Positions 1 to 64,000 of a DNA stretch of 64,000 bases are shown here, one piece after another (position 1 is the stretch's first letter; each line of letters begins with the position of its first letter). Made by a program: the position numbers and the translations under genes. The stretch covers positions 124,001 to 188,000 of the forward strand of contig SCRN01000033.1 in the NCBI GenBank assembly GCA_004322045.1, read 5' to 3'. The stretch is from Paraburkholderia sp. (GTDB taxonomy: Bacteria; Pseudomonadota; Gammaproteobacteria; Burkholderiales; Burkholderiaceae). The notes beneath the pieces are model-generated. The model was not told where the DNA came from, made no database searches, and saw only the letters and a list, made by a program, of their open reading frames with translations.

Positions 1-39
1 CTTATATCGATGCAAGCGATGGCGCGAAATGCGCCGCAT
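1..39 (-). CDS. Possible start of an ORF running off the left edge
   Basis: An ATG on the minus strand at 39 opens a frame that stays open for 13 codons to the window edge, just 3' of the AlpA-type regulator. Only MRRISRHRLHRYK is visible, so no function can be given and it may be chance. A same-strand ORF would fit the next gene of the accessory element. Confidence 0.15.
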   Translation of the reverse strand, partial: MRRISRHRLHRYK

Positions 40-52
40 TGGTCTCGCTGAA

Positions 53-457
53 TTAGGCGATCGAATCTGTGCGATTGGTCGACACTTCGATCAATGCTGC
101 AACGAAGTCACAGAGGTCAATCCTCATGCCGTGTACACGTGACATAAGGCGCTTAGCTTCCAAGATTGCATCGACTTCGTGGGCGAGCCAGGCGACACGA
201 CGCTCGGAGAGTCGGATAGGTGGAGCAAAGCGTTTAAGGGCTACTTCGCGCCAAAGCGTGCTGAGCCCGAGGCCGGCTTTGTCTGCCGTTCTCTGTGCGT
301 CGATGGCAGACTGGTCGTTACGGCAGCTATGGCGCCGAATGACATCCTGATAAATCGGGGGGAGCTTGTTGAAACTGCCCGACGTGGTTTCATTTCCGAT
401 GTCGCTTGCTGCTACGGAAACCTTGCGGGCGCGTGTCGGGCGGGCAGGGTGGTGCAT
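53..457 (-). CDS. AlpA-family DNA-binding regulator of a mobile element
   Basis: This 134-residue protein resembles AlpA/excisionase-type regulators. Residues 60-105 carry the winged helix-turn-helix pattern: GLGLSTLWREV (recognition helix), then KRFAPPIRLSERRVAW (wing) and an E-V-D-A-I-L helix. Such proteins control excision or integration genes of prophages and integrative elements. The start at 457 is supported by a strong GGAGG ribosome binding site 7 bases upstream. The first 55 residues match nothing I recognise. It is divergent from the regulator gene at 676, and the three repeated operator-like sites lie between them. Base composition is lower in GC than the core genes to the right. 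Family call is fairly firm; the exact target is unknown. Confidence 0.75.
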   Translation of the reverse strand: MHHPARPTRARKVSVAASDIGNETTSGSFNKLPPIYQDVIRRHSCRNDQSAIDAQRTADKAGLGLSTLWREVALKRFAPPIRLSERRVAWLAHEVDAILEAKRLMSRVHGMRIDLCDFVAALIEVSTNRTDSIA

Positions 458-675
458 AAGATCCTCCGTGTGATGTAGATGTCGGTGGACGCATTAAGCC
501 ACACGAGGATGTTTGTGCAAATAACTGATTTATAAGGATAAAAATATTTATAAGATTGCTATATCGGGGAATTCGCCGATATGAAACTAATCATAACTGG
601 GATTTCCCTGATATGATCTGTGCTATATCGGAGAGTATCCTGCTATGGTGATAACGTAGCTAGAGGCGGGCTGAT
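458..675. promoter_or_regulatory. AT-rich divergent control region
   Basis: This 218-bp gap separates the divergent AlpA-type gene and the DUF6499-type gene. It is strongly AT-rich (about 510-620), unlike the rest of the window, and holds three degenerate copies of a palindromic site, listed separately. Promoters for both genes must lie here, but no -35/-10 pair is clear enough to call. Confidence 0.5.
561..646. repeat. Three phased 22-bp near-palindromic operator-like sites
   Basis: Copy 1 (561-582) begins ATATCGG and ends CCGATAT; 20 of its 22 bases fit a perfect palindrome. Copy 2 (593-614) matches copy 1 at 17 of 22 positions, and copy 3 (625-646) at 15 of 22. All three start exactly 32 bp apart, about three helical turns, so bound proteins would sit on one face. 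Copy 3 ends 30 bases before the ATG at 676. They are probably binding sites for one of the flanking regulators. Confidence 0.6.
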
Positions 676-1437
676 ATGAGGCGTCGTGAAAAAGAGACAA
701 TGGGAGTCGCAACCTTGACGGAGGCAGATTTTCCTGACTGGAGAGATGCTGCTGCTTACGGCGATTATGCGAGATGGACCTATCGCCGTTGGGCATGGGA
801 GTTCCTTCGGAGGAATCCGCGGTACATCGACGCTTGCCATCGGTTGAACCCTCGTGGGCGACCCAGTGCTCCGGGTAGCGAGGAGGTATTACAGGAGGCT
901 GCAAAATTCGGGCGACGCGACCTAAAGTACTTCAATTCGCCTTATGACGAGAAAGATCGCTATTGGCTGTCGGAACGCGTTGCTGACCAAGCGTGGGTGG
1001 AGAGCAAGGAGCCCGTGTCGAAGACATTCAATCTTGTCCCTGGGCAGGTTGCGATTCTGTTCGACGTGAGACCAATCCGCGTGGCCGGTCCAGCAGCGCT
1101 TGCTGTGATGTTGGAGCACGCAAAGGAACTGCTGATCGGCGAATACCGAGCCATTGTAGACCCGGAGGGCAAGCATGGTTACGACGCTGAGTTGGGGAAA
1201 GTTGAGCGGGTGCGGAAGCCCCGACTGAAGCCTAAAGAACTCTTGGAGAAGTTGCGCATTTACGATGCGGTAGTTCATCAAGGCGCATCCCATAGCGACG
1301 TTGCAGAGCAACTTTTTGCCGATGCCGGCGAGGATCACGCCGCGCGAAAAAGGGTGGAGTATAAATGCTGGGGGAAAGCCAAGGAGATGATCGAAGGTTT
1401 GAAGCTCTTAGAGTTGGTGCCCCGCGACCATGCATAG
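676..1437 (+). CDS. DUF6499/DUF2285-like transcriptional regulator of a mobile element
   Basis: This 253-residue protein has the N-terminal signature of DUF6499 ('transcriptional regulator domain'): PDWRDAAAYGDY near residues 20-31 and WAWEFLRRNPRY at 39-50. The C-terminal third (about 180-250: LLEKLRIYDAVVHQGASHSD, then A-E-Q-L-F) resembles DUF2285, where a small helical DNA-binding fold is expected. Both families are common near the ends of integrative and conjugative elements in proteobacteria. The start at 676 has GAGG 9 bases upstream; an internal ATG at 700 is an alternative with a weaker site. Its divergent neighbour is the AlpA-type gene. The role is inferred from family and context only. 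Confidence 0.65.
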   Translation: MRRREKETMGVATLTEADFPDWRDAAAYGDYARWTYRRWAWEFLRRNPRYIDACHRLNPRGRPSAPGSEEVLQEAAKFGRRDLKYFNSPYDEKDRYWLSERVADQAWVESKEPVSKTFNLVPGQVAILFDVRPIRVAGPAALAVMLEHAKELLIGEYRAIVDPEGKHGYDAELGKVERVRKPRLKPKELLEKLRIYDAVVHQGASHSDVAEQLFADAGEDHAARKRVEYKCWGKAKEMIEGLKLLELVPRDHA

Positions 1438-1465
1438 GAGAGGGTCGGCGGGACTCTACTGACGT

Positions 1466-1479
1466 CTCATAATTATGAG
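1466..1479. repeat. Perfect 14-bp palindrome at the element edge
   Basis: CTCATAATTATGAG is a perfect palindrome. It is followed by a short direct repeat GAGTAGCTA (1477-1485, and again in the next 15 bases). It lies in the AT-rich 116-bp gap between the DUF6499-type gene and the 3' end of rng. It could be a recombination or regulator site; no matching copy was found elsewhere in the window. Confidence 0.35.
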
Positions 1480-1553
1480 TAGCTAGCCGAGTAGCTATCC
1501 GCCGAAGTGTTGTGATGTATCGTTCAGTTGATTGATTTTAAACAGTAAAAATA

Positions 1554-3017
1554 TTACATCAACACGATGTCGTACTGCTCTTGGCTCAAGTTGGACTCGA
1601 CCTGCAGCGATACCGGTTTGCCGATGAAGTCGATGAGCATTGCCAGATGCTGCGATTCCTCATCGAGGAACAAGTCGATGACTTGCTGCGAGGCCACGAC
1701 CCGAAATTCGCGCGGATTGAACTGCCGCGACTCGCGCAAGATTTCGCGCAGGACGTCATAGCACACGGTGCGCGCGGTTTTGACTTGGCCCTTGCCCTCG
1801 CAAACCGGGCACGGCTCGCACAGCACGTGGGCCAGCGATTCGCGCGTGCGCTTGCGCGTCATCTCGACGAGCCCAAGCTGCGAGAAGCCGTTGACGGTCG
1901 AGCGCGTGCGGTCGCGGGCGAGCGCCTTCTTCAGTTCGCCGAGCACGGCGTCGCGATGCTCGGCGTTTTCCATATCGATGAAATCGATGATGATGATGCC
2001 GCCGAGGTTGCGCAACCGTAGTTGGCGCGCGATCGTATGCGCCGCTTCGAGATTCGTCTTGAAGATCGTGTCGTCGAAGTTGCGCGCGCCGACATAGCCG
2101 CCCGTGTTGACGTCGATCGTCGTCATCGCTTCGGTTTGATCGATCATCAAATAGCCGCCCGACTTCAAATCGACTCGGCGCGAGAGCGCACGTTGCAACT
2201 CGGCCTCGATGTTGTAGAGGTCGAACAGCGGCCGCTCGCCCGTGTAGTGGTGCAGTTTGGAACTCACCGCGGGCGTGAATTCCGCGGCGAACTCGGTCAG
2301 CATTTGGAACGTCTCGCGCGAATCCACTTGGATGCGGCTCGTCTCGTCGGTCACAAAATCGCGCAGCACGCGTTGCGCCAAATTCAAATCCTGATAGAGC
2401 AGACTCGTGGGCGGCAGGCGCTGCGCTTGCGCGACGACAGTCGCCCACGTTTTGCGCAGATAAGCGACGTCGCTCGCGAGTTCCTCGCTCGTCGCGTCTT
2501 CGGCGATCGTGCGCACGATATAGCCGCCTTTTTCATCGGCGGGCAGAACGGCCGTCAGGCGCGCGCGGATCGCTTCGCGCTCGGCTTCGCTTTCGATCTT
2601 CTGCGAAATGCCGATGTGCGGCTCTTGCGGCAAGTACACGAGCGTGCGGCCTGCGATGCTGATCTGCGTCGAGAGCCGCGCGCCCTTGGTGCCGATCGGA
2701 TCTTTGATCACCTGCACCGTCAGCGTTTGGCCTTCGAATACGATCTTCTCGATCGGATGCGGCGAGGTTGCGTGCTCGCCCACCAAGCGCGGATGCCAGA
2801 TATCGGCGACATGCAGAAACGCCGCCCGCTCGAGGCCTATGTCGATGAACGCCGATTGCATGCCGGGCAGCACGCGCACGACCTTGCCCAAGTAAACATT
2901 GCCCACGCGCCCGCGCGAAAGCGTGCGCTCGACATGCAGTTCCTGCACGGCGCCTTGCTGAATCAGCGCGACCCGCGTCTCCTGCGGGGTGACATTGATG
3001 AGGATTTCTTCGTTCAT
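1554..3017 (-). CDS. rng: Ribonuclease G
   Basis: RNase G is an endoribonuclease that matures the 5' end of 16S rRNA and takes part in mRNA decay. The 487-residue length is normal for the family. An S1 RNA-binding domain lies at about 36-115. The catalytic DNase-I-like region follows, with IDVNTGGYVG (301-310) and IIIIDFIDM (341-349) carrying the metal-binding aspartates. A zinc-link type cluster C-E-P-C-P-V-C-E-G-K-G lies at 400-410. The C terminus is complete, so the accessory DNA to its left lies downstream and does not truncate it. It is the last gene of the nadD-rsfS-rlmH-maf-rng run; maf ends 11 bases upstream. No hairpin terminator is visible after its stop. Confidence 0.97.
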   Translation of the reverse strand: MNEEILINVTPQETRVALIQQGAVQELHVERTLSRGRVGNVYLGKVVRVLPGMQSAFIDIGLERAAFLHVADIWHPRLVGEHATSPHPIEKIVFEGQTLTVQVIKDPIGTKGARLSTQISIAGRTLVYLPQEPHIGISQKIESEAEREAIRARLTAVLPADEKGGYIVRTIAEDATSEELASDVAYLRKTWATVVAQAQRLPPTSLLYQDLNLAQRVLRDFVTDETSRIQVDSRETFQMLTEFAAEFTPAVSSKLHHYTGERPLFDLYNIEAELQRALSRRVDLKSGGYLMIDQTEAMTTIDVNTGGYVGARNFDDTIFKTNLEAAHTIARQLRLRNLGGIIIIDFIDMENAEHRDAVLGELKKALARDRTRSTVNGFSQLGLVEMTRKRTRESLAHVLCEPCPVCEGKGQVKTARTVCYDVLREILRESRQFNPREFRVVASQQVIDLFLDEESQHLAMLIDFIGKPVSLQVESNLSQEQYDIVLM

Positions 3018-3028
3018 TGTCGGCGGCT

Positions 3029-3664
3029 TCAGAAGTCGACGCGGGCCTGGCGTAACAGCGCGGCCGTCTCAAATAGGGGCAGACCCATGATACCCGAATA
3101 GGATCCGTCGATTCGTTCGATGAACTCGGCGGCGCGGCCTTGGATGCCATAGGCTCCTGCTTTGCCGAGCGGCTCGCCCGTCATCGCATAGTGCGTCAGT
3201 GATGTGAGGGGCGCAGCGCAAAAGCGCACCGTCGAGCGAGATAAAGCAGGCTGCAGCAACGTGCCGCCTGCATCGACGACGGCCACGGCGGTAAGGACTT
3301 CATGCTCGCGCCCCGCGAGGCGCGCAAGCATCTGCACGGCATGTTCGACATCATAGGGCTTGCCCAGAATGGCGCCGTCGATCGTCACGGTCGTATCGGC
3401 GACGAGAATCGGCGCCGCCGCATGCGCGCCCGCCGACAGACGCGCACGCGCCGCCTCGGCCTTGGCCACGCAAACGCGCTGCACGTAGACATGCGCGGGC
3501 TCGCCGGGCAACTCCGCTTCTAGCGCTTCGGCGTCCTCGTCGGGCCGCGGCAGCAACGGCTCGAAGCGCACGCCTAGTTGCGCAAGCAGTTCCTGCCGAC
3601 GCGGGCTTTGCGAAGCAAGGTAGACGTAGGGGTACAGCGGAAGGCGGTGACTCGGCTGCGACAT
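3029..3664 (-). CDS. maf: Maf-family nucleotide pyrophosphatase (YhdE clade)
   Basis: Maf proteins hydrolyse non-canonical or specific nucleoside triphosphates to monophosphates (dTTP/UTP type in the YhdE clade) and were linked to septum inhibition. The 211-residue protein has the N-terminal [17 protein letters not shown] signature, the central ADTTVTIDG motif and the C-terminal [20 protein letters not shown] block. The DTTV form points to YhdE rather than YceF. It lies between rlmH and rng on the same strand, with an 11-base gap to rng, so it is probably co-transcribed with both. Confidence 0.93.
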
Positions 3665-3718
3665 GGATCGTTCGTTCTCGTTGGGCGTAGGCGGCCGCCG
3701 CTGAGAACGGACGCCGCA

Positions 3719-4189
3719 TCAGACGCGGTGATAGGGGTGATTCTGCGTGATGCTCCACGCGCGGTAAAGCTGTTCCGCAAGCAGCACGCGGACCATGCCG
3801 TGCGGCAGCGTCAAGCTGGAGACCCGAAGCAGCAGTTCGGCCCTAGTTTTGATCGCGGGATCGAGGCCATCGGCGCCCCCGATCACGAACGCGACGTCGC
3901 GACCGTCGCGCTGCCAGTCGGGCAGCGCCTGCGCGAGTTGCATCGTCGTCCAGTCGCGGCCGTGCTCGTCGAGTGCGACGAGACGCACGGTTTTCGGCAA
4001 CGCGGCTTCGATGCGCTGTCGCTCCGCCGCCATCACGCTTTGCGCCGAACGGCCGCTCGTGCGCGGTTCCGGCTTGATTTCGCGCAGTTCGATACGCAGT
4101 TCCGGCGGCATGCGCTTCGCGTATTCCTCGAAACCGGTCGCGATCCAGTCGGGCATCTTATGGCCGACTGCCAGGATATGCAGTTTCAT
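3719..4189 (-). CDS. rlmH: 23S rRNA (pseudouridine-1915-N3)-methyltransferase RlmH
   Basis: RlmH is a SPOUT methyltransferase that methylates pseudouridine 1915 in helix 69 of 23S rRNA on the assembled 70S ribosome, using SAM. The 156-residue length is exactly typical. The knotted SAM-binding C-terminal half is clear: [18 protein letters not shown] and [20 protein letters not shown], ending in NHPYH. It follows rsfS in the same direction with a 25-base gap. Both neighbours act on the ribosome, consistent with the common nadD-rsfS-rlmH arrangement. Confidence 0.97.
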
Positions 4190-4214
4190 TGGCGCATGCG
4201 CCGCCGTTCGAGTG

Positions 4215-4742
4215 TTACTTCCCGCTCGCCTTGCGGGCGGGCGCTTTACGCGCAGCGGTTTTGCTCGCCGGCGCAGGGGCTTTGCGCGGCGCGCTCTTGC
4301 GTGCGGGCTTGGCAGCCGGCGCCGCCTCGTTCGCTTCGTCGTCGTCCTCGTCTTCGCCGTCGAACTCGGTCGCCCGCGCGCCCGCGAACGCTCTCGTGTC
4401 CGCGAGTTTCACGCGCACGGGCTTATCGCCCCAGATTTCCTCGAGGTTGTAGTACTGGCGAAGCGCGGGCTGCAGGATGTGGACGATGGCATCGCCGCAA
4501 TCGACGAGCACCCATTCGCCGATGTCCTCGCCCTCGGTGCTGATGATCTCGCCGCCGGCTTCCTTCACCTTTTCGCGCACGCTGGAAGCGAGCGCCTTCG
4601 TTTGACGGTTCGAGGTGCCGCTCGCGACGATCACGCGATCGAACAGCTCGGTCAGATGGGTCGTATTGAAGACGCGGATGTCTTGCGCTTTGACGTCTTC
4701 GAGACCGTCTACGATTGCGCGCTGCAGTTTGCGAATATCCAT
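4215..4742 (-). CDS. rsfS: Ribosome silencing factor RsfS
   Basis: RsfS (Iojap family) binds ribosomal protein L14 and blocks joining of the ribosomal subunits in starvation or stationary phase. The start is placed at [16 protein letters not shown] (ATG at 4742), because the longer open frame upstream is nadD antisense-frame sequence. Residues 1-115 are the conserved core ([52 protein letters not shown]). The last 55 or so residues are unusual: an acidic stretch ([14 protein letters not shown]) followed by a Lys/Ala/Pro-rich histone H1-like tail ending [11 protein letters not shown]. The start codon overlaps the nadD gene end region (nadD stops at 4745), so the two are translationally close. 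Confidence 0.95.
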
Positions 4743-4744
4743 GG

Positions 4745-5452
4745 TTACGAATGGTACAGGTGATGTTGAAGAATATAGTCCCAGACGGCATCGGGGATCG
4801 GCTCGGGCGCCGGCGCGCCGTGCGCGTCCGGCATGGCGGCCAGCTCGCCCGCCGCGGCGTCTCGCGCAAGCCTGGCTTTCACGTGGGCGCGAATATCGGT
4901 AGCCGACACGTCCAGCGCGAGCGTATCGTCGATGAGCAAATGCCCTGCACGCGTGCAACGCAGCGTGCAAGCGTCGGCTCTGCGCGGGCCGAGTTCCTCG
5001 GCAAGCGCGGGCGACAGGCTCGACAGATCGAAGCCTGGCCGCGTGGCCGCGCAAATGTGCGCGAATTCAAACAAGCGGCGCCAGTCGCGCCACGTATCCA
5101 GCCGCAGCAACTGGTCCGCACCGATCAAGAGCGCCAGCGACACATCCCTGCCTTCGCGCGCGCGCCAGCGCGCGAGCGTCTCGACCGTGTAAGTCGGCCC
5201 TTCGTGCTCGATTTCGTCGGTCGCGACCGTCACCGCCACTCCCGGCAGCGTAAGCGAGGCAGCCGCCGCGCGCGTCATCGCGAGCCGGTGCCGTGCGGCC
5301 GAAACCCCCGCCTTCTGGTAGGGCTGTCCGGCCGGCAGCAAGACGAGCTCGGTCAGCGCGAGCAGCTCGGCGAAGCGGCGCGCGAGCGCGAGATGCCCGT
5401 TATGGATCGGATCGAAGGTGCCGCCGAGCAAACCGACGCGGCGCGGCAGCAT
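4745..5452 (-). CDS. nadD: Nicotinate-nucleotide adenylyltransferase
   Basis: NadD transfers AMP from ATP to nicotinate mononucleotide to give deamido-NAD, the penultimate step of NAD synthesis. The 235-residue protein has the nucleotidyltransferase signature [11 protein letters not shown] at residues 10-20 and the second motif SATDIRAHV near residue 190 (the usual form is ISSTxIR). The substrate loop [12 protein letters not shown] lies near the middle. It ends 2 bases before the rsfS start, so the genes form one operon. An 82-base gap separates it from hemF upstream. Confidence 0.96.
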
Positions 5453-5534
5453 GGGCTGCGGCGCGCGGGCATCGGGAGACGGGGCAGGGTGGGTGGAAGT
5501 CAGATGTCGTCCTCGGCGGTCACGCGGCCTCGCG

Positions 5535-6458
5535 TCACGCCCAATCGCGCGGCGTCAGAAAATCGCTGTAAAGCCGCGCCTCGGGCGTACCCGGTTCCGG
5601 GCGCCAGTCATAGCGCCAATTCACGACGGGCGGCATCGACAGCAAGATCGATTCGGCACGGCCGCCGCTTTGCAGCCCGAACAAGGTGCCCCGGTCGTAG
5701 ACCAGATTGAATTCGACATAGCGGCCGCGACGATAGCATTGGAATGCGCGCTCGCGCTCGCCGTAAGGGGTGGCGCGCCGTTTTTCGAGGAGGGGCAGAT
5801 AGGCGTCGACGAATGCGTCGCCGACGCTTCTGACCATGGCGAACGAGCGCTCGAAGCCGAGCTCGTCGAAGTCGTCGAAAAAGATGCCGCCCACGCCGCG
5901 CGCCTCGTTACGGTGCTTCAGAAAGAAGTAATCGTCGCACCAGCGCTTGAAGCGCGGATAGAGATCCGCGCCGAACGGCGCAAGCGCATCGCGGCAAACG
6001 CGATGGAAATGCGCGGCGTCTTCCTCGAAGCCATAGTAGGGCGTCAAATCCATGCCGCCGCCGAACCAGAAGACCGGCGCTTCGCCTTCTTTGGTCGCCG
6101 CCAGCATGCGCACGTTCATGTGGGCGGTAGGGCAATACGGGTTACGCGGATGGATGACGAGCGACACGCCCATCGCTTCGAACCCGCGCCCGGCCAGGTG
6201 CGGTCGCAGCGCGCTGGCCGAGGGCGGCAACTTCTCGCCCGCGACATCGGAGAAGCCGACGCCGCCCCGCTCGATCAGTTCGCCTTCTTCCAAAATGCGC
6301 GTGAGCCCGCCGCCTCGTAGTTTCTCACCCGGCGGGCGCGTCCAAGCATCGGAGCCGAACGGCTTGCCGTCGAGCGCGCCAAGCGCATCGACGATGCGCG
6401 TTTGCAGCCCTTGCAAATAGCTGCGCACGGAAGAGACGTCGTGGGTCGTATCGGACAT
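5535..6458 (-). CDS. hemF: Oxygen-dependent coproporphyrinogen III oxidase
   Basis: HemF performs the oxygen-dependent double oxidative decarboxylation of coproporphyrinogen III to protoporphyrinogen IX in haem synthesis. The 307-residue length is typical. Conserved blocks are seen in order: [72 protein letters not shown] and a C-terminal [20 protein letters not shown]. The gene sits between purD and nadD, the usual order in Burkholderia. The gap to purD (6459-6563) holds a GC-rich inverted repeat (6505-6524) without a T-run. Confidence 0.98.
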
Positions 6459-6563
6459 AGAGTGGCGTACGCAAAATGGGGCCGAAGAGCCGGACGGCGA
6501 ACGGCCGGGCCGCGAGCGGCCCGGGGCGGATGAAGGCGAGCGCGCGAGCGAGCGCCCCGGCGA

Positions 6564-7838
6564 TCAGTGCTTGCGGTTCAACGCGCGATAGCCGATATCG
6601 CGACGATACTGCATGCCGTCGAAGGAGATTTGGTTGATCGCCTCATAGGCGGCCGATTGCGCGCCGCGCACGGAATCGGACAAACCTACCACGCACAGCA
6701 CGCGGCCGCCGGCCGTCACGAGCTTGCCGTCGACGAGCGCCGTCCCCGCATGGAACGTCACGGCGGTGTCGGTCTCGGGCGGAATACCGTTGATGCGATC
6801 GCCTTTGCGCGGCGCATCGGGGTAGTTGTGCGCGGCGAGCACGACGCCAAGCGCCGTGCGGCGGTCCCACGTGAGCTCGACCGTATCGAGCGTGCCCGCG
6901 ATCGCGCTGTCGATCACTTTGGAGAAATCGCCCTTCAAGCGCGCCATGATCGGCTGCGTTTCGGGGTCGCCCATGCGGCAATTGAATTCGAGCGTCTTCG
7001 GGTTGCCTTCGGCGTCGATCATGAGGCCCGCGTATAGGAAGCCGGTATAGCGAATCCCTTCCTTCTCCATGCCGCGCACCGTCGGCAAGATGATTTCGCG
7101 CATCACGCGCGCATGCAATTGCGGCGTGACGATCGGCGCCGGCGAGTACGCGCCCATACCGCCCGTGTTCGGGCCTTGGTCGCCGTCGAGCAGACGCTTG
7201 TGATCTTGGCTCGACGCGAGCGGCAGCACATGCTTGCCGTCGACCATGACGATGAAGCTCGCTTCTTCGCCCGAGAGGAATTCCTCGACGACCACGCGTG
7301 CGCCGGCATCGCCGAGCTTGTTGTCGGCGAGCATCATGTCGATGGCGGCATGCGCCTCGTCGGCCGTCGTTGCGACAACCACGCCCTTGCCCGCGGCGAG
7401 CCCGTCGGCCTTGATGACGATGGGCGCGCCTTTGCGATCCACGTAAGCATGCGCGGCGGCCGCGTCGGAGAAGGTTTCGTATTCGGCCGTCGGAATGCCG
7501 TGACGTTTCATGAACGCCTTGGCGAAATCCTTCGAACTCTCGAGTTGCGCCGCTTCCTTCGTCGGGCCGAACACCTTCAGGCCGCGCTGGCGGAATAGAT
7601 TGACGATGCCCGCAGCAAGCGGCGCTTCGGGGCCGACGACAGTCAGCGCGACTTGCTCTTTTTCGGCGAAATCGGCGAGTTCGGCCAGATCGGTGATATC
7701 GACGTTGTGCAGGCGCTCGTCCCGCGCCGTGCCGCCGTTGCCTGGCGCGACGTAGACCACTTGCACGCGCGGCGATTGCGCGAGCTTCCAAGCGAGCGCG
7801 TGTTCGCGGCCACCGGAACCGACGACGAGTAGTTTCAT
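6564..7838 (-). CDS. purD: Phosphoribosylamine-glycine ligase
   Basis: PurD (GAR synthetase) joins 5-phosphoribosylamine and glycine with ATP in the second step of purine synthesis. The 424-residue protein has the N-terminal GSGGREHALAWKL motif. The ATP-grasp region follows, with SKDFAKAFMKRHGIPTAEY, IVIKADGLAAGKGVVVA and QGPNTGGMGAYSPAPI. The metal-binding LEFNCRMGDPETQPIMARL block and a C-terminal rudiment-hybrid domain complete it. It is downstream of yebC on the same strand, 18 bases after its stop, so the two are probably co-transcribed. Confidence 0.98.
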   Translation of the reverse strand: MKLLVVGSGGREHALAWKLAQSPRVQVVYVAPGNGGTARDERLHNVDITDLAELADFAEKEQVALTVVGPEAPLAAGIVNLFRQRGLKVFGPTKEAAQLESSKDFAKAFMKRHGIPTAEYETFSDAAAAHAYVDRKGAPIVIKADGLAAGKGVVVATTADEAHAAIDMMLADNKLGDAGARVVVEEFLSGEEASFIVMVDGKHVLPLASSQDHKRLLDGDQGPNTGGMGAYSPAPIVTPQLHARVMREIILPTVRGMEKEGIRYTGFLYAGLMIDAEGNPKTLEFNCRMGDPETQPIMARLKGDFSKVIDSAIAGTLDTVELTWDRRTALGVVLAAHNYPDAPRKGDRINGIPPETDTAVTFHAGTALVDGKLVTAGGRVLCVVGLSDSVRGAQSAAYEAINQISFDGMQYRRDIGYRALNRKH

Positions 7839-7856
7839 GGAAGCGTCCTTTGCCCT

Positions 7857-8585
7857 TTACTCGTCCGCGATCGACGCGTTCGTATAAACCTCTTGCACGT
7901 CGTCGAGGTTTTCGAGCGCATCGAGCAGCTTTTGCATCTTCACGGCATCATCGCCCGTGAACTCGACTTCGGTTTGCGGCTTCATCGTGACTTCGGCCAG
8001 CTCGGCTTTGAAGCCGGCCGCCTCGAGCGCTTCCTTGACCTTCGAGAAATCGTTCGGCGCGCACAGCACTTCGATGCTGCCGTCATCGTTCGTGACGACA
8101 TCGTTCGCGCCGGCTTCGAGCGCCGCCTCCATGAGGTTGTCCTCGGGCGTGCCGGGGGCGAACAGGAACTGGCCCACGTGATCGAACAGGAACGAAACCG
8201 AACCGTCCGTGCCCATGTTGCCGCCGAACTTCGAGAACGCGTGGCGCACTTCCGCGACCGTGCGCGTGCGATTGTCGGTCATCGTGTCGACGATGACAGC
8301 CGCGCCGCCGATGCCATAGCCTTCGTAGCGGATTTCCTCGTAGCTCGCGCCGTCGACGCCGCCCACGCCGCGCTGGATCGCGCGGTTGATGTTGTCCTTG
8401 GGCATGTTGGCGTCGTACGCTTTTTCGACAGCGAGCCGTAGACGCGGATTCGAGTCGATCTCGCCGCCGCCCATGCGGGCCGCGACTTGGATTTCCTTGA
8501 TGAGGCGCGTCCAGACTTTGCCGCGCTTGGCGTCGGCTGCCGCCTTCTTATGTTTGATGTTGGCCCATTTGGAATGACCAGCCAT
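7857..8585 (-). CDS. YebC/PmpR-family regulatory protein
   Basis: This TACO1/YebC-family protein is 242 residues when started at [15 protein letters not shown] (ATG 8585); the longer frame to 8609 adds eight unlikely residues. Motifs are typical: [46 protein letters not shown] and [20 protein letters not shown]. Members were annotated as transcription regulators; more recent work links the family to relief of ribosome stalling. A minus-strand TAAAAT at 8784-8789 could be its -10 element. The call is firm; the molecular role is family-level only. Confidence 0.95.
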
Positions 8586-8867
8586 ACGTTTCTCCGTGGC
8601 GCGCGCCAATTGGGCACACGCATGATGCGTTTTTGTCGATTGCGAATCGTGTGAACCGTGCGAGCTCTGCCGGTGGTCCAGGCGCCGGGCGGCGTGCTGC
8701 CCATGTGGCGTGCGTTTTTCGCGCGTTTCAGTTTGCGCGGGCCGCGATGCGAGGATGGCAGGCCGTCCGAAGAGCAGACCGCGATTTTACCATGCCGCCC
8801 GGGTGGGGGCGGCGGTGCGGGGCCGCTGCGTCCGGCCCTTGCAGCGCGCAAACGCCGCAGGCAAGGC
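8586..8867. other. 282-bp gap upstream of yebC
   Basis: No coding sequence is supported here. On the minus strand the region holds a GC-rich hairpin (about 8795-8815) that would follow the MHYT-GGDEF-EAL gene, and the possible yebC -10 element at 8784-8789. Confidence 0.3.
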
Positions 8868-11036
8868 TCAACCCTGGGGCGCGACCGCCACGCACGCGTC
8901 GGCTATCCCGGGCGAGCGTTGCCGGTGGGCGTCGAGCAGCGTGCCGAACGCCTCGGCCGTGAGCGGCCTGCCGAGCAAGTACCCCTGCATCTCATCGCAG
9001 CTCAGCGCCTCGAGCTTGTCGCGCTGCGATTGCGTTTCGACCCCCTCGGCCACGACGTCCATCCCGAGCGAATGGGCAAGCGCGATGATCGCGGACACGA
9101 TCGCCGTGCCCTCGTCGCTTTGCGTATCGAGCCCATCGACGAAAAAGCGGTCGATCTTCAACTGCCGCACGCGGAACCGCTGCAGGTAGGCCAAGCTCGA
9201 GTAGCCCGTGCCGAAATCGTCGATCGCGACTTCGAACCCGCTCTGCTGAAACGCATGCACCATGTCGGCCGTGCGCCGTACGTCGTGCATCGCCGCCGTC
9301 TCCGTTATCTCGAACATGATCGCATCGCTCCCGATGCGCTCCTCCCCGAGGATCTCGAGAATCTGCGAGAGCAAGTCCGGCTGTGCGAGCTGGCGCGGCG
9401 ACAAATTGATGGCGATCTTCGTCGGTTGCAGGTTTTGCGCCTGCCAGCGGCGAATCTGCCGGCAGGTCTCGCGCACGACCCAATAGCCGATAGGCACGAT
9501 TTGCCCATTGCGTTCGGCGATCGAAATGAATTCCGCGGGCGCAAGCAGCCCGAGCGCGGGGTGATTGAGCCGCAACAGCGCTTCGGCGCCGGCAAGGCTG
9601 CCGTCGCTGCCGTAGAACTTCGGCTGGAAATGCAGCGAGAAATAGCCCTTGTCGAGCGCCTCGTGCATTGCCTGCTGGATCTGCAACGTGCGGGTAGCCT
9701 GCTCGCTCATGTCCGATTCGAAGAAGCGGCAGGTGCCCCGTCCCGCGCGCTTGGCGGCATACATGGCGGCGTCGGCGTTTTTGAGCAGCGTCTCGACGGT
9801 GTCTCCGTCGCGCGGGAACAGCGCGATGCCCACGCTCGGCGCAACCTGCAAAGGGTGCGCATCGATCCAGATGCTGTCATGCATGCGCTCCAGCACCAGT
9901 TCGGCGACCCGCCGCGCATCGCCGGGCATGCCGACGTGGCGCACGACCATGACGAACTCGTCGCCGCCCAGACGGGCAACGATATCGCCCGCGCTCTTGC
10001 AATCGATCAAGCGCTTCGCGAAGGCTTTGAGCACTTCGTCGCCCACCGTGTGCCCGAGCGAGTCGTTGATGGTCTTGAAGCCGTCCAGATCCATGAACAG
10101 GACGGCGAATTGGCCCTTGCCGCGCTTGCCCAGTTCGATTGCGCGCTCGATGTGCTCGGTGAGCGTGCGGCGATTGGGCAGTTCGGTCAGCGCGTCGAAC
10201 GCGGCCATATGCATGATGCGCCCGTTGAGCTGCGAGACGGATCGCATGAGAAACGCCGTGCGTGCATCGAAACGCGAGACCATCAGCGTGCCGATCAAGA
10301 TGGCGACCGTGAAGATGGCGATCGTCGTGCCGAGCCAGCGCAGGTCCACCCCGCCGCCCGCCGCGCCGCAAATCGAACCGGGTAGAACGGTTGCGGCGGC
10401 GTTGGCCGTGTAGTGCATGCCGGTAATGGCGAGGCCCATGACGAGGGCGGCGGCGGCGCGCTTGGCGAACACGTGAGCCTGATCCTCCGCGCGCAGCCGG
10501 TAGGCAATCCAGAGCGCGGCGCCTGAAGCCGCGATCGCGATGACGAGTGAGGCGGCGACGAGTTCGGCATCGTAGACGATGCCCGGTTGCATGCGCATTG
10601 CGGCGTCGCCCAAGTAGTGCATGGCGGCGATGCCGAGGCCCATGAGGACCGCGGCCGCGGCGAACTGCCGGGGACCGAGCGTCGCATGCGTGATCACGCG
10701 CAGCGCGAAGTACGAGACCAGAATGGCGACGAGGAGCGACCCGCTAGTGATCGTGAAGTCGTACCCGATCGGGATCGGCAGCGAGTACGCGAGCACGCCG
10801 ATGAAGTGCATCGACCAAATGCCCACGCCCATCGCGCCCGCGCCGCCGGCCAACCAGGCTTGGCGCTGGCGGCGGCCGGAAGCGGAGGCGATGCGCCCCG
10901 ACAGATCGAGCGCCGTGAACGAGGCGAGCGTTGCGACGGCGAGCGACAGCCCGACGAGCCAGAAGTTGTAAATGCCCTGCATGGCGGACTCGTAGTTGGC
11001 GCGAATGGTCTCTTGCTCTTTATCGGCAGGCGCCAC
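8868..11036 (-). CDS. MHYT-GGDEF-EAL cyclic-di-GMP signalling protein
   Basis: This 722-residue membrane protein has three domains. Seven predicted membrane helices (about 24-260) form an MHYT sensor with repeats SMHFIG (75-80), AMHYLG (138-143) and GMHYTA (206-211), a family proposed to bind copper and sense O2, CO or NO. A GGDEF domain (about 275-440) has an intact R-L-G-G-D-E-F at 355-361. An EAL domain (about 455-705) has E-A-L-L-R at 485-489 and DDFGTGYSSL. The inhibitory I-site is degenerate: S-A-G-D replaces R-x-x-D before GGDEF. Both enzymatic motifs look intact, so either synthesis or breakdown of c-di-GMP is possible. The GTG at 11036 lacks a good ribosome site; ATG 10982 (MQGIYNFW) is an alternative start. 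Confidence 0.93.
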   Translation of the reverse strand: MAPADKEQETIRANYESAMQGIYNFWLVGLSLAVATLASFTALDLSGRIASASGRRQRQAWLAGGAGAMGVGIWSMHFIGVLAYSLPIPIGYDFTITSGSLLVAILVSYFALRVITHATLGPRQFAAAAVLMGLGIAAMHYLGDAAMRMQPGIVYDAELVAASLVIAIAASGAALWIAYRLRAEDQAHVFAKRAAAALVMGLAITGMHYTANAAATVLPGSICGAAGGGVDLRWLGTTIAIFTVAILIGTLMVSRFDARTAFLMRSVSQLNGRIMHMAAFDALTELPNRRTLTEHIERAIELGKRGKGQFAVLFMDLDGFKTINDSLGHTVGDEVLKAFAKRLIDCKSAGDIVARLGGDEFVMVVRHVGMPGDARRVAELVLERMHDSIWIDAHPLQVAPSVGIALFPRDGDTVETLLKNADAAMYAAKRAGRGTCRFFESDMSEQATRTLQIQQAMHEALDKGYFSLHFQPKFYGSDGSLAGAEALLRLNHPALGLLAPAEFISIAERNGQIVPIGYWVVRETCRQIRRWQAQNLQPTKIAINLSPRQLAQPDLLSQILEILGEERIGSDAIMFEITETAAMHDVRRTADMVHAFQQSGFEVAIDDFGTGYSSLAYLQRFRVRQLKIDRFFVDGLDTQSDEGTAIVSAIIALAHSLGMDVVAEGVETQSQRDKLEALSCDEMQGYLLGRPLTAEAFGTLLDAHRQRSPGIADACVAVAPQG

Positions 11037-11093
11037 CTGCGAATTTATTGCGCCCCATTTATTTGCGGGCGGCTTAGGGTTTTACCCCCGGCG

Positions 11094-11744
11094 TCAGTTC
11101 TTGGTGCCGAATAGACGGTCTCCGGCGTCGCCGAGGCCCGGCACGATATACGCGTGCTCGTTCAGATGCGAGTCGAGCGAAGCGACATAAAGCTTGACGT
11201 CGGGGTGGGCGTCTTGGAACACCTGGACCCCCTCGGGCGCGGCCACGAGCGCGACGAACGAAATATGCTCGCCCGCCACGCCGCGCCGCTTCAAGACGTC
11301 GACCGCGTGCACGGCCGAATAGCCTGTCGCCACCATCGGATCGCACAGAATGAAGGTGCGGTCTTCGAGATCGGGCAGCCGCACGAGGTATTCGACGGGC
11401 CGATGCTCGGCGTCGCGGTATACGCCGATATGCCCGACGCGCGCGGACGGAATCAGCTCGAGCAAGCCGTCCGACATGCCGATCCCCGCGCGCAGCACGG
11501 GGACGATGGCGAGCTTTCTGCCCGCGATCACCGGCGCGTCGATTTCGACGAGCGGCGTCTCCACGCGGCGCGTCGTGATCGGCAAGTTGCGCGTGATCTC
11601 ATACCCCATCAACAGCGTGATTTCGCGCAGGAGCTCCCGAAATGTGCGCGTGGACGTGTCTTTGTCGCGCATATGCGTGAGTTTGTGCTGAATCAGCGGG
11701 TGGTTGAGGATGAATAGGTTCGGGAAGCGGCTATCTTGTTTCAT
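11094..11744 (-). CDS. upp: Uracil phosphoribosyltransferase
   Basis: Upp converts uracil and PRPP to UMP in pyrimidine salvage. I start it at [20 protein letters not shown] (ATG 11744), giving 216 residues, the usual length. The longer open frame upstream overlaps the divergent SDR gene and is not coding. Motifs: [20 protein letters not shown], the PRPP-binding block [20 protein letters not shown], and the C-terminal [16 protein letters not shown]. It is divergent from the SDR gene, with a 187-bp shared control region. Confidence 0.97.
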
Positions 11745-11890
11745 GGCGGGGGCGCGAGGCGGCGCGATCGAGAGAGAGTCGCGCAAGTTTACCGAAAGAC
11801 GCGGGCGGGCCGGGGGCGATTTTTCCGGCGGCGGCATTTGGCCCGTGCCGCGCGCCGCGGCGGCGCTCGGCGCGATCGCGGCGATTCTTC

Positions 11891-11896
11891 TACAAT
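11891..11896 (+). promoter_or_regulatory. Likely -10 element for the SDR gene
   Basis: TACAAT fits the sigma-70 -10 consensus at 5 of 6 positions and lies 36 bases before the ATG at 11932. No good -35 hexamer is visible 17 bp upstream. Confidence 0.4.
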
Positions 11897-11931
11897 CGCC
11901 CCCATTGCCGGCCGATATTGGGGACACACGC

Positions 11932-12711
11932 ATGGATCTTGGAATCGCAGGACGCACCGCGCTCGTTTGCGCGGCCAGCAAGGGACTCGGGCGTGGTTGC
12001 GCCGAGGCGCTTGCCGCCGAGGGTGTGGCGCTCGTCATCGTCGCGCGCACGCAAGCGACGCTCGAGGCCACTGCGGCGGAGATCCGCGCGAACACGGGCG
12101 TGCCGGTGCGAACCGTTGCCTGCGACATCACCACCGCCGAGGGCCGAGCGGCCGCGCTGGCGGCCTGTCCGGCGCCGGACATCCTGGTCAACAACGCGGG
12201 CGGCCCGCCGCCGGGCGACTTCCGCCAGTTCACGCACGAGGACTGGATCCGCGCGCTCGAGGCCAACATGTTGACGCCCATCGCGCTGCTGCAGGCCACG
12301 ATCGACGGCATGATCGAGCGCGGCTTCGGTCGCATCGTCAACATCACGAGCTCGTCCGTGAAGGCGCCGATCGATGTGCTGGGCCTGTCGAACGGGGCGC
12401 GCTCGGGTCTTACCGGCTTCGTCGCCGGTGTTGCGCGCAAGGTGGTTCAGCACAACGTGACCATCAACAACCTGCTGCCCGGGCTGTTCGATACCGATCG
12501 AATTGCGACTACGCTCAACGCGCAGGCGCAGGCCAAGGGGATCAGCGTGGACCAGGCGCGGCGCGAGCGCGCGGCCGGCATTCCGGCGCAGCGGCTCGGG
12601 CAGCCCGGCGAATTCGGCAAAGCCTGCGCATTCCTGTGCAGCGCGCATGCGAGCTACATTACGGGCCAGAACTGGCTCATCGATGGCGGCGCTTATCCCG
12701 GCACTTTCTGA
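11932..12711 (+). CDS. Atypical short-chain dehydrogenase/reductase-family protein
   Basis: This 259-residue protein has the SDR fold. The nucleotide-binding loop [14 protein letters not shown] stands in for T-G-x3-G-x-G, and the NNAGGPPPG motif and a C-terminal [16 protein letters not shown] are present. The catalytic region is unusual. The serine of [12 protein letters not shown] is kept, but the tyrosine and lysine of Y-x3-K are replaced by S and R (L-S-N-G-A-R-S-G-L). This variant occurs in a subset of proteins annotated as 3-oxoacyl-ACP reductases. Whether it is an active oxidoreductase is doubtful. It is divergent from upp and 71 bases upstream of mgsA. Confidence 0.85.
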
Positions 12712-12782
12712 CTGCGCCGCGTCCGCCCGGCCGTCGGAGTATTTGATTTGATGACATCGTTTGATTTGGAAGGAGTTGCGCC

Positions 12783-13172
12783 ATGACCCCCTGCGTTGCG
12801 CTGATCGCGCACGATCACAAGAAGGAAGACATCGTCGCCCTTGCAGGCGAGTACGCGCCGACGTTGCGCAGCTGCAAGCTCATCGCGACGGGCACCACGG
12901 GCGGGCGCATTGCGGATACGCACGGCTTGACGGTCGAACGGATGCTCTCCGGCCCCTACGGCGGCGACTTGCAAATCGGAGCGATGCTGGCCGAGGGAAA
13001 AGTCGATCTCGTGATTTTCCTGCGCGATCCGATGACGCCGCAGCCGCACGAACCCGACATCAACGCACTCGTGCGCGCGTGCGACGTGCATGACGTTCCT
13101 TGCGCGACCAACGTCGCCACGGCGCGCATGCTGCTCGATACGCTCGCCGCGCGCACGTCGGCCACGGCTTGA
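12783..13172 (+). CDS. mgsA: Methylglyoxal synthase
   Basis: MgsA converts dihydroxyacetone phosphate to methylglyoxal and phosphate, a bypass of lower glycolysis used under phosphate limitation or sugar-phosphate stress. The 129-residue protein contains the expected blocks: [12 protein letters not shown] at the start, the phosphate-binding [21 protein letters not shown] with the catalytic aspartate region, [15 protein letters not shown] and the C-terminal [14 protein letters not shown]. It follows the SDR gene in the same direction; a ribosome site (GGAAGGAG) lies just before the ATG. Confidence 0.95.
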
Positions 13173-13286
13173 GCACTGCACTCGGGGCAGGGGCACTGAA
13201 ACGGTGGCGCAGCGATAGGGCTGCGGCGTTTCGCTGCGAGGCATGAAACGAATCAATCGAGCGACAGGCTCGGCAAGGAGAATCCC

Positions 13287-14261
13287 ATGGTGAAAGCGAT
13301 TCGAATCGACCGCACGGGCGGTCCCGAAGTCATGCAATGGGTCGACGTCGAAGTGGGTGCGCCCGGCACCGGCGAAGTGCGCATCGCGCAACACGCGGTC
13401 GGGCTCAATTACATCGACGTCTACTTTCGTACCGGCCACTACCCGTTGCCGCTACCAGCGGGGCTCGGCATGGAGGCGGCCGGCGTCGTCACCGAGGTGG
13501 GTTCCGGCGTCACACGCTTGAAAGCCGGCGACCGCGTCGCCTACGTCGCGCGTCCGCCCGGCGCCTATGCCGAGGAACGCGTGCTGCCTGCCGACGCGCT
13601 CGTCAAGCTGCCCGATTCGATTGCCTTCGACGATGCGGCCTCGGCCATGCTGCAGGGCCTGACCGCGCAGTACCTGCTGCGGCGAACGTTCCGTGTCGAA
13701 CCGGGCCAGACGATCCTGATCCATGCTGCCGCGGGCGGTGTGGGCCTGTTCGTTTGTCAGTGGGCCAAGGCGCTCGGGGCGACGGTGATCGGGACGGTGG
13801 GTTCGGACGAAAAGGCCGAACTGGCCAAGGCGCACGGGTGCGATCACCCGATCGTCTATACGCGCGAAAACTTCACCGAGCGCGTGAAGGAGATCACGAA
13901 CGGGGCCGGCGTCCCCGTCGTCTACGACTCGATCGGCAAGGACACGTACAAAGGCTCGCTCGATTGCCTCGCGCCGCTCGGCTATTTCGTCAGCTTCGGC
14001 AGCGCCTCTGGGCCGCTGCCCCCGATCGAGGCGGCGGAACTTTCGAACCGCGGCTCGCTGTTTTTTACGCGGCCCACGCTGTTCAGCTATATCGCCAAGC
14101 GCGAATGGCTCGATGCGATGGCCTCCGAGCTGTTCGAAGTGATCGCCTCGGGCAAGGTCAAGACGAACGTGCGTCAGCGCTATGCGCTCAAGGATGTGGC
14201 CGACGCCCATCGCGCGCTAGAAGGGCGCAAGACCACAGGCTCGACGGTGCTGTTGCCTTGA
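13287..14261 (+). CDS. NADPH:quinone oxidoreductase (zeta-crystallin type)
   Basis: This 324-residue medium-chain dehydrogenase/reductase lacks the zinc ligands of alcohol dehydrogenases and matches the quinone oxidoreductase/zeta-crystallin family. It shows an N-terminal GGPEVMQW, HAVGLNYIDVYFRTGHYPLP, the Rossmann motif AAAGGVGLFVCQWAKALGA (about 150-168) and GVPVVYDSIGKDTY. Members reduce quinones with NADPH, often by one electron. A clear ribosome site (AAGGAGA) precedes the ATG. It is a separate unit from mgsA, with a 114-base gap. Confidence 0.93.
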   Translation: MVKAIRIDRTGGPEVMQWVDVEVGAPGTGEVRIAQHAVGLNYIDVYFRTGHYPLPLPAGLGMEAAGVVTEVGSGVTRLKAGDRVAYVARPPGAYAEERVLPADALVKLPDSIAFDDAASAMLQGLTAQYLLRRTFRVEPGQTILIHAAAGGVGLFVCQWAKALGATVIGTVGSDEKAELAKAHGCDHPIVYTRENFTERVKEITNGAGVPVVYDSIGKDTYKGSLDCLAPLGYFVSFGSASGPLPPIEAAELSNRGSLFFTRPTLFSYIAKREWLDAMASELFEVIASGKVKTNVRQRYALKDVADAHRALEGRKTTGSTVLLP

Positions 14262-14280
14262 GCTGATGCCCGATCCGCGT

Positions 14281-14314
14281 CGGCATCGGCATCGGCATCG
14301 GCATCGGCATCGGC
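14281..14314. repeat. Hexanucleotide tandem repeat (CGGCAT)n
   Basis: Five perfect CGGCAT units followed by CGGC. The array ends 9 bases before a TATAAT (14324-14329) and occupies the place of the -35 element for the DUF4126 gene. Confidence 0.85.
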
Positions 14315-14323
14315 GCACGTGTC

Positions 14324-14329
14324 TATAAT
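14324..14329 (+). promoter_or_regulatory. Consensus -10 element for the DUF4126 gene
   Basis: TATAAT is a perfect -10 hexamer, 66 bases before the ATG at 14395. No -35 match is found because the upstream sequence is the CGGCAT repeat array. Confidence 0.5.
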
Positions 14330-14394
14330 GAGATAAAAGCGCGCACCGCGAGCGTGCGCGCGCGGCCTCAGTCGCCGGCTGGCAGGGAGGGGCA

Positions 14395-15012
14395 ATGCTC
14401 GACGCACTTTCGCTGGGCGCAGGTCTATCATGGGCCAGCGGCTTGCGTCTTTATCTGACTGTCTTTCTCGTGGGCGTTTTCGCCCGGCTGGGCATCGTCC
14501 ATCTGCCCGACACGCTAGCGGTGCTCGACTCGGGCTGGGTCATTGGCGCAGCGGCCGTGCTCGCCGTCGTCGAGTTCCTGGCCGACCGCATTCCCGCCTT
14601 CGATTCGCTTTGGGATGCGATTCACACGTTCATTCGCATTCCCGCCGGCGCGCTGCTTGCCGCGGGCGCGCTCGGGCATGCCGATCCGGCGTTGCTCACC
14701 GCGGCCGCGCTCGCGGGCGGAGCGCTGGCCGGGTCGGCGCATTTGACCAAGGCCGGCACGCGCGCACTCATCAACTTCTCGCCCGAGCCTTTCTCGAACT
14801 GGGTCGCCTCGTCGATGGAAGACGTGCTCGTCTGCGTGGGGCTGGCGCTCGCCTTGTTCGTGCCGCTCGTCTTCCTTGTGCTGATGGCGCTCTTTCTCGC
14901 ATTTGCGGGCTGGGCGCTGCCGCGTTTGTGGCGCGGCGTGCAGGGCGGCTTTCGCGCAATGGCGGCGCATATGGTCTCGCGCCTGGGCTCGTTCGGGGGC
15001 AAGCGCGATTGA
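14395..15012 (+). CDS. DUF4126-domain membrane protein
   Basis: This 205-residue protein is mostly hydrophobic, with four to five predicted membrane helices: about 5-30 (LGAGLSWASGLRLYLTVFLV), 42-60, 80-115 (Ala/Gly-rich) and 145-180. It matches the DUF4126 family, whose function is unknown. The FADRIPAFDSLWD-like segment (here LADRIPAFDSLWDAIHTFIR) and the TKAGTRALINFSPEPFSNW segment are typical. The stop overlaps a TTG of the following permease frame, so the two genes may be translationally coupled. Confidence 0.85.
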   Translation: MLDALSLGAGLSWASGLRLYLTVFLVGVFARLGIVHLPDTLAVLDSGWVIGAAAVLAVVEFLADRIPAFDSLWDAIHTFIRIPAGALLAAGALGHADPALLTAAALAGGALAGSAHLTKAGTRALINFSPEPFSNWVASSMEDVLVCVGLALALFVPLVFLVLMALFLAFAGWALPRLWRGVQGGFRAMAAHMVSRLGSFGGKRD

Positions 15013-15056
15013 GCCGCGCCGCGACTCCCGGCACGCCGCGGCCGCCGGCTAGCCGC

Positions 15057-17603
15057 ATGGGGCTCGTCCGCCAAGCTGCGCGCATGACCGCGCGGGACTG
15101 GCGCGCCGGCGAGTTGACGATGCTCGTCATTGCGCTGGTGCTTGCGGTCGCCGCGCTTTCCAGCGTCGGTTTTCTCGCCGATCGTCTGCAACAGGGGCTA
15201 GAGCGCGACGCGCGACGGATGATCGCAGCCGATTTCGTCGTCCGCTCGGATCATCCCGTCGATTCCGCATTCTTCGACGAGGCCCATAGCCTCGGCCTGC
15301 GCACAGCCACCACCACGATCTTTCCGAGCATGGTCGCGCGCGTCGCAACGGACGCGGCGAACGATCCAGGGTTGTCGAACGCGCGGCTGGCCGCGGTCAA
15401 AGCCGTCTCATCGACGTATCCGCTGCGCGGCGCCTTGCGCATTGCGCCCGCGGCCGATGCGCCGGACCACCGCGCCGACGGCGTTCCGGCCAAAGGCACG
15501 GTGTGGGTCGATGAACAACTGCTCGAAGCGCTGCATGCGCGCGTGGGCGAACTCGTCGCGCTCGGCGATCGCCGTTTCACGATCGGCGCCGTCATCACGC
15601 GAGAACTCGATCGCGGCTTTGCCTTCGTCAATTTTTCTCCCCGCGTCATGGTGCGCGCCGACGAACTCGCTTCCACCGGGCTCGTCGGCTACGGCAGCCG
15701 CGTGACGTACCGGTTGCTGGTCGCCGGAGACGATGCCGCCGTCGCGCGCTTTTCGGCATTCGCGCACGCGCGCATCGACGGCGGCAAGCTGCGTGGCGTG
15801 GCGCTTGAATCGTTGAACGACGGCCAGCCCCAGGTGCGAGCGACGCTCGATCGGGCCGGGCGCTTTTTGCGTCTCGTCGCGCTGCTGACCGCGTTGCTGG
15901 CGGCCGTCGCAATCGCCATGGCCGCTCACCGCTACGTGCGGCGCCATCTCGATGGCTGCGCCGTGATGCGCTGCCTCGGCCTCGGTCAGCGCGAATTGCG
16001 CACACTGGTTGCACTCGAGTTCGCATTCGTCGGGGCGACGGGGGGCGTTGCGGGCGCCGCCCTCGGCTATGCGGGGCACTTCGTCTTGCTCGCCTGGCTC
16101 GGCAAGCTGATCGCTGTCGCGCTGCCGCAGCCGAGCCTGCTACCGGCACTCGAGGGCATCGGCGCGGCGCTCGTGCTGCTGTTCGGCTTCGCCTTGCCGC
16201 CGCTTTTGCCGCTCACGCGCGTGCCGCCGCTGCGCGTGCTGCGCCGCGAGTGGGACGGGCAGGCCCGCACGGCCTGGTGGGCCTATGCCCTCGGCATCGC
16301 GCTGTTCGGGGCGTTGCTGGTCCTCGCGGCCGGCGAGCTCAAACTTGGCGGCATCGTTGCCACGGGCTTCGCGCTCGGGCTCGTCGTATTCGCGGTCGTG
16401 GCCCGCGCGGCGCTGTGGCTCTGCGCGCGGTTCGCCCGCAGCGACGGCGGCCGGCGCTTCGCCGCCTCCGTCGGGTGGCGCTACGCCTTGGCGTCGCTCG
16501 AACGGCGCGGCTGGGCCAGCGCGCTGCAAATCACCGCACTGGCGATCGGCCTCATGTGCCTGCTGCTCATCGCAATGACGCGCAACGACCTGGTAGCCGG
16601 CTGGCGCGACTCCACCCCCCCCGATGCCCCCAACGAGTTCCTGATCGACATCCAGCCCGACGAGCGGCAAGCGGTGCTCGACTATCTGCGCGAGCGCGGC
16701 ATCGCCGATATCGAGCTCGAGCCGATGGTGCGCGGCCGGCTCGTGGCGATCGACGGCAAGCGCGTCGTGCCGGAGTCATACAAGAAAGACGACGCCCGGC
16801 GCCTCGTCGATCGCGAATTCAATCTGTCGTATCGCAGCGTCTTGCCCAGCGACAACCGCATAGCCGAAGGGCGATGGTACGGCGGCACGAAGCGGCCGGA
16901 GATCTCCATCGAAGCGGGCCTTGCCAAGTTGCTCGGTTTGAAGCTCGGCGACGTGTTGCGCTTCGACGTGACCGGCATGCCGATCGAGGCGCCGATCACG
17001 AGCGTGCGCAAGCTCGACTGGGGCACGTTCAAGGTCAATTTCTTCGTGCTGATGCCGCCGGCCACGCTCGAGGGCCTGCCTGCGATCTTCATCACGAGTT
17101 TCTATCTTCCGCCTGAGCGGCGGCCCATCCTGGATGGCCTCATCGCCGCGCACCCGAACGTCACGGCCATCGATACGACGCCGATCCTCGCGCAAATCCA
17201 GCATGTGCTCGATCAGGTGATCGGCGCCGTTCAGTTTCTGTTTGCGTTCACCTTGGCGGCGGGCGTGCTCGTGCTCTATTCGGCGTTGGCCGGCACACGC
17301 GATGAGCGCGTGCGAGAATCGGCGTTGTTGCGCGCGCTCGGTGCGTCTCACCGCCAGGTGCGCTCGGTTCATGTGGCCGAGTTCGCGCTCGTCGGGGCGC
17401 TGGCGGGGCTGATGGCGGCCGTGGGCGCGCAGGCGCTCGGCATCGTGCTTGCGACGCGCGTGTTCGATTTCCATCTCGACATCGATCCGTGGCTGCTGCC
17501 GGCAGGGGTGGCGGCCGGCGTCGCCTGTGCGGGCGTAGGCGGTTGGCTGAGCCTGCGGCGCGTGCTGCGGCGGCCCGCGGCGCAGTCGCTGCGTGAGGCG
17601 TGA
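15057..17603 (+). CDS. FtsX/LolE-type ABC transporter permease
   Basis: This 848-residue inner-membrane protein has the YbbP-like layout: an N-terminal helix (about 27-50), a large periplasmic region, a first FtsX domain (about 260-400), a central helix cluster, a second periplasmic region, and a second FtsX domain (about 710-840) ending LSLRRVLRRPAAQSLREA. Such proteins pair with a LolD-like ATPase to move lipophilic substrates or carry out mechanotransmission. No ATPase gene is adjacent. The start is ATG 15057; a TTG at 15009, overlapping the stop of the DUF4126 gene, is in the same frame and possible. The stop codon lies inside a heptamer tandem array. Confidence 0.88.
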   Translation: MGLVRQAARMTARDWRAGELTMLVIALVLAVAALSSVGFLADRLQQGLERDARRMIAADFVVRSDHPVDSAFFDEAHSLGLRTATTTIFPSMVARVATDAANDPGLSNARLAAVKAVSSTYPLRGALRIAPAADAPDHRADGVPAKGTVWVDEQLLEALHARVGELVALGDRRFTIGAVITRELDRGFAFVNFSPRVMVRADELASTGLVGYGSRVTYRLLVAGDDAAVARFSAFAHARIDGGKLRGVALESLNDGQPQVRATLDRAGRFLRLVALLTALLAAVAIAMAAHRYVRRHLDGCAVMRCLGLGQRELRTLVALEFAFVGATGGVAGAALGYAGHFVLLAWLGKLIAVALPQPSLLPALEGIGAALVLLFGFALPPLLPLTRVPPLRVLRREWDGQARTAWWAYALGIALFGALLVLAAGELKLGGIVATGFALGLVVFAVVARAALWLCARFARSDGGRRFAASVGWRYALASLERRGWASALQITALAIGLMCLLLIAMTRNDLVAGWRDSTPPDAPNEFLIDIQPDERQAVLDYLRERGIADIELEPMVRGRLVAIDGKRVVPESYKKDDARRLVDREFNLSYRSVLPSDNRIAEGRWYGGTKRPEISIEAGLAKLLGLKLGDVLRFDVTGMPIEAPITSVRKLDWGTFKVNFFVLMPPATLEGLPAIFITSFYLPPERRPILDGLIAAHPNVTAIDTTPILAQIQHVLDQVIGAVQFLFAFTLAAGVLVLYSALAGTRDERVRESALLRALGASHRQVRSVHVAEFALVGALAGLMAAVGAQALGIVLATRVFDFHLDIDPWLLPAGVAAGVACAGVGGWLSLRRVLRRPAAQSLREA

Positions 17604-17683
17604 GGCGTTAGACGTGAGCTGTGAGACGTGAGCTGTGAGACGTGATCTGTAAGACGTGATCTGTAAGACGTGAGGCATGAGAC
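17593..17683. repeat. Imperfect heptamer (GTGAGRC) tandem array
   Basis: Thirteen consecutive 7-bp units related to GTGAGAC/GTGAGCT. From 17610 they also form a 14-bp higher-order unit (AGACGTGAGCTGTG, five copies). The array starts in the last codons of the FtsX-type permease and includes its TGA stop (17601-17603). Confidence 0.85.
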
Positions 17684-17754
17684 GCCAGACCGGTTCCCGC
17701 AGGCATCGTCCGCTGCGATGCCGTTTTCGATGATGGACGTAACGAAGTGAAGGT

Positions 17755-18171
17755 ATGACGGATTCGACCGACGACGAAGCGCAAGGCGAGCAGCCGAGCG
17801 CGTTCGATCTCGTGGGCGGCGAAGCGCGTGTGCGCGAGCTCGTCGACCGCTTTTACGACTTGATGGACCTCGAGCCGCAATTCGCAGGCATTCGCGCGCT
17901 GCATCCCGCTTCGCTCGACAGCTCGCGCGACAAGCTGTTCTGGTTCTTGTGCGGCTGGCTCGGCGGCCCGGATCACTACATCGAACGCTTCGGCCATCCG
18001 CGTCTGCGGGCGCGTCATCTGCCGTTCGCGATCGCCTCGTCCGAGCGCGATCAATGGGTGCGCTGCATGGCTTGGGCCATGGAAGATGTCGGCTTGCCCG
18101 AAGCGCTGCGCGAGCGGCTCGTCGCGTCGTTCTTGAATACGGCCGACTGGATGCGCAACCGGCCTGGTTGA
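17755..18171 (+). CDS. Group II truncated haemoglobin
   Basis: This 138-residue protein fits the 2-on-2 globin family, group II. It has FDLVGGEARVRELVDRFYDLM (helix B with its Tyr), FLCGWLGGPDHYIERFGHPRLRARH (helix E to F, with the proximal His of the R-x-R-H segment) and WVRCMAWAMEDVGL (helix G with its invariant Trp). Members bind O2 or NO and are linked to NO or redox stress. The first 15 residues are acidic and poorly conserved. It has a GAAGG ribosome site and stands alone between the repeat array and alaX. Confidence 0.9.
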   Translation: MTDSTDDEAQGEQPSAFDLVGGEARVRELVDRFYDLMDLEPQFAGIRALHPASLDSSRDKLFWFLCGWLGGPDHYIERFGHPRLRARHLPFAIASSERDQWVRCMAWAMEDVGLPEALRERLVASFLNTADWMRNRPG

Positions 18172-18348
18172 TCGGCCGGTACGGTGCAGCCGCGATTTCG
18201 CTCGGGGCGGACTGTTCGCGGGGCGCAGTCGTTTTTCATAATGACCGCTTGCGCCGCCGCTGCGCGCCGCGCCATCGCTGCTCGTTGGCCGGCAAGATCC
18301 GAGCGATAACGGCGAGCGATCGATCGAACCGACTTCAGGACCCACCCC

Positions 18349-19080
18349 ATGACGACGCAAGCCCTGTTCCGCGAAGATGCCTACTTGACCCGCTGCGATG
18401 CGACTGTCGCCGCGGTTACGCCGGACGGCATCTTGCTCGATAAAACGGTGTTTTATCCGCTAGGCGGTGGTCAAGCCGGCGATGCCGGCACGCTGACGCT
18501 GGGCGACGGCACGCCCATCGCGATCGCCGATACGCGCAAGGCCAAGTTCGAGGGCTCGAGCCCGGACGACGCCTTGCACGTTCCGGCGCCAGGGCAAGAG
18601 ACCCGACTGGCCCAGTTGCAGCCCGGCGCGAGCGTCGTGGCCGAAATCGACTGGACGCGGCGCTACCGCCACATGCGGCTGCATACGGCGACGCATCTGC
18701 TATGTGCTGTGTTGCCGTATCCGGTCGATGGTTGCAGCATCACGGCCGACTATGCGCGCATCGATCTCGTCACGACCGAGCCGATCGAGCGAGGGTTCGT
18801 CGAAACGCGGCTGGCCGAACTCGTCGGCGGCGGGCATCGCGTGTCGACCGAGTGGATCACCGACGAGGAGATGGCGGCACGTCCGGAACTCGTCCGAACG
18901 ATGAGCGTAAAGCCCCCGGTCGGATTCGGACGCGTGCGGCTTTTGCGGATCGATCAAATCGATTTGCAGCCGTGCGGGGGCACGCACGTTGGCAATACAT
19001 CGGAGATCGGCCTGCTGCGCGTCATCAAAATCGAAAAGAAGACGGCGCGGACGCGGCGTCTCGTGATGGAGTTGCAATGA
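18349..19080 (+). CDS. AlaX-type alanyl-tRNA editing protein
   Basis: AlaX proteins are free-standing copies of the AlaRS editing domain that hydrolyse Ser-tRNA(Ala) (and Gly-tRNA(Ala)). The 243-residue protein has the AlaRS second additional domain: FYPLGGGQAGDAG near residue 36, the zinc motif H-T-A-T-H in RHMRLHTATHLL (about 103-114) and the second zinc pair in CGGTHVGNTSEIG near residue 215. There is no catalytic or C-Ala domain. Its stop overlaps the next gene's start (ATGA at 19077-19080). Confidence 0.93.
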   Translation: MTTQALFREDAYLTRCDATVAAVTPDGILLDKTVFYPLGGGQAGDAGTLTLGDGTPIAIADTRKAKFEGSSPDDALHVPAPGQETRLAQLQPGASVVAEIDWTRRYRHMRLHTATHLLCAVLPYPVDGCSITADYARIDLVTTEPIERGFVETRLAELVGGGHRVSTEWITDEEMAARPELVRTMSVKPPVGFGRVRLLRIDQIDLQPCGGTHVGNTSEIGLLRVIKIEKKTARTRRLVMELQ

Positions 19081-19814
19081 CCGGGAGGTCGAAGCACGCG
19101 GAAGCAATGGTATCGGCAATGGCAACGGCCGACGACGCCGGTCGTGCGAGCCATGCCGATCGCAATGGGGACCAACCGGAGCCGCGAGAGGCCCGCATCG
19201 AGACCGACGCCGATCATGCGGCGCTCGACCCTACGGCTCGGGCCGTGCTGGATTTTTGGTTCGGCGAGCCCGGCACGGCAGGCTTCGGGCAACCATCCGA
19301 ACGTTGGTTCAAGGGCGACGACTCGTTCGACACGATGATCCGCGAACGCTTTGGCGCGACGCTGGCGGCCGCGCGGCGCGGCGAGCACGATAGCTGGCAA
19401 GGCACTCCGCTCGGGGCGCTCGCGCTCATCGTCGTGCTCGATCAGTTCTCGCGCAACACGTGCCGAGACGCTGCGCAGGCGTTTTCTGCCGACGCAAAGG
19501 CGCTCGAGGTTGCCCGCCGGCTCGTCGAAAGCCATGGCGATCGCCATTTGCCTACGGGCGAGCATCGAGCGTTCGCGTACCTACCGTTCGAGCACGCTGA
19601 ACAGCTCGATGCGCAGCGCGAATCGGTTCGGCTGTTCGAAGCGCTCGCGCGCGAAACCGGGCAGACGGGTAAGGGCAGCTATGTCGACTACGCGCATCGG
19701 CACGCGGTCGTCATCGAGCGCTTCGGCCGGTTTCCTCATCGCAATATCGCGTTGGGTCGAGCATCGACGGACGAGGAATTGGCTTTTCTGCGCGAGCCCG
19801 GTTCTTCGTTTTGA
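19077..19814 (+). CDS. DUF924 family protein
   Basis: This 245-residue protein matches DUF924, an all-helical, TPR-like family of unknown function. Typical blocks: VLDFWFGEPG near residue 60, WFKGDDSFDTMIRERFG, GALALIVVLDQFSRNTCRD, AYLPFEHAEQLDAQRESVRL and HRHAVVIERFGRFPHRN. The first 50 residues are poorly conserved and may reflect a later true start. ATG 19077 is chosen because it gives an ATGA overlap with alaX, which suggests translational coupling. Confidence 0.88.
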   Translation: MTGRSKHAEAMVSAMATADDAGRASHADRNGDQPEPREARIETDADHAALDPTARAVLDFWFGEPGTAGFGQPSERWFKGDDSFDTMIRERFGATLAAARRGEHDSWQGTPLGALALIVVLDQFSRNTCRDAAQAFSADAKALEVARRLVESHGDRHLPTGEHRAFAYLPFEHAEQLDAQRESVRLFEALARETGQTGKGSYVDYAHRHAVVIERFGRFPHRNIALGRASTDEELAFLREPGSSF

Positions 19815-19842
19815 ATCGGGAAACCGGCGTGAGGCTTCGCGC

Positions 19843-20595
19843 TTAACGGCCGCCGCTCACGTCGAGCAACGCCCCTTGCACGTACGAGGCGGCGTCGCTC
19901 AGAAGCCAGACGATCGCTTGGGCGACCTCCTCGGCTTTCCCGGGGCGTCCCAGCGGCGTTTGGGCGCCGAGGGTCGCGGCGCGTCGCGGTTGGCCGCCGC
20001 TCGCATGGATGTCCGTCTCGATCAGTCCCGGCCGCACGGCGTTCACGCGGATGCCGCGCGGTCCGAGTTCTTTGGCGAGGCCGATCGTCATGGTGTCGAC
20101 GGCCGCTTTCGACCCGGCGTAATCGACGTATTCGTTCGGCGAGCCGAGGCGCGAAGCCGCCGACGAGACGTTCACGATTGCCCCGCCCCTGCCGCCTCGG
20201 TCGAGCGACATGCGGCGCGCCGCCTCGCGTGCGCACAGATAAGCGCCGAAGACGTTGACGTCGAACATGCGCTTGAGCCGCGCGGCGTCCATTTCCGCGA
20301 GCGGCAGCGACGCCGCCACGATGCCGGCGTTGTTCACGAGCGCATCGATGCGGCCGAACGCAGCCGTGAGGCCGTCGAACATGGCGACGACGGCCTGCTC
20401 GTCGGCGACATCGCCTTGCAAAAGCACGGCCTGCCCGCCTGCGCGTTCGACTTCGGCGGCTGTTTGCTCGGCTGCGGCCGCATCGCGCACATAGTTGATC
20501 CCAACGGCCGCCCCCTGTGCACCGAGCAAGACGGCGGTGGCGCGGCCGATGCCGCGGCTTGCGCCGGTAATGAGAACGACGCGGGCGGAATTCAT
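19843..20595 (-). CDS. Short-chain dehydrogenase/reductase
   Basis: This classical SDR of 250 residues starts at MNSARVVLITGASRGIGRAT (ATG 20595). It has T-G-A-S-R-G-I-G at the N terminus, NNAGIVAASLPLAEM, the catalytic serine in VNVSSAASRLGSP and Y-A-G-S-K for the Tyr/Lys pair, followed by GIRVNAVRPGLIETDIHASG and VQGALLDVSGGR. It resembles glucose 1-dehydrogenase/3-oxoacyl reductase-type SDRs of Burkholderia; the substrate cannot be told from sequence. It is convergent with the DUF924 gene (28-base gap) and downstream of the LOG gene. Confidence 0.92.
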   Translation of the reverse strand: MNSARVVLITGASRGIGRATAVLLGAQGAAVGINYVRDAAAAEQTAAEVERAGGQAVLLQGDVADEQAVVAMFDGLTAAFGRIDALVNNAGIVAASLPLAEMDAARLKRMFDVNVFGAYLCAREAARRMSLDRGGRGGAIVNVSSAASRLGSPNEYVDYAGSKAAVDTMTIGLAKELGPRGIRVNAVRPGLIETDIHASGGQPRRAATLGAQTPLGRPGKAEEVAQAIVWLLSDAASYVQGALLDVSGGR

Positions 20596-20686
20596 CTCGA
20601 AGTCTCGCAGAAGGCTGCGACGCACACGCCGATGCAAAGCCGTGCGGCCGCTGTTGCCGACTTCGCAGGCCCCGCCGCACCGGCGC

Positions 20687-21271
20687 TCAAACCGCCTCCC
20701 GCTGGGTCGCCCACTTGTCGCGCCCGGGCGGATGGTAGCGGCGCAGTTTGTCGAGCAGCGAAAGCGCGTCGGAATCGATCTGCAAAAGATCGAGATAGGT
20801 CTGCTGCATAAAGCCTTCGCGCACCGTGTGCTCGAGCATGGTCACGAGCGGGCCGTAGTAGCCCTCGATGTCGTACAGGCCGATCGCTTTTTGGTGGTAG
20901 CCGAGTTGCGCCCACGTATAGACCTCGAACAACTCTTCTAGCGTGCCTGCTCCGCCGGGCAGCGCGACGAACGCATCGGACAAGTCGGCCATCATGCGTT
21001 TGCGCTGATGCATATCGGGCACGACGTGCAATTCGGTCAGCCCGCGGTGCCCGACTTCCTTATCGACGAGCAGTTCCGGGATGACGCCGACGACGCGCCC
21101 GCCTGCTGCCAGCACTTCGTCGGCGATCACGCCCATGAGCCCGACACGCCCGCCGCCATAAACGAGCGAGCAACCGGCTGCGACGAGCGTGCGCCCGAAC
21201 GCCTGCGCGGCTTGCGCGTAGACGGGTTTGGCCCCCATCGAGGAACCGCAATAGACGCAGACCGATTTCAT
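20687..21271 (-). CDS. LOG family protein (cytokinin-activating type nucleoside monophosphate phosphoribohydrolase)
   Basis: This 194-residue TIGR00730 protein begins MKSVCVYCGSSMG. It carries the LOG signature P-G-G-x-G-T-x2-E (PGGAGTLEELFEVYTWAQLG, about 108-127) and the GGGRVGLMG loop. Family members cleave ribose 5-phosphate from N6-modified AMP or other nucleoside monophosphates; many bacterial members were misnamed lysine decarboxylases. Its ATG overlaps the stop of the TetR gene (ATGA, 21271), so expression is probably coupled to that regulator. Confidence 0.92.
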   Translation of the reverse strand: MKSVCVYCGSSMGAKPVYAQAAQAFGRTLVAAGCSLVYGGGRVGLMGVIADEVLAAGGRVVGVIPELLVDKEVGHRGLTELHVVPDMHQRKRMMADLSDAFVALPGGAGTLEELFEVYTWAQLGYHQKAIGLYDIEGYYGPLVTMLEHTVREGFMQQTYLDLLQIDSDALSLLDKLRRYHPPGRDKWATQREAV

Positions 21272-21987
21272 CAACTGTCCTTCGGGCGGCCGGCCGCATC
21301 GCGCGGTGGCAGATAGTCGTGGAATTCGCGCTTGGGCAGCTTGCCCGACACGAGATCGTCGAACAACTGACGCGAGCGGCCGCGCAGGTAAGGCGCCATG
21401 ATCGAGATCACGTGCACGCTCACCTGATGAAGCTCGGCGCGAATCGCTTCCTGATCGTTGTATTTGCGGGGATGCATGACGAACTGATACGACAGCCAGT
21501 ACGTGGCGATCACGCCCATGTTCGTCGCGATGACCTGAATTTCCTCGGGCGTGGCGACCATTTCCTCGTCCGCGACGAGCAACTCGCACATTTCCTGCGC
21601 GAAGCGCACCTTGTGGCTGATGATTTGCTTGAAGTGCGTCTCGAGCGTGCGGTTGCGCGCCAGCAAATCGTTCAGGTCGCGATACAGGAACCGGTAGGTC
21701 CACATGAAATCGGCCATGTACTGCAAGTACGACCATGTCTCGTCGATCGTCGGACGATGGTCTTCCGGAAACCGCAGCCGCTTCTCGATCGCCTGCTCGA
21801 ACTGGGCGAAGATGCTGTTGATGATGTCGTCTTTGTTGCGGAAATGGTAGTAGAGATTGCCTGGGCTGATCTCCATTTCCTCCGCGATCGTCGTGGTGGT
21901 CACGTTCGGCTCGCCGATTTCGTTGAATAGCTTCAACGACAGCTCGAGAATCCGTTCGCGGGTGCGGCGGGGAGTTTTGGCTTCCAT
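21271..21987 (-). CDS. TetR/AcrR family transcriptional regulator
   Basis: This 238-residue regulator starts at MEAKTPRRTRERILELSLKL (ATG 21987; an upstream GTG at 22014 is possible). The helix-turn-helix is TTTTIAEEMEISPGNLYYHFRNKDDIINSIF at about 30-60. The long C-terminal ligand and dimer domain has no recognisable ligand signature. Its own promoter region at 22085-22113 has a perfect TATAAT and an inverted repeat, suggesting autoregulation. It overlaps the LOG gene by ATGA and may control it. Confidence 0.92.
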   Translation of the reverse strand: MEAKTPRRTRERILELSLKLFNEIGEPNVTTTTIAEEMEISPGNLYYHFRNKDDIINSIFAQFEQAIEKRLRFPEDHRPTIDETWSYLQYMADFMWTYRFLYRDLNDLLARNRTLETHFKQIISHKVRFAQEMCELLVADEEMVATPEEIQVIATNMGVIATYWLSYQFVMHPRKYNDQEAIRAELHQVSVHVISIMAPYLRGRSRQLFDDLVSGKLPKREFHDYLPPRDAAGRPKDS

Positions 21988-22084
21988 GTCGTCCGGCCCT
22001 GTGCTGCCGGGCACGCGCGGCGCTCGCGCGACACTGCGTTGCTGCGCCCGGCTCGGTTGGTATCTTTTGCAACTGCGTCGGACG

Positions 22085-22106
22085 ATTATAAACCGGTCGT
22101 TCGGTT
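22085..22106 (-). promoter_or_regulatory. TetR-gene promoter with overlapping operator-like inverted repeat
   Basis: On the minus strand TATAAT (22085-22090) is a perfect -10 element. Immediately upstream, 22091-22106 is an inverted repeat AACCG-N6-CGGTT (12 of 16 bases symmetric), sitting in the -35/-10 spacer. This is a common arrangement for TetR autorepression. The TetR gene starts about 98 bp downstream. Confidence 0.5.
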
Positions 22107-22233
22107 CCCCGAACTTTGAAATGGGGTTTTCGTGGCGTGCCCCGCCGGGCGGGTGCCGGCGTCGTCTCGTCTAGGCCATCCGGGCGCCGCTGCTAATTCG
22201 AGACGCCGCTGCCGCCTCGCGCGGGGACTTGCG

Positions 22234-22734
22234 CTAGCCGGCGAGCCAACGCACGGCCAAGGGGCCGACGATGAGCGCCCAAGTCAGCACGCAGGCCGAG
22301 AGCGCGACGGTCACCGCTGCACTGCCGAGATCTTTCGCGCGGCGCGACAATTCGTGGCGCTCGAGCGAGATGCGGTCGATCGCCGCTTCGACGCTCGAGT
22401 TGAGCAACTCGACGATGAGCACCAAAAGGACCGAGCCGATCAACAGCACGTGCGAGACGGCGTCGACCGGCACGAGCGCGCCGCACGGCACGAGGATGGC
22501 GGCGAGCGTCAGCTCTTGCCGAAACGCGCTTTCTTCGCGAATCGCGACCTGAAACCCCGCGATCGAGTTTTTGAGTGCGTGCCAGGCACGCGTGAGGCCC
22601 CGGTTGCCTTTGTAGGGGTTCAACGGCAGCGGCGCGAGCGGATCGTCCGGCGAAAGCGGCTCGTGCGAGACGCCCTCGTGCGAATCGAGTTCGGCGTGCT
22701 CGTCGTCGTGGGTGAGCGGCTCGTCGCGTTTCAT
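22234..22734 (-). CDS. dgkA: Diacylglycerol kinase (prokaryotic DgkA type)
   Basis: DgkA phosphorylates diacylglycerol to phosphatidic acid in the inner membrane. The protein is 166 residues from MKRDEPLTHDDEHAELD. The family's usual length is about 120, and the extra is an acidic N-terminal extension of about 45 residues. The core shows GLTRAWHALKNSIAGFQVAIREE, three membrane helices, the catalytic E-L-L-N-S-S-V-E-A-A-I-D and K-D-L-G-S-A-A-V. Its ATG overlaps the glycosyltransferase stop (ATGA, 22731-22734), so it is translationally coupled to it and can recycle or consume diacylglycerol produced by the operon. Confidence 0.95.
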   Translation of the reverse strand: MKRDEPLTHDDEHAELDSHEGVSHEPLSPDDPLAPLPLNPYKGNRGLTRAWHALKNSIAGFQVAIREESAFRQELTLAAILVPCGALVPVDAVSHVLLIGSVLLVLIVELLNSSVEAAIDRISLERHELSRRAKDLGSAAVTVALSACVLTWALIVGPLAVRWLAG

Positions 22735-23762
22735 GCGGCGGCGCTTTCCTCGCGCTCGGCGCCGCGCGCGAGCGGTTTCAAATGAGCGGCGAATTGCGCG
22801 GAGGCGGCCTGCCACGAGAAGCGCTCCGCCCACGCGCGCGCGTCGGTGCGATCGATCTTGAGCGCATCGAGGCAGGCTTCGCGCAGGTCCTCGTTCATTG
22901 CGCCGGCATGGCCCCCGGCGAGCACGTCGATCGGGCCGGTGACGGGATAGGCCGCGACGGGCGTGCCGCAGGCAAGCGCCTCGAGCAAGACGAGCCCGAA
23001 CGTATCGGTGCGGCTCGGGAATACGAAGACGTCGGCGGCCGCATAGACTTTCGCCAGCTCGGCTTGAGTCAGCACGCCCAGGTAATTGACTTCCGGGTAG
23101 CGCGACTTCAACTCGGCGAGCGCAGGCCCTTCACCGGCGACCCACTTCGAGCCCGGCAAATCGAGCTTCAGAAACGCCTCGACGTTCTTTTCGATGGCGA
23201 CGCGGCCAACATACAAGAAAATCGGGCGGGCGGTGTTGAGCACCTTCGAATCCATCGGATGAAAGATTTCCAGATCGACGCCGCGCGTCCACAAGACGAC
23301 GTTGTCGAAGCCGTGTTGTTCGAGGTCGCTCTTCACCACGGGCGTCGGCGCCATCACGGCGAGCGAAGGCGCGTGGAACCAGTGCAAGAAACGGTAGGTG
23401 ACCGAAGTCGGAATGCCGAAGCGCGCTTGCACGTATTCGGGAAAGCGGGTGTGATACGCGGTCGTAAACGGCAGGCCGTGGCGCAGCGCGTAGGCGCGCG
23501 CTGCCATCCCGAGGGGACCTTCCGTGGCGATATGCAGCGCATCGGGGGCGAACTCGTCGATGCGCGCATGCACGCGCCGCCGCGGCAGCAGCGAAAGCCG
23601 AATCTCCGGGTAAGTGGGGCATGGGATGGTGCGGAACTCGAGCGGCGTCATCAACTCGACGCGATGCCCGAGCGCGGTCAGCTCGCGCGTCGTGTTCTTC
23701 AGCGTGCGCACGACGCCGTTGACCTGCGGTTCCCAGGCATCGGTGACGATCATGATTTTCAT
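22731..23762 (-). CDS. GT4-type glycosyltransferase, probable lipid glycosyltransferase
   Basis: This 343-residue GT-B glycosyltransferase has an N-terminal glycine-rich loop region MKIMIVTDAWEPQVNGVVRT, HIATEGPLGMAARAYA, AYHTRFPEY, and a C-terminal donor site with FLYVGRVAIEKNVEAFL and SRTDTFGLVLLEALACGTPV (a D-x-F-G-x4-E form of the usual E-x7-E). It resembles the SqdX/MgtA and alpha-mannosyltransferase branch, whose acceptors are often diacylglycerol or other lipids. It lies 33 bases after the PlcP/LpxH-like phosphoesterase and overlaps dgkA, which supports a lipid acceptor. The sugar donor cannot be told. Confidence 0.85.
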   Translation of the reverse strand: MKIMIVTDAWEPQVNGVVRTLKNTTRELTALGHRVELMTPLEFRTIPCPTYPEIRLSLLPRRRVHARIDEFAPDALHIATEGPLGMAARAYALRHGLPFTTAYHTRFPEYVQARFGIPTSVTYRFLHWFHAPSLAVMAPTPVVKSDLEQHGFDNVVLWTRGVDLEIFHPMDSKVLNTARPIFLYVGRVAIEKNVEAFLKLDLPGSKWVAGEGPALAELKSRYPEVNYLGVLTQAELAKVYAAADVFVFPSRTDTFGLVLLEALACGTPVAAYPVTGPIDVLAGGHAGAMNEDLREACLDALKIDRTDARAWAERFSWQAASAQFAAHLKPLARGAEREESAAA

Positions 23763-23795
23763 GCGGTCGGATCCGTGTCGAATGGCGAAAGGGCG

Positions 23796-24734
23796 CTAAG
23801 CCGTTGCCTTGGCTTTACGTGCGGTGGCGGCCGGCGCGCGCATGACGGTCCAGTAAAGGACCTTGAGCTCGCCGTCGAGCGTTTCGACGAGCGCCGATAG
23901 ACTCTCGACCCAGTCGCCGTCGTTGCAGTACAGCAGGCCGTCCACGTCGCGAATCTCGGCCTTGTGGATATGGCCGCAGACCACGCCGTCGCAGCCGCGC
24001 CGTCGCGCTTCCTCGACCATCACGTGTTCAAACGAGGAAATGAAGTTGACGGCGTTCTTGACCTGATGCTTCAGGTATTGCGACAGCGACCAGTAGTGCA
24101 GGCCGAGCCGGCTGCGCAGCCGGTTGAACCAGCGGTTCAGGATCAGGATCGCCGTGTAGGCCGTATCGCCGAGATAAGCGAGCCACTTCGCGTGCTGGAT
24201 CACGCCGTCGAACAAATCGCCGTGGACGATCCACAGGCGCTTGCCGAGCAGCGTGGTATGGAACGCTTCGCCGCGCACGTGGATGTCGCCGAAGGCGAGA
24301 TCGCAGAATTGCCGCGCGCCTTCGTCGTGGTTGCCGGGGATATAGACGACTTGCGTTCCCTTGCGCGCTTTGCGCAGGATCTTCTGCACGACGTCGTTGT
24401 GCGCCTGCGGCCAGTACCAGCCTTTCTTGAGCTGCCAACCGTCGATGATGTCGCCGACGAGGTACAGGTACTCCGACTCGTTGTGCCGCAGAAAATCGAG
24501 CAGATACGGCGCTTGGCAGCCGCTCGATCCAAGATGGATGTCGGAGAGCCAAATCGTGCGGTAGCGCAGGGGCTCGCCCACCCCGTCGTCGTGTTGATGT
24601 CCGGTGGCATCGAGCGGTGCGGCGTCGGCGGGTAGCTCGGGGCCGCTGCTTTGCGCCGGGGGGTGGAAAGGGACGGAATCGACGCTGGCGCCGAGTTGCC
24701 TAAGGAGGGAAGTCGCGGACGTCTTGCGGTCCAT
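23796..24734 (-). CDS. LpxH/PlcP-like metallophosphoesterase
   Basis: This calcineurin-type phosphoesterase of about 312 residues is usually annotated as UDP-2,3-diacylglucosamine diphosphatase. Metal-site motifs are present: WLSDIHLG, LVGDIIDGW, YIPGNHDE, IVHGDLFD and VCGHIHKAEIRD. The central pattern (KKGWYWPQAHNDVVQKILRK, HAKWLAYLGD, KNAVNFISSFE) closely resembles PlcP, the phospholipase C-like enzyme that turns phospholipids into diacylglycerol in phosphate-starved rhizobia. Position next to a lipid glycosyltransferase and DAG kinase favours a PlcP role. ATG 24734 (MDRKTS) is preferred, with GAGAAG upstream; ATG 24758 and GTG 24803 are alternatives. A Pho-box-like site lies at 24782-24799. 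Confidence 0.85.
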   Translation of the reverse strand: MDRKTSATSLLRQLGASVDSVPFHPPAQSSGPELPADAAPLDATGHQHDDGVGEPLRYRTIWLSDIHLGSSGCQAPYLLDFLRHNESEYLYLVGDIIDGWQLKKGWYWPQAHNDVVQKILRKARKGTQVVYIPGNHDEGARQFCDLAFGDIHVRGEAFHTTLLGKRLWIVHGDLFDGVIQHAKWLAYLGDTAYTAILILNRWFNRLRSRLGLHYWSLSQYLKHQVKNAVNFISSFEHVMVEEARRRGCDGVVCGHIHKAEIRDVDGLLYCNDGDWVESLSALVETLDGELKVLYWTVMRAPAATARKAKATA

Positions 24735-24781
24735 GGCTTCTCGCGTCGAGTTGAACATGACGCCCATTGCGCCATGCGCGC

Positions 24782-24799
24782 GTGACTGCAACATGACAG
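24782..24799 (-). promoter_or_regulatory. Pho-box-like site upstream of the phosphoesterase operon
   Basis: Read on the minus strand, CTGTCAT-GTTG-CAGTCAC matches the PhoB box layout of two 7-bp direct repeats with a 4-bp spacer: the first repeat is perfect and the second matches 6 of 7. A weak -10 (CGCAAT, 24766-24771) follows at 10 bp, placing transcription start near 24759, before the preferred ATG at 24734. The same bases also form an inverted repeat GTGACTG-N8-CAGTCAC, so another regulator is possible. Confidence 0.5.
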
Positions 24800-24866
24800 T
24801 CACGAGAACTTCGTATTACGGTGTCTGGGAGGTGGGGGCGGCGAGAAGGGCGGCGCCCGGCGGCGG

Positions 24867-25406
24867 TTAGCCGCGCGCGAAGGTCAGGCGCGTGCCCGCG
24901 AGCCGATCGTGCGGGAACTGCCGCGCGGGGTCGAGCCGGGCGGCGGCGGCCCAAAGCACGAACCAGATGGCTGCTGCCGCCAGCGTGCCGGGCACGGAGA
25001 CGTGAAGCAGCGGGTGCAGCGCGAGCGGCGGCAGAAACCAGAGCCAGGTGGCGAAATAGCGGACGAGCGCCCGGCCCACAGTGGGCGGCTGGCCGCTGTG
25101 CGCGGCGACGAGCTTGAGCCGCCAGGTCTTCATCGGAAGCGTCTGGCCGCCGCGGGCCCAGCACCAGACGAAATACACGCCGACGACGAACGCGATCCAG
25201 GCCGCGAGCAAGTTGTGATGCGTGAGGCCGTTGCGTTGTTGCGTCAGCGTGCCGAACAGATAGCCGGCGAAGAACACGATGCCGAACAGCAACACGCCCT
25301 CGTAGGCGAGCGCGGCCAGCCGCCGCCGGATCGTCGGTGTGCCGGCGGATGCGGCGGACGGCGCAGCTTCTAGCGAGCTTGGCGGGTTCGGTGCTTGAGC
25401 GGGCAT
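24867..25406 (-). CDS. RDD family membrane protein
   Basis: This 179-residue protein carries the RDD domain (three predicted membrane helices). The first segment has IRRRLAALAYEGVLLFGIVFFAGYLFG, where the usual R-D-D reads R-L-A-x-Y-E. The WARGGQTLPMKTWRLKLV loop and a GRALVRYFATWLWFLPPLAL segment follow. The family is linked to ion or small-molecule transport, but its function is generally unknown. It is the last gene of the sigma factor-DUF3619-DUF3106-RDD run on the minus strand. The N-terminal 25 residues are Pro/Ala/Ser-rich. Confidence 0.88.
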   Translation of the reverse strand: MPAQAPNPPSSLEAAPSAASAGTPTIRRRLAALAYEGVLLFGIVFFAGYLFGTLTQQRNGLTHHNLLAAWIAFVVGVYFVWCWARGGQTLPMKTWRLKLVAAHSGQPPTVGRALVRYFATWLWFLPPLALHPLLHVSVPGTLAAAAIWFVLWAAAARLDPARQFPHDRLAGTRLTFARG

Positions 25407-25429
25407 GGGGAGCTTTCGCTGGCCGGCGC

Positions 25430-26200
25430 TTACGCGCCGCGGAAGACGGAAGGAGCGTCCGACGGTGACATCGGTGTCGGCGGCACCGGCACTCCCGGAT
25501 TGATGGCGCCGGATGCGCCCGGACCCGATGCCGGCGGTGCGCTAGCGGCGCTGGCGGCGCTCGTGGCCGAAGCGGCGGATGCGCCGCTTGCGCCCGGCGG
25601 CGGGTTCACGAGCCGGTTCAAGCCGCGAATCTCGCTGCGCTGGCCCGAAGGCGGCGCGCTCACCACCGTAGGCCGGCGCTTGCGCTCGATCGCGGCGAGT
25701 TTCGCCTTCTGTTCAGGCGAGAGTTCCTGATAAGCCTGCCAGGCCTTTTGCCGAGCTTGCGGCGGCAACGCTTTCGATACCTGGTAGTTCTCGCGCGCGA
25801 CGCGCCGCTGGTCCGGTGTCATGCGCACCCATTCGGCCATGCGCTCATGTAGCCTTTTTTGCGCTTCGGGCGACATTTTCGCGAAACGCGACGCTATCTT
25901 GATCCATTTGCGCTTGCGTTCGTCGCTAAAGCCATCCCATTCGGCAGCGAACGGCGCAAGCGCCGCATGTTGGGCGTCGGTCAAATGCGCCCACGAGAGC
26001 GGATTGGTATCGACGGCGAGCGGCGGGAAGTCGACCACGGAGAGCGCAGCGGGCGCGGGCGTGGACGATGCGCCGCCGTGCGCGCCCGCCGCTTGCGGCG
26101 CGCTCGGGCGTTCGAAGAATCGAGGGTAGGTGGCCACGAACGCGACCGCGGCCGCGATCGTGCATCCGAACAAAACGGCCAAACCGCGCTTGTAGCTCAC
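25430..26200 (-). CDS. DUF3106 domain protein, membrane-anchored
   Basis: This 256-residue protein has one N-terminal membrane helix or uncleaved signal (about 6-27) and an Ala/Pro/Ser-rich linker. The DUF3106 domain spans about 75-185, with repeated helical units WDGFSDERKRKWIKIASRF, MSPEAQKRLHERMAEWVRMT, PDQRRVARENYQ and LSPEQKAKL. The tail is Ala/Pro/Gly-rich and low complexity. The domain probably faces the periplasm; its function is unknown. It lies 21 bases after DUF3619 and 23 bases before RDD, so they are in one operon. Confidence 0.87.
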   Translation of the reverse strand: MSYKRGLAVLFGCTIAAAVAFVATYPRFFERPSAPQAAGAHGGASSTPAPAALSVVDFPPLAVDTNPLSWAHLTDAQHAALAPFAAEWDGFSDERKRKWIKIASRFAKMSPEAQKRLHERMAEWVRMTPDQRRVARENYQVSKALPPQARQKAWQAYQELSPEQKAKLAAIERKRRPTVVSAPPSGQRSEIRGLNRLVNPPPGASGASAASATSAASAASAPPASGPGASGAINPGVPVPPTPMSPSDAPSVFRGA

Positions 26201-26221
26201 CCGATCGATCTCCCGCCCGCG

Positions 26222-26647
26222 TTAGCGCGCACGCGACAAATACGCGTTGAAGCCGTGATCGAGGTACGCATTGAGCGGCAAATCGTCGCTGAGCATCGCG
26301 GCGTCGATATCGGCCAACTCGGCGGCGCGTTGCGCGTTCTCCCAATAGGCGATGAGCGCGATGCCGCCAAGCAGCGCGACGACGGGCCAGACCCGCAGCA
26401 AACGACCGAGCGGCGACAGACGGCGCTGCGGGCCGGGGCGCGGCGCATCGAGCGCTGCCCCGGCAGGGGCGAGCACCGGCACGAAGGCCGGTGCGGCGAC
26501 GGCTTCGGGCTTCTTGCGTGCGAGCGCGAGACGGCGCGCGCCGGCAAGCCGGTCGAGCGTCGTGGCGGGCAATCCGGCCGCGCTTTCGTCGAGCGCGCGG
26601 CGAATCTTGCCCGCGAACTCGATTTCTTTATCGGGAGCGGAGCTCAT
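26222..26647 (-). CDS. DUF3619 family protein, candidate sigma-factor partner
   Basis: This 141-residue protein begins MSSAPDKEIEFAGKIRRALDE (ATG 26647). Residues 1-45 are a soluble helical segment and one membrane helix lies at about 88-106 (LGRLLRVWPVVALLGGIALIAY). A C-terminal segment ends YLDHGFNAYLSRAR. It matches DUF3619, which regularly accompanies an ECF sigma factor in betaproteobacteria. The ATG overlaps the sigma factor stop by ATGA. Its size, topology and coupling are those of an anti-sigma factor, but no zinc-binding anti-sigma motif (H-x3-C-x2-C) is visible, so that role is only a suggestion. Confidence 0.82.
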   Translation of the reverse strand: MSSAPDKEIEFAGKIRRALDESAAGLPATTLDRLAGARRLALARKKPEAVAAPAFVPVLAPAGAALDAPRPGPQRRLSPLGRLLRVWPVVALLGGIALIAYWENAQRAAELADIDAAMLSDDLPLNAYLDHGFNAYLSRAR

Positions 26648-27207
26648 AGCGTAATTCCTTTGGCCTTGAGCGCGGCCGCCAGCGTGTGCGTCGCTCGCGA
26701 GCAGTGCGTTTTTACGCTGCCCTCGGAGCAGCCCATCGCTGCGGCGGTCTCGGCGACATCCATATCTTCCCAATAACGCATGAGAAACGCCTCCCGTTGA
26801 CGCGCCGGCAATTTTTGGATTTCTCCGTCGATCAGGTTAAGCACTTGTTCGCGCTCGAGCTTTTGCTCGCTGCTCTGGCCGGCGCTCGATCCTTCCTCGG
26901 CCGCGATGGTCTCGAGCGGATCGAATTCCTCGTCCTCGCCGCTCCCGAGCGACGAAAACAGGCTCACCCACGTGTTGCGCACTTTCTGACGGCGAAAGAA
27001 GTCGTGCATCACATTCTGCAAGATACGCTGAAATAGCAGCGGAAGCTCGGCAGCGGGGCGATCGCCGTATTTTTCGGCGAGTTTGATCATCGCGTCCTGG
27101 ACGATGTCGAGGGCGGCGTCGTCGTCGCGCACGGCGTAGACGGTGTGCTTGAACGCGCGCCTTTCGGCGCCCGCCAGAAAATCGGCGAGTTCCTTGTCTG
27201 ATGCCAT
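26644..27207 (-). CDS. ECF-type RNA polymerase sigma factor
   Basis: This 187-residue sigma-70 family protein starts at MASDKELADFLAGAERRAFK (ATG 27207); the open frame upstream is not coding. Region 2 covers about 14-85 (AALDIVQDAMIKLAEKYGDR, LPLLFQRILQNVMHDFFRR) and region 4 about 128-180 (LPARQREAFLMRYWEDMDVAETAAAMGCSEGSVKTHCSRATHTL). A Glu/Ser-rich linker (about 95-120) joins them. It leads an operon with DUF3619, DUF3106 and RDD proteins and is divergent from ilvB. The signal it answers to is not shown by the sequence. Confidence 0.93.
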   Translation of the reverse strand: MASDKELADFLAGAERRAFKHTVYAVRDDDAALDIVQDAMIKLAEKYGDRPAAELPLLFQRILQNVMHDFFRRQKVRNTWVSLFSSLGSGEDEEFDPLETIAAEEGSSAGQSSEQKLEREQVLNLIDGEIQKLPARQREAFLMRYWEDMDVAETAAAMGCSEGSVKTHCSRATHTLAAALKAKGITL

Positions 27208-27572
27208 CCGAGGGGGCGGCGTGAAATTTCCGCCAGAGCCGTAATCGATTGAAAAAATGTCGTAAAACCCGCGGATGCTAGCAAATTTTCGGGATAGTGG
27301 GGATGGCTCTAGCCTCAATTGGCGCTCGGTGCGTTGTATTTGAGCGGAAAACAACGAGTTCGGGGCGCAACGGGCTGGTGTGCGACGGTGCAATTTTGCT
27401 TGACCGGAAGACGGACAACCGATAAGGTTTCCGGTTCGCAACATAAGTGACTTGTCTCTTTTTGGGTGAGCCCATGAAGCTCGCCTGTCAAAGTGGACGC
27501 GCCGCTTGAACCCGAGCCACAAGCCCGGCAGAGAGCACCCGATCAATTTTTTGCCGAAAATTCGAAAGGTGA
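27208..27572. promoter_or_regulatory. 365-bp divergent region between the sigma factor gene and ilvB
   Basis: No gene is supported. A plausible ilvB promoter is TTGACC (27400-27405), 17 bp, TAAGGT (27423-27428). Downstream is an 11-codon reading frame (27474-27509, MKLACQSGRAA) with a fair ribosome site (GGGTGAG); it is not rich in branched-chain codons. A T-run (27546-27551) lacks a clear stem. The part near 27208-27300 is AT-rich and should hold the sigma factor promoter. Confidence 0.4.
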
Positions 27573-29339
27573 ATGATGAACATGCCCAGCGCGGAATTCT
27601 CCACGTCGGATGCCACACCCTCCCATGATGCCGATTCGATTGGCGCCACCGTGCTCATGCGCGCATTGGCCGACGAAGGCGTCGAGGTGCTTTGGGGCTA
27701 TCCCGGCGGCGCGGTACTGTATATCTACGACGAACTCTATAAGCAGGACAAAGTGCAGCACGTGCTCGTGCGCCATGAACAGGCCGCCGTGCATGCTGCC
27801 GACGCCTACTCGCGCTCCACGGGCAAGGTCGGCGTTTGCCTCGTGACCTCGGGGCCGGGCGTGACGAACGCCGTCACCGGCATCGCGACGGCGTACATGG
27901 ATTCGATCCCGATGGTGATCATCAGCGGACAGGTGCCCACGGCCGCGATCGGCCAAGACGCCTTCCAGGAGTGCGACACCGTCGGCATCACACGGCCTTG
28001 CGTCAAGCACAACTTCCTCGTGAAGGACGTGCGCGAGCTCGCCTCGACCGTCAAGAAGGCCTTCTACATCGCGCGCACGGGGCGCCCCGGGCCGGTGTTG
28101 ATCGACATCCCGAAAGACATCTCCAAAACGCCTTGCCAGTACGAAGCGATCAAGAACGTTTCGCTGCGCTCGTACAACCCGGTCACGAAGGGCCATTCGG
28201 GCCAGATTCGCAAGGCGGTGTCTCTGCTGCTCTCGGCCAAGCGCCCGTACATCTACACGGGCGGCGGCATCATCCTGGCCGACGCCTCGCGCGAGCTCAA
28301 TCAATTCGCCGATTTGCTCGGCTATCCCGTCACGAACACGTTGATGGGGCTGGGCGGCTATCGTGCGAGCGACAAGAAGTTTCTCGGCATGCTCGGCATG
28401 CACGGTACGTACGAAGCCAACATGGCGATGCAAAATTGCGATGTGCTGATTGCGATCGGCGCGCGCTTCGACGATCGCGTGATCGGCGATCCGCAGCACT
28501 TCTCGTCGCGGCCGCGCAAGATCATCCACATCGACATCGACCCGTCCTCGATCAGCAAGCGCGTGAAGGTGGACATCCCGATCGTCGGCGACGTCAAGGA
28601 AGTGCTCAAGGAACTGATCGAGCAGCTTCAGCATGCCGAGCACGGCCCCGACACCGAGGCGCTCGCGCAATGGTGGAAAGACATCGAAGGCTGGCGCGCG
28701 AAGGATTGCCTCAAGTTCGACCGCAAGAGCGAGATCATCAAGCCGCAGTACGTCGTCGAAAAGCTCTGGGAGCTGACCGACGGCGAGGCGTTCGTCTGCT
28801 CCGATGTCGGCCAGCACCAAATGTGGGCCGCCCAGTTCTATCGCTTCAACAAACCGCGCCGCTGGATCAACTCGGGCGGCCTCGGCACCATGGGCTTCGG
28901 CCTGCCGGCGGCGATGGGCGTGAAGATGGCGCACCCCGATTCGGAGGTCGTCTGCATCACGGGCGAAGGCTCGATCCAGATGTGCATTCAAGAGCTGTCG
29001 ACCTGCAAGCAGTACGACACCCCCATCAAGATCATCTCGCTGAACAACCGCTATCTGGGCATGGTGCGCCAGTGGCAGCAGATCGAATACAGCAAGCGCT
29101 ATTCGCATTCGTACATGGATGCGCTGCCCGATTTCGTGAAGCTCGCCGAGGCATACGGCCACGTGGGCATTCGAGTTGACAAGACGGCCGATGTCGAGCC
29201 GGCGCTCAAGGAGGCGCTGCGCTTGAAGGATCGCACCGTGTTTCTCGATTTCCAGACCGATCCGACCGAAAACGTCTGGCCGATGGTTCAAGCAGGCAAG
29301 GGCATCACCGAGATGCTGCTCGGCGCCGAGGACCTCTGA
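27573..29339 (+). CDS. ilvB: Acetolactate synthase large subunit
   Basis: This is the catalytic subunit of acetohydroxyacid synthase: it joins two pyruvates, or pyruvate and 2-oxobutyrate, in the first common step of valine, leucine and isoleucine synthesis. The 588-residue protein uses ThDP, FAD and Mg. It has EVLWGYPGGAVLYIYDEL (with the catalytic Glu in VRHEQAAVHAADAYSR), SGPGVTNAVTGIATAYMDSIP and the ThDP motif G-E-G-S-I-Q-M-C-I-Q-E-L to N-N-R-Y-L-G-M. ATG 27573 is listed; ATG 27576 is better spaced from AAAGGTG. It heads ilvB-ilvH-ilvC. Confidence 0.97.
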   Translation: MMNMPSAEFSTSDATPSHDADSIGATVLMRALADEGVEVLWGYPGGAVLYIYDELYKQDKVQHVLVRHEQAAVHAADAYSRSTGKVGVCLVTSGPGVTNAVTGIATAYMDSIPMVIISGQVPTAAIGQDAFQECDTVGITRPCVKHNFLVKDVRELASTVKKAFYIARTGRPGPVLIDIPKDISKTPCQYEAIKNVSLRSYNPVTKGHSGQIRKAVSLLLSAKRPYIYTGGGIILADASRELNQFADLLGYPVTNTLMGLGGYRASDKKFLGMLGMHGTYEANMAMQNCDVLIAIGARFDDRVIGDPQHFSSRPRKIIHIDIDPSSISKRVKVDIPIVGDVKEVLKELIEQLQHAEHGPDTEALAQWWKDIEGWRAKDCLKFDRKSEIIKPQYVVEKLWELTDGEAFVCSDVGQHQMWAAQFYRFNKPRRWINSGGLGTMGFGLPAAMGVKMAHPDSEVVCITGEGSIQMCIQELSTCKQYDTPIKIISLNNRYLGMVRQWQQIEYSKRYSHSYMDALPDFVKLAEAYGHVGIRVDKTADVEPALKEALRLKDRTVFLDFQTDPTENVWPMVQAGKGITEMLLGAEDL

Positions 29340-29464
29340 CCACACCTATCGGGCGCTAGCCGCTCGCTCGCTCGCGAAAGCGTCCCCACGAAGGGCGCGC
29401 GCTCGCGAGGCGAGAAGCGGCCGGCGCCGCTGGCAATCGACATCTGGATAAACGGGAAAGCAAC
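29340..29464 (+). promoter_or_regulatory. Structured ilvB-ilvH spacer
   Basis: This 125-bp spacer is GC-rich with several self-complementary blocks (for example around 29357-29385 and 29419-29440). It is unusually long for co-transcribed subunit genes. An RNA motif upstream of ilvH has been described in betaproteobacteria; whether this is a copy needs a covariance search. Confidence 0.3.
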
Positions 29465-29956
29465 ATGAGACATATCATCTCCGTCTTGCTGGAGAACGAA
29501 CCGGGTGCGCTCTCGCGCGTGGTCGGCCTGTTTTCTGCTCGCGGCTACAACATTGAAACCTTGACGGTGGCGCCGACGGAAGACCGTTCGCTGTCGCGCT
29601 TGACCATCGTCTCCATTGGCTCGGACGACGTGATCGAACAGATCACGAAGCACTTGAACCGCCTGATCGAGGTGGTGAAGGTGGTCGACTTGACCGAAGG
29701 CGCCCACATAGAGCGCGAGCTGATGTTGATCAAGGTGCGGGCGGTCGGCAAGGAACGCGAAGAAATGAAGCGGATGGCGGATATCTTCCGCGGCCGTATC
29801 ATCGACGTGACCGAAAAGACCTACACGATCGAACTGACGGGGGCGAGCGACAAACTCGACGCCTTCATCGAAGCGCTCGACGCCACCGTGATTCTCGAGA
29901 CCGTCCGCACAGGCAGCTCGGGCATCGGGCGCGGCGAGCGCATTTTGAAGGTGTAA
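29465..29956 (+). CDS. ilvH: Acetolactate synthase small (regulatory) subunit
   Basis: IlvH activates the large subunit and gives valine feedback inhibition. The 163-residue length is typical. The N-terminal ACT domain is MRHIISVLLENEPGALSRVVGLFSARGYNIETLTVAP with the valine-site Gly/Asn residues, followed by a C-terminal regulatory domain (LMLIKVRAVGKEREEMKR, FRGRIIDVTEKTYTIELTG). It follows ilvB and precedes ilvC, all on the plus strand. Confidence 0.98.
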   Translation: MRHIISVLLENEPGALSRVVGLFSARGYNIETLTVAPTEDRSLSRLTIVSIGSDDVIEQITKHLNRLIEVVKVVDLTEGAHIERELMLIKVRAVGKEREEMKRMADIFRGRIIDVTEKTYTIELTGASDKLDAFIEALDATVILETVRTGSSGIGRGERILKV

Positions 29957-29983
29957 CGAGCGGCACAACGCAGCAACCGATCG

Positions 29984-30010
29984 GCGCCCGCCGCACCGTG
30001 CGGGCGCTTT
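29984..30010 (+). terminator. Hairpin between ilvH and ilvC, weak terminator or attenuator
   Basis: GCGCCCGC (29984-29991) pairs perfectly with GCGGGCGC (30000-30007), with an 8-nt loop and then TTT. The T-run is too short for a strong terminator; it may set the ilvC to ilvBH ratio or stabilise a processed end. Confidence 0.45.
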
Positions 30011-30037
30011 CAACGAATTTGACGAATACCGATTTAA

Positions 30038-31069
<1,032 letters not shown>

Positions 31070-31205
31070 GGCGGCCAGCCAGCCGTCGCACCATGCGCGC
31101 GCGGCCGGCCGGTGTGGCAAAGCCAACCCCCGCAAGGGATTCGCGCTGGCAGTGCCGCGCCGGAACGGCATCGCGTCGCGGCTCGCCGGCAAGTATCCCC
31201 CTTTG

Positions 31206-31241
31206 AAAGCCGTCCCGTGCGTCTCGTACGGGACGGCTTTT
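31206..31241 (+). terminator. Rho-independent terminator after ilvC
   Basis: A 13-bp perfect stem (31206-31218 with 31228-31240, GCCGTCCCGT/ACGGGACGGC core), a 9-nt loop and a T-run closing the stem (TTTT). It separates the ilv genes from psd. Confidence 0.9.
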
Positions 31242-31278
31242 GCTATCCTAGTGGTTTTACAAAAAGTCGAAACGCTCC

Positions 31279-31917
31279 ATGAATTACCCACATCCGATCA
31301 TCGCGCGCGAAGGCTGGCCGTTTATCGCGATCGCCGCCATCGTTGCGTTGTTGATCCATGCGGTCGCGGGGTTCGGTTTGGCCTGGCCGTTCTGGCTGCT
31401 GCTGATCTTCGTCGTGCAGTTCTTCCGCGATCCGCCGCGGGCAATTCCCACGCAAGCGAACGCCGTGCTGTGTCCCGCCGACGGCCGCATCGTCGCCGTG
31501 GAAACCACGCGCGATCCGTATGCCGATCGCGAAGCGCTCAAGATCAGCGTGTTCATGAACGTCTTCAACGTGCATTCGCAGCGCTCGCCGGTGGACGGTG
31601 CCATCACGAAGGTCGAATATTTCCCCGGTGCCTACCTGAACGCCGCCATCGATAAAGCCTCAGTCGAAAACGAACGCAATGCGATCGTGATCCAAACGGC
31701 GAGCGGGCAAACGGTCACGTCCGTGCAGATCGCGGGCCTCATCGCGCGGCGTATTCTCTGCTATGTGCGTGCCGGGGAGCCGCTCGCACGCGGGCAGCGC
31801 TACGGTTTCATCCGCTTCGGGTCGCGCGTCGACGTCTATCTGCCGCTCGGCAGCCGCGCGAAGGTGTCGATCGGCGAAAAGGTGTTCGCCTCGTCGACGA
31901 TTCTCGCCGAACTCTGA
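31279..31917 (+). CDS. psd: Phosphatidylserine decarboxylase (short PSD-A type)
   Basis: Psd decarboxylates phosphatidylserine to phosphatidylethanolamine at the inner membrane. The 212-residue protein is the short bacterial type. It has an N-terminal membrane helix (about 12-40), [21 protein letters not shown], the core [15 protein letters not shown] and [12 protein letters not shown]. The self-cleavage site is G-S in [11 protein letters not shown] near residue 185, where the serine becomes the pyruvoyl group. pssA follows by 21 bases and supplies its substrate. Confidence 0.97.
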
Positions 31918-31938
31918 CGCGGCCAAAGGGAGGGTTCG

Positions 31939-32826
31939 ATGGCCGCTTTCAAACCGCGTCGCCCGCGCACCGGCACCACGCCGATGCCGCGTCCGTTCCG
32001 GCGCAATCCGTTTCGCCGCAACAAGACGCTCGGCGCCGATTCGGCGCCGGCCGAGAGCCGGCGCGCCGCGCGCCAGCAGTTCTTGCGCACGCGGGGCATC
32101 TATCTGCTGCCGAATGCATTCACCACGGCTGCGCTCTTTTGTGGGTTTTTCGCGGTCGTGCAAGCGATGAACGTGCGCTTCGAGATCGCCGCCATTGCGA
32201 TTTTCGTGGCAATGGTGCTCGACGGCATGGATGGGCGCGTCGCGCGCATGACGCATACGCAAAGCGCGTTCGGGGAGCAGTTCGACTCTCTGTCCGATAT
32301 GGTGTCGTTCGGTGTCGCGCCGGCGCTCGTGATGTACGAATGGGTGCTCAAAGACCTTGGGCGGTGGGGCTGGCTCGCCGCCTTCGTCTACTGTTCGGGG
32401 GCCGCGCTGCGGCTTGCGCGCTTCAATACGAATATTGGCGTGGTCGACAAGCGCTTCTTCCAGGGCCTGCCGAGCCCGGCCGCCGCCGCGCTGATTGCGG
32501 GCTTCGTTTGGCTCGCCACCGACAATCGCGTGCCGCTCAAGCTCGTTTGGCTGCCCTGGGTTGCGTTTGCACTGACGGTCTATGCGGGCGTGACGATGGT
32601 TTCGAATGCACCGTTTTACAGCGGCAAGGCGCTGGACGTGCGGCATCGCGTGCCGTTTGCGGCAATTCTGCTCGTCGTCGTCGCGTTCGTGCTGGTTTCG
32701 TCCGATCCGCCGTTGATGCTGTTCGGGCTGTTCGTGCTCTATGGGCTTTCGGGCTACGCGTTCTGGGGCTACATGGCGGTGCGCGGGCGCGACAATCCGG
32801 CCCGTTCGGCGCCCCACGAACACTGA
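31939..32826 (+). CDS. pssA: CDP-diacylglycerol-serine O-phosphatidyltransferase
   Basis: PssA makes phosphatidylserine from CDP-diacylglycerol and serine. The 295-residue integral membrane protein has the CDP-alcohol phosphotransferase motif D-G-x2-D-G-R-V-A-R... ending F-G-E-Q-F-D-S-L-S-D near residues 95-118, and about seven membrane helices. The first 50 residues are basic and Arg/Pro-rich. It forms one unit with psd, so phosphatidylethanolamine synthesis is encoded together. leuA lies downstream after its own promoter and leader. Confidence 0.97.
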   Translation: MAAFKPRRPRTGTTPMPRPFRRNPFRRNKTLGADSAPAESRRAARQQFLRTRGIYLLPNAFTTAALFCGFFAVVQAMNVRFEIAAIAIFVAMVLDGMDGRVARMTHTQSAFGEQFDSLSDMVSFGVAPALVMYEWVLKDLGRWGWLAAFVYCSGAALRLARFNTNIGVVDKRFFQGLPSPAAAALIAGFVWLATDNRVPLKLVWLPWVAFALTVYAGVTMVSNAPFYSGKALDVRHRVPFAAILLVVVAFVLVSSDPPLMLFGLFVLYGLSGYAFWGYMAVRGRDNPARSAPHEH

Positions 32827-32905
32827 AAAAGGGCCATGACGCGCATGCGGCCGCACCGGGGGAGCGCGTGGCGCTCGCCGGGCGCGTGCGCGTGTCCTGT
32901 GCCGA

Positions 32906-32934
32906 TTGCGCGAACCGGCGAATGCCGCTATAGT
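32906..32934 (+). promoter_or_regulatory. Promoter for the leuA leader
   Basis: TTGCGC (32906-32911), 17-bp spacer, TATAGT (32929-32934; 5 of 6 consensus). Transcription would start near 32941, directly at the leader-peptide ATG (32942), which has no ribosome binding site, so the leader may be translated as a leaderless mRNA. Confidence 0.6.
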
Positions 32935-32941
32935 CGGCGAC

Positions 32942-33025
32942 ATGTCGATTTTGACCTTCCCCCGCCTATCCCTCCTAGCCAGTGCGCCTCTATGCGCGCT
33001 AGCGCTAGCGCGCCTACCGCGCTAA
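32942..33025 (+). CDS. leuA leader peptide (putative attenuator peptide)
   Basis: This 27-codon frame begins MSILTFPRLSLLASAP and ends ALARLPR. Eight residues are leucine, and six of these use CTA, the rarest leucine codon in this high-GC genome (codons 9, 12, 17, 20, 22, 25). Clusters of CTA leucine codons upstream of a leu gene are the hallmark of leu-operon attenuation (as in enterobacterial leuL). It sits just after a good promoter and 123 bases before leuA, and its end overlaps alternative RNA hairpins. It is too short for ordinary gene finders. Function is inferred from codon content and position. Confidence 0.72.
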   Translation: MSILTFPRLSLLASAPLCALALARLPR

Positions 33026-33099
33026 TCGTTTTCGCCCCCGTCTGCCTCGTTCGTTATTCGGCGTCGCCAGCGGTGGCGGCAACGCCCGAATTCCGTTTT
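32994..33099 (+). terminator. Alternative hairpins of the leuA attenuator region
   Basis: Three structures can form. A 20-bp perfect palindrome, GCGCGCTAGCGCTAGCGCGC, lies at 32994-33013. A 7-bp stem TAGCGCG/CGCGCTA (33006-33024), followed shortly by TTTT (33029-33032), overlaps and excludes the first. A long stem of about 14 bp with two bulges (33056-33091) is followed at 33096 by TTTT and is the best terminator candidate. Which ones act is not known. Confidence 0.45.
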
Positions 33100-33148
33100 C
33101 GCATTGCATTGCACATCCCGAAAGCAAACGTCCCCCTGGAGACATGAC

Positions 33149-34693
33149 ATGGCAGACAAGCTGATTATTTTCGACACGACGTTGCGCGATGGCGAACAGT
33201 CGCCCGGCGCGTCGATGACGAAAGAAGAAAAGATCCGCATCGCAAAGCAGCTCGAGCGCATGAAGGTCGACGTGATCGAGGCCGGTTTCGCGGCAAGCTC
33301 GAACGGCGATTTCGATGCAATCAACACGATTGCCTCGCTGATCAAGGACAGCACCGTCTGCTCGCTGGCGCGCGCTAACGACAAGGACATCCAGCGGGCC
33401 GCCGATGCCCTCGCGCCGGCCGAGCACTTTCGTATCCATACGTTCATCGCCACTTCCCCGCTGCACATGGAGAAGAAGCTGCGCATGACGCCGGAGCAGG
33501 TGTACGAGCAGGCGCGCCTGGCCGTGCGCTTTGCTCGCAAATTCACGAACGATGTCGAGTTCTCGCCCGAGGACGGCAGCCGCTCGGATATGGATTTTCT
33601 GTGCCGTGTGCTCGAAGCCGTGATCGACGAAGGCGCGACGACGATCAATATCGCCGACACGGTCGGCTACGGCGTGCCCGAGCTTTACGGCAATCTCGTG
33701 AAGACGCTGCGCGAGCGCATCCCGAACTCGGACAAGGCCATTTTCTCCGTGCATTGCCACAACGATTTGGGCATGGCGGTGGCGAATTCGCTGGCCGGCG
33801 TGAAGATCGGCGGCGCGCGGCAAGTGGAATGCACGATCAACGGTTTGGGCGAGCGCGCGGGCAATACGGCGCTCGAAGAAATCGTCATGGCGGTGCGCAC
33901 GCGCAAAGACTATTACGGCTTGGAGGTGGGCATCGACGCGACGCAGATCGTGCCCGCGTCGAAGCTCGTGTCGCAAACGACCGGTTTCGTGGTGCAGCCG
34001 AACAAGGCGGTGGTTGGCGCCAATGCATTCGCGCATGCGTCGGGCATTCACCAGGATGGCGTGCTCAAGGCGCGCGACACCTACGAGATCATGCGTGCGG
34101 AAGACGTGGGCTGGAGCGCCAACAAGATCGTGCTCGGCAAGCTCTCGGGCCGCAACGCATTCAAGCAGCGCCTGCAGGAGCTCGGCATTGCGCTCGAGAG
34201 CGAAGCGGATTTGAATCAGGCGTTCGTGCGCTTCAAGGAGCTCGCCGATCGCAAGGCCGAGATCTTCGACGAGGACATCATCGCCATCGTGACCGAAGAA
34301 TCGGCTGCGGCGCAGGAGCGCGAGCATTACAAGTTCGTCTCGCTGGCCCAGCATTCGGAGACGGGCGAGCGCCCGCATGCGCGCGTGGTGTTCTCGGTGG
34401 ACGGCAAGGAAACCGTCGGCGAGGCGCGCGGCAACGGGCCGGTGGACGCGACGCTCAATGCGATCGAAGGCGAGGTGGGCAGCGGCTCGGAGTTGCTGCT
34501 TTACTCGGTCAATGCGATTACGACGGGCACGCAGGCGCAGGGCGAAGTGACGGTGCGGCTGTCCAAGAGCGGGCGCATCGTGAACGGCGTCGGCACCGAT
34601 CCCGATATCGTCGCGGCTTCGGCGAAGGCGTATATTTCCGCGCTCAACAAGCTCTATGGGAACGTCGAGAAGTTGAACCCGCAAGGCGTTTGA
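33149..34693 (+). CDS. leuA: 2-isopropylmalate synthase
   Basis: LeuA condenses acetyl-CoA and 2-ketoisovalerate, the committed step to leucine. I start it at [20 protein letters not shown] (ATG 33149, GGAG 8 bases upstream), giving 514 residues. The HMGL-like TIM barrel has [15 protein letters not shown] at 8-22, [15 protein letters not shown] with the metal-binding His pair, and [14 protein letters not shown]. The C-terminal third (about 385-510) is the leucine-binding regulatory domain, [18 protein letters not shown]. It is convergent with the lipoprotein gene at 34713. Confidence 0.97.
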
Positions 34694-34712
34694 TTTGTGG
34701 CGCGGGCCGGTC

Positions 34713-35219
34713 TTAGAATCCGAATCGATTTCGATCCGGCTCGTGCAGCGGGTCCGGCGTCTTTTGCGTGAGCCGCAAGATGCCCTGCGGATCGAAATAG
34801 AAGTGATAAAGCTGGTACCACACGTTGTCTTCGAGATAGCGGTAGGTCCAGACTTCACGCTTCATCAACGGAAAGTACGCCGTCTCGACCGGCCGGCCGA
34901 AGTTCACGAGCACGTCTTGTTTCGTCCACGTGCCGATCTGCGCCTTATAGAACTCGCTCGGCTGCAGCACTTGCCGCACCGTGACGATCTTTCCTGCCGA
35001 ATCGACGTCGGCGGCCGTCGTCTCCTCGCCCATCGGTTGCGTAGGCCACATGAGCCGCTTGCCGCCGTCGGGCAGATCGTAGATTTCGCGCGGCGGCCCG
35101 AGGCGCGCGACGAGCGCGGATTGATCCTGGCCGCGCGTGAAGCCTTGCCACGGCTGCGCGCAGCCCGAGAGCGCAAAAGCTGCGGCGCAAACAAGCGCGA
35201 CCGATAGACGCTTGGACAT
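34713..35219 (-). CDS. Outer-membrane lipoprotein with BamE/SmpA-like repeats
   Basis: This 168-residue protein has a lipoprotein signal MSKRLSVALVCAAAFALSGC, with the lipobox cysteine at residue 20. The mature part seems to hold two BamE-like units: about 30-65 (DQSALVARLGPPREIYDLPD) and about 98-155 (WTKQDVLVNFGRPVETAYFP, then WTYRYLEDNVWYQLYHFYF). It was not recognised as a named protein. The BamE/OmlA relation is a pattern judgement; it is not bamE itself by context. Confidence 0.8.
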   Translation of the reverse strand: MSKRLSVALVCAAAFALSGCAQPWQGFTRGQDQSALVARLGPPREIYDLPDGGKRLMWPTQPMGEETTAADVDSAGKIVTVRQVLQPSEFYKAQIGTWTKQDVLVNFGRPVETAYFPLMKREVWTYRYLEDNVWYQLYHFYFDPQGILRLTQKTPDPLHEPDRNRFGF

Positions 35220-35385
35220 AAATTTCTCCGTTGACTCCTAGAGCGGCGTTTTACCACGGGCTCGTCATCCTTGGACAGAGGGCGAGCGCCGCGGATAGCG
35301 CCGGAGACGGCGCGCGACCGAGCGTGGTTGCCGAGCTCGTGCCTTCAATTTGGTGCTGATCGGCGCGCGCCCGCGTTTGCGCCGC

Positions 35386-35415
35386 TTGCGATCTGCCGTG
35401 CTCGCAGCCTATGAT
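35386..35415 (+). promoter_or_regulatory. Promoter for the periplasmic binding protein gene
   Basis: TTGCGA (35386-35391), 18-bp spacer, TATGAT (35410-35415). The predicted start near 35422 gives a 22-base leader to the ATG at 35444. Confidence 0.55.
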
Positions 35416-35443
35416 CCGCGCTTTCGGACAGTGAGGAAAGCGG

Positions 35444-36760
35444 ATGACGAGTCAATGGAAGAAATGGGTGGCGATCGCGCTCGCGTTCGCCGCGATCGCC
35501 GCGCCGGCCTCGCGGGCAAGCGCGCAAACGCCACATGCACCGATCCGGTTGGCGCTGATCGAAGGCATGTCGGGGCCGTTCGCCGACGCAGGGGCGGCCG
35601 TCGAGCGCAACATCCGGTTTGCGATCGAGCGCGTCAATGCGCGCGGCGGCGTGACCCTGCCTGACGGCGCGCATCCGCTCGAACTCGTGGTGCTCGATAG
35701 CCAAGGCGGCGTCGAGCAAGCGCTCGTCCAATTGCGCGCCGCGACCGATCGCCATATCCCATTCGTCTTGCAGGGCAACGGTTCCGCCGTCGCGGCGGCG
35801 CTGGTGTCGGCCATCGACAAGCAGAACGCGCGCGAACCGGATAACCGCACGGTGTTCTTGAACTATTCGGCGGACGATCCTGCGCTCACCGGCGCGTCTT
35901 GCAGCTTCTGGCATTTTCGCTTCGACGCGCACGCCGGCATGCGGATGAATGCGCTCGCCGATGTCATCGCGCGCGACAAGTCGGTCAAGCGGGTGTATCT
36001 GCTCAATCAAGACTACAGCTTCGGGCATGACGTCAGCACGCTCGCTCGCGCGGCGCTGGCGGCCAAGCGCCCCGATGTGGCCATCGTCGGGGACGAATTT
36101 CACCCGATCGGCCGGGTCAAGGATTTCACGCCCTACATCGCCAAGCTGCGCGCGAGTGGGGCCGACGCCGTCGTGACCGGCAACTGGGGCAACGACTTGG
36201 CGCTGCTCGTGAAAGCCGCGCGCGAGCAAGGCTTTGCCGGCAAGTTCTATACGTTCTATGGCAACAGCCTCGATGCGCCGGCCGCCATCGGCGAGGCAGG
36301 CGTGGGCCGGGTGCTGGCCGTCGCCGATTGGCATCCGAACGCAGGCACGGCCGCGCCGCCGGCCGAGCGGCTGCCGCATGCCGACGCATCGGCCTCGGAT
36401 GCCTACTATGCGGCGTTTCGCGCACGCTTTCCCGGCGCGCACGACGATTACGCGTTGCTGCGCATCGACGTGATGATCGAGATGCTGGCCGATGCGCTCA
36501 CGCGCGCGCGCAGCACCGATGCCGTGGCGGTGGCCAAGGCATTGGAAGGCGCGCAATACGAGAACGGCTTCACGCAGGCCAAGATGCGCGCCGACGATCA
36601 TCAGCTGATCCAGCCCCTCTACGTGATCGAGATGGATAAGGCGGGCGCGGCGGGCGTTCGGTTCGACAACGAGGGCTCGGGCTATGGGTTCCGCACCGTG
36701 CTGGTATTGCCGCCGAACAAGACGCAGATCGCGAGCGAATGCAAGATGAAGCGGCCCTGA
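35444..36760 (+). CDS. Liv-type ABC transporter substrate-binding protein
   Basis: This 438-residue periplasmic protein has a Sec signal (about 1-27, cleaved after ASRASA) and a Peripla_BP_6 (LivJ/LivK-type) fold: IRLALIEGMSGPFADAGAAV, NIRFAIERVNARGGVTLPDG, VFLNYSADDPALTGASCSFW and VYLLNQDYSFGHDVSTLARA. Such proteins bind amino acids, urea or aromatic acids. No permease or ATPase genes of a Liv system are nearby, so the ligand cannot be inferred. The TGASCSFWHFRFDAH segment is found in a subfamily annotated as branched-chain amino acid binding. Confidence 0.9.
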   Translation: MTSQWKKWVAIALAFAAIAAPASRASAQTPHAPIRLALIEGMSGPFADAGAAVERNIRFAIERVNARGGVTLPDGAHPLELVVLDSQGGVEQALVQLRAATDRHIPFVLQGNGSAVAAALVSAIDKQNAREPDNRTVFLNYSADDPALTGASCSFWHFRFDAHAGMRMNALADVIARDKSVKRVYLLNQDYSFGHDVSTLARAALAAKRPDVAIVGDEFHPIGRVKDFTPYIAKLRASGADAVVTGNWGNDLALLVKAAREQGFAGKFYTFYGNSLDAPAAIGEAGVGRVLAVADWHPNAGTAAPPAERLPHADASASDAYYAAFRARFPGAHDDYALLRIDVMIEMLADALTRARSTDAVAVAKALEGAQYENGFTQAKMRADDHQLIQPLYVIEMDKAGAAGVRFDNEGSGYGFRTVLVLPPNKTQIASECKMKRP

Positions 36761-36820
36761 GGGCCGGCCGGCGGCGGGTGGAGCGGCGCTCAGGGCGGTG
36801 CGTCTCCCGCTCGCCGGTTG

Positions 36821-36829
36821 TGCTACAAT
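36821..36829 (+). promoter_or_regulatory. Extended -10 promoter of rpsO
   Basis: TGC-TACAAT is an extended -10 element (5 of 6 in the hexamer). It lies 70 bases upstream of the rpsO ATG (36899); no strong -35 is visible, as is common with extended -10 promoters. Confidence 0.6.
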
Positions 36830-36898
36830 GCGCGCTTCGTCGTAACCCACGGCACGGCCTTTCTTCCGTGACCGCTTGTTTGTTTTAAAGGAAATCAA

Positions 36899-37168
36899 AT
36901 GTCCGTAGCTGATATCAAGAAGTCCGACATCGTCGCGCAATTTGCACGCGGCACGAACGATACGGGCTCGCCCGAAGTCCAAGTTGCGCTACTCACCACG
37001 CGCATCAACGAATTGACCTTGCACTTCAAGGCGCATACGAAGGATCACCACAGCCGCCGCGGTTTGCTGCGCATGGTGAGCCGTCGTCGTAAGCTGCTCG
37101 ACTACCTGAAGGGCAAGGATGCCGACCGTTACCGTTCGCTGATCGAAAAGCTGGGTCTGCGCAAGTAA
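36899..37168 (+). CDS. rpsO: 30S ribosomal protein S15
   Basis: S15 binds the 16S rRNA central domain early in 30S assembly and represses its own mRNA in E. coli. The 89-residue protein shows the invariant [49 protein letters not shown] and [14 protein letters not shown] strong ribosome site (AAAGGAAAT) precedes the ATG. A clear terminator follows, then pnp, the conserved rpsO-pnp order. Confidence 0.99.
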
Positions 37169-37192
37169 TCGGCCGTCGCCGCTTTATGCAAG

Positions 37193-37231
37193 ATGCCTGT
37201 GTCAGTGCGCTGATACAGGCATTTTGTTTTT
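37193..37231 (+). terminator. Rho-independent terminator after rpsO
   Basis: A 13-bp stem (37193-37205 with 37210-37222, one G-T pair), tetraloop TGCG, followed by TTTTGTTTTT. It lies between rpsO and pnp and should allow partial read-through as in other rpsO-pnp pairs. Confidence 0.92.
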
Positions 37232-37570
37232 CGTCGATCGCACTTGGCGCTTGGGAGTCGATCGCGGTTCGTGCGTGAGCGGCGAGCGCAGTTCAACAAG
37301 ACCGAACGCCACAGGTTGCACGTGTGCATGAGGTCGACCCGTGGCGTGCCGTTTGCGCCGTGGGAAGGTTCAGAACCGCCGGCAAAGGCGGGCAGAGCTT
37401 TGTGTCATTCCAGCACGGCGAGCAAGCCTTTGAATCGCTGGGCGCGGCGCTGGAATGGCATAACACTACTCTTCCCGCAAGTGCGCCGGCTGTCGGCGCC
37501 GCTTAGCGATGCGTCTCGCATCGGGGCGGCGAACCCAAACAGATGAAGATGAAAGAGAGAAGGAGTGACT
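37232..37570 (+). promoter_or_regulatory. pnp leader region with an 11-bp hairpin
   Basis: This untranslated stretch holds an inverted repeat of 11 bp (37404-37414 with 37449-37459; GTCATTCCAGC against GCTGGAATGGC, one G-T pair). In E. coli the pnp leader is cut by RNase III in a hairpin and PNPase then represses itself; this structure could play that part. No promoter stands out, and short open frames here are not convincing. Confidence 0.45.
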
Positions 37571-39721
37571 ATGTCCATGTTCAACAAAGTCGTCAAAGAA
37601 TTCAAATGGGGACAACACAACGTTCGCCTCGAAACGGGTGAAGTTGCGCGTCAAGCCTCAGGCGCCGTCATCGTCGACGTCGAAGACACGGTCGTGCTCG
37701 CGACGGTCGTTGGCGCGAAATCGGCCAAGCCGGGCCAGGATTTCTTTCCGCTGACGGTCGACTACATCGAAAAGACCTACTCGGCCGGCAAGATCCCGGG
37801 CGGTTTCTTCCGCCGCGAAGGCCGTCCGTCGGAGCACGAAACGCTCACGTCGCGCTTGATCGATCGTCCGCTGCGCCCGCTGTTTCCCGAAGGCTTCTAT
37901 AACGAAGTCCAAGTCGTCATTCATGTGCTGTCGATCAACCCCGATGTGCCGGCGGATATCCCCGCGCTGATCGGCGCGTCGGCTGCGCTCGCCATCTCGG
38001 GCCTGCCGTTCAACGGCCCCGTCGGCGCCGCCCGTGTCGCCTACCTCAACAACGAATACGTGTTGAACCCGACGCGCGAGCAGTTGAAGGATTCGAGCCT
38101 GAACCTCGTCGTGGCCGGTACCGAGCGCGCGGTGTTGATGGTGGAATCGGAAGCGGATCAACTGCCCGAAGACGTCATGCTCGGCGCGGTCGTGTTCGGT
38201 CACGAGCAAATGCAAACGGCGATCGACGCGATTCACGAGCTCGTGCGTGAAGGCGGCAAGCCGGAATGGGATTGGCAACCTGCGCCGAAGGACGAGGCGT
38301 TGATCGCACGCGTGACCGAAATCGCGCACGGCGAGCTGGTCGCGGCGTACCAGATGCGCAACAAGCAGCAGCGCTCGGCCAAGCTGAAGGAAGTCTATGC
38401 GCAAACGAGCGCCAAGCTCGACGAGCAGGCGCTGGCCGCGGGCCAAATGCCGGTCGACAAGACGGCCGTGGGCAACATCCTGTTCGACATCGAAGCGAGG
38501 ATCGTCCGCAGCCAAATCTTGAACGGTGAGCCGCGTATCGACGGCCGCGACACGCGCACGGTGCGCCCGATCGAAATCCGCACGGGCGTCTTGCCGCGGA
38601 CTCACGGCTCGGCGCTGTTCACGCGCGGCGAAACGCAAGCGCTCGTCGTCGCCACGCTCGGCACGAAGGGCGACGAGCAGATCATCGATGCGCTCGAAGG
38701 CGAATACCGCGAGCGCTTCATGCTTCACTACAACATGCCTCCGTTCGCCACGGGCGAAACGGGCCGCGTCGGCACGCCCAAGCGCCGTGAGATCGGCCAT
38801 GGGCGCCTGGCCAAGCGTGCGCTCGTCGCATGCCTGCCGAGCGCCGAGGAGTTCGGCTACTCGATCCGCGTAGTCTCGGAAATCACCGAGTCGAACGGCT
38901 CGTCGTCGATGGCTTCGGTCTGTGGCGGCTGTCTCGCGCTGATGGACGCCGGTGTCCCGATGAAGGCGCACGTCGCCGGCATCGCGATGGGCCTCATTCT
39001 CGAAGACAATAAATTTGCCGTGTTGACCGACATCCTCGGCGACGAAGATCACCTCGGCGATATGGACTTCAAGGTGGCCGGCACGGCCGACGGCGTGACC
39101 GCGCTGCAGATGGACATCAAGATCCAAGGGATCACGAAGGAAATCATGCAAGTCGCGCTCGCACAGGCGAAGGAAGGCCGCATGCACATCCTGGGCAAGA
39201 TGAAGGATGCCGTGGCCGGCGCGAGCACGGAATTGTCGGCATTCGCCCCGCGCATGATCACGATCAAGATCAATCCGGAAAAGATCCGCGACGTGATCGG
39301 CAAGGGCGGCTCGGTCATCCGCGCCCTCACGGAGGAAACGGGCACGACGATCGACATCTCCGACGACGGCGTCGTGACGATCGCGAGCACGAGCAGCGAA
39401 GGGATGGCTGAGGCCAAGCGCCGCATCGAAGCCATCACGGCCGACGTCGAAGTCGGCCAGGTCTACGAAGGCACCGTGCTCAAGCTGCTCGAGTTCGGCG
39501 CAATCGTGAATATCCTGCCGGGCAAGGATGGCTTGCTGCACATCTCTGAAATTGCCAACGAGCGGATCAAGGACATCAAGGACTACCTCACCGAAGGTCA
39601 GCAGGTGAAGGTCAAGGTCATCCAAACGGATGAAAAGGGTCGCGTGCGTCTGTCGGCGAAGGCGCTCTTGAACGAAGGCGGCGCAGGTGCCGCTGCATCG
39701 GAGCCGGCGCCGCAGCAGTAA
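37571..39721 (+). CDS. pnp: Polyribonucleotide nucleotidyltransferase
   Basis: PNPase is the phosphate-dependent 3'-5' exoribonuclease of the degradosome and RNA quality control. The 716-residue protein starts at [15 protein letters not shown] (ATG 37571, AGGAG 5 bases upstream). It has two RNase PH domains (about 10-230 and 310-540; [20 protein letters not shown]; the catalytic [20 protein letters not shown] block), the helical linker, a KH domain (about 550-610; [20 protein letters not shown]) and an S1 domain (about 620-690; [20 protein letters not shown]). A strong terminator follows. Confidence 0.99.
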
Positions 39722-39745
39722 CGCGTCGCTGCCTCTGGGCGCTAG

Positions 39746-39783
39746 AACGGCCGGCCGCTTTCCAAGCGCGCCGGCCGTTTTTT
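39746..39783 (+). terminator. Rho-independent terminator after pnp
   Basis: A 10-bp stem (AACGGCCGGC, 39746-39755, with GCCGGCCGTT, 39770-39779) and a run of six T (39778-39783). Confidence 0.92.
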
Positions 39784-39839
39784 CAGCAGAATAGGGCCGT
39801 TTCCATTTCCGTTCCTCGTTCGACTGCCTCGGAGGTGAT

Positions 39840-40859
39840 GTGAAAGCGATCGAAATTACCGAGTTCGGCGGGCCAGAAGTGCTTGCGCTGGCTGAACGGC
39901 CGATGCCCGCGCCCGGCGCCGGCGAGGTGCTCGTCAAGGTGTCGGCTTCGGGCGTGAATCGCCCAGACGTATTTCAGCGAAAGGGCGCCTATGCGCCGCC
40001 ACCGGGCGTATCCGACTTGCCTGGGCTCGAGGTGGCGGGTGAAATCGTCGGCGGCAACCTCGATGACAAACACAACCCCTTTGGGCTCAAGCTGGGCGAT
40101 CGCGTGTGTGCGCTCGTCGCAGGCGGCGGCTATGCGCAATTCGTCAATGTCCCGCTTGCGCAGTGTTTGCCCGTCCCGCGTGGGTTGACCGACATCGAGG
40201 CGGCCGCGTTGCCCGAAACCTTCTTCACCGTCTGGAGCAACGTCTTCGATCGGGCGCAGCTGGGCGCGGGCGAAGGCGGCGCGAACGAGACGCTGCTCGT
40301 GCAGGGCGGCTCGAGCGGCATCGGCGTCGCTGCAATTCAGATCGCTCACGCTTTGGGCTTGCGCGTATTCGCCACCGCCGGCACGGCCGAGAAATGCAAG
40401 GCGTGCGAAGCGCTCGGCGCCGAGCGTGCGATCAACTACAAGTCGGAAGACTTCGTCGAAGTGGTGAAGTCGCTCACGAACGATCGCGGCGTGGACGTCA
40501 TCCTCGATATGGTGGCAGGCGGCTATGTGCCGCGCGAACTGTCGGCGCTCGCCGATGGCGGCCGGCTCGTCATCATCGCATTGCTGGGCGGCGCGAAGGC
40601 GGAAGTGAACCTGAGCGACGTGCTGCGACGGCGCCTGACGATCACGGGCTCGACGCTGCGCCCGCGCTCGATCGACTTCAAGGCGAAGATCGCTGCACAA
40701 CTGAAAGCCCGCGTATGGCCGCTCGTCGAGGAGGGCCGGATCAAGCCGATCGTCTATCGCGTGTTGCCCGCCGGCCAAGCCGCACAGGCCCATGCGCTGA
40801 TGGAAAGCGGCGAGCACATCGGCAAGATCGTGCTCGATTGGAGCGGCGAGGCGCAATAG
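39840..40859 (+). CDS. NAD(P)H quinone oxidoreductase (PIG3-type)
   Basis: This 339-residue medium-chain reductase matches the PIG3/TP53I3-like quinone oxidoreductase family: MKAIEITEFGGPEVLALAER, SGVNRPDVFQRKGAYAPPPG, the Rossmann loop VQGGSSGIGVAAIQIAHALG (about 152-171) and the C-terminal VYRVLPAGQAAQAHALMESG. No zinc ligands are present. The start is a GTG (39840) chosen for its strong GGAGG ribosome site. The gene stands alone after the pnp terminator. It is a different subfamily from the quinone reductase at 13287. Confidence 0.93.
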   Translation: MKAIEITEFGGPEVLALAERPMPAPGAGEVLVKVSASGVNRPDVFQRKGAYAPPPGVSDLPGLEVAGEIVGGNLDDKHNPFGLKLGDRVCALVAGGGYAQFVNVPLAQCLPVPRGLTDIEAAALPETFFTVWSNVFDRAQLGAGEGGANETLLVQGGSSGIGVAAIQIAHALGLRVFATAGTAEKCKACEALGAERAINYKSEDFVEVVKSLTNDRGVDVILDMVAGGYVPRELSALADGGRLVIIALLGGAKAEVNLSDVLRRRLTITGSTLRPRSIDFKAKIAAQLKARVWPLVEEGRIKPIVYRVLPAGQAAQAHALMESGEHIGKIVLDWSGEAQ

Positions 40860-41078
40860 GAGCAATGCACTCGCCGCCCTGCATGAACGATGCCATGGCA
40901 TCGTAGGCGCGGCATATGACGCGGCCGTCCCACCATATCGGCAATTGTTCTTTGGGCTGAGCCGGACACGGACTATTACTGGGTTACGCGGCAAGCTTTC
41001 GTTGTGCTTTCAATGCTATGACGGATGGCTTCGCGTTAGGCCAAACCGGTCGTTCTCTTTCGGTCGAGGAGCGATACC

Positions 41079-41291
41079 ATGACCCGCAAATACATCGATT
41101 GCCGGGAGTTTCCCAGCGAAATGAATTGCACTGTCGCGCTGTCCGCGGACAGCGAGCGCGAGCTGATCGAGGCAGCCGTGCAGCATGCCGTCAGCGTTCA
41201 TCACCATGTCGACTCGCCGGAGTTGCGCTCGCAGTTGGCGACGCTGTTTCACGACGGCACGCCCCCGGTCGCATCGCCTCGCGCGAAGTGA
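41079..41291 (+). CDS. DUF1059 small protein
   Basis: This 70-residue protein matches DUF1059: KYIDCREFPSEMNCTVALSA with two cysteines, then AAVQHAVSVHHHVDSPEL with a His cluster that could bind metal, and LRSQLATLFHDG. Its function is unknown. A good ribosome site (GAGGAG) lies just upstream. It is transcribed in the same direction as, but 345 bases from, tpiA. Confidence 0.85.
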   Translation: MTRKYIDCREFPSEMNCTVALSADSERELIEAAVQHAVSVHHHVDSPELRSQLATLFHDGTPPVASPRAK

Positions 41292-41396
41292 GCGTTTGCT
41301 CGCTTGCCGATCCACTCCCGCACGTCCCAACGCTCGGCGCGATGTCCGCGCCGACGGTTCCCACGCCGGCCCCGCAGCAGCCGCTACGCGCCCAGT

Positions 41397-41426
41397 TTGA
41401 CCGGCTCGGCCAAGGCACAGTAAAAT
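41397..41426 (+). promoter_or_regulatory. Promoter of tpiA
   Basis: TTGACC (41397-41402), 18-bp spacer, TAAAAT (41421-41426); 5 of 6 consensus in each hexamer. It predicts a start near 41433 and a leader of about 200 bases before the tpiA ATG. Confidence 0.65.
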
Positions 41427-41432
41427 TGAGCG

Positions 41433-41636
41433 TTTTGCGTTCGCCTTCGCGCGATCGCTTGGCAGATGCTTGCCGTCGGCTGCCGGATCGTCTCGTACAG
41501 ACCGGTACGCGTGCGGTCATAGTGCGGTAGCCGCGCGATTACTGCGCGGTAATCGCGGCTCGGGGGCCAAGTCGATGCGATGTGGCGCGAAGCGCGGCGG
41601 CCTGGCCGCTGGCGATACACAATACACGGGCGAGAC
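41433..41636 (+). other. Long tpiA 5' leader with hairpin
   Basis: No gene is supported in the 345-bp gap 41292-41636. The transcribed leader holds an inverted repeat at 41529-41560 (AGCCG...CGATTAC against GTAATCG...CGGCT, with a 2-base bulge). There is no T-run, so it is not a terminator. Confidence 0.4.
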
Positions 41637-42416
41637 ATGTCGAAACAGCGAGTGAAGTGGGTGGTCGGCAATTGGAAGATGCACGGGCGTCTGGTGGATA
41701 ACGCCGCGCTCTTGCAAGCGGTAGCCGAAGGGGCGGGTGCGATGACCGATGCCGTGCGCATCGGCGTTTGCGTGCCTACGCCTTATCTCGCACAAGTGCA
41801 GGCGCAACTCGCGGGCAAGTCGCTCGCGTGGGGCGTGCAAGATATTTCTACTTACACGCATGGCGCCTATACCGGCGAAGTCGCGGCCGAGATGGCGGTC
41901 GAATTCGGCGCCACGCTGGCCATCGTCGGCCATTCGGAGCGCCGCGCCTATCATGCGGAAGGCTCCGAACTCGTCGCGGCGAAAGCGCGGCGCGCGCTCG
42001 AGGCCGGCCTCACGCCGATCGTCTGTATCGGCGAAACGCTGGACGAGCGCGAGGCGGGCACGACGGAAGCCGTCGTGGGCGGGCAGCTCGACGCCGTGCT
42101 GAACCTGTTGTCGGTGCAAGAAGCGGCGCGCATCATCGTCGCCTATGAGCCCGTCTGGGCCATTGGCACGGGGCGCAGCGCGACGGCCCAGCAAGCACAA
42201 GAGGTGCATGCGTTCCTGCGCGCGCGCCTGATGCAAAAGGATGCGGCGCTCGCCGGCGTGGCGCTGTTGTATGGTGGCAGCGTCAAGCCCGAGAACGCCC
42301 GGGAACTGTTCGCGCAAGCGGATATCGACGGCGGCCTCATCGGCGGCGCGTCGCTCAAGAGTCAAGATTTCCTCGCGATTTGCGCGGCGGCGAAAGCGGC
42401 GAGTCAAGCTGGCTGA
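41637..42416 (+). CDS. tpiA: Triose-phosphate isomerase
   Basis: TpiA interconverts dihydroxyacetone phosphate and glyceraldehyde 3-phosphate. The protein is 259 residues from MSKQRVKWVVGNWKMHGRL (ATG 41637); the upstream open codons are not conserved. Catalytic residues appear in order: NWKMH (Asn/Lys), AIVGHSERR (His), the YEPVWAIGTGRSAT loop (Glu at the start) and the phosphate loop LLYGGSVKPENA. secG follows 66 bases later and then tRNA-Leu and nuo, a conserved order in betaproteobacteria and many other proteobacteria. Confidence 0.98.
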   Translation: MSKQRVKWVVGNWKMHGRLVDNAALLQAVAEGAGAMTDAVRIGVCVPTPYLAQVQAQLAGKSLAWGVQDISTYTHGAYTGEVAAEMAVEFGATLAIVGHSERRAYHAEGSELVAAKARRALEAGLTPIVCIGETLDEREAGTTEAVVGGQLDAVLNLLSVQEAARIIVAYEPVWAIGTGRSATAQQAQEVHAFLRARLMQKDAALAGVALLYGGSVKPENARELFAQADIDGGLIGGASLKSQDFLAICAAAKAASQAG

Positions 42417-42491
42417 ACGTCGGGCGCAACTGCGAAGTGGTGTTCGGGGCAAACCGCCCCGGGCGCTGAAACCTCCAATTAGGTGAGTCAG

Positions 42492-42863
42492 ATGCTGTTT
42501 TTGAAAACGTTGATCATCGTCGTGCAGCTGTTGTCGGCACTCGGCATCATCGGCCTCGTGCTGTTGCAACATGGCAAGGGCGCAGATATGGGTGCGGCGT
42601 TCGGTAGCGGGGCCTCCGGCAGCCTGTTCGGCGCCACCGGTTCGGCGAACTTCTTGTCGCGCACGACCGCGGTCCTCGCAGCAATTTTCTTTGCCACGAC
42701 GCTGACGCTGACCTACCTCGGCTCGTACAAGTCCAAGCCGTCGGCGGGCCTGCTCGGCGCGGCGCCCGCGCCGGCCGCATCGGCCGTGGTGGCGGCTTCC
42801 GCGCCCATGGCGTCGGCGCCCGCGGCTGCTCCGGCGCCGTCGAGCAACGCCGTTCCGAAGTGA
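42492..42863 (+). CDS. secG: Protein translocase subunit SecG
   Basis: SecG is the small SecYEG partner that helps SecA-driven export. The protein is 123 residues from MLFLKTLIIVVQLLSALGII (ATG 42492, AGGTGAG upstream; a GTG at 42483 is in frame). Helix 1 is about 2-22; the conserved loop GLVLLQHGKGADMGAAFGSGASGSLFG follows; helix 2 is about 53-73. The C-terminal 45 residues are an Ala/Pro-rich tail typical of Burkholderia SecG. Confidence 0.97.
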   Translation: MLFLKTLIIVVQLLSALGIIGLVLLQHGKGADMGAAFGSGASGSLFGATGSANFLSRTTAVLAAIFFATTLTLTYLGSYKSKPSAGLLGAAPAPAASAVVAASAPMASAPAAAPAPSSNAVPK

Positions 42864-42892
42864 GAAATTTCGCATCAAGTCGCATTTGTGCG

Positions 42893-42921
42893 TTGAACAA
42901 TTCTAGGGAACACGTTAGAAT
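42893..42921 (+). promoter_or_regulatory. Promoter of tRNA-Leu
   Basis: TTGAAC (42893-42898), 17-bp spacer, TAGAAT (42916-42921): 5 of 6 consensus in the -10 and near-consensus -35. The predicted start is near 42928, 51 bases before the mature tRNA. Confidence 0.75.
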
Positions 42922-42978
42922 TTAAGTCTTGAAGCGATTCGCGGGTTTCGATAAGTTGTGTCCCGGATTGCAGTTAGT

Positions 42979-43063
42979 GCCGACGTGGTGAAATTGGTAG
43001 ACACGCTATCTTGAGGGGGTAGTGGCGAAAGCTGTGCGAGTTCGAGTCTCGCCGTCGGCACCA
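42979..43063 (+). tRNA. tRNA-Leu (anticodon GAG)
   Basis: The 85-nt gene has a complete cloverleaf: acceptor stem GCCGACG/CGTCGGC, D-arm with GGTGAAATTGGTAGAC, anticodon stem CTATC/GGTAG with loop TTGAGGG giving anticodon GAG (reads CUC/CUU), a long class II variable arm, T-arm GCGAG-TTCGAGT-CTCGC and an encoded CCA. It lies between secG and nuoA. Confidence 0.97.
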
Positions 43064-43073
43064 AAGTTATCCA

Positions 43074-43108
43074 ATGCCAGCCGCTTGCTTCGCTTCGGCT
43101 GGCATTGT
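43074..43108 (+). terminator. Hairpin after tRNA-Leu, weak terminator
   Basis: A 10-bp perfect stem ATGCCAGCCG/CGGCTGGCAT (43074-43083 with 43096-43105), 12-nt loop, followed by TGTCACTT, a poor T-tract. Read-through into nuo is possible. Confidence 0.5.
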
Positions 43109-43180
43109 CACTTCTGGGGTCATGCTTACGTCTTCCATGCGGTGTACCTTGCGAAGACCAGTAGGACGAAGTGATTTTCT

Positions 43181-43203
43181 GTAGGGGTGGGACCGATCCC
43201 TAC
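43181..43203 (+). promoter_or_regulatory. Small hairpin in the nuo leader
   Basis: GTAGGG (43181-43186) pairs with CCCTAC (43198-43203), 32 bases before the nuoA start. A weak promoter-like pair TTGCGA (43149)/TGATTT (43172) lies upstream. The role is unknown. Confidence 0.3.
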
Positions 43204-43234
43204 GGTACTCAGAACCAACCGAAAGAGGATAGTC

Positions 43235-43594
43235 TTGAACCTCGCAGCCTACTTCCCCGTATTGCTCTTCCTCCTTGTGGGCGCCGGTTTAGGCATTGCA
43301 CTTGTCGCTATCGGCAAGGTTCTCGCCCCGAGCCGCCCCGACAATCAAAAGAATTCGCCGTACGAGTGCGGCTTCGAGGCATTCGAAGACGCGCGCATGA
43401 AGTTCGACGTGCGCTACTACCTCGTCGCAATCCTGTTCATCATTTTCGATCTCGAGACCGCGTTCCTGTTTCCGTGGGGTGTCGCCCTGCGTGACATCGG
43501 CTGGCTCGGCTTCATGGCGATGATGATTTTCCTGCTCGAACTTTTGCTCGGTTTCGCCTATATCTGGCGCAAGGGCGGGCTCGAGTGGGAGTGA
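43235..43594 (+). CDS. nuoA: NADH-quinone oxidoreductase subunit A
   Basis: NuoA is a small membrane-arm subunit near the quinone site of complex I. The 119-residue protein starts at a TTG (43235) coding [23 protein letters not shown] 6 bases upstream supports it, and the in-frame sequence before it is not conserved. Three helices are seen, with the conserved loop [21 protein letters not shown] and [15 protein letters not shown]. It is the first gene of the 14-gene nuo operon. Confidence 0.96.
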
Positions 43595-43659
43595 TGGATT
43601 AATCGCCGGTTTCTCGCGGGCGCTGCGAAGCTCGCCGTCCCGTCTGGAGTACACAGCAA

Positions 43660-44139
43660 ATGAGTATCGAAGGGGTCTTGAAGGAAGGGTTTGTCACCAC
43701 GACGGCTGACAAGCTGATCAACTGGACGCGCACGGGTTCGCTCTGGCCCATGACGTTCGGGCTCGCCTGCTGCGCAGTCGAGATGATGCATGCGGGCGCG
43801 GCCCGCTACGACCTCGACCGGTTCGGGGTCGTATTCCGTCCTAGCCCGCGTCAGTCCGATGTCATGATCGTGGCCGGCACGCTCTGCAACAAGATGGCGC
43901 CTGCGCTGCGCAAGGTGTACGACCAAATGGCCGAGCCGCGCTGGGTGATCTCGATGGGTTCCTGCGCGAATGGTGGCGGCTACTACCACTACTCGTATTC
44001 GGTGGTGCGCGGTTGCGATCGCATCGTGCCGGTCGACGTCTATGTGCCCGGCTGCCCGCCGACGGCCGAGGCGCTCGTCTATGGCGTGATCCAGCTGCAG
44101 GCGAAGATTCGCCGCACCAACACCATCGCTCGTCAATAA
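43660..44139 (+). CDS. nuoB: NADH-quinone oxidoreductase subunit B
   Basis: NuoB carries the terminal [4Fe-4S] cluster N2 that passes electrons to quinone. The 159-residue protein has the four cluster cysteines: the tandem pair in [12 protein letters not shown] (about 36-37), GTLCNKMAP and [10 protein letters not shown], plus [20 protein letters not shown]. It is followed by nuoC with a 19-base gap. Confidence 0.98.
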
Positions 44140-44158
44140 GCGCAAGCTTTCCCACAAT

Positions 44159-44761
44159 ATGGCAAGCAAACTCGAGACTCTCAAAGCGAACCTCGAGGCG
44201 GCCTTTGGCGGCCGTCTGACAAGCATCACCGAATCGATCGGCGAGCTGACCATCGTCGTGAAGGCGGGTGACTACCTCGATGTCGCCAAGCGCTTGCGCG
44301 ACGATCGCACGCTCGGCTTCGAGCAGTTGATCGATCTGGCCGGCATCGACTATCAAACGTACGGCGACGGCGCTTACGACGGCCCGCGCTTCGCCGCCGT
44401 CTCGCATCTGCTATCGGTGTCGAATAATTGGCGCGTGCGCGTGCGCGTATTCGCGCCCGATGACGACCTGCCGATCGTGCCGTCCGTCGTCGACATCTGG
44501 AATTCGGCCAATTGGTACGAGCGCGAAGCGTTCGACCTGTACGGCATCGTGTTCGACGGCCACCCCGACCTGCGCCGCATTCTGACCGATTACGGCTTCA
44601 TCGGTCACCCGTTCCGCAAGGATTTCCCGGTATCGGGCTATGTCGAAATGCGCTACGACCCGGAAGAAAAGCGCGTCGTATACCAGCCGGTGACGATCGA
44701 GCCGCGCGAAATCACGCCGCGCGTGATTCGCGAGGATCGCTACGGCGGTCTGAAACACTAA
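44159..44761 (+). CDS. nuoC: NADH-quinone oxidoreductase subunit C
   Basis: NuoC is the 30-kDa hydrophilic subunit of the connecting module. The 200-residue protein shows the signature [20 protein letters not shown](RRIL) at about 118-142 and the [19 protein letters not shown] block. It is a separate gene from nuoD here, unlike the fused nuoCD of enterobacteria. Confidence 0.98.
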
Positions 44762-44770
44762 GAGGTCGCC

Positions 44771-46024
44771 ATGGCAGAGATCAAGAACTACACGCTCAAC
44801 TTCGGCCCGCAGCACCCGGCAGCGCACGGCGTGCTGCGCCTCGTGCTCGAACTCGACGGCGAAGTGATTCAGCGCGCCGATCCGCATATCGGCCTGTTGC
44901 ATCGTGCGACCGAAAAGCTCGCCGAAAGCAAGACGTACATTCAGTCGGTGCCGTACATGGACCGTCTCGACTACGTGTCGATGATGGTCAACGAGCACGG
45001 CTACGTGCTGGCCATCGAGAAGCTGCTCGGCATCGACGTGCCGATTCGCGCGAAATACATCCGCGTGCTCTTCGACGAAATCACGCGCGTGCTAAACCAC
45101 TTGATGTGGATCGGCGCGCACGGGCTCGACGTCGGTGCGATGGCGGTGTTCCTGTACGCGTTCCGCGAGCGTGAGGATCTGATGGACGTCTACGAGGCGG
45201 TGTCGGGCGCGCGGATGCACGCGGCCTACTATCGCCCGGGCGGCGTCTATCGCGATCTGCCAGACGCCATGCCGCAATACAAGGCGTCGAAAATTCGCAA
45301 TGCGAAGGCGCTCGAAAGGATGAACGAAACGCGGCAAGGCTCGCTGCTCGATTTCATCGACGATTTCTTCACGCGCTTCCCGGGCTGTGTCGACGAGTAC
45401 GAAACGCTGCTCACCGATAACCGGATCTGGAAGCAGCGTTTGGTCGGCATCGGTGTCGTGAGCCCCGAGCGCGCGTTCCAGCTCGGATTGACCGGCGCGA
45501 TGCTGCGCGGGTCGGGGGTGGAGTGGGATTTGCGCAAGAAGCAGCCGTACGAGGTGTACGATCAGCTCGATTTCGACATCCCCGTGGGCGTGAACGGCGA
45601 TTGCTATGACCGCTACCTCGTGCGCGTCGAGGAAATGCGTCAGTCCACCCGCATCGCCAAGCAATGCATCGAGTGGCTGCGCAAGAACCCGGGCCCGGTG
45701 ATGGTCGATAACTACAAGGTCGCACCGCCCTCGCGCGTGGGCATGAAGTCGAACATGGAAGAGCTGATTCACCACTTCAAGCTCTTCACGGAAGGGTTTC
45801 ACGTGCCGGAAGGCGAAGCGTATGCCGCGGTCGAGCATCCGAAGGGCGAATTCGGCATCTATTTGGTGTCGGACGGCGCGAACAAGCCGTATCGCCTCAA
45901 GATTCGCGCGCCCGGCTATGCGCACCTGGCCGCGCTTGACGAGATGGCGCGCGGTCACATGATCGCGGACGCCGTCACCATCATCGGTACGCAGGATATC
46001 GTGTTCGGCGAAATCGACCGGTAA
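44771..46024 (+). CDS. nuoD: NADH-quinone oxidoreductase subunit D
   Basis: NuoD (49-kDa subunit) forms the quinone-binding cavity with NuoB. The 417-residue protein has [20 protein letters not shown] near the N terminus (quinone-site His), [53 protein letters not shown] and the C-terminal [20 protein letters not shown] ending DIVFGEIDR. It lies 9 bases after nuoC. Confidence 0.98.
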
Positions 46025-46147
46025 GCGCCGCACGGCGCGACGGGAGCAAGCGGAGAGTGATGCCGCTTGCGGTGCGCCGGGTCTGCCGCGACGAACAAGG
46101 CGGCAGGTTTTCGTTCGGTAGGAATTGAAAGAGTTCGTGTTCTCAAA

Positions 46148-46633
46148 ATGATCTCAGCTGAAGGCCTGAAAGAAATCGATCGCGCGATGGCGAAGTATCC
46201 CGCCGATCAGAAACAGTCCGCCGTGATGTCGGCGTTGGCCGTCGCTCAGGAAGAGCACGGCTGGCTGTCGCCCGAACTGATGGAGTTCGTGGCCGACTAC
46301 CTCGGGATGCCGGCCGTGGCGGTGCAGGAAGTGGCGACCTTCTACACGATGTACGAAACGTCGCCCGTCGGTAAGCACAAGATCACGCTCTGCACGAACC
46401 TGCCGTGCCAACTCGGCCCGCATGGCGGCTCCGAGGCAACGGCCGATTATCTGAAACAAAAGCTCGGCATCGACTTCGGTGAAACGACGCCCGACGGCAA
46501 GTTCACGCTCAAGGAAGGCGAGTGCTTCGGCTCGTGCGGCGACGCACCGGTGTTGCTCGTGAACAATCACCGCATGTGCAGCTTCATGACCCGCGAGAAG
46601 ATCGACGCTTTGCTCGAGGAGCTTTCGAAATGA
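46148..46633 (+). CDS. nuoE: NADH-quinone oxidoreductase subunit E
   Basis: NuoE binds the [2Fe-2S] cluster N1a in the NADH dehydrogenase module. It is 161 residues from [20 protein letters not shown] (ATG 46148). The thioredoxin-like domain has the cluster cysteines in [13 protein letters not shown] and CFGSCGDAP. The TGA overlaps the nuoF ATG (46630). The 123-base gap after nuoD has no strong structure, and the ribosome site is weak. Confidence 0.97.
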
Positions 46634-47958
46634 CGTCTCTGCACGACCGTCACATCAAACCGCTGATTCTCGCGGGCCTCAATGGCGAGAACTGGCGTCT
46701 GGACGATTACGTCGCGCGCGGCGGCTACAAGCAGCTGCGCCGGATTCTCGAAGAGAAGATCCCGCCCGAGCAAGTGATCGCCGACGTCAAGGCGTCGGGC
46801 TTGCGTGGCCGCGGCGGCGCAGGCTTTCCGACGGGCTTGAAGTGGAGCTTCATGCCGCGTCAGTTTCCGGGGCAGAAGTACCTTGTCTGCAACTCGGATG
46901 AAGGCGAGCCGGGTACGTTCAAGGATCGCGACATCCTGCGCTGGAACCCCCATTCGCTCATCGAAGGCATGGCGATCGGCGCGTATGCGATGGGCATCAC
47001 GGTCGGCTACAACTACATCCACGGCGAGATCTTCGACGTCTACAAGCGCTTCGAAGAGGCGCTCGATGAGGCGCGCCGCGCCGGCTACCTCGGCAATAAC
47101 ATCCTAGGCTCCGGTTTCTCGTTCGAGCTCCACGCGCATCACGGCTACGGCGCCTATATTTGCGGCGAAGAAACCGCGCTGCTCGAATCGCTCGAGGGCA
47201 AGAAAGGCCAGCCGCGCTTCAAGCCGCCGTTCCCGGCGAGCTTCGGCGTCTACGGCAAGCCCACGACGATCAACAATACCGAGACCTTCGCCGCGGTGCC
47301 GTTCTTGCTCGAGGTCGGCCCGCAGCAGTATCTCGAACTCGGCAAGCCGAACAACGGCGGCACGAAGATCTTCTCGGTGTCGGGTGACGTCGAGCGTCCG
47401 GGCAACTATGAAATCCCGCTTGGCACGCCGTTCTCCACGTTGATGGAATTGGCCGGCGGCGTGCGCGGCGGCAAGAAGCTCAAGGCCGTCATTCCGGGCG
47501 GCTCGTCCGCGCCCGTCGTGCCGGGCGACATCATGATGCAGACCGACATGGACTACGATTCGATCGCGAAGGTCGGTTCGATGCTCGGTTCGGGCGCGGT
47601 GATCGTCATGGACGACACGCGCTGCATGGTGCGTTCGCTGATGCGTCTGTCGTACTTCTACTTTGAAGAGTCGTGCGGGCAATGCACGCCGTGCCGCGAG
47701 GGCACGGGCTGGCTCTACCGCGTCGTCAATCGCATCGAGCATGGTCAGGGCCGCAAGGAAGATCTCGACCTGCTCAACTCGGTGGCCGAGAACATCATGG
47801 GCCGCACGATTTGCGCGCTCGGCGATGCGGCGGCGATGCCGGTGCGCGGCATGCTCAAGCACTACTGGAACGAATTCGAATATCACGTCGAGCACAAGCG
47901 TTGCCTGGTCGGCGGCCCCGCGGGTGCCCCGAGCGCTGCCGACGCGGCGATCGCCTAG
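46630..47958 (+). CDS. nuoF: NADH-quinone oxidoreductase subunit F
   Basis: NuoF holds the FMN and NADH sites and the [4Fe-4S] cluster N3. It is 442 residues from [20 protein letters not shown]. Motifs: [17 protein letters not shown] (NADH loop), [15 protein letters not shown] (FMN), [20 protein letters not shown] and the cluster [16 protein letters not shown] plus [12 protein letters not shown]. It overlaps nuoE by ATGA. A strong hairpin lies between it and nuoG. Confidence 0.98.
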
Positions 47959-48010
47959 CGGCTGCGCCGTGAGCGTAACGGCGCGCTGCACGGAATCATC
48001 GCTTCATTCC

Positions 48011-48043
48011 AACCGCCCGCCGAATGACCTTCGGCGGGCGGTT
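48011..48043 (+). repeat. Perfect 14-bp hairpin in the nuoF-nuoG gap
   Basis: AACCGCCCGCCGAA pairs perfectly with TTCGGCGGGCGGTT around a 5-nt loop (TGACC). No T-run follows, so it is probably not a terminator. It may protect or separate processed parts of the nuo mRNA. Confidence 0.85.
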
Positions 48044-48091
48044 CAGCGAGCAAAAGATTGAGCGGTAATAGGTTAAGGACCATTCACCATC

Positions 48092-50416
48092 ATGGTTGAA
48101 CTTGAAATAGACGGGAAGAAGGTCGAGGTGCCTGAAGGCAGCATGGTCATCCAGGCTGCGCATAAGGTCGACACGTACATTCCTCACTTCTGCTATCACA
48201 AGAAGCTTTCGATCGCGGCCAACTGCCGTATGTGTCTCGTCGAAGTCGAGAAGATGCCCAAGGCCGTGCCCGCTTGCGCGACGCCCGTGTCGGCCGGCAT
48301 GGTCGTGCGCACGAAGTCCGAGAAGGCCGTCAAGGCGCAGCAGTCGGTGATGGAATTCCTGCTCATCAATCACCCGCTCGATTGCCCGATTTGCGATCAA
48401 GGCGGCGAATGCCAGTTGCAGGACTTGGCCGTCGGCTACGGCAAGTCGGCTTCGCGCTACACGGAAGAAAAGCGCGTCGTGTTCCACAAGAACGTCGGTC
48501 CGCTCATCTCCATGGAAGAGATGACGCGCTGCATCCACTGCACGCGCTGCGTTCGCTTCGGTCAAGAGATTGCCGGCGTCATGGAACTCGGCATGCTGGG
48601 CCGCGGCGAGCATTCGGAGATCACGACGTTCGTCGGCAAGACGGTCGATTCCGAACTGTCGGGCAACATGATCGACCTGTGCCCGGTCGGCGCGCTCACG
48701 AGCAAGCCGTTCCGCTACAGCGCCCGCACGTGGGAGCTCTCGCGCCGCAAGTCGGTGAGCCCGCACGATTCGGTCGGCGCCAATCTCGTCGTGCAAAGCA
48801 AGAACAACCGCGTCATGCGCGTGCTGCCGCTCGAGAACGAAGCCATCAACGAGTGCTGGATCTCCGATAAGGACCGCTTCTCGTACGAAGGGCTGAACAG
48901 CGAAGCGCGCTTGACGCAGCCGATGATCAAGCAAGGCGGCGAGTGGATCGAAGCCGATTGGCAGACCGCGCTCGAATACATCGCCAAGAGCCTGAAATGC
49001 GTGGCCGCCGACCACGGCGCGAATGCGCTCGCCATGCTGGGCAGCGCGCACAGCACGGTCGAAGAATTGTTCCTGCTCAAGCAATTGGCGCAAGCGCTCG
49101 GCACGGCGAATGTCGATTTCCGTCTGCGTCAGTCCGATTTCTCGGGCACGAGCGCCGGCGCGCCGTGGCTCGGCATGCCGCTCGCCGATCTCTCGAAGCT
49201 CGACAGTGCGTTCGTCATCGGCTCGTTCCTGCGCCGCGATCATCCGCTGATGGCCGCGCGTCTGCGCCATGCCGCACGTAGCGGCGCCAAGCTGCACTTG
49301 CTGCACGCAACGGGCGACAACTCGTTGATCCCGACCGCGAAGACGATCGTCGCCGCACCGTCGGCGTGGGTCGACACGCTGGCCGGCATCGCCGCCGCCG
49401 TCGCACAAGCGCGCAACGTCGCGTTGCCGCAAGGCGCGGCGGGCGTGGAAGCGACGGCTGCCGCGCAAGCGATCGCCGCCTCGCTTGCGAGCGGCGAGAA
49501 GCGCGCCGTGTTGATCGGCAACAGCGCCGTGCAGCATCCCGAGTTTTCGCGCATTCATGCGCTGGCCCAGTGGATCGCCGAGCAAACGGGCGCGACGCTT
49601 GGCTTCCTCACGGAAGCGGCGAACACGGTGGGCGCGCATCTGGTCGGCGCGCTCCCCGGCGCGCAAGGCTTGAATGCGCGTCAAGCGTTCGACGAGCCGC
49701 GCAAGGGCTATGTGCTGCTCAACTTCGAACCCGAATTCGACACGGCCAACCCCGCGCAGGCGGTTGCCGCGCTGCGTCAGGCCGAGACGGTCGTCGTGAT
49801 GTCGCCGTTCAAGACGGGTCTCGACTACGCCGACGTGCTGCTGCCGATCTCGCCGTTCACGGAAACGGCCGGCGCGTTCGTCAATGCGGAAGGCACGTTG
49901 CAGGCGTTCAGCGGCGTGGTGCGCCCGCTCGGCGAAACGCGTCCGGGTTGGAAGGTGCTGCGTGTGCTCGGCAACGTGCTCGGCTTGTCCGGTTTCGAGT
50001 ACGACTCTGTCGAAGACGTGCGCGCGGCGGCACTGCCGCAAGGCGTCGATGCATCGCGCTTGAACAACCGCACCGACGCGGCGCTCTCGCGCGGCGTGCA
50101 AGCAAGCGGCGCGCTCGAGCGCATTGCCGATGTGCCGATCTATCACGCCGATGCACTAGTGCGCCGTGCACCGTCGCTGCTTCTGACGGCTGCGAGCCGC
50201 ACGGCCGAGGTCATCGGTCTCTCGGCAGCCTTGTTCGACAAGTTGGGACTTACGGAAGGCGATGCGGTGCGCGTGCGCCAGGGCGATCGCTCCGTGCAAG
50301 CCGGCGCGACGCGCGATGCGTTGCTCGCGGATACGGCGGTGCGCGTATCGGCCGGCACGACGCTTGGCGCTGCGCTCGGCGATCTGTTCGGTGAACTCGT
50401 GGTGGAGAAGGCGTAA
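48092..50416 (+). CDS. nuoG: NADH-quinone oxidoreductase subunit G
   Basis: NuoG is the large iron-sulfur subunit of the peripheral arm. In the 774-residue protein residues 1-80 form a [2Fe-2S] ferredoxin domain ([26 protein letters not shown]). Next come the His-Cys3 site [17 protein letters not shown] and the 4Fe-4S motif [13 protein letters not shown] with CPVGAL. The rest is a molybdopterin-oxidoreductase-like domain that no longer binds cofactor in complex I. An AAGGA ribosome site precedes the ATG. The stop overlaps the nuoH ATG by one base. Confidence 0.98.
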
Positions 50417-51480
50417 TGAGCTTGTTCGATACGATCAACGCAGGGGGCGCGCAGGCGCTCGGTGCGGCCTGGCCCACGGTGTGGGCGCTCGTGCGCATCC
50501 TCGTCGTCTCCGTCGCGATTCTGCTGTGCGTGGCCTACCTGATTCTCTGGGAACGCAAGCTTATCGGCTGGATGCACGTGCGTCTCGGGCCGAACCGCGT
50601 CGGCCCAGCAGGCTTGTTGCAGCCGATCGCCGACGTGCTCAAGCTCTTGCTCAAGGAAGTGATTCAGCCGACGGCTGCGAGTCGCTCGCTTTATCTGATT
50701 GCGCCGATCATGACGGTGGTGCCCGCTTTCGCGGTCTGGGCCGTGATTCCGTTCCAAGCGCAAGCCGTGCTCGGCAACATCAACGCGGGCCTGCTCTACG
50801 TCATCGCGATTTCGTCGATCGGCGTGTACGGCGTGATTCTCGCGGGCTGGGCCTCGAACTCGAAGTACGCGTTCCTCGGCGCGATGCGCGCCGCCGCGCA
50901 GATGGTCTCGTACGAAGTGTCGATGGGTTTTGCGCTCGTCGTCGTGCTGATGACTTCGGGCAGCTTGAATCTGTCGGATATCGTCGGCTCGCAAATGCGC
51001 GGCTTCTTCGCCTCGCACGGCGTCACGTTCCTCTCGTGGAACTGGCTGCCGCTGTTGCCGGTGTTCGTCGTCTATTTCATCTCGGGCATCGCCGAAACGA
51101 ACCGCCACCCGTTCGACGTGGTGGAAGGGGAGTCCGAAATCGTGGCGGGCCACATGATCGATTACTCGGGGATGGCGTTCGCGCTGTTCTTCCTCGCCGA
51201 GTACATCAACATGATCGTGATCTCGGCGCTAGCCGCCACGCTGTTCCTCGGCGGCTGGAGCGCACCGTTCGGCTTCCTGTCGTTCATCCCGGGCATCTTC
51301 TGGCTCATGTTGAAGGTGTTCTTCCTGTTGTCGGTGTTCATCTGGGCTCGCGCGACGTTCCCGCGCTATCGCTATGACCAGATCATGCGCCTCGGCTGGA
51401 AAGTGTTCCTGCCCGTGTGCATCGTCTGGGTGGTCGTGGTCGGCTTCTGGATCATGTCGCCGCTGAACATCTGGAAATAA
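50416..51480 (+). CDS. nuoH: NADH-quinone oxidoreductase subunit H
   Basis: NuoH joins the membrane and peripheral arms and forms part of the quinone channel. The 354-residue protein has about eight helices and the conserved [20 protein letters not shown] and [20 protein letters not shown] segments with channel acidic residues. It overlaps nuoG by one base (TAATG). Confidence 0.98.
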
Positions 51481-51492
51481 AGGCGCAGCGAA

Positions 51493-51981
51493 ATGAACGC
51501 TATTCAAAGTTTCTTCAAGACGTTTTTCCTGACCGAACTGCTCAAGGGGCTTGCGCTGACGGGCCGTTACACGTTCCGCCGCAAGTTCACGGTGCAGTTC
51601 CCCGAGGAAAAGACGCCGCTCTCGCCGCGTTTTCGCGGCCTGCATGCGCTGCGCCGTTACGAAAACGGCGAAGAGCGCTGCATCGCCTGCAAGCTGTGCG
51701 AAGCGGTGTGCCCGGCGCTTGCCATCACCATCGAGTCGGAAGTGCGCGCGGACAACACGCGCCGCACGACGCGCTACGACATCGACCTGACCAAGTGCAT
51801 CTTCTGCGGTTTCTGCGAGGAAAGCTGCCCCGTCGATTCGATCGTCGAGACGAGCATCCTCGAGTACCACGGCGAAAAGCGCGGCGACTTGTACTTCACC
51901 AAGGACATGTTGCTCGCGGTGGGCGATCGCTACGAGGCCGAGATCGCGGCGTCGAAGGCGGCCGACGCGCCGTATCGTTGA
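51493..51981 (+). CDS. nuoI: NADH-quinone oxidoreductase subunit I
   Basis: NuoI carries clusters N6a and N6b. The 162-residue protein has two ferredoxin-type motifs: [16 protein letters not shown] (about 61-76) and [16 protein letters not shown] (about 100-115). The N-terminal amphipathic helix [20 protein letters not shown] anchors it to NuoH. A 131-base gap without clear features follows before nuoJ. Confidence 0.98.
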
Positions 51982-52112
51982 CAAGCATTGACGCAGCTGC
52001 ATTTGCTCGACGCGTTGTTGGGGGACGCGGTGGTGTGTTCGCCGCGGTGAGAAGCGGTGTGCCGCCTGCGACCACTACGCCTAATTGATGAGCTAACGAT
52101 GAACCGGTAATC

Positions 52113-52799
52113 ATGGAATTCACGACCGTACTGTTTTACATCTTCGCGCTGCTCCTGACCGTGTCGGGACTGAAGGTGATCACGTCGCGCAACCCGGTCG
52201 GGTCGGCGCTATTTCTCGTGCTCGCGTTCTTCAACGCGGCGGCGATCTGGATGCTGCTCGAGGCCGAATTCCTCGCGATTCTGCTCGTGTTGCTCTACGT
52301 CGGCGCGGTGATGGTGCTGTTCCTGTTCGTCGTGATGATGCTCGACATCAACCTCGACGTGCTGCGCAAAGATTTCAAGCGTTTCGTGCCGATGGCCACG
52401 CTCGTCGGCGCGATCATCATCGTCGAGACGGCGCTGATTCTCTGGCACGGCTACGGCGCGACCAGCACGCCGGTGCGCGACGCGGCGGCCGCGGGCGCAA
52501 GCGCGATGCCGAACACGTACTTGATCGGCAAGGTGATCTACACCGATTACGTGTTCGCCTTCGAAGTGGCCGGGCTCGTCTTGCTCGTCGCGATCATCGC
52601 GGCGATCGCGTTGACGGCGCGCAAGGGCAAGGACAGCAAGCGCCAGCGTGTGTCGGATCAAGTGAAGGTGCGCGCGCAAGACCGTGTGCGCATCGTGAAG
52701 ATGCAGGCCGAGAAGGCGACGCTGCCGGCTACTGCCGAAGGCGCCGCCGGCGAGCCGAACGCCAATGTTGGCGCAGGCGCGGTCAACAGCAACCGTTGA
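52113..52799 (+). CDS. nuoJ: NADH-quinone oxidoreductase subunit J
   Basis: NuoJ is a five-helix membrane-arm subunit. The 228-residue protein shows the conserved helix 3 region [28 protein letters not shown]. The C-terminal tail of about 55 residues is Ala-rich and charged, longer than in E. coli, and variable. Its stop (TGA 52797-52799) lies 17 bases before the nuoK start. Confidence 0.97.
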
Positions 52800-52816
52800 G
52801 CATCGAGGAGAAAAAT

Positions 52817-53122
52817 ATGGTGACTCTGGCTCATTACCTCGTGCTCGGCGCGATCCTATTTGCGATCGGCGTCGTCGGCATTTTCCTGAATCGTCGCAAC
52901 GTCATCATCATCCTGATGGCGATCGAACTGATCTTGCTCGCGGTGAACACGAACTTCGTCGCGTTCTCGCACTACCTCGGCGACATACACGGGCAGATCT
53001 TCGTGTTCTTCGTGTTGACGGTGGCCGCGGCCGAAGCGGCGATCGGCCTCGCGATTCTCGTGACTCTGTTCCGTACCCTCGACACGATCAACGTCGAGGA
53101 TCTCGATCAGCTCAAAGGTTAA
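52817..53122 (+). CDS. nuoK: NADH-quinone oxidoreductase subunit K
   Basis: NuoK is an antiporter-like small subunit with conserved membrane glutamates. The 101-residue protein starts at [20 protein letters not shown] (ATG 52817, GAGGAG upstream) and shows three helices, with the key Glu in [16 protein letters not shown] and a second in [12 protein letters not shown]. The longer frame to 52796 overlaps nuoJ and is not needed. Confidence 0.98.
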
Positions 53123-53139
53123 ATTCAGGCACTGCGGTT

Positions 53140-55191
53140 ATGTCCACGACACTCAATGAAAACCTGCTGCTGGCGGTTCCGCTCGCACCGCTCGCCGGCT
53201 CGCTGATTGCAGGTCTTGGCGGGAAGCTGGTAGGGCGCAAGGGTAGCCACCGGGTCACGATCCTCGGCGTGCTGATCTCGTTCATTCTGTCGGCGATCGT
53301 GTTCGCCGACGTCCTGCACGGCGCGAGCTACAACGCGACCGTCTACGAATGGATGAAGGTCGGCTCGCTTAAGCTCGAAGTCGGCTTCCTCGTCGATTCG
53401 CTCACGGCGATGATGATGTGCGTCGTCACCTTCGTGTCGCTGATGGTCCACATCTACACGATCGGATACATGGCCGACGACGATGGCTACGAGCGCTTCT
53501 TCTCGTACATCTCGCTGTTCACGTTCTCGATGCTGATGCTCGTCATGAGCAACAACTTCCTGCAGCTGTTCTTCGGCTGGGAAGCGGTGGGTCTCGTGTC
53601 GTATCTCTTGATCGGCTTTTACTTCACTCGTGAAAGCGCGATCTACGCGAACATGAAGGCGTTCCTCGTGAACCGCGTCGGCGATTTCGGCTTCCTGCTC
53701 GGTATCGGCCTCATCCTCGCCTACGCCGGTTCGCTGAACTACGGCGACGTGTTCGCCAAGCGCGAGGCGCTCGCGGCGCTCGCGTTCCCGGGCACGCAGT
53801 GGGGCTTGTTGACGGTCGCCTGCATTTGCTTGTTCATCGGCGCGATGGGCAAGTCGGCGCAGTTCCCGCTGCATGTCTGGCTGCCCGACTCGATGGAAGG
53901 CCCGACGCCTATCTCGGCGCTGATCCACGCGGCGACCATGGTGACGGCCGGCATCTTCATGGTGACGCGCATGTCGCCGCTGTTCGAACTGTCCGATACA
54001 GCACTGTCGTTCGTCATGGTGATCGGGGCGATCACGACGTTCTTCATGGGCTTGCTCGGCGTCGTGCAAAACGACATCAAACGCGTCGTGGCGTACTCGA
54101 CGCTCTCGCAGCTCGGTTACATGACGGTCGCGCTCGGCGCATCGGCGTACTCGATCTCGGTGTTCCACCTGATGACCCATGCGTTCTTCAAGGCGCTGCT
54201 GTTCCTCGGCGCCGGCTCGGTCATCATCGGCATGCACCACGATCAAGACATGCGCAACATGGGCGGCCTGCGCAAGTACATGCCGATCACGTGGTTCACG
54301 TCGCTGATGGGCACGCTGGCATTGTGCGGTACGCCGTTTTTCGCGGGCTTTTATTCGAAGGATTCGATCATCGACGCCGTGGGCCTCTCGCATTTGCCCG
54401 GCGCAGGTATCGCCTACTTTGCGGTCGTGGCGAGCGTGTTCGTGACGGCGCTGTATTCGTTCCGCATGTACTTCATGGTGTTCCATGGAGAGGAGCGTTT
54501 TCGCCACCCGAAAGATTTCGGCAACGGCCATGGCGCGGAATCGGCGGCGCACGGCGATCATGGGCACGATGACCACGGTCACGGCCATGCGCACGTGCCG
54601 CATGAAACGCCTTGGGTCGTCTGGGTGCCGCTCGTCCTGCTGGCGATTCCGTCCGTCGTCATCGGTGCGATCGCGATCGGGCCGATGATCTACGGCAACT
54701 TCTTCGCGCACGGCGTGGCGTTCGACAAAGTCGTCTTCATCGGCGAGAACCACACGGCGATCGAAGAGATGAGCAAGGAGTTCCACGGCTGGCTGCCCAT
54801 GGCGCTGCACTCCGTGGCGTCGCTCCCGCTGTGGCTGGCCGTCGCCGGCTTCGTGACGGCGTGGTTCTTCTACCTGAAGCGCCCGGATCTGCCCGCCGTG
54901 GTTCGCCGCGCGTTCGGCCCGATCTACACGCTGCTCGAGAACAAGTACTACATGGACAAGATCAACGAAGTCGTCTTTGCACGCGGTGCGGTGGCCATCG
55001 GCCGCGGCCTGTGGAAAGAAGGCGACGTCGTGGTCATCGACGGTCTCGTCAACGGCAGCGCACGCTTCATCGGTTGGTTCGCCAGCGTGATTCGCTTCCT
55101 GCAATCCGGTTACATCTACCACTACGCGTTCGCCATGATTATCGGCATGCTGGGGCTCCTTACCCTGTTTGTAACGCTCGGCGGCAAATAA
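53140..55191 (+). CDS. nuoL: NADH-quinone oxidoreductase subunit L
   Basis: NuoL is the largest antiporter-like proton-pumping subunit, with the long lateral helix. It is 683 residues from MSTTLNENLLLAVPLAPLAG (ATG 53140). Conserved parts: FFGWEAVGLVSYLLIGFYFT (key Glu), AMGKSAQFPLHVWLPDSMEGPTPISALIHAATMV and HAFFKALLFLGAGSVIIGMHHDQD. A His-rich loop (HGDHGHDDHGHGHAHVPH, about 468-485) sits before the C-terminal helices. Confidence 0.98.
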   Translation: MSTTLNENLLLAVPLAPLAGSLIAGLGGKLVGRKGSHRVTILGVLISFILSAIVFADVLHGASYNATVYEWMKVGSLKLEVGFLVDSLTAMMMCVVTFVSLMVHIYTIGYMADDDGYERFFSYISLFTFSMLMLVMSNNFLQLFFGWEAVGLVSYLLIGFYFTRESAIYANMKAFLVNRVGDFGFLLGIGLILAYAGSLNYGDVFAKREALAALAFPGTQWGLLTVACICLFIGAMGKSAQFPLHVWLPDSMEGPTPISALIHAATMVTAGIFMVTRMSPLFELSDTALSFVMVIGAITTFFMGLLGVVQNDIKRVVAYSTLSQLGYMTVALGASAYSISVFHLMTHAFFKALLFLGAGSVIIGMHHDQDMRNMGGLRKYMPITWFTSLMGTLALCGTPFFAGFYSKDSIIDAVGLSHLPGAGIAYFAVVASVFVTALYSFRMYFMVFHGEERFRHPKDFGNGHGAESAAHGDHGHDDHGHGHAHVPHETPWVVWVPLVLLAIPSVVIGAIAIGPMIYGNFFAHGVAFDKVVFIGENHTAIEEMSKEFHGWLPMALHSVASLPLWLAVAGFVTAWFFYLKRPDLPAVVRRAFGPIYTLLENKYYMDKINEVVFARGAVAIGRGLWKEGDVVVIDGLVNGSARFIGWFASVIRFLQSGYIYHYAFAMIIGMLGLLTLFVTLGGK

Positions 55192-55206
55192 GGCGGGGGA
55201 CACTTA

Positions 55207-56697
55207 ATGCACTCTTTTCCGATTCTTAGTACCGCGATCTGGCTGCCGATCGTTTTCGGTTTGGCCGTTCTCGCCGTCGGTTCCGATAAGAACCCTGGAC
55301 CCGCGCGCTGGCTCGCGCTGATCGGCTCGATCCTGGGGCTGCTAGTCACGTTGCCGCTCATCAGCGGCTTCGATACGACGAGCGCCTCGCTGCAGTTCGT
55401 CGAGCAGGCGAACTGGATCGAGCGCTTCCATATCACGTACCACCTTGGCGTCGACGGCATCTCGATGTGGTTCGTCGTGCTGACGGCGTTGATCACGGTG
55501 ATCGTCGTGATCGCCGGCTGGGAAGTCATCACCGAACACGTGTCGCAATACATGGCGGCGTTCCTGATCCTCTCGGGGATCATGGTCGGCGTCTTCTCCG
55601 CTGCGGACGGTTTGCTGTTCTACGTGTTCTTCGAAGCGACGCTGATCCCGATGTACCTGATCATCGGCGTGTGGGGCGGGCCGAACCGGATTTACGCCGC
55701 GTTCAAGTTCTTCCTCTACACGCTGGCCGGCTCGCTGCTGATGCTCGTCGCGCTGATTTACCTCTACGTCCAGACGGGCACGTTCGATCTGGCCGCATGG
55801 CAAAGCGCGAAGATCGCGATGACGCCGCAGGTGTTGCTGTTCATCGCCTTCTTCCTGGCGTTCGCCGTCAAGGTGCCGATGTGGCCCGTGCATACATGGC
55901 TGCCCGATGCGCACGTGGAAGCGCCGACGGGCGGCTCCGTGGTGCTGGCCGCGATCATGCTCAAGCTCGGCGCATACGGTTTCCTGCGCTTCTCGCTGCC
56001 GATCGCACCCGACGCGAGCCACACGCTCGCGCCCGTGATCATCACCCTGTCGCTGATCGCCGTCATCTACATCGGCCTCGTGGCGATGGTGCAGGCCGAT
56101 ATGAAGAAGCTCGTCGCGTATTCGTCGATCGCGCACATGGGCTTCGTCACGTTGGGCTTTTTCATCTTCAATCAGCTCGGCGTCGAAGGCGCGATCGTGC
56201 AGATGATCTCGCACGGCTTCGTCTCGGGCGCGATGTTCCTTTGCATCGGCGTGCTCTATGACCGCATGCACTCGCGCCAGATCGCCGATTACGGCGGCGT
56301 CGTGAACGTCATGCCCAAGTTCGCCGCGCTCGTGATGCTGTTCTCGATGGCCAACTGCGGCTTGCCGGGCACGTCCGGGTTCGTCGGCGAATTCATGGTG
56401 ATTCTTGCCGCGGTTCAGTTCAACTTCTGGATTGGGTTCGGCGCTGCCTTCACGCTGATCCTCGGCGCGGCCTACACGCTGTGGATGTACAAGCGCGTGT
56501 ACTTCGGCGCGGTGACGAACGACCACGTGAAGGCGCTGAAGGACATCAACGGCCGGGAGTACCTGATTCTCGGCATGCTGGCGTTCTTCACGCTGTTCAT
56601 GGGCCTGTATCCGAAGCCTTTCACCGATGTGATGCACGTCTCCGTGGAAAACCTCCTCTCCCACGTCGCGCAGTCGAAGCTGCCGGTGTCACAGTAA
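55207..56697 (+). CDS. nuoM: NADH-quinone oxidoreductase subunit M
   Basis: NuoM is an antiporter-like proton-pumping subunit. The 496-residue protein has FFEATLIPMYLIIGVWGG (conserved Glu), FAVKVPMWPVHTWLPDAHVEAPTGGSVVLAAIMLKLG and the YSSIAHMGFVTLG region. About 14 helices are predicted. It lies 15 bases after nuoL. Confidence 0.98.
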   Translation: MHSFPILSTAIWLPIVFGLAVLAVGSDKNPGPARWLALIGSILGLLVTLPLISGFDTTSASLQFVEQANWIERFHITYHLGVDGISMWFVVLTALITVIVVIAGWEVITEHVSQYMAAFLILSGIMVGVFSAADGLLFYVFFEATLIPMYLIIGVWGGPNRIYAAFKFFLYTLAGSLLMLVALIYLYVQTGTFDLAAWQSAKIAMTPQVLLFIAFFLAFAVKVPMWPVHTWLPDAHVEAPTGGSVVLAAIMLKLGAYGFLRFSLPIAPDASHTLAPVIITLSLIAVIYIGLVAMVQADMKKLVAYSSIAHMGFVTLGFFIFNQLGVEGAIVQMISHGFVSGAMFLCIGVLYDRMHSRQIADYGGVVNVMPKFAALVMLFSMANCGLPGTSGFVGEFMVILAAVQFNFWIGFGAAFTLILGAAYTLWMYKRVYFGAVTNDHVKALKDINGREYLILGMLAFFTLFMGLYPKPFTDVMHVSVENLLSHVAQSKLPVSQ

Positions 56698-56722
56698 CGC
56701 CGAGCGGAGGAACGAAAAGATC

Positions 56723-58201
56723 ATGCAAAACGCCCCTATGTCTCTCTTGTTGCCCGATGGGCTGCTGATGGCGGCCACCGTCCTCGCGTGGCTGAACGAA
56801 ACGTTCGTCGGCGATTCGGGCCGGCGCCTGACGTACCTGATCGCGGTGTTGTCCTCGCTCGTCGCGGGCGTCTGGTTCGTCACGCTCGTGTTCGATCCGC
56901 AGCCGCATTACTTCTTCTCGCACATGTACGTCGTCGACGGCTTTGCGAGCGCGATGAAGGCGGTCGTATCGATCGGCTACGCGGTGACGATGATCTATTC
57001 GCGCAAGTATCTGGAAGAGCGCAACCTGTTCCGCGGGGATTACTTCCTGCTCGGCATGTTCGCACTGCTCGGTCAGCTCGTGATGATCTCCGGCAGCAAC
57101 TTCCTCACGCTGTATCTGGGCCTCGAACTGATGTCGCTCTCGCTCTATGCGGCCATTGCGCTGCGTCGCGACGCGTCGCAGTCGAACGAAGCGGCGATGA
57201 AGTACTACGTGCTCGGCGCGCTCGCTTCGGGCTTCCTGCTCTACGGCATGTCGATGCTCTACGGCGCCACGGGCTCGCTCGATCTGAACGAGGTGCTCAA
57301 GGCCGTCGCCTCCGGGCACATCAACAACGTCGTGCTGCTGTTCGGCGTGATTTTCATCGTGGCCGGCGTGGCGTTCAAGATGGGCGCGGTGCCGTTCCAC
57401 ATGTGGGTGCCCGATGTCTATCACGGCGCACCGACGGCCATGACCCTGCTCGTCGGCGGCGGCCCGAAGGTCGCGGCATTCGCCTGGGGCTTGCGCTTGC
57501 TCGTCATGGGCGTGTTGCCGCTCGCCGGCGATTGGCAGCAGATGTTGACGATCTTGGCGGCGCTGTCGCTGATCGTCGGCAACGTCACCGGTATCGTGCA
57601 GCGCAACGTCAAGCGCATGCTCGCTTACTCGGCGATCTCGAACATGGGCTTCGTGCTGCTCGGCTTGCTCTCGGGCGTGGTCGACGGCAAGGCGGACGGC
57701 ATGGCGAGCGCCTACAGTTCGGCGATGTTCTACAGCATCATCTATTTGCTGACCACGCTCGGTTCGTTCGGCATCGTCATGCTGCTCGCGCGGCGCGACT
57801 TCGAGGCCGATACGCTCGACGATTTCAAGGGCTTGAACAAGCGCAGCCCCGTGTTCGCATTCGTCATGATGGCAATGATGTTCTCGCTGGCCGGCATTCC
57901 GCCGACGGTGGGTTTCTACGCGAAGCTCGCCGTGCTGGAGGCGACCGTCAATGCCGGTCTCACCTGGCTTGCCGTGCTGGCCGTGATCACGTCGCTGTTC
58001 GGTGCGTTTTACTATCTGCGCATCGTCAAGCTGATGTACTTCGACGCGCCGCAAGACACATCGCCGCTCACGAGCGATGCGTCTGGCCGGTGGCTTCTCG
58101 TGCTCAACGGCATTGCCATCGTGGCGCTCGGTATCGTGCCGGGGCCCTTGATGACGCTGTGCCTGAACGCCGTGACGCATACGCTGCCGGTCGCGCTGTG
58201 A
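56723..58201 (+). CDS. nuoN: NADH-quinone oxidoreductase subunit N
   Basis: NuoN is the third antiporter-like subunit, next to NuoK. The 492-residue protein has LYLGLELMSLSLYAAIALRR (conserved Glu), FKMGAVPFHMWVPDVYHGAPT and YSAISNMGFVLLGLLSG. GGAGGAACG precedes the ATG at 56723. It ends the nuo genes, though DUF2818 and the NUDIX gene follow closely and may share the transcript. Confidence 0.98.
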   Translation: MQNAPMSLLLPDGLLMAATVLAWLNETFVGDSGRRLTYLIAVLSSLVAGVWFVTLVFDPQPHYFFSHMYVVDGFASAMKAVVSIGYAVTMIYSRKYLEERNLFRGDYFLLGMFALLGQLVMISGSNFLTLYLGLELMSLSLYAAIALRRDASQSNEAAMKYYVLGALASGFLLYGMSMLYGATGSLDLNEVLKAVASGHINNVVLLFGVIFIVAGVAFKMGAVPFHMWVPDVYHGAPTAMTLLVGGGPKVAAFAWGLRLLVMGVLPLAGDWQQMLTILAALSLIVGNVTGIVQRNVKRMLAYSAISNMGFVLLGLLSGVVDGKADGMASAYSSAMFYSIIYLLTTLGSFGIVMLLARRDFEADTLDDFKGLNKRSPVFAFVMMAMMFSLAGIPPTVGFYAKLAVLEATVNAGLTWLAVLAVITSLFGAFYYLRIVKLMYFDAPQDTSPLTSDASGRWLLVLNGIAIVALGIVPGPLMTLCLNAVTHTLPVAL

Positions 58202-58315
58202 TGAATTTTTCATGCCCGCTGGTGGCGGCGGCTGCCATCTGGACCGCGCGCTCGAGGCTTGCTTGCGACGCGATTAGCGCGGCAAGCAGGCGCGCGCTCG
58301 GCGCGGGAGCCTGAA

Positions 58316-58612
58316 ATGTCGGCTGCCGGCTGGTTCATCGTGTTGTTGGCGCTCGTCGGCGCCAACCTGCCGTTTCTCAATCAGCGGTTATTCGCCGTGG
58401 CGCCGCTGCCCACCGCGAAAAAGAACGCGTGGATTCGCATTGCCGAATTGATCGTGTTGTATTTCGCGGTCGGCCTGATCGGCTTTTATCTCGAAGCGCG
58501 CGCCGGAAACCGGTTCGAGCAAGGCTGGCAGTTCTACGCGATCACGTTCTGCTTGTTCGTGGTGTTCGCGTTTCCCGGTTTTGCGTTTCAATATCTCGTT
58601 AAACGTCGCTGA
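58316..58612 (+). CDS. DUF2818 small membrane protein
   Basis: This 98-residue protein starts at MSAAGWFIVLLALVGANLPF (ATG 58316) and has three predicted helices (about 4-20, 45-65, 75-95). The family regularly follows nuoN in betaproteobacteria, which suggests a link with complex I, but its function is unknown. Conserved residues include N-L-P-F-L-N-Q-R and F-P-G-F-x-F-Q-Y. The gap from nuoN is 114 bases. Confidence 0.85.
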   Translation: MSAAGWFIVLLALVGANLPFLNQRLFAVAPLPTAKKNAWIRIAELIVLYFAVGLIGFYLEARAGNRFEQGWQFYAITFCLFVVFAFPGFAFQYLVKRR

Positions 58613-58681
58613 CGTCTCCATCGGGCACCGCTGCCGGGGGCGCGTCACGTAGCGGCGTGACCCTATCCTAGGAGCGCTCAG

Positions 58682-59329
58682 ATGGCCCGACCGTCCGATC
58701 CCAATCATCCGCATCACCATGCGTCGCTGACAGAGACGCGCATCGGCGGGGAGTCCGTCTATGACGGCGGATTCCTCAAAGTCAAGCGCGATACGGTCCG
58801 CCTGCCGGACGGCAAACAAACGAAGCGCGAGTACGTCTTGCATGCGGGCGCCGTTATGGTCATTCCCGTGTTCGACGACGGGCGCGTGTTGCTCGAGCGG
58901 CAGTATCGCTATCCGATCTGCCAGGTGATGACCGAGTTTCCGGCAGGCAAGCTCGATCCGAACGAAGGGGCGCTCGCCTGCGCCGAACGCGAACTGCGTG
59001 AGGAAACAGGGTATTCGGCGCGCGAATACACGTTTCTCACGCGCATTCATCCGATCATTTCGTATTCGACCGAATTCATCGACATCTTCCTCGCTCGCGG
59101 CTTGACGGCGGGTGAGCGCAGGCTCGACGACGGCGAATTCCTCGAAGTCTTCACGGCAGACGTGGCGCAGATGGGCGAGTGGATTCGCACGGGCGAAATC
59201 ACGGACGTCAAGACGATCATTGGCCACTTCTGGCTCGAGAAAGTGCTGTCGGGGGCCTGGCAGCCGGACCGGAAGGAGCCGCCGTTTCCGCCGGTGCCGG
59301 GCGCTGCCGATCGAGCCGCAGGCGAGTAG
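58682..59329 (+). CDS. NUDIX hydrolase, ADP-ribose pyrophosphatase type
   Basis: This 215-residue NUDIX protein has the full box G-x5-E-x7-R-E-x2-E-E-x-G (GKLDPNEGALACAERELREETGY, about 94-116) and the upstream EREYVL-type region seen in ADP-ribose pyrophosphatases (VYDGGFLKVKRDTVRLPDGK). It probably hydrolyses ADP-ribose or related sugar nucleotides to AMP. The first 18 residues are His/Pro-rich (NHPHHHAS). It follows DUF2818 in a conserved arrangement. Confidence 0.92.
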   Translation: MARPSDPNHPHHHASLTETRIGGESVYDGGFLKVKRDTVRLPDGKQTKREYVLHAGAVMVIPVFDDGRVLLERQYRYPICQVMTEFPAGKLDPNEGALACAERELREETGYSAREYTFLTRIHPIISYSTEFIDIFLARGLTAGERRLDDGEFLEVFTADVAQMGEWIRTGEITDVKTIIGHFWLEKVLSGAWQPDRKEPPFPPVPGAADRAAGE

Positions 59330-59412
59330 AATCGCACGGCGGGGCGAACGATCGTTCGCCCCAATTGCGCTACACTTACGCGCACATTCGTCGCATCCGG
59401 CTCGTATCAAGC

Positions 59413-59922
59413 ATGAAGGTTCTCGATCTGCAGTGTCCGCATGGTCATCGGTTCGAAGGCTGGTTCGCCTCCGCCGACGACTTCGAATCTCAGTTGTCGC
59501 GCAAGTTGATCGCATGTCCGGTCTGCTCGGCGACCGAGGTGAGTCGCATGCCGTCCGCGCCGCGCCTGAATTTATCGGGTGCGACGAGGCCGCGGCAGGA
59601 CTTGGCGCAACCGCGCGATGCGCAGCACGCCGTGGGCGAGGGCGAGGGCCCACTTCAGGCCGTGGCCGACGCCGGCGGTGCAGCCGAGCGGGTGCGCGAG
59701 TTCGAAGCAATGGCGCTGCGCATGCTACGCGAGGTCGTGGGCAAGGCCGAGAACGTCGGCGATCGCTTCGCGGAAGAGGCACGGCGCATCCACTACAACG
59801 AAGCGCCGGCGCGCAGCATACGCGGCGTCACGACGCCGGAGGACGCTCGCGCGCTGGTCGACGAGGGTATCGAAGTCATGGCGCTGCCTAGCGTTTGCGT
59901 ACCGAAAGAGTCGCTGCAATAG
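59413..59922 (+). CDS. DUF1178 family protein
   Basis: This 169-residue protein starts at MKVLDLQCPHGHRFEGWFAS (ATG 59413). It matches DUF1178: C-P-H-G-H at 8-12 and C-P-V-C near 37-40 may form a zinc site, and the C-terminal half has VGDRFAEEARRIHYNEAPAR, GVTTPEDARALVDEGIEVMA and LPSVCVPKESLQ. The function is unknown. It is in line with the NUDIX gene (83-base gap) and the MaoC pair. Confidence 0.88.
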   Translation: MKVLDLQCPHGHRFEGWFASADDFESQLSRKLIACPVCSATEVSRMPSAPRLNLSGATRPRQDLAQPRDAQHAVGEGEGPLQAVADAGGAAERVREFEAMALRMLREVVGKAENVGDRFAEEARRIHYNEAPARSIRGVTTPEDARALVDEGIEVMALPSVCVPKESLQ

Positions 59923-59991
59923 CATAGCGGCGGCTTCAAAAAAATTCCGGGCACAGGCCATCGAAAGCCCGGCAGCGGAGGGAAGCGCAGG

Positions 59992-60462
59992 ATGGGGTTC
60001 TGCTACGAGGATTGGCAAGTCGGGTCGCGCATCGAAGTCGGTGCGCACACGTTCACGACCGAGGAAATCGTCGAATTCGCCGAGCGATTCGATCCGCAGC
60101 CGTTTCACATCGACGGTGAGGCCGCGCTAGCGTCTCCCTTCGGCGGCTTGATCGCGAGCGGTTGGCATACCTGCTCGGTCATGATGGGCATGCTGGTGCG
60201 CAATGTCTTGCAGGGATCGTCTTCCCTCGGCTCTCCGGGTATCGACGAAATTCGCTGGCTGCGTCCCGTACGGCCCGGCGATACGCTGCGCATGTACAAC
60301 GCGGTGCTGGCTAAGCGCGTTTCGGCCAGCCGTCCCGATCGCGGCATCGTCACGACGCAGTGGGAAGGGGTCAATCAAGCGGATGAAACGGTCATTACTG
60401 TGCGCTCGAACGTGATGTTTGGGCTGCGGCATCCGCAAGGCTCGGATCAGGCGGCGGTATGA
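59992..60462 (+). CDS. MaoC-family hydratase (hot-dog fold), first of a pair
   Basis: This 156-residue hot-dog protein has the MaoC/R-hydratase pattern EIVEFAERFDPQPFHIDGEA with the catalytic Asp/His pair, then GLIASGWHTCSVMMGMLVRN. Such enzymes hydrate trans-2-enoyl-CoA to (R)-3-hydroxyacyl-CoA or act on related acyl-CoAs. The stop overlaps the ATG of a second MaoC gene (ATGA at 60459-60462), suggesting equal synthesis and perhaps a heterodimer. Confidence 0.9.
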   Translation: MGFCYEDWQVGSRIEVGAHTFTTEEIVEFAERFDPQPFHIDGEAALASPFGGLIASGWHTCSVMMGMLVRNVLQGSSSLGSPGIDEIRWLRPVRPGDTLRMYNAVLAKRVSASRPDRGIVTTQWEGVNQADETVITVRSNVMFGLRHPQGSDQAAV

Positions 60463-60953
60463 CGGACGCAGCGTTGCCAGCGTCCAATGCCCGCGCCCCC
60501 TCGCGAATCGCCGATCCGGCCGCGCTGCGCGCCTGTGTGGGCGGTGAGCCGCTCGTGGGTGAATGGATCGAGATCGACCAGGCGCGCGTCGACCGGTTCG
60601 CCGACGCCACCGGCGATCATCAATGGATCCACGTCGATGCCGAACGCGCACGCCGTGAATCGCCGTTTGGCGGCCCGATCGCTCACGGGTTCTTGACGCT
60701 CTCTTTGATTCCCTCGCAACTCGTGCAAGTGGTGCAGATCGAGCAGCGGATGGGCGTGAACTACGGGCTCAATCGCGTGCGGTTTCCCGCGCCGGTACCG
60801 ATCGGCGCCTACCTGCGCGCTTCGTTCCTCGTCGCCGAAGTAGCCGACGTGCCCGACGGCGCGCTGCAGGTGGTGTGGGATGTGACCGTCGAAGTCGATG
60901 GGGGAACCAAGCCCGCGTGCGTCGCGCAATTCGTTACGCGACATTATTTCTGA
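60459..60953 (+). CDS. MaoC-family hydratase (hot-dog fold), second of a pair
   Basis: This 164-residue protein has RFADATGDHQWIHVDAERAR with the D-x4-H hydratase pair near residues 50-55, then SPFGGPIAHGFLTLSLIPSQ and NYGLNRVRFPAPVPIGAYLR. It resembles NodN/MaoC-type (R)-specific enoyl-CoA hydratases. It overlaps the first MaoC gene and is convergent with the GST gene, one base apart. Confidence 0.9.
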   Translation: MTDAALPASNARAPSRIADPAALRACVGGEPLVGEWIEIDQARVDRFADATGDHQWIHVDAERARRESPFGGPIAHGFLTLSLIPSQLVQVVQIEQRMGVNYGLNRVRFPAPVPIGAYLRASFLVAEVADVPDGALQVVWDVTVEVDGGTKPACVAQFVTRHYF

Positions 60954-60954
60954 A

Positions 60955-61647
60955 TCAGTGCTTGGCGTACTGCGCCGCCCCGAACAGAATGTCCCTGGCC
61001 TTGTCGTCGGTCAGCGCGCGCCGCGCCGACGCAAGCACTTCGACGCCACGCTGCACCGCCGGCCGGGCGGCAATCGCCTCATGCCAGCGTTTCACGTTCG
61101 GGAAATCCGCCAAGTCGATGCCCTGGTTTTGCCACGAGCGCGTCCACGGGAAGGCCGCGATATCGGCGATCGTGTAGTCGCCGCCAGCGAGATAGGCCGT
61201 TTTGCCGAGCTGCGTGTCCATCACGCCGTACAAACGCTTCGCCTCGTTCGTATAGCGATTCACGGCGTACTCGATCTGCTGCGGCGCATAGATGCGGAAG
61301 TGGTGCGTCTGGCCGAGCATCGGCCCGAGCCCGCCCATCTGGAACATGAGCCACTGCAGCGTGGCGTACCGGCCAGCGGGATCGGTGGGCAAGAATTTGC
61401 CCGTCTTCTCGGCCAGATAGATCAGAATCGCGCCCGATTCGAACAAGGAAATCGGCGCGCCGCCCGGGCCGTCCGAATCCACGATCGCGGGAATCTTGTT
61501 GTTCGGGCTGATCGCGAGAAACTCCGGCTTGAATTGATCGCCCGCGCCGATGTCGATCGGATGAACGCGGTACTCGAGGCCGGTTTCCTCGAGCATGATG
61601 TGAACTTTGTGGCCGTTTGGCGTAGCCCAGCTGTAGACGTCGATCAT
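60955..61647 (-). CDS. Glutathione S-transferase (nu class, YghU/YfcG-like)
   Basis: This 230-residue GST has an N-terminal thioredoxin-like domain (about 1-85) with IDVYSWATPNGHKVHIMLEE, NNKIPAIVD and SLFESGAILIYLAEKTG, and a helical C-terminal domain with TIADIAAFPWTRSW. The Y-x-x-x-T-P-N-G-x-K-V motif is that of nu-class enzymes, which act as disulfide-bond reductases using two glutathiones. It is transcribed toward the MaoC pair and separated by 137 bases from the acyl-CoA dehydrogenase gene. Confidence 0.93.
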   Translation of the reverse strand: MIDVYSWATPNGHKVHIMLEETGLEYRVHPIDIGAGDQFKPEFLAISPNNKIPAIVDSDGPGGAPISLFESGAILIYLAEKTGKFLPTDPAGRYATLQWLMFQMGGLGPMLGQTHHFRIYAPQQIEYAVNRYTNEAKRLYGVMDTQLGKTAYLAGGDYTIADIAAFPWTRSWQNQGIDLADFPNVKRWHEAIAARPAVQRGVEVLASARRALTDDKARDILFGAAQYAKH

Positions 61648-61784
61648 CGTTGCTCCTCGGGTACGGGCCGGCGCCGCGACGGGCGGCGCCGATGCTCGCG
61701 CAAATTAGCACGGATGGATCGGTCTCGCTGACGGCGCCACAAGCCCATGTCCGCTGCGAGGTTATGCGGCCGACTTGGAATCCA

Positions 61785-63011
61785 TCAAAGCGCCACCACC
61801 GCGTGCCGCGTCAGCTCGAGCTTGGCGATCGCGTTGCGATGCACTTCGTCGGGGCCATCCGCGAACCGCAAGGTCCGCGCGCAGGTGTAGGCATAGGCGA
61901 GCGGAAAGTCGTCGCACATGCCGCCGCCGCCGTGCGCCTGGATCGCCCAGTCGATGACTTGGCAGGCCATGTTCGGCGCCACCACTTTGATCATGGCAAT
62001 CTCGCCGCGCGCGCCCTTGTTGCCGACCGTGTCCATCATATAGGCCGTTTTCAGCGTCAATAGCCTCGCTTGTTCGATCATGCAGCGCGCTTGCGCGATC
62101 CGTTCCTGGGTGACGGTCTGCGCCGCAACGGGCTTGCCGAAGGCGATGCGCGCCGCGGTGCGCTTGCACATGAGCTCGAGTGCGCGCTCTGCAAGGCCGA
62201 CGAGCCGCATGCAATGATGGATGCGCCCGGGCCCCAACCGTCCTTGCGCGATTTCAAAACCGCGTCCTTCGCCCAGCAGAATGTTCGATGCGGGCACGCG
62301 CACGTTCTCGAGCGTGATATCCATATGGCCGTGCGGCGCATCGTCGTAACCGAACACGCTAAGGGGGCGATGGACGGTCACGCCCGGTGCGCCGGCCGGC
62401 ACGAGGATCATCGACTGCTGCGTATGCTTGGGCGCATTCGGGTCGGTTTTTCCCATGACGATGTAGACCTTGCAGCGCGGATCGCCGGCGCCCGAGGACC
62501 ACCACTTGCGGCCATTGATGACGTAGGAATCGCCGTCGCGCTCGATGCGCGTCTCGATGTTGGTCGCGTCCGAGGAGGCGACCTCCGGCTCCGTCATCAA
62601 GAACGCCGAGCGGATCTTGCCATCGAGCAGGGGCTCGAGCCAAGTGCGCTTGTGTTCCTCGGAGCCGTAGCGTTCGAGCGTTTCCATGTTGCCGGTATCG
62701 GGCGCGTTGCAATTGAAGACTTCGGGCGCCCAAGGCACGCGGCCCATGATCTCGGCGAGCGGGGCGTATTCGAGGTTCGTGAGTCCGGCGCCGCGCGCCG
62801 AATCGGGCAAGAACAGATTCCATAGCCCTGCGTCGCGCGCGCGGGCTTTCAACGTTTCGACGAGTTCAGTTGGCACCCAAGCGTTGCCGGCGGCGCGGTT
62901 GCGCGCGACTTCGTCGAGAAAAGCGCGCTCGTTCGGGTAGATGTGCGCCTCGAAAAATTCGAGCAGCCTCGCGCGCAGTGCTTGAACCTTCGGCGTGTAA
63001 TCGAAATTCAT
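61785..63011 (-). CDS. Acyl-CoA dehydrogenase, ACAD10/11 type
   Basis: This 408-residue FAD acyl-CoA dehydrogenase has the family order: helical N domain, [80 protein letters not shown] and [20 protein letters not shown] ending [19 protein letters not shown]. The RIHHCMR and WxSSGAxDPRCK segments are those of the ACAD10/11 group, known to act on 4-phosphorylated acyl-CoAs or long branched acyl-CoAs. The kinase-like gene upstream (gap 103 bases) supports that group. Confidence 0.92.
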
Positions 63012-63114
63012 GATGGCCTCGCAGTGTTGGGGGCGTCGTTGCCGATGCGCCCGCTATGACCGTTACGTGAGTATTCGGGTGCGCGCTGGGCTGCGCAAAT
63101 CTAAATCGCTATGG

Positions 63115-64000
63115 CTATCGTACTTTCTGCGCGTACTTCCAGGCCAGCTCGGCCATGGGCCGCGCCCGCCGGCCCGCATCGAGCGCTTGCGCGCTCGCGG
63201 CCGTGCCGACCGTCACCCGTTTCATGATTCCTTGCAGGATCGCGGCGATCCGAAACATGTTGAAGGCAAGGTAGAAATTCCAATCGCCGGGAATCGAAAA
63301 ACCCGTGCGCTCGCGGTAGCGCTCAACGTAGCTGCGTTCGTCGGGAATGCCGAGCGCCGCCCAGTCCAGGCCCGCAATGCCGCGGAACTGAATCGGATCG
63401 ACGTGCCAGGCCATGCAGTGATAGGCGAAGTCGACGATCGGATCGCCAAGGGTCGACAGCTCCCAATCGAGCACCGCGAGAATGCGCGGCTCGCTCGGAT
63501 GGAAGATCAGGTTATCGAGGCGATAATCGCCGTGGACGATCGCCGCGCGTTCGGGCGCGCCGGCCTCTGAAGGCGGCATGTGCTCGGGCAGCCATGCGAT
63601 CAGGCGCCGCATGGCGTCGATGGGTTCGGTCTCGGAAGCCTCGTACTGCTTGCTCCAACGCGCGACTTGGCGTGCCAGGTAATGGCCCGGCTTGCCGAAG
63701 TCGGCAAGGCCGACGGACGCTGGGTCGAGCGTATGCAGCGCGGCAATGACGCGATTCGTTTCGTCGTAGATCGCCCCGCGCTGCGCGCTCGTCATGCCGG
63801 GCAGCGATGGGTCCCACAATACGCGGCCCTCGACGTACTCCATCACGTAGAACGAGCGGCCGATCACGGCCTCGTCTTCGCACAGCGCGAGCATGTCGGC
63901 GACCGGCACGCCGGTGCGCGACAGCGCGTGCATCACCCGGTACTCGCGTTCGATCGCGTGGGCCGAGGGCAGCAATTTCGCTGCGGGGCCCGGTTTCGCG
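63115..64000 (-). CDS. APH-family phosphotransferase (ACAD11 kinase-domain like), 5' end missing
   Basis: The frame stays open to the window edge, so the N terminus is missing; about 295 residues are seen. It begins KPGPAAKLLPSAHAIEREYR, then shows the kinase-like ILAVLDWELSTLGDPIVDFA (metal-binding Asp) and IVHGDYRLDNLIF (Brenner-type catalytic H-G-D-x-R-x-D-N), ending MAELAWKYAQKVR. It matches the aminoglycoside phosphotransferase-like domain of ACAD10/11 and LvaA-type hydroxyacyl-CoA kinases. With the downstream dehydrogenase it makes a split version of ACAD11. Confidence 0.9.
   Translation of the reverse strand, partial: AKPGPAAKLLPSAHAIEREYRVMHALSRTGVPVADMLALCEDEAVIGRSFYVMEYVEGRVLWDPSLPGMTSAQRGAIYDETNRVIAALHTLDPASVGLADFGKPGHYLARQVARWSKQYEASETEPIDAMRRLIAWLPEHMPPSEAGAPERAAIVHGDYRLDNLIFHPSEPRILAVLDWELSTLGDPIVDFAYHCMAWHVDPIQFRGIAGLDWAALGIPDERSYVERYRERTGFSIPGDWNFYLAFNMFRIAAILQGIMKRVTVGTAASAQALDAGRRARPMAELAWKYAQKVR

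Follow-up and report, generated by a model that had tools for sequence, protein, structure and literature searches.

A leucine-rich, putatively leaderless leader frame before leuA in betaproteobacteria as a probable ribosome-mediated attenuator

Is the short leucine-rich frame directly upstream of leuA in this betaproteobacterial DNA a regulator of the gene, and by what means would it act? The window, by which we mean the whole stretch of 64,000 nucleotides that was analysed (G000:C10:124001-188000), belongs to a genome of 6.0 Mb and carries leuA on the + strand at 33149-34693, encoding a 2-isopropylmalate synthase of 514 aa (NCBIfam NF002087, 910.2 bits against a cut-off of 729) and preceded by the Shine-Dalgarno sequence GGAG at 33138-33141 (+). 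Behind the leader frame leuA stands alone, as a single gene; its 5' neighbour is a frame of 295 aa that ends at 32826, and its 3' neighbour one of 168 aa on the opposite strand (34713-35219). The 450 bases upstream of ilvI and of both leuC genes in the same genome were searched for frames of 8-60 codons in which Ile, Leu and Val exceed 35%, and no similar leader was found. A tRNA-Leu (GAG) gene, probably a coincidence, lies at 42979-43063 (+), some 8 kb downstream from leuA, and one genome of the window's genus has a second LeuA-like stretch (G005:C45:161252-162403) with an internal TAG and 79% identity over residues 1-384.

An earlier note on this DNA had proposed a transcription attenuator ahead of leuA. 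The frame, its CTA codons, the absence of a Shine-Dalgarno sequence and the single-gene leuA setting stood, in relatives as well; a role of its two stem-plus-TTTT elements as conserved intrinsic terminators was not supported. Many betaproteobacterial relatives retain the leader frame, and therefore it is probably a switch that turns leuA on at leucine shortage. The reading that we favour, with a probability of about 0.8, is a leucine-responsive, ribosome-mediated attenuator of leuA transcription, the sensor frame of which would be translated from a leaderless mRNA.

Leader frame, promoter and leucine codons

The leuL-like leader frame, recognised from the sequence and from relatives, spans 32942-33025 (+) and has 27 codons (MSILTFPRLSLLASAPLCALALARLPR, followed by a stop) and no Shine-Dalgarno sequence. 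As had been claimed for it, eight of these codons are for leucine, comprising six CTA, one CTC and one TTG. The promoter described in the earlier note is also present, at 32906-32934 (+), with TTGCGC as -35 (32906-32911), a spacer of 17 nt and TATAGT as -10 (32929-32934), seven bases before the leader ATG; a simple promoter scan, which needs 9 of 12 matches, did not list it. Across relatives, TTG..TANNNT occupies a fixed place in 143 of 187 leaders and the distance from -10 to ATG is 4-10 nt, most commonly 7, a spacing that is not independent evidence because a -10-like hexamer close to the ATG was required when these leaders were selected. Unlike the spacing, the missing Shine-Dalgarno sequence is independent evidence for a putatively leaderless frame: of 187 leaders, one has an SD-like 4-mer ahead of its own ATG, whereas 178 are followed by a leuA ATG with such a 4-mer, and the suggested absence of a ribosome binding site at the leader thus holds in relatives. 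From the promoter spacing together with the missing Shine-Dalgarno sequence, we infer a transcription start on the leader ATG or only a few bases away. Excerpts of PMC4603805 and PMC7563307 report leaderless mRNAs for Burkholderia cenocepacia and describe them as numerous in Cupriavidus metallidurans, and translation of the leader frame is therefore plausible.

CTA had been called the rarest leucine codon. Of the 1731 Leu codons in 51 genes inferred for the window, 38 are CTA (2.2%), which makes it rare, but TTA is rarer still (10, or 0.6%). With window-gene usage, the binomial probability of at least six CTA among eight Leu codons is 3e-9 (uncorrected). Among the 780 short frames of the window (15-60 codons), at least four CTA occur in two, and six only in the frame at 32942-33025. 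The other one, with 43 codons on the minus strand at 5608-5739 and four CTA among seven Leu, looks like a chance frame.

Distribution of the leader and choice of the control codon

We compared the leuA upstream regions of 80 named loci (78 usable) and 11 members of the window's genus, of 92 further places in the family (20 loci and 72 stretches) and, order-wide, of 80 out of 100 places from a sample of 115 genomes, 79 of them usable under a strict rule and 64 under a loose one. The loose rule accepted an ATG or GTG behind a -10-like hexamer, with either at least four Leu in eight codons or at least two CTA; the strict rule took an ATG with both -35 and -10. From likeness to named loci, we take g12 to be Burkholderia-like, g10 Caballeronia-like, g21 Paraburkholderia-like, g3 Cupriavidus-like, g25 Ralstonia-like and g11 Pandoraea-like. 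Under the loose rule the leader was found in all 11 genomes of the window's genus (g1, the source included), in 17/17 of g12, 3/3 of g14, 18/20 of g10, 12/20 of g21, 10/10 of g3 and 3/3 of g25, and more sparsely in g11 (5/12), g8 (1/4), g17 (0/2) and g18 (0/1). The sequence before leuA in L172 of g17 is the same as at the named Pararobbsia locus L005. Among named loci the loose rule gave 48 of 78 (absent in 30) and over the order 36 of 64, with 63 of 1280 in shuffles, some of the named and order matches being ends of the upstream gene; under the strict rule, 42 of the 79 regions sampled over the order have a leader vs 14 of 2370 shuffles.

The frame has also been lost. Eight of the 20 Paraburkholderia-like genomes are without it, and a frame of the window's type is missing or broken in ten Paraburkholderia-like regions (L001, L002, L116, L117, L119, L122-L125 and L129). 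Most of these ten retain the TATA box, and L001, L002 and L124, among others, retain the downstream CGTCGCC..GGTGGCG element. Either control was lost in these regions or the RNA has a second role.

The earlier note had made its reading depend on the conservation of the frame and of its CTA codons. Both are kept in relatives, where some CTA columns are fixed: codons 11, 16 and 19 in all 17 leaders of g12, codons 17 and 20 in all 17 of g10, codons 17, 20 and 22 in all eight 27-codon leaders of g1, and codons 13, 16 and 17 in all ten of g3. CTA accounts for 398 of 746 Leu codons in the leaders vs 23 of 4071 in the leuA coding sequence of the same loci, where short stretches gave only the first leuA codons; the leader share is inflated because, g11 excepted, at least one CTA was required for selection. 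Over the order, 29 of 42 strict-rule leaders have no CTA, and therefore the codon looks like a lineage-specific choice and no general rule of the element. Many order-wide leaders end in CTG CTG CTG CGC CYC GCG CGC and a stop (LLLR[PL]AR). By way of observation, many leaders of other betaproteobacterial families (L213-L292) end in CTGCTGCTGCGCCYCGCGCGC before the stop, followed by a short C-rich stretch, several of them having, by eye, a hairpin without U-tract 30-65 nt behind the stop; and L073, from a Bordetella parapertussis MAG, has the leader MFSAYNSLISPNSSRLGDTLSALLLRPART before leuA, of the LLLRPAR type and without CTA.

The pN/pS of the leader in its true frame is 0.57 in g1, 0.35 in g12, 0.71 in g10, 0.76 in g21, 1.05 in g3 and 0.86 in the Comamonadaceae-like group, and is below that of both other frames in five of six sets. 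With values from 0.35 to 1.05, selection at the level of the peptide is weak; the codons, and not the peptide, seem to be what matters. Excerpts of PMC1183508 name CUA as the leu control codon that theory finds most suitable in E. coli, and relate that replacing CUA by CUG lowered the sensitivity of leu attenuation in Salmonella.

Terminators of three relative groups and RNA structures of the window's clade

Three groups of relatives have terminators of -12 kcal/mol or below after the leader, in all leaders examined: 30/30 Comamonadaceae-like, 14/14 Cupriavidus/Ralstonia-like and 4/4 Polynucleobacter. In the Cupriavidus/Ralstonia-like group the terminator is GCCCCGGCCTGCA-loop-TGCACGCCGGGGC followed by TTTT, and the Q-V-G codons at the frame end (CAGGTCGGG) pair with CCCGGCCTG of its 5' arm over nine positions in 99% of cells. 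The Comamonadaceae-like terminator reads GCCCGT..ACGGGC or GCCCGC..GCGGGC with TTT, and in most of these leaders the ACGGGC within the HGR or NGR codons pairs with GCCCGT; where the arm deviates (e.g. L018, L034, L043 and L050) so does the frame end, and pairing is preserved. In Polynucleobacter, GCTTGGGGC pairs with GCCCCAGC. Terminator and frame-end complementarity together make up, at the level of sequence, a complete attenuator anatomy in the three groups.

The fit between arm and frame end is specific to differing degrees. The mean duplex energy of the Cupriavidus/Ralstonia-like arm is -21.5 with its own frame end vs -13.5, -14.9 and -18.0 with foreign ones, and in Polynucleobacter it is -18.6 vs -7.0, -11.7 and -7.9; the Comamonadaceae-like value (-12.6) is hardly better than the foreign ones (-11.1, -12.0 and -10.6). 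Mean z values against shuffled tails are weak, namely -1.64 for Cupriavidus/Ralstonia-like, -1.01 for Comamonadaceae-like and -3.44 for Polynucleobacter leaders, and -0.67 for the window's clade. We also folded truncated transcripts, with the RNA cut at the terminator loop and the ribosome at the best Leu codon. In this model the probability of pairing between the 5' arm and the frame is 0.81 in Cupriavidus/Ralstonia-like, 0.60 in Comamonadaceae-like and 0.81 in Polynucleobacter leaders vs 0.62, 0.46 and 0.60 in the respective shuffled-tail controls, each leader being higher than its own control in 14/14, 26/30 and 4/4 cases. This pairing is 0 in all three groups once the ribosome sits at the stop, because the tail is masked. 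In equilibrium folding of whole leaders, the probability of the Polynucleobacter terminator falls from 0.63 in ribosome-free RNA to 0.24 with a ribosome at the worst Leu stall, and is 0.81 when the ribosome is at the stop. There is hardly any switch at equilibrium in the Cupriavidus/Ralstonia-like group (terminator 0.97 both without ribosome and at the worst stall) or the Comamonadaceae-like group (0.93 and 0.89), and with no equilibrium switch in two of the three groups the model must therefore be kinetic.

In the window, a palindrome of 20 nt (GCGCGCTAGCGCTAGCGCGC) lies within the frame at 32994-33013 (+) and shares its 3' part with the next stem. The earlier note had given it as 20 bp; its presence and the overlap are confirmed, and its size is corrected to 20 nt. 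Within it, GCGCGCTA and TAGCGCGC are paired in 91% of cells over 62 clade sequences. The next stem-loop, TAGCGCG-CCTAC-CGCGCTA at 33006-33024 (+), known from the sequence and from relatives, covers the frame end, is followed by ATCGTTTTCG and is paired in 99% of cells over the same 62 sequences. We rejected it, with its TTTT, as the main terminator because the stop codon enters the 3' arm, which a finishing ribosome would cover; it is probably a pause or spacer hairpin. A second reason is its TTTT, which 19 of 60 clade sequences have right behind the stop (0/17 in g10, 5/17 in g12).

Directly after the stop, at 33026-33055 (+), follows a C/U-rich tract of 12 C, 12 T, 6 G and no A, a candidate for the 5' arm of an antiterminator and also for a Rho loading site. 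Folding gives two alternative structures here. One is a candidate antiterminator at 33027-33084 (+), a long hairpin of conserved sequence in which the tract pairs with 33059-33084; in the clade, the tract after the stop pairs likewise with the CGTCGCCAGCGGTGGCG region. The other is a candidate terminator hairpin at 33052-33095 (+) with TTTT at 33096-33099, which is the stem with a later TTTT that had been described before leuA. The TTTT behind this downstream hairpin is kept in 28 of 60 clade sequences (0/17 in g12, 12/17 in g10), so that neither of the two stem-plus-TTTT elements can be upheld as a conserved intrinsic terminator. Of 64 clade leaders, 5 have a U-tract hairpin of -12 kcal/mol or below, or 14 if the rule for the U-tract is relaxed.

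With a Leu stall in mid-leader, the probability of the long hairpin is 0.61 vs 0.22 when the tract is shuffled, and 49 of 60 leaders exceed the control made from their own sequence; a ribosome at the stop brings the long hairpin down to 0.04 and raises the alternative hairpin from 0.49 to 0.90. In the model, this ribosome-dependent exchange of the two hairpins is the right logic for attenuation, and termination in the window's clade is most likely weakly intrinsic or Rho-dependent. Pairing of the frame end with the 5' arm of the downstream hairpin, as seen in the relatives, was rejected for the window's clade, where it exceeds control in only 14 of 58 leaders and averages 0.68, below the control value of 0.75 (L144 and L145, without the motif, were left out). 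The leader RNA folds modestly better than shuffles (z -1.88; 7 of 200 shuffles fold as well). The earlier note had suggested looking for covarying stems upstream of leuA; in the window's clade none goes beyond shuffles, the long and the alternative hairpin having two pairs each with changes on both sides, fewer than in shuffles. The missing covariation counts against both structures; the conservation of sequence in the hairpin region speaks neither for nor against them.

Proposed mechanism, alternatives and meaning

In the mechanism that we propose, transcription would begin at or within a few bases of the leader ATG. When leucine is plentiful, the ribosome would reach the stop and cover the RNA just beyond it, the downstream terminating structure would act and leuA would be off. 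When leucine is short, the ribosome would halt at the Leu (CTA) codons, RNA at or just behind the frame end would pair with the 5' part of the terminating structure and leuA would be on. In Comamonadaceae-like, Cupriavidus-like and Polynucleobacter leaders the terminator would be the intrinsic hairpin with its U-tract and the antiterminator strand the frame end. In the window's clade, the pairing of 33026-33055 with 33059-33084 and the opposing hairpin 33052-33095 most likely fill these roles; we infer the start site, translation and the response to leucine for all of these leaders, and for this clade every termination step as well.

How transcription ends is where the favoured reading faces its most serious competitor. 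In Rho-dependent leader-peptide attenuators of tnaC-like topology, the Rho loading site lies directly behind the leader stop. The window's leader has a C-rich tract at this very place, and Rho might load on such a tract once the ribosome has left the stop, not only in the window's clade but in most betaproteobacteria besides; a stall at the Leu codons would keep the tract sequestered in the long hairpin, and some lineages would later have acquired intrinsic terminators in place of Rho. This would be the same switch, only with a different terminator. An intrinsic terminator at -12 or below is missing from 46 of 47 leaders of other families and from 59 of the 64 leaders in the window's clade, and in the scan output 37 of 42 order-wide leaders lack one, the five exceptions being two Polynucleobacter leaders (-15.7), L248 (-12.0), L246 (-8.7) and L288 (-8.6). 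The 40 nt after the stop hold 10.8 YC dimers in leaders without terminator (n=118) vs 6.5 in those with one (n=36), and 26 of 65 clade leaders contain a 78-nt window with spaced C and a C/G of at least 1.5, vs 4% of control windows. The composition of the tract after the stop therefore suggests Rho, but the tests are mixed and their related sequences are not independent: C minus G is the same (0.17) in ten terminator-bearing Comamonadaceae-like leaders and in terminator-less ones, a C/G of 1.5 is reached in only 19 of 58 other betaproteobacterial leaders (control 13%), and such windows are found in 4 of 14 Cupriavidus/Ralstonia-like leaders despite their terminators (control 6%). Moreover, a ribosome stalled upstream would not itself shield the tract. 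We regard Rho-dependent attenuation as a possibility to be taken seriously, though we would not put it at even odds.

Control might also act on translation, with the ribosome shaping the leader RNA so that the leuA Shine-Dalgarno sequence is hidden or freed, similar to what excerpts of PMC1262725 propose for the actinobacterial leuA LEU element, a pseudoknot plus a stem between Leu codons and the leuA Shine-Dalgarno sequence. That element shares a leader frame with a Leu run before leuA; in our case the four-pair stem to GGAG seen in folds is a possible counterpart of its stem. The minimum-energy fold of the window's leader pairs CUCC of the Leu codons with the leuA GGAG, and the consensus folds of g1, g12 and g21 give a four-pair stem from frame to GGAG as well, but codons rich in C and U can be expected to form four pairs with a purine-rich site in any case, the g10 and g14 consensus folds do not have the stem, and three relative groups have terminators between frame and leuA instead; this reading is improbable. 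Still less credible is that there is no attenuator and that the region is simply GC-rich and promoter-proximal with chance Leu codons, or a structured 5' leader selected only as RNA. The weak pN/pS would fit it, as would the Paraburkholderia-like genomes that retain the downstream element with a broken frame, but it leaves unexplained the excess of strict-rule leaders (42/79 vs 14/2370 shuffles), the fixed CTA columns, the identity of the leader's amino acid with the product of the pathway, and the match between the terminator arm and the end of the frame among Cupriavidus/Ralstonia-like and Polynucleobacter leaders.

Tentatively, and as a scenario that we consider rather doubtful, the element may descend from an old betaproteobacterial leuA attenuator with a leaderless frame ending in Leu-Leu-Leu-Arg-Pro-Ala-Arg and a C-rich tract behind it, terminated by Rho. 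Several lineages would later have swapped in unrelated intrinsic terminators, rewriting the last codons to fit the new arm, and some would have changed the control codon from CTG to CTA.

The ribosome-mediated attenuator that we favour resembles enterobacterial leuL (RF00512, NF007397) in its short Leu-rich frame before leuA, in its CTA control codons, of which E. coli leuL has four in a row, and, in some relatives of the window's leader, in a hairpin with U-tract behind the frame. It differs in that a GGAG stands 8 nt ahead of the ATG in E. coli leuL, whereas the window's frame starts at the presumed mRNA end, and in that the window's leader precedes a single leuA gene. No Rfam family matches window positions 32880-33160 at E of 1 or below; the Leu_leader model RF00512 gives no match to L051 and L076 (E. 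coli control, 145.8 bits), and the leader peptide of the window matches 0 NCBIfam families (E. coli leader, 80.9 bits). The window's leader thus probably works like leuL, yet stands outside the leuL family models, and we judge it to be a new, putatively leaderless variant of leu attenuation. No report of a betaproteobacterial leuA leader peptide was found in the open-access literature, among the matches listed; a survey of proteobacterial attenuators from 2004 reportedly exists. A term search of the main texts of PMC4603805, PMC5688073, PMC7563307 and PMC2965389 gave no mention of leuA. Related arrangements are described in other phyla. For the Corynebacterium glutamicum ilvBNC leader, excerpts of PMC11857589 describe transcription that starts one nucleotide from the leader start codon and attenuation by three hairpins; the near-leaderless start codon and the branched-chain codons in the leader peptide are alike, whereas gene, phylum, peptide and RNA are different and the codons are for Ile, Val and Leu. 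Mycobacterial leaderless polycysteine attenuator frames (Canestrari 2020, as cited in PMC9031893 and PMC13236596) are, judging by the title, also leaderless, amino-acid-responsive short frames before operons, and differ in amino acid (cysteine) and phylum.

If the favoured reading is true, a leader that goes unrecognised by the family models and precedes leuA in about half of the regions sampled across the betaproteobacterial order would change the current picture. It would offer a naturally occurring series of leaders that combine one kind of sensor frame, on a leaderless mRNA, with different terminators, and the need for a Shine-Dalgarno sequence, the choice of CTA or CTG and a possible swap between intrinsic and Rho-dependent termination would become testable at one gene. 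Additionally, it would give hosts like Cupriavidus necator a ready leucine-responsive regulator and prompt re-annotation.
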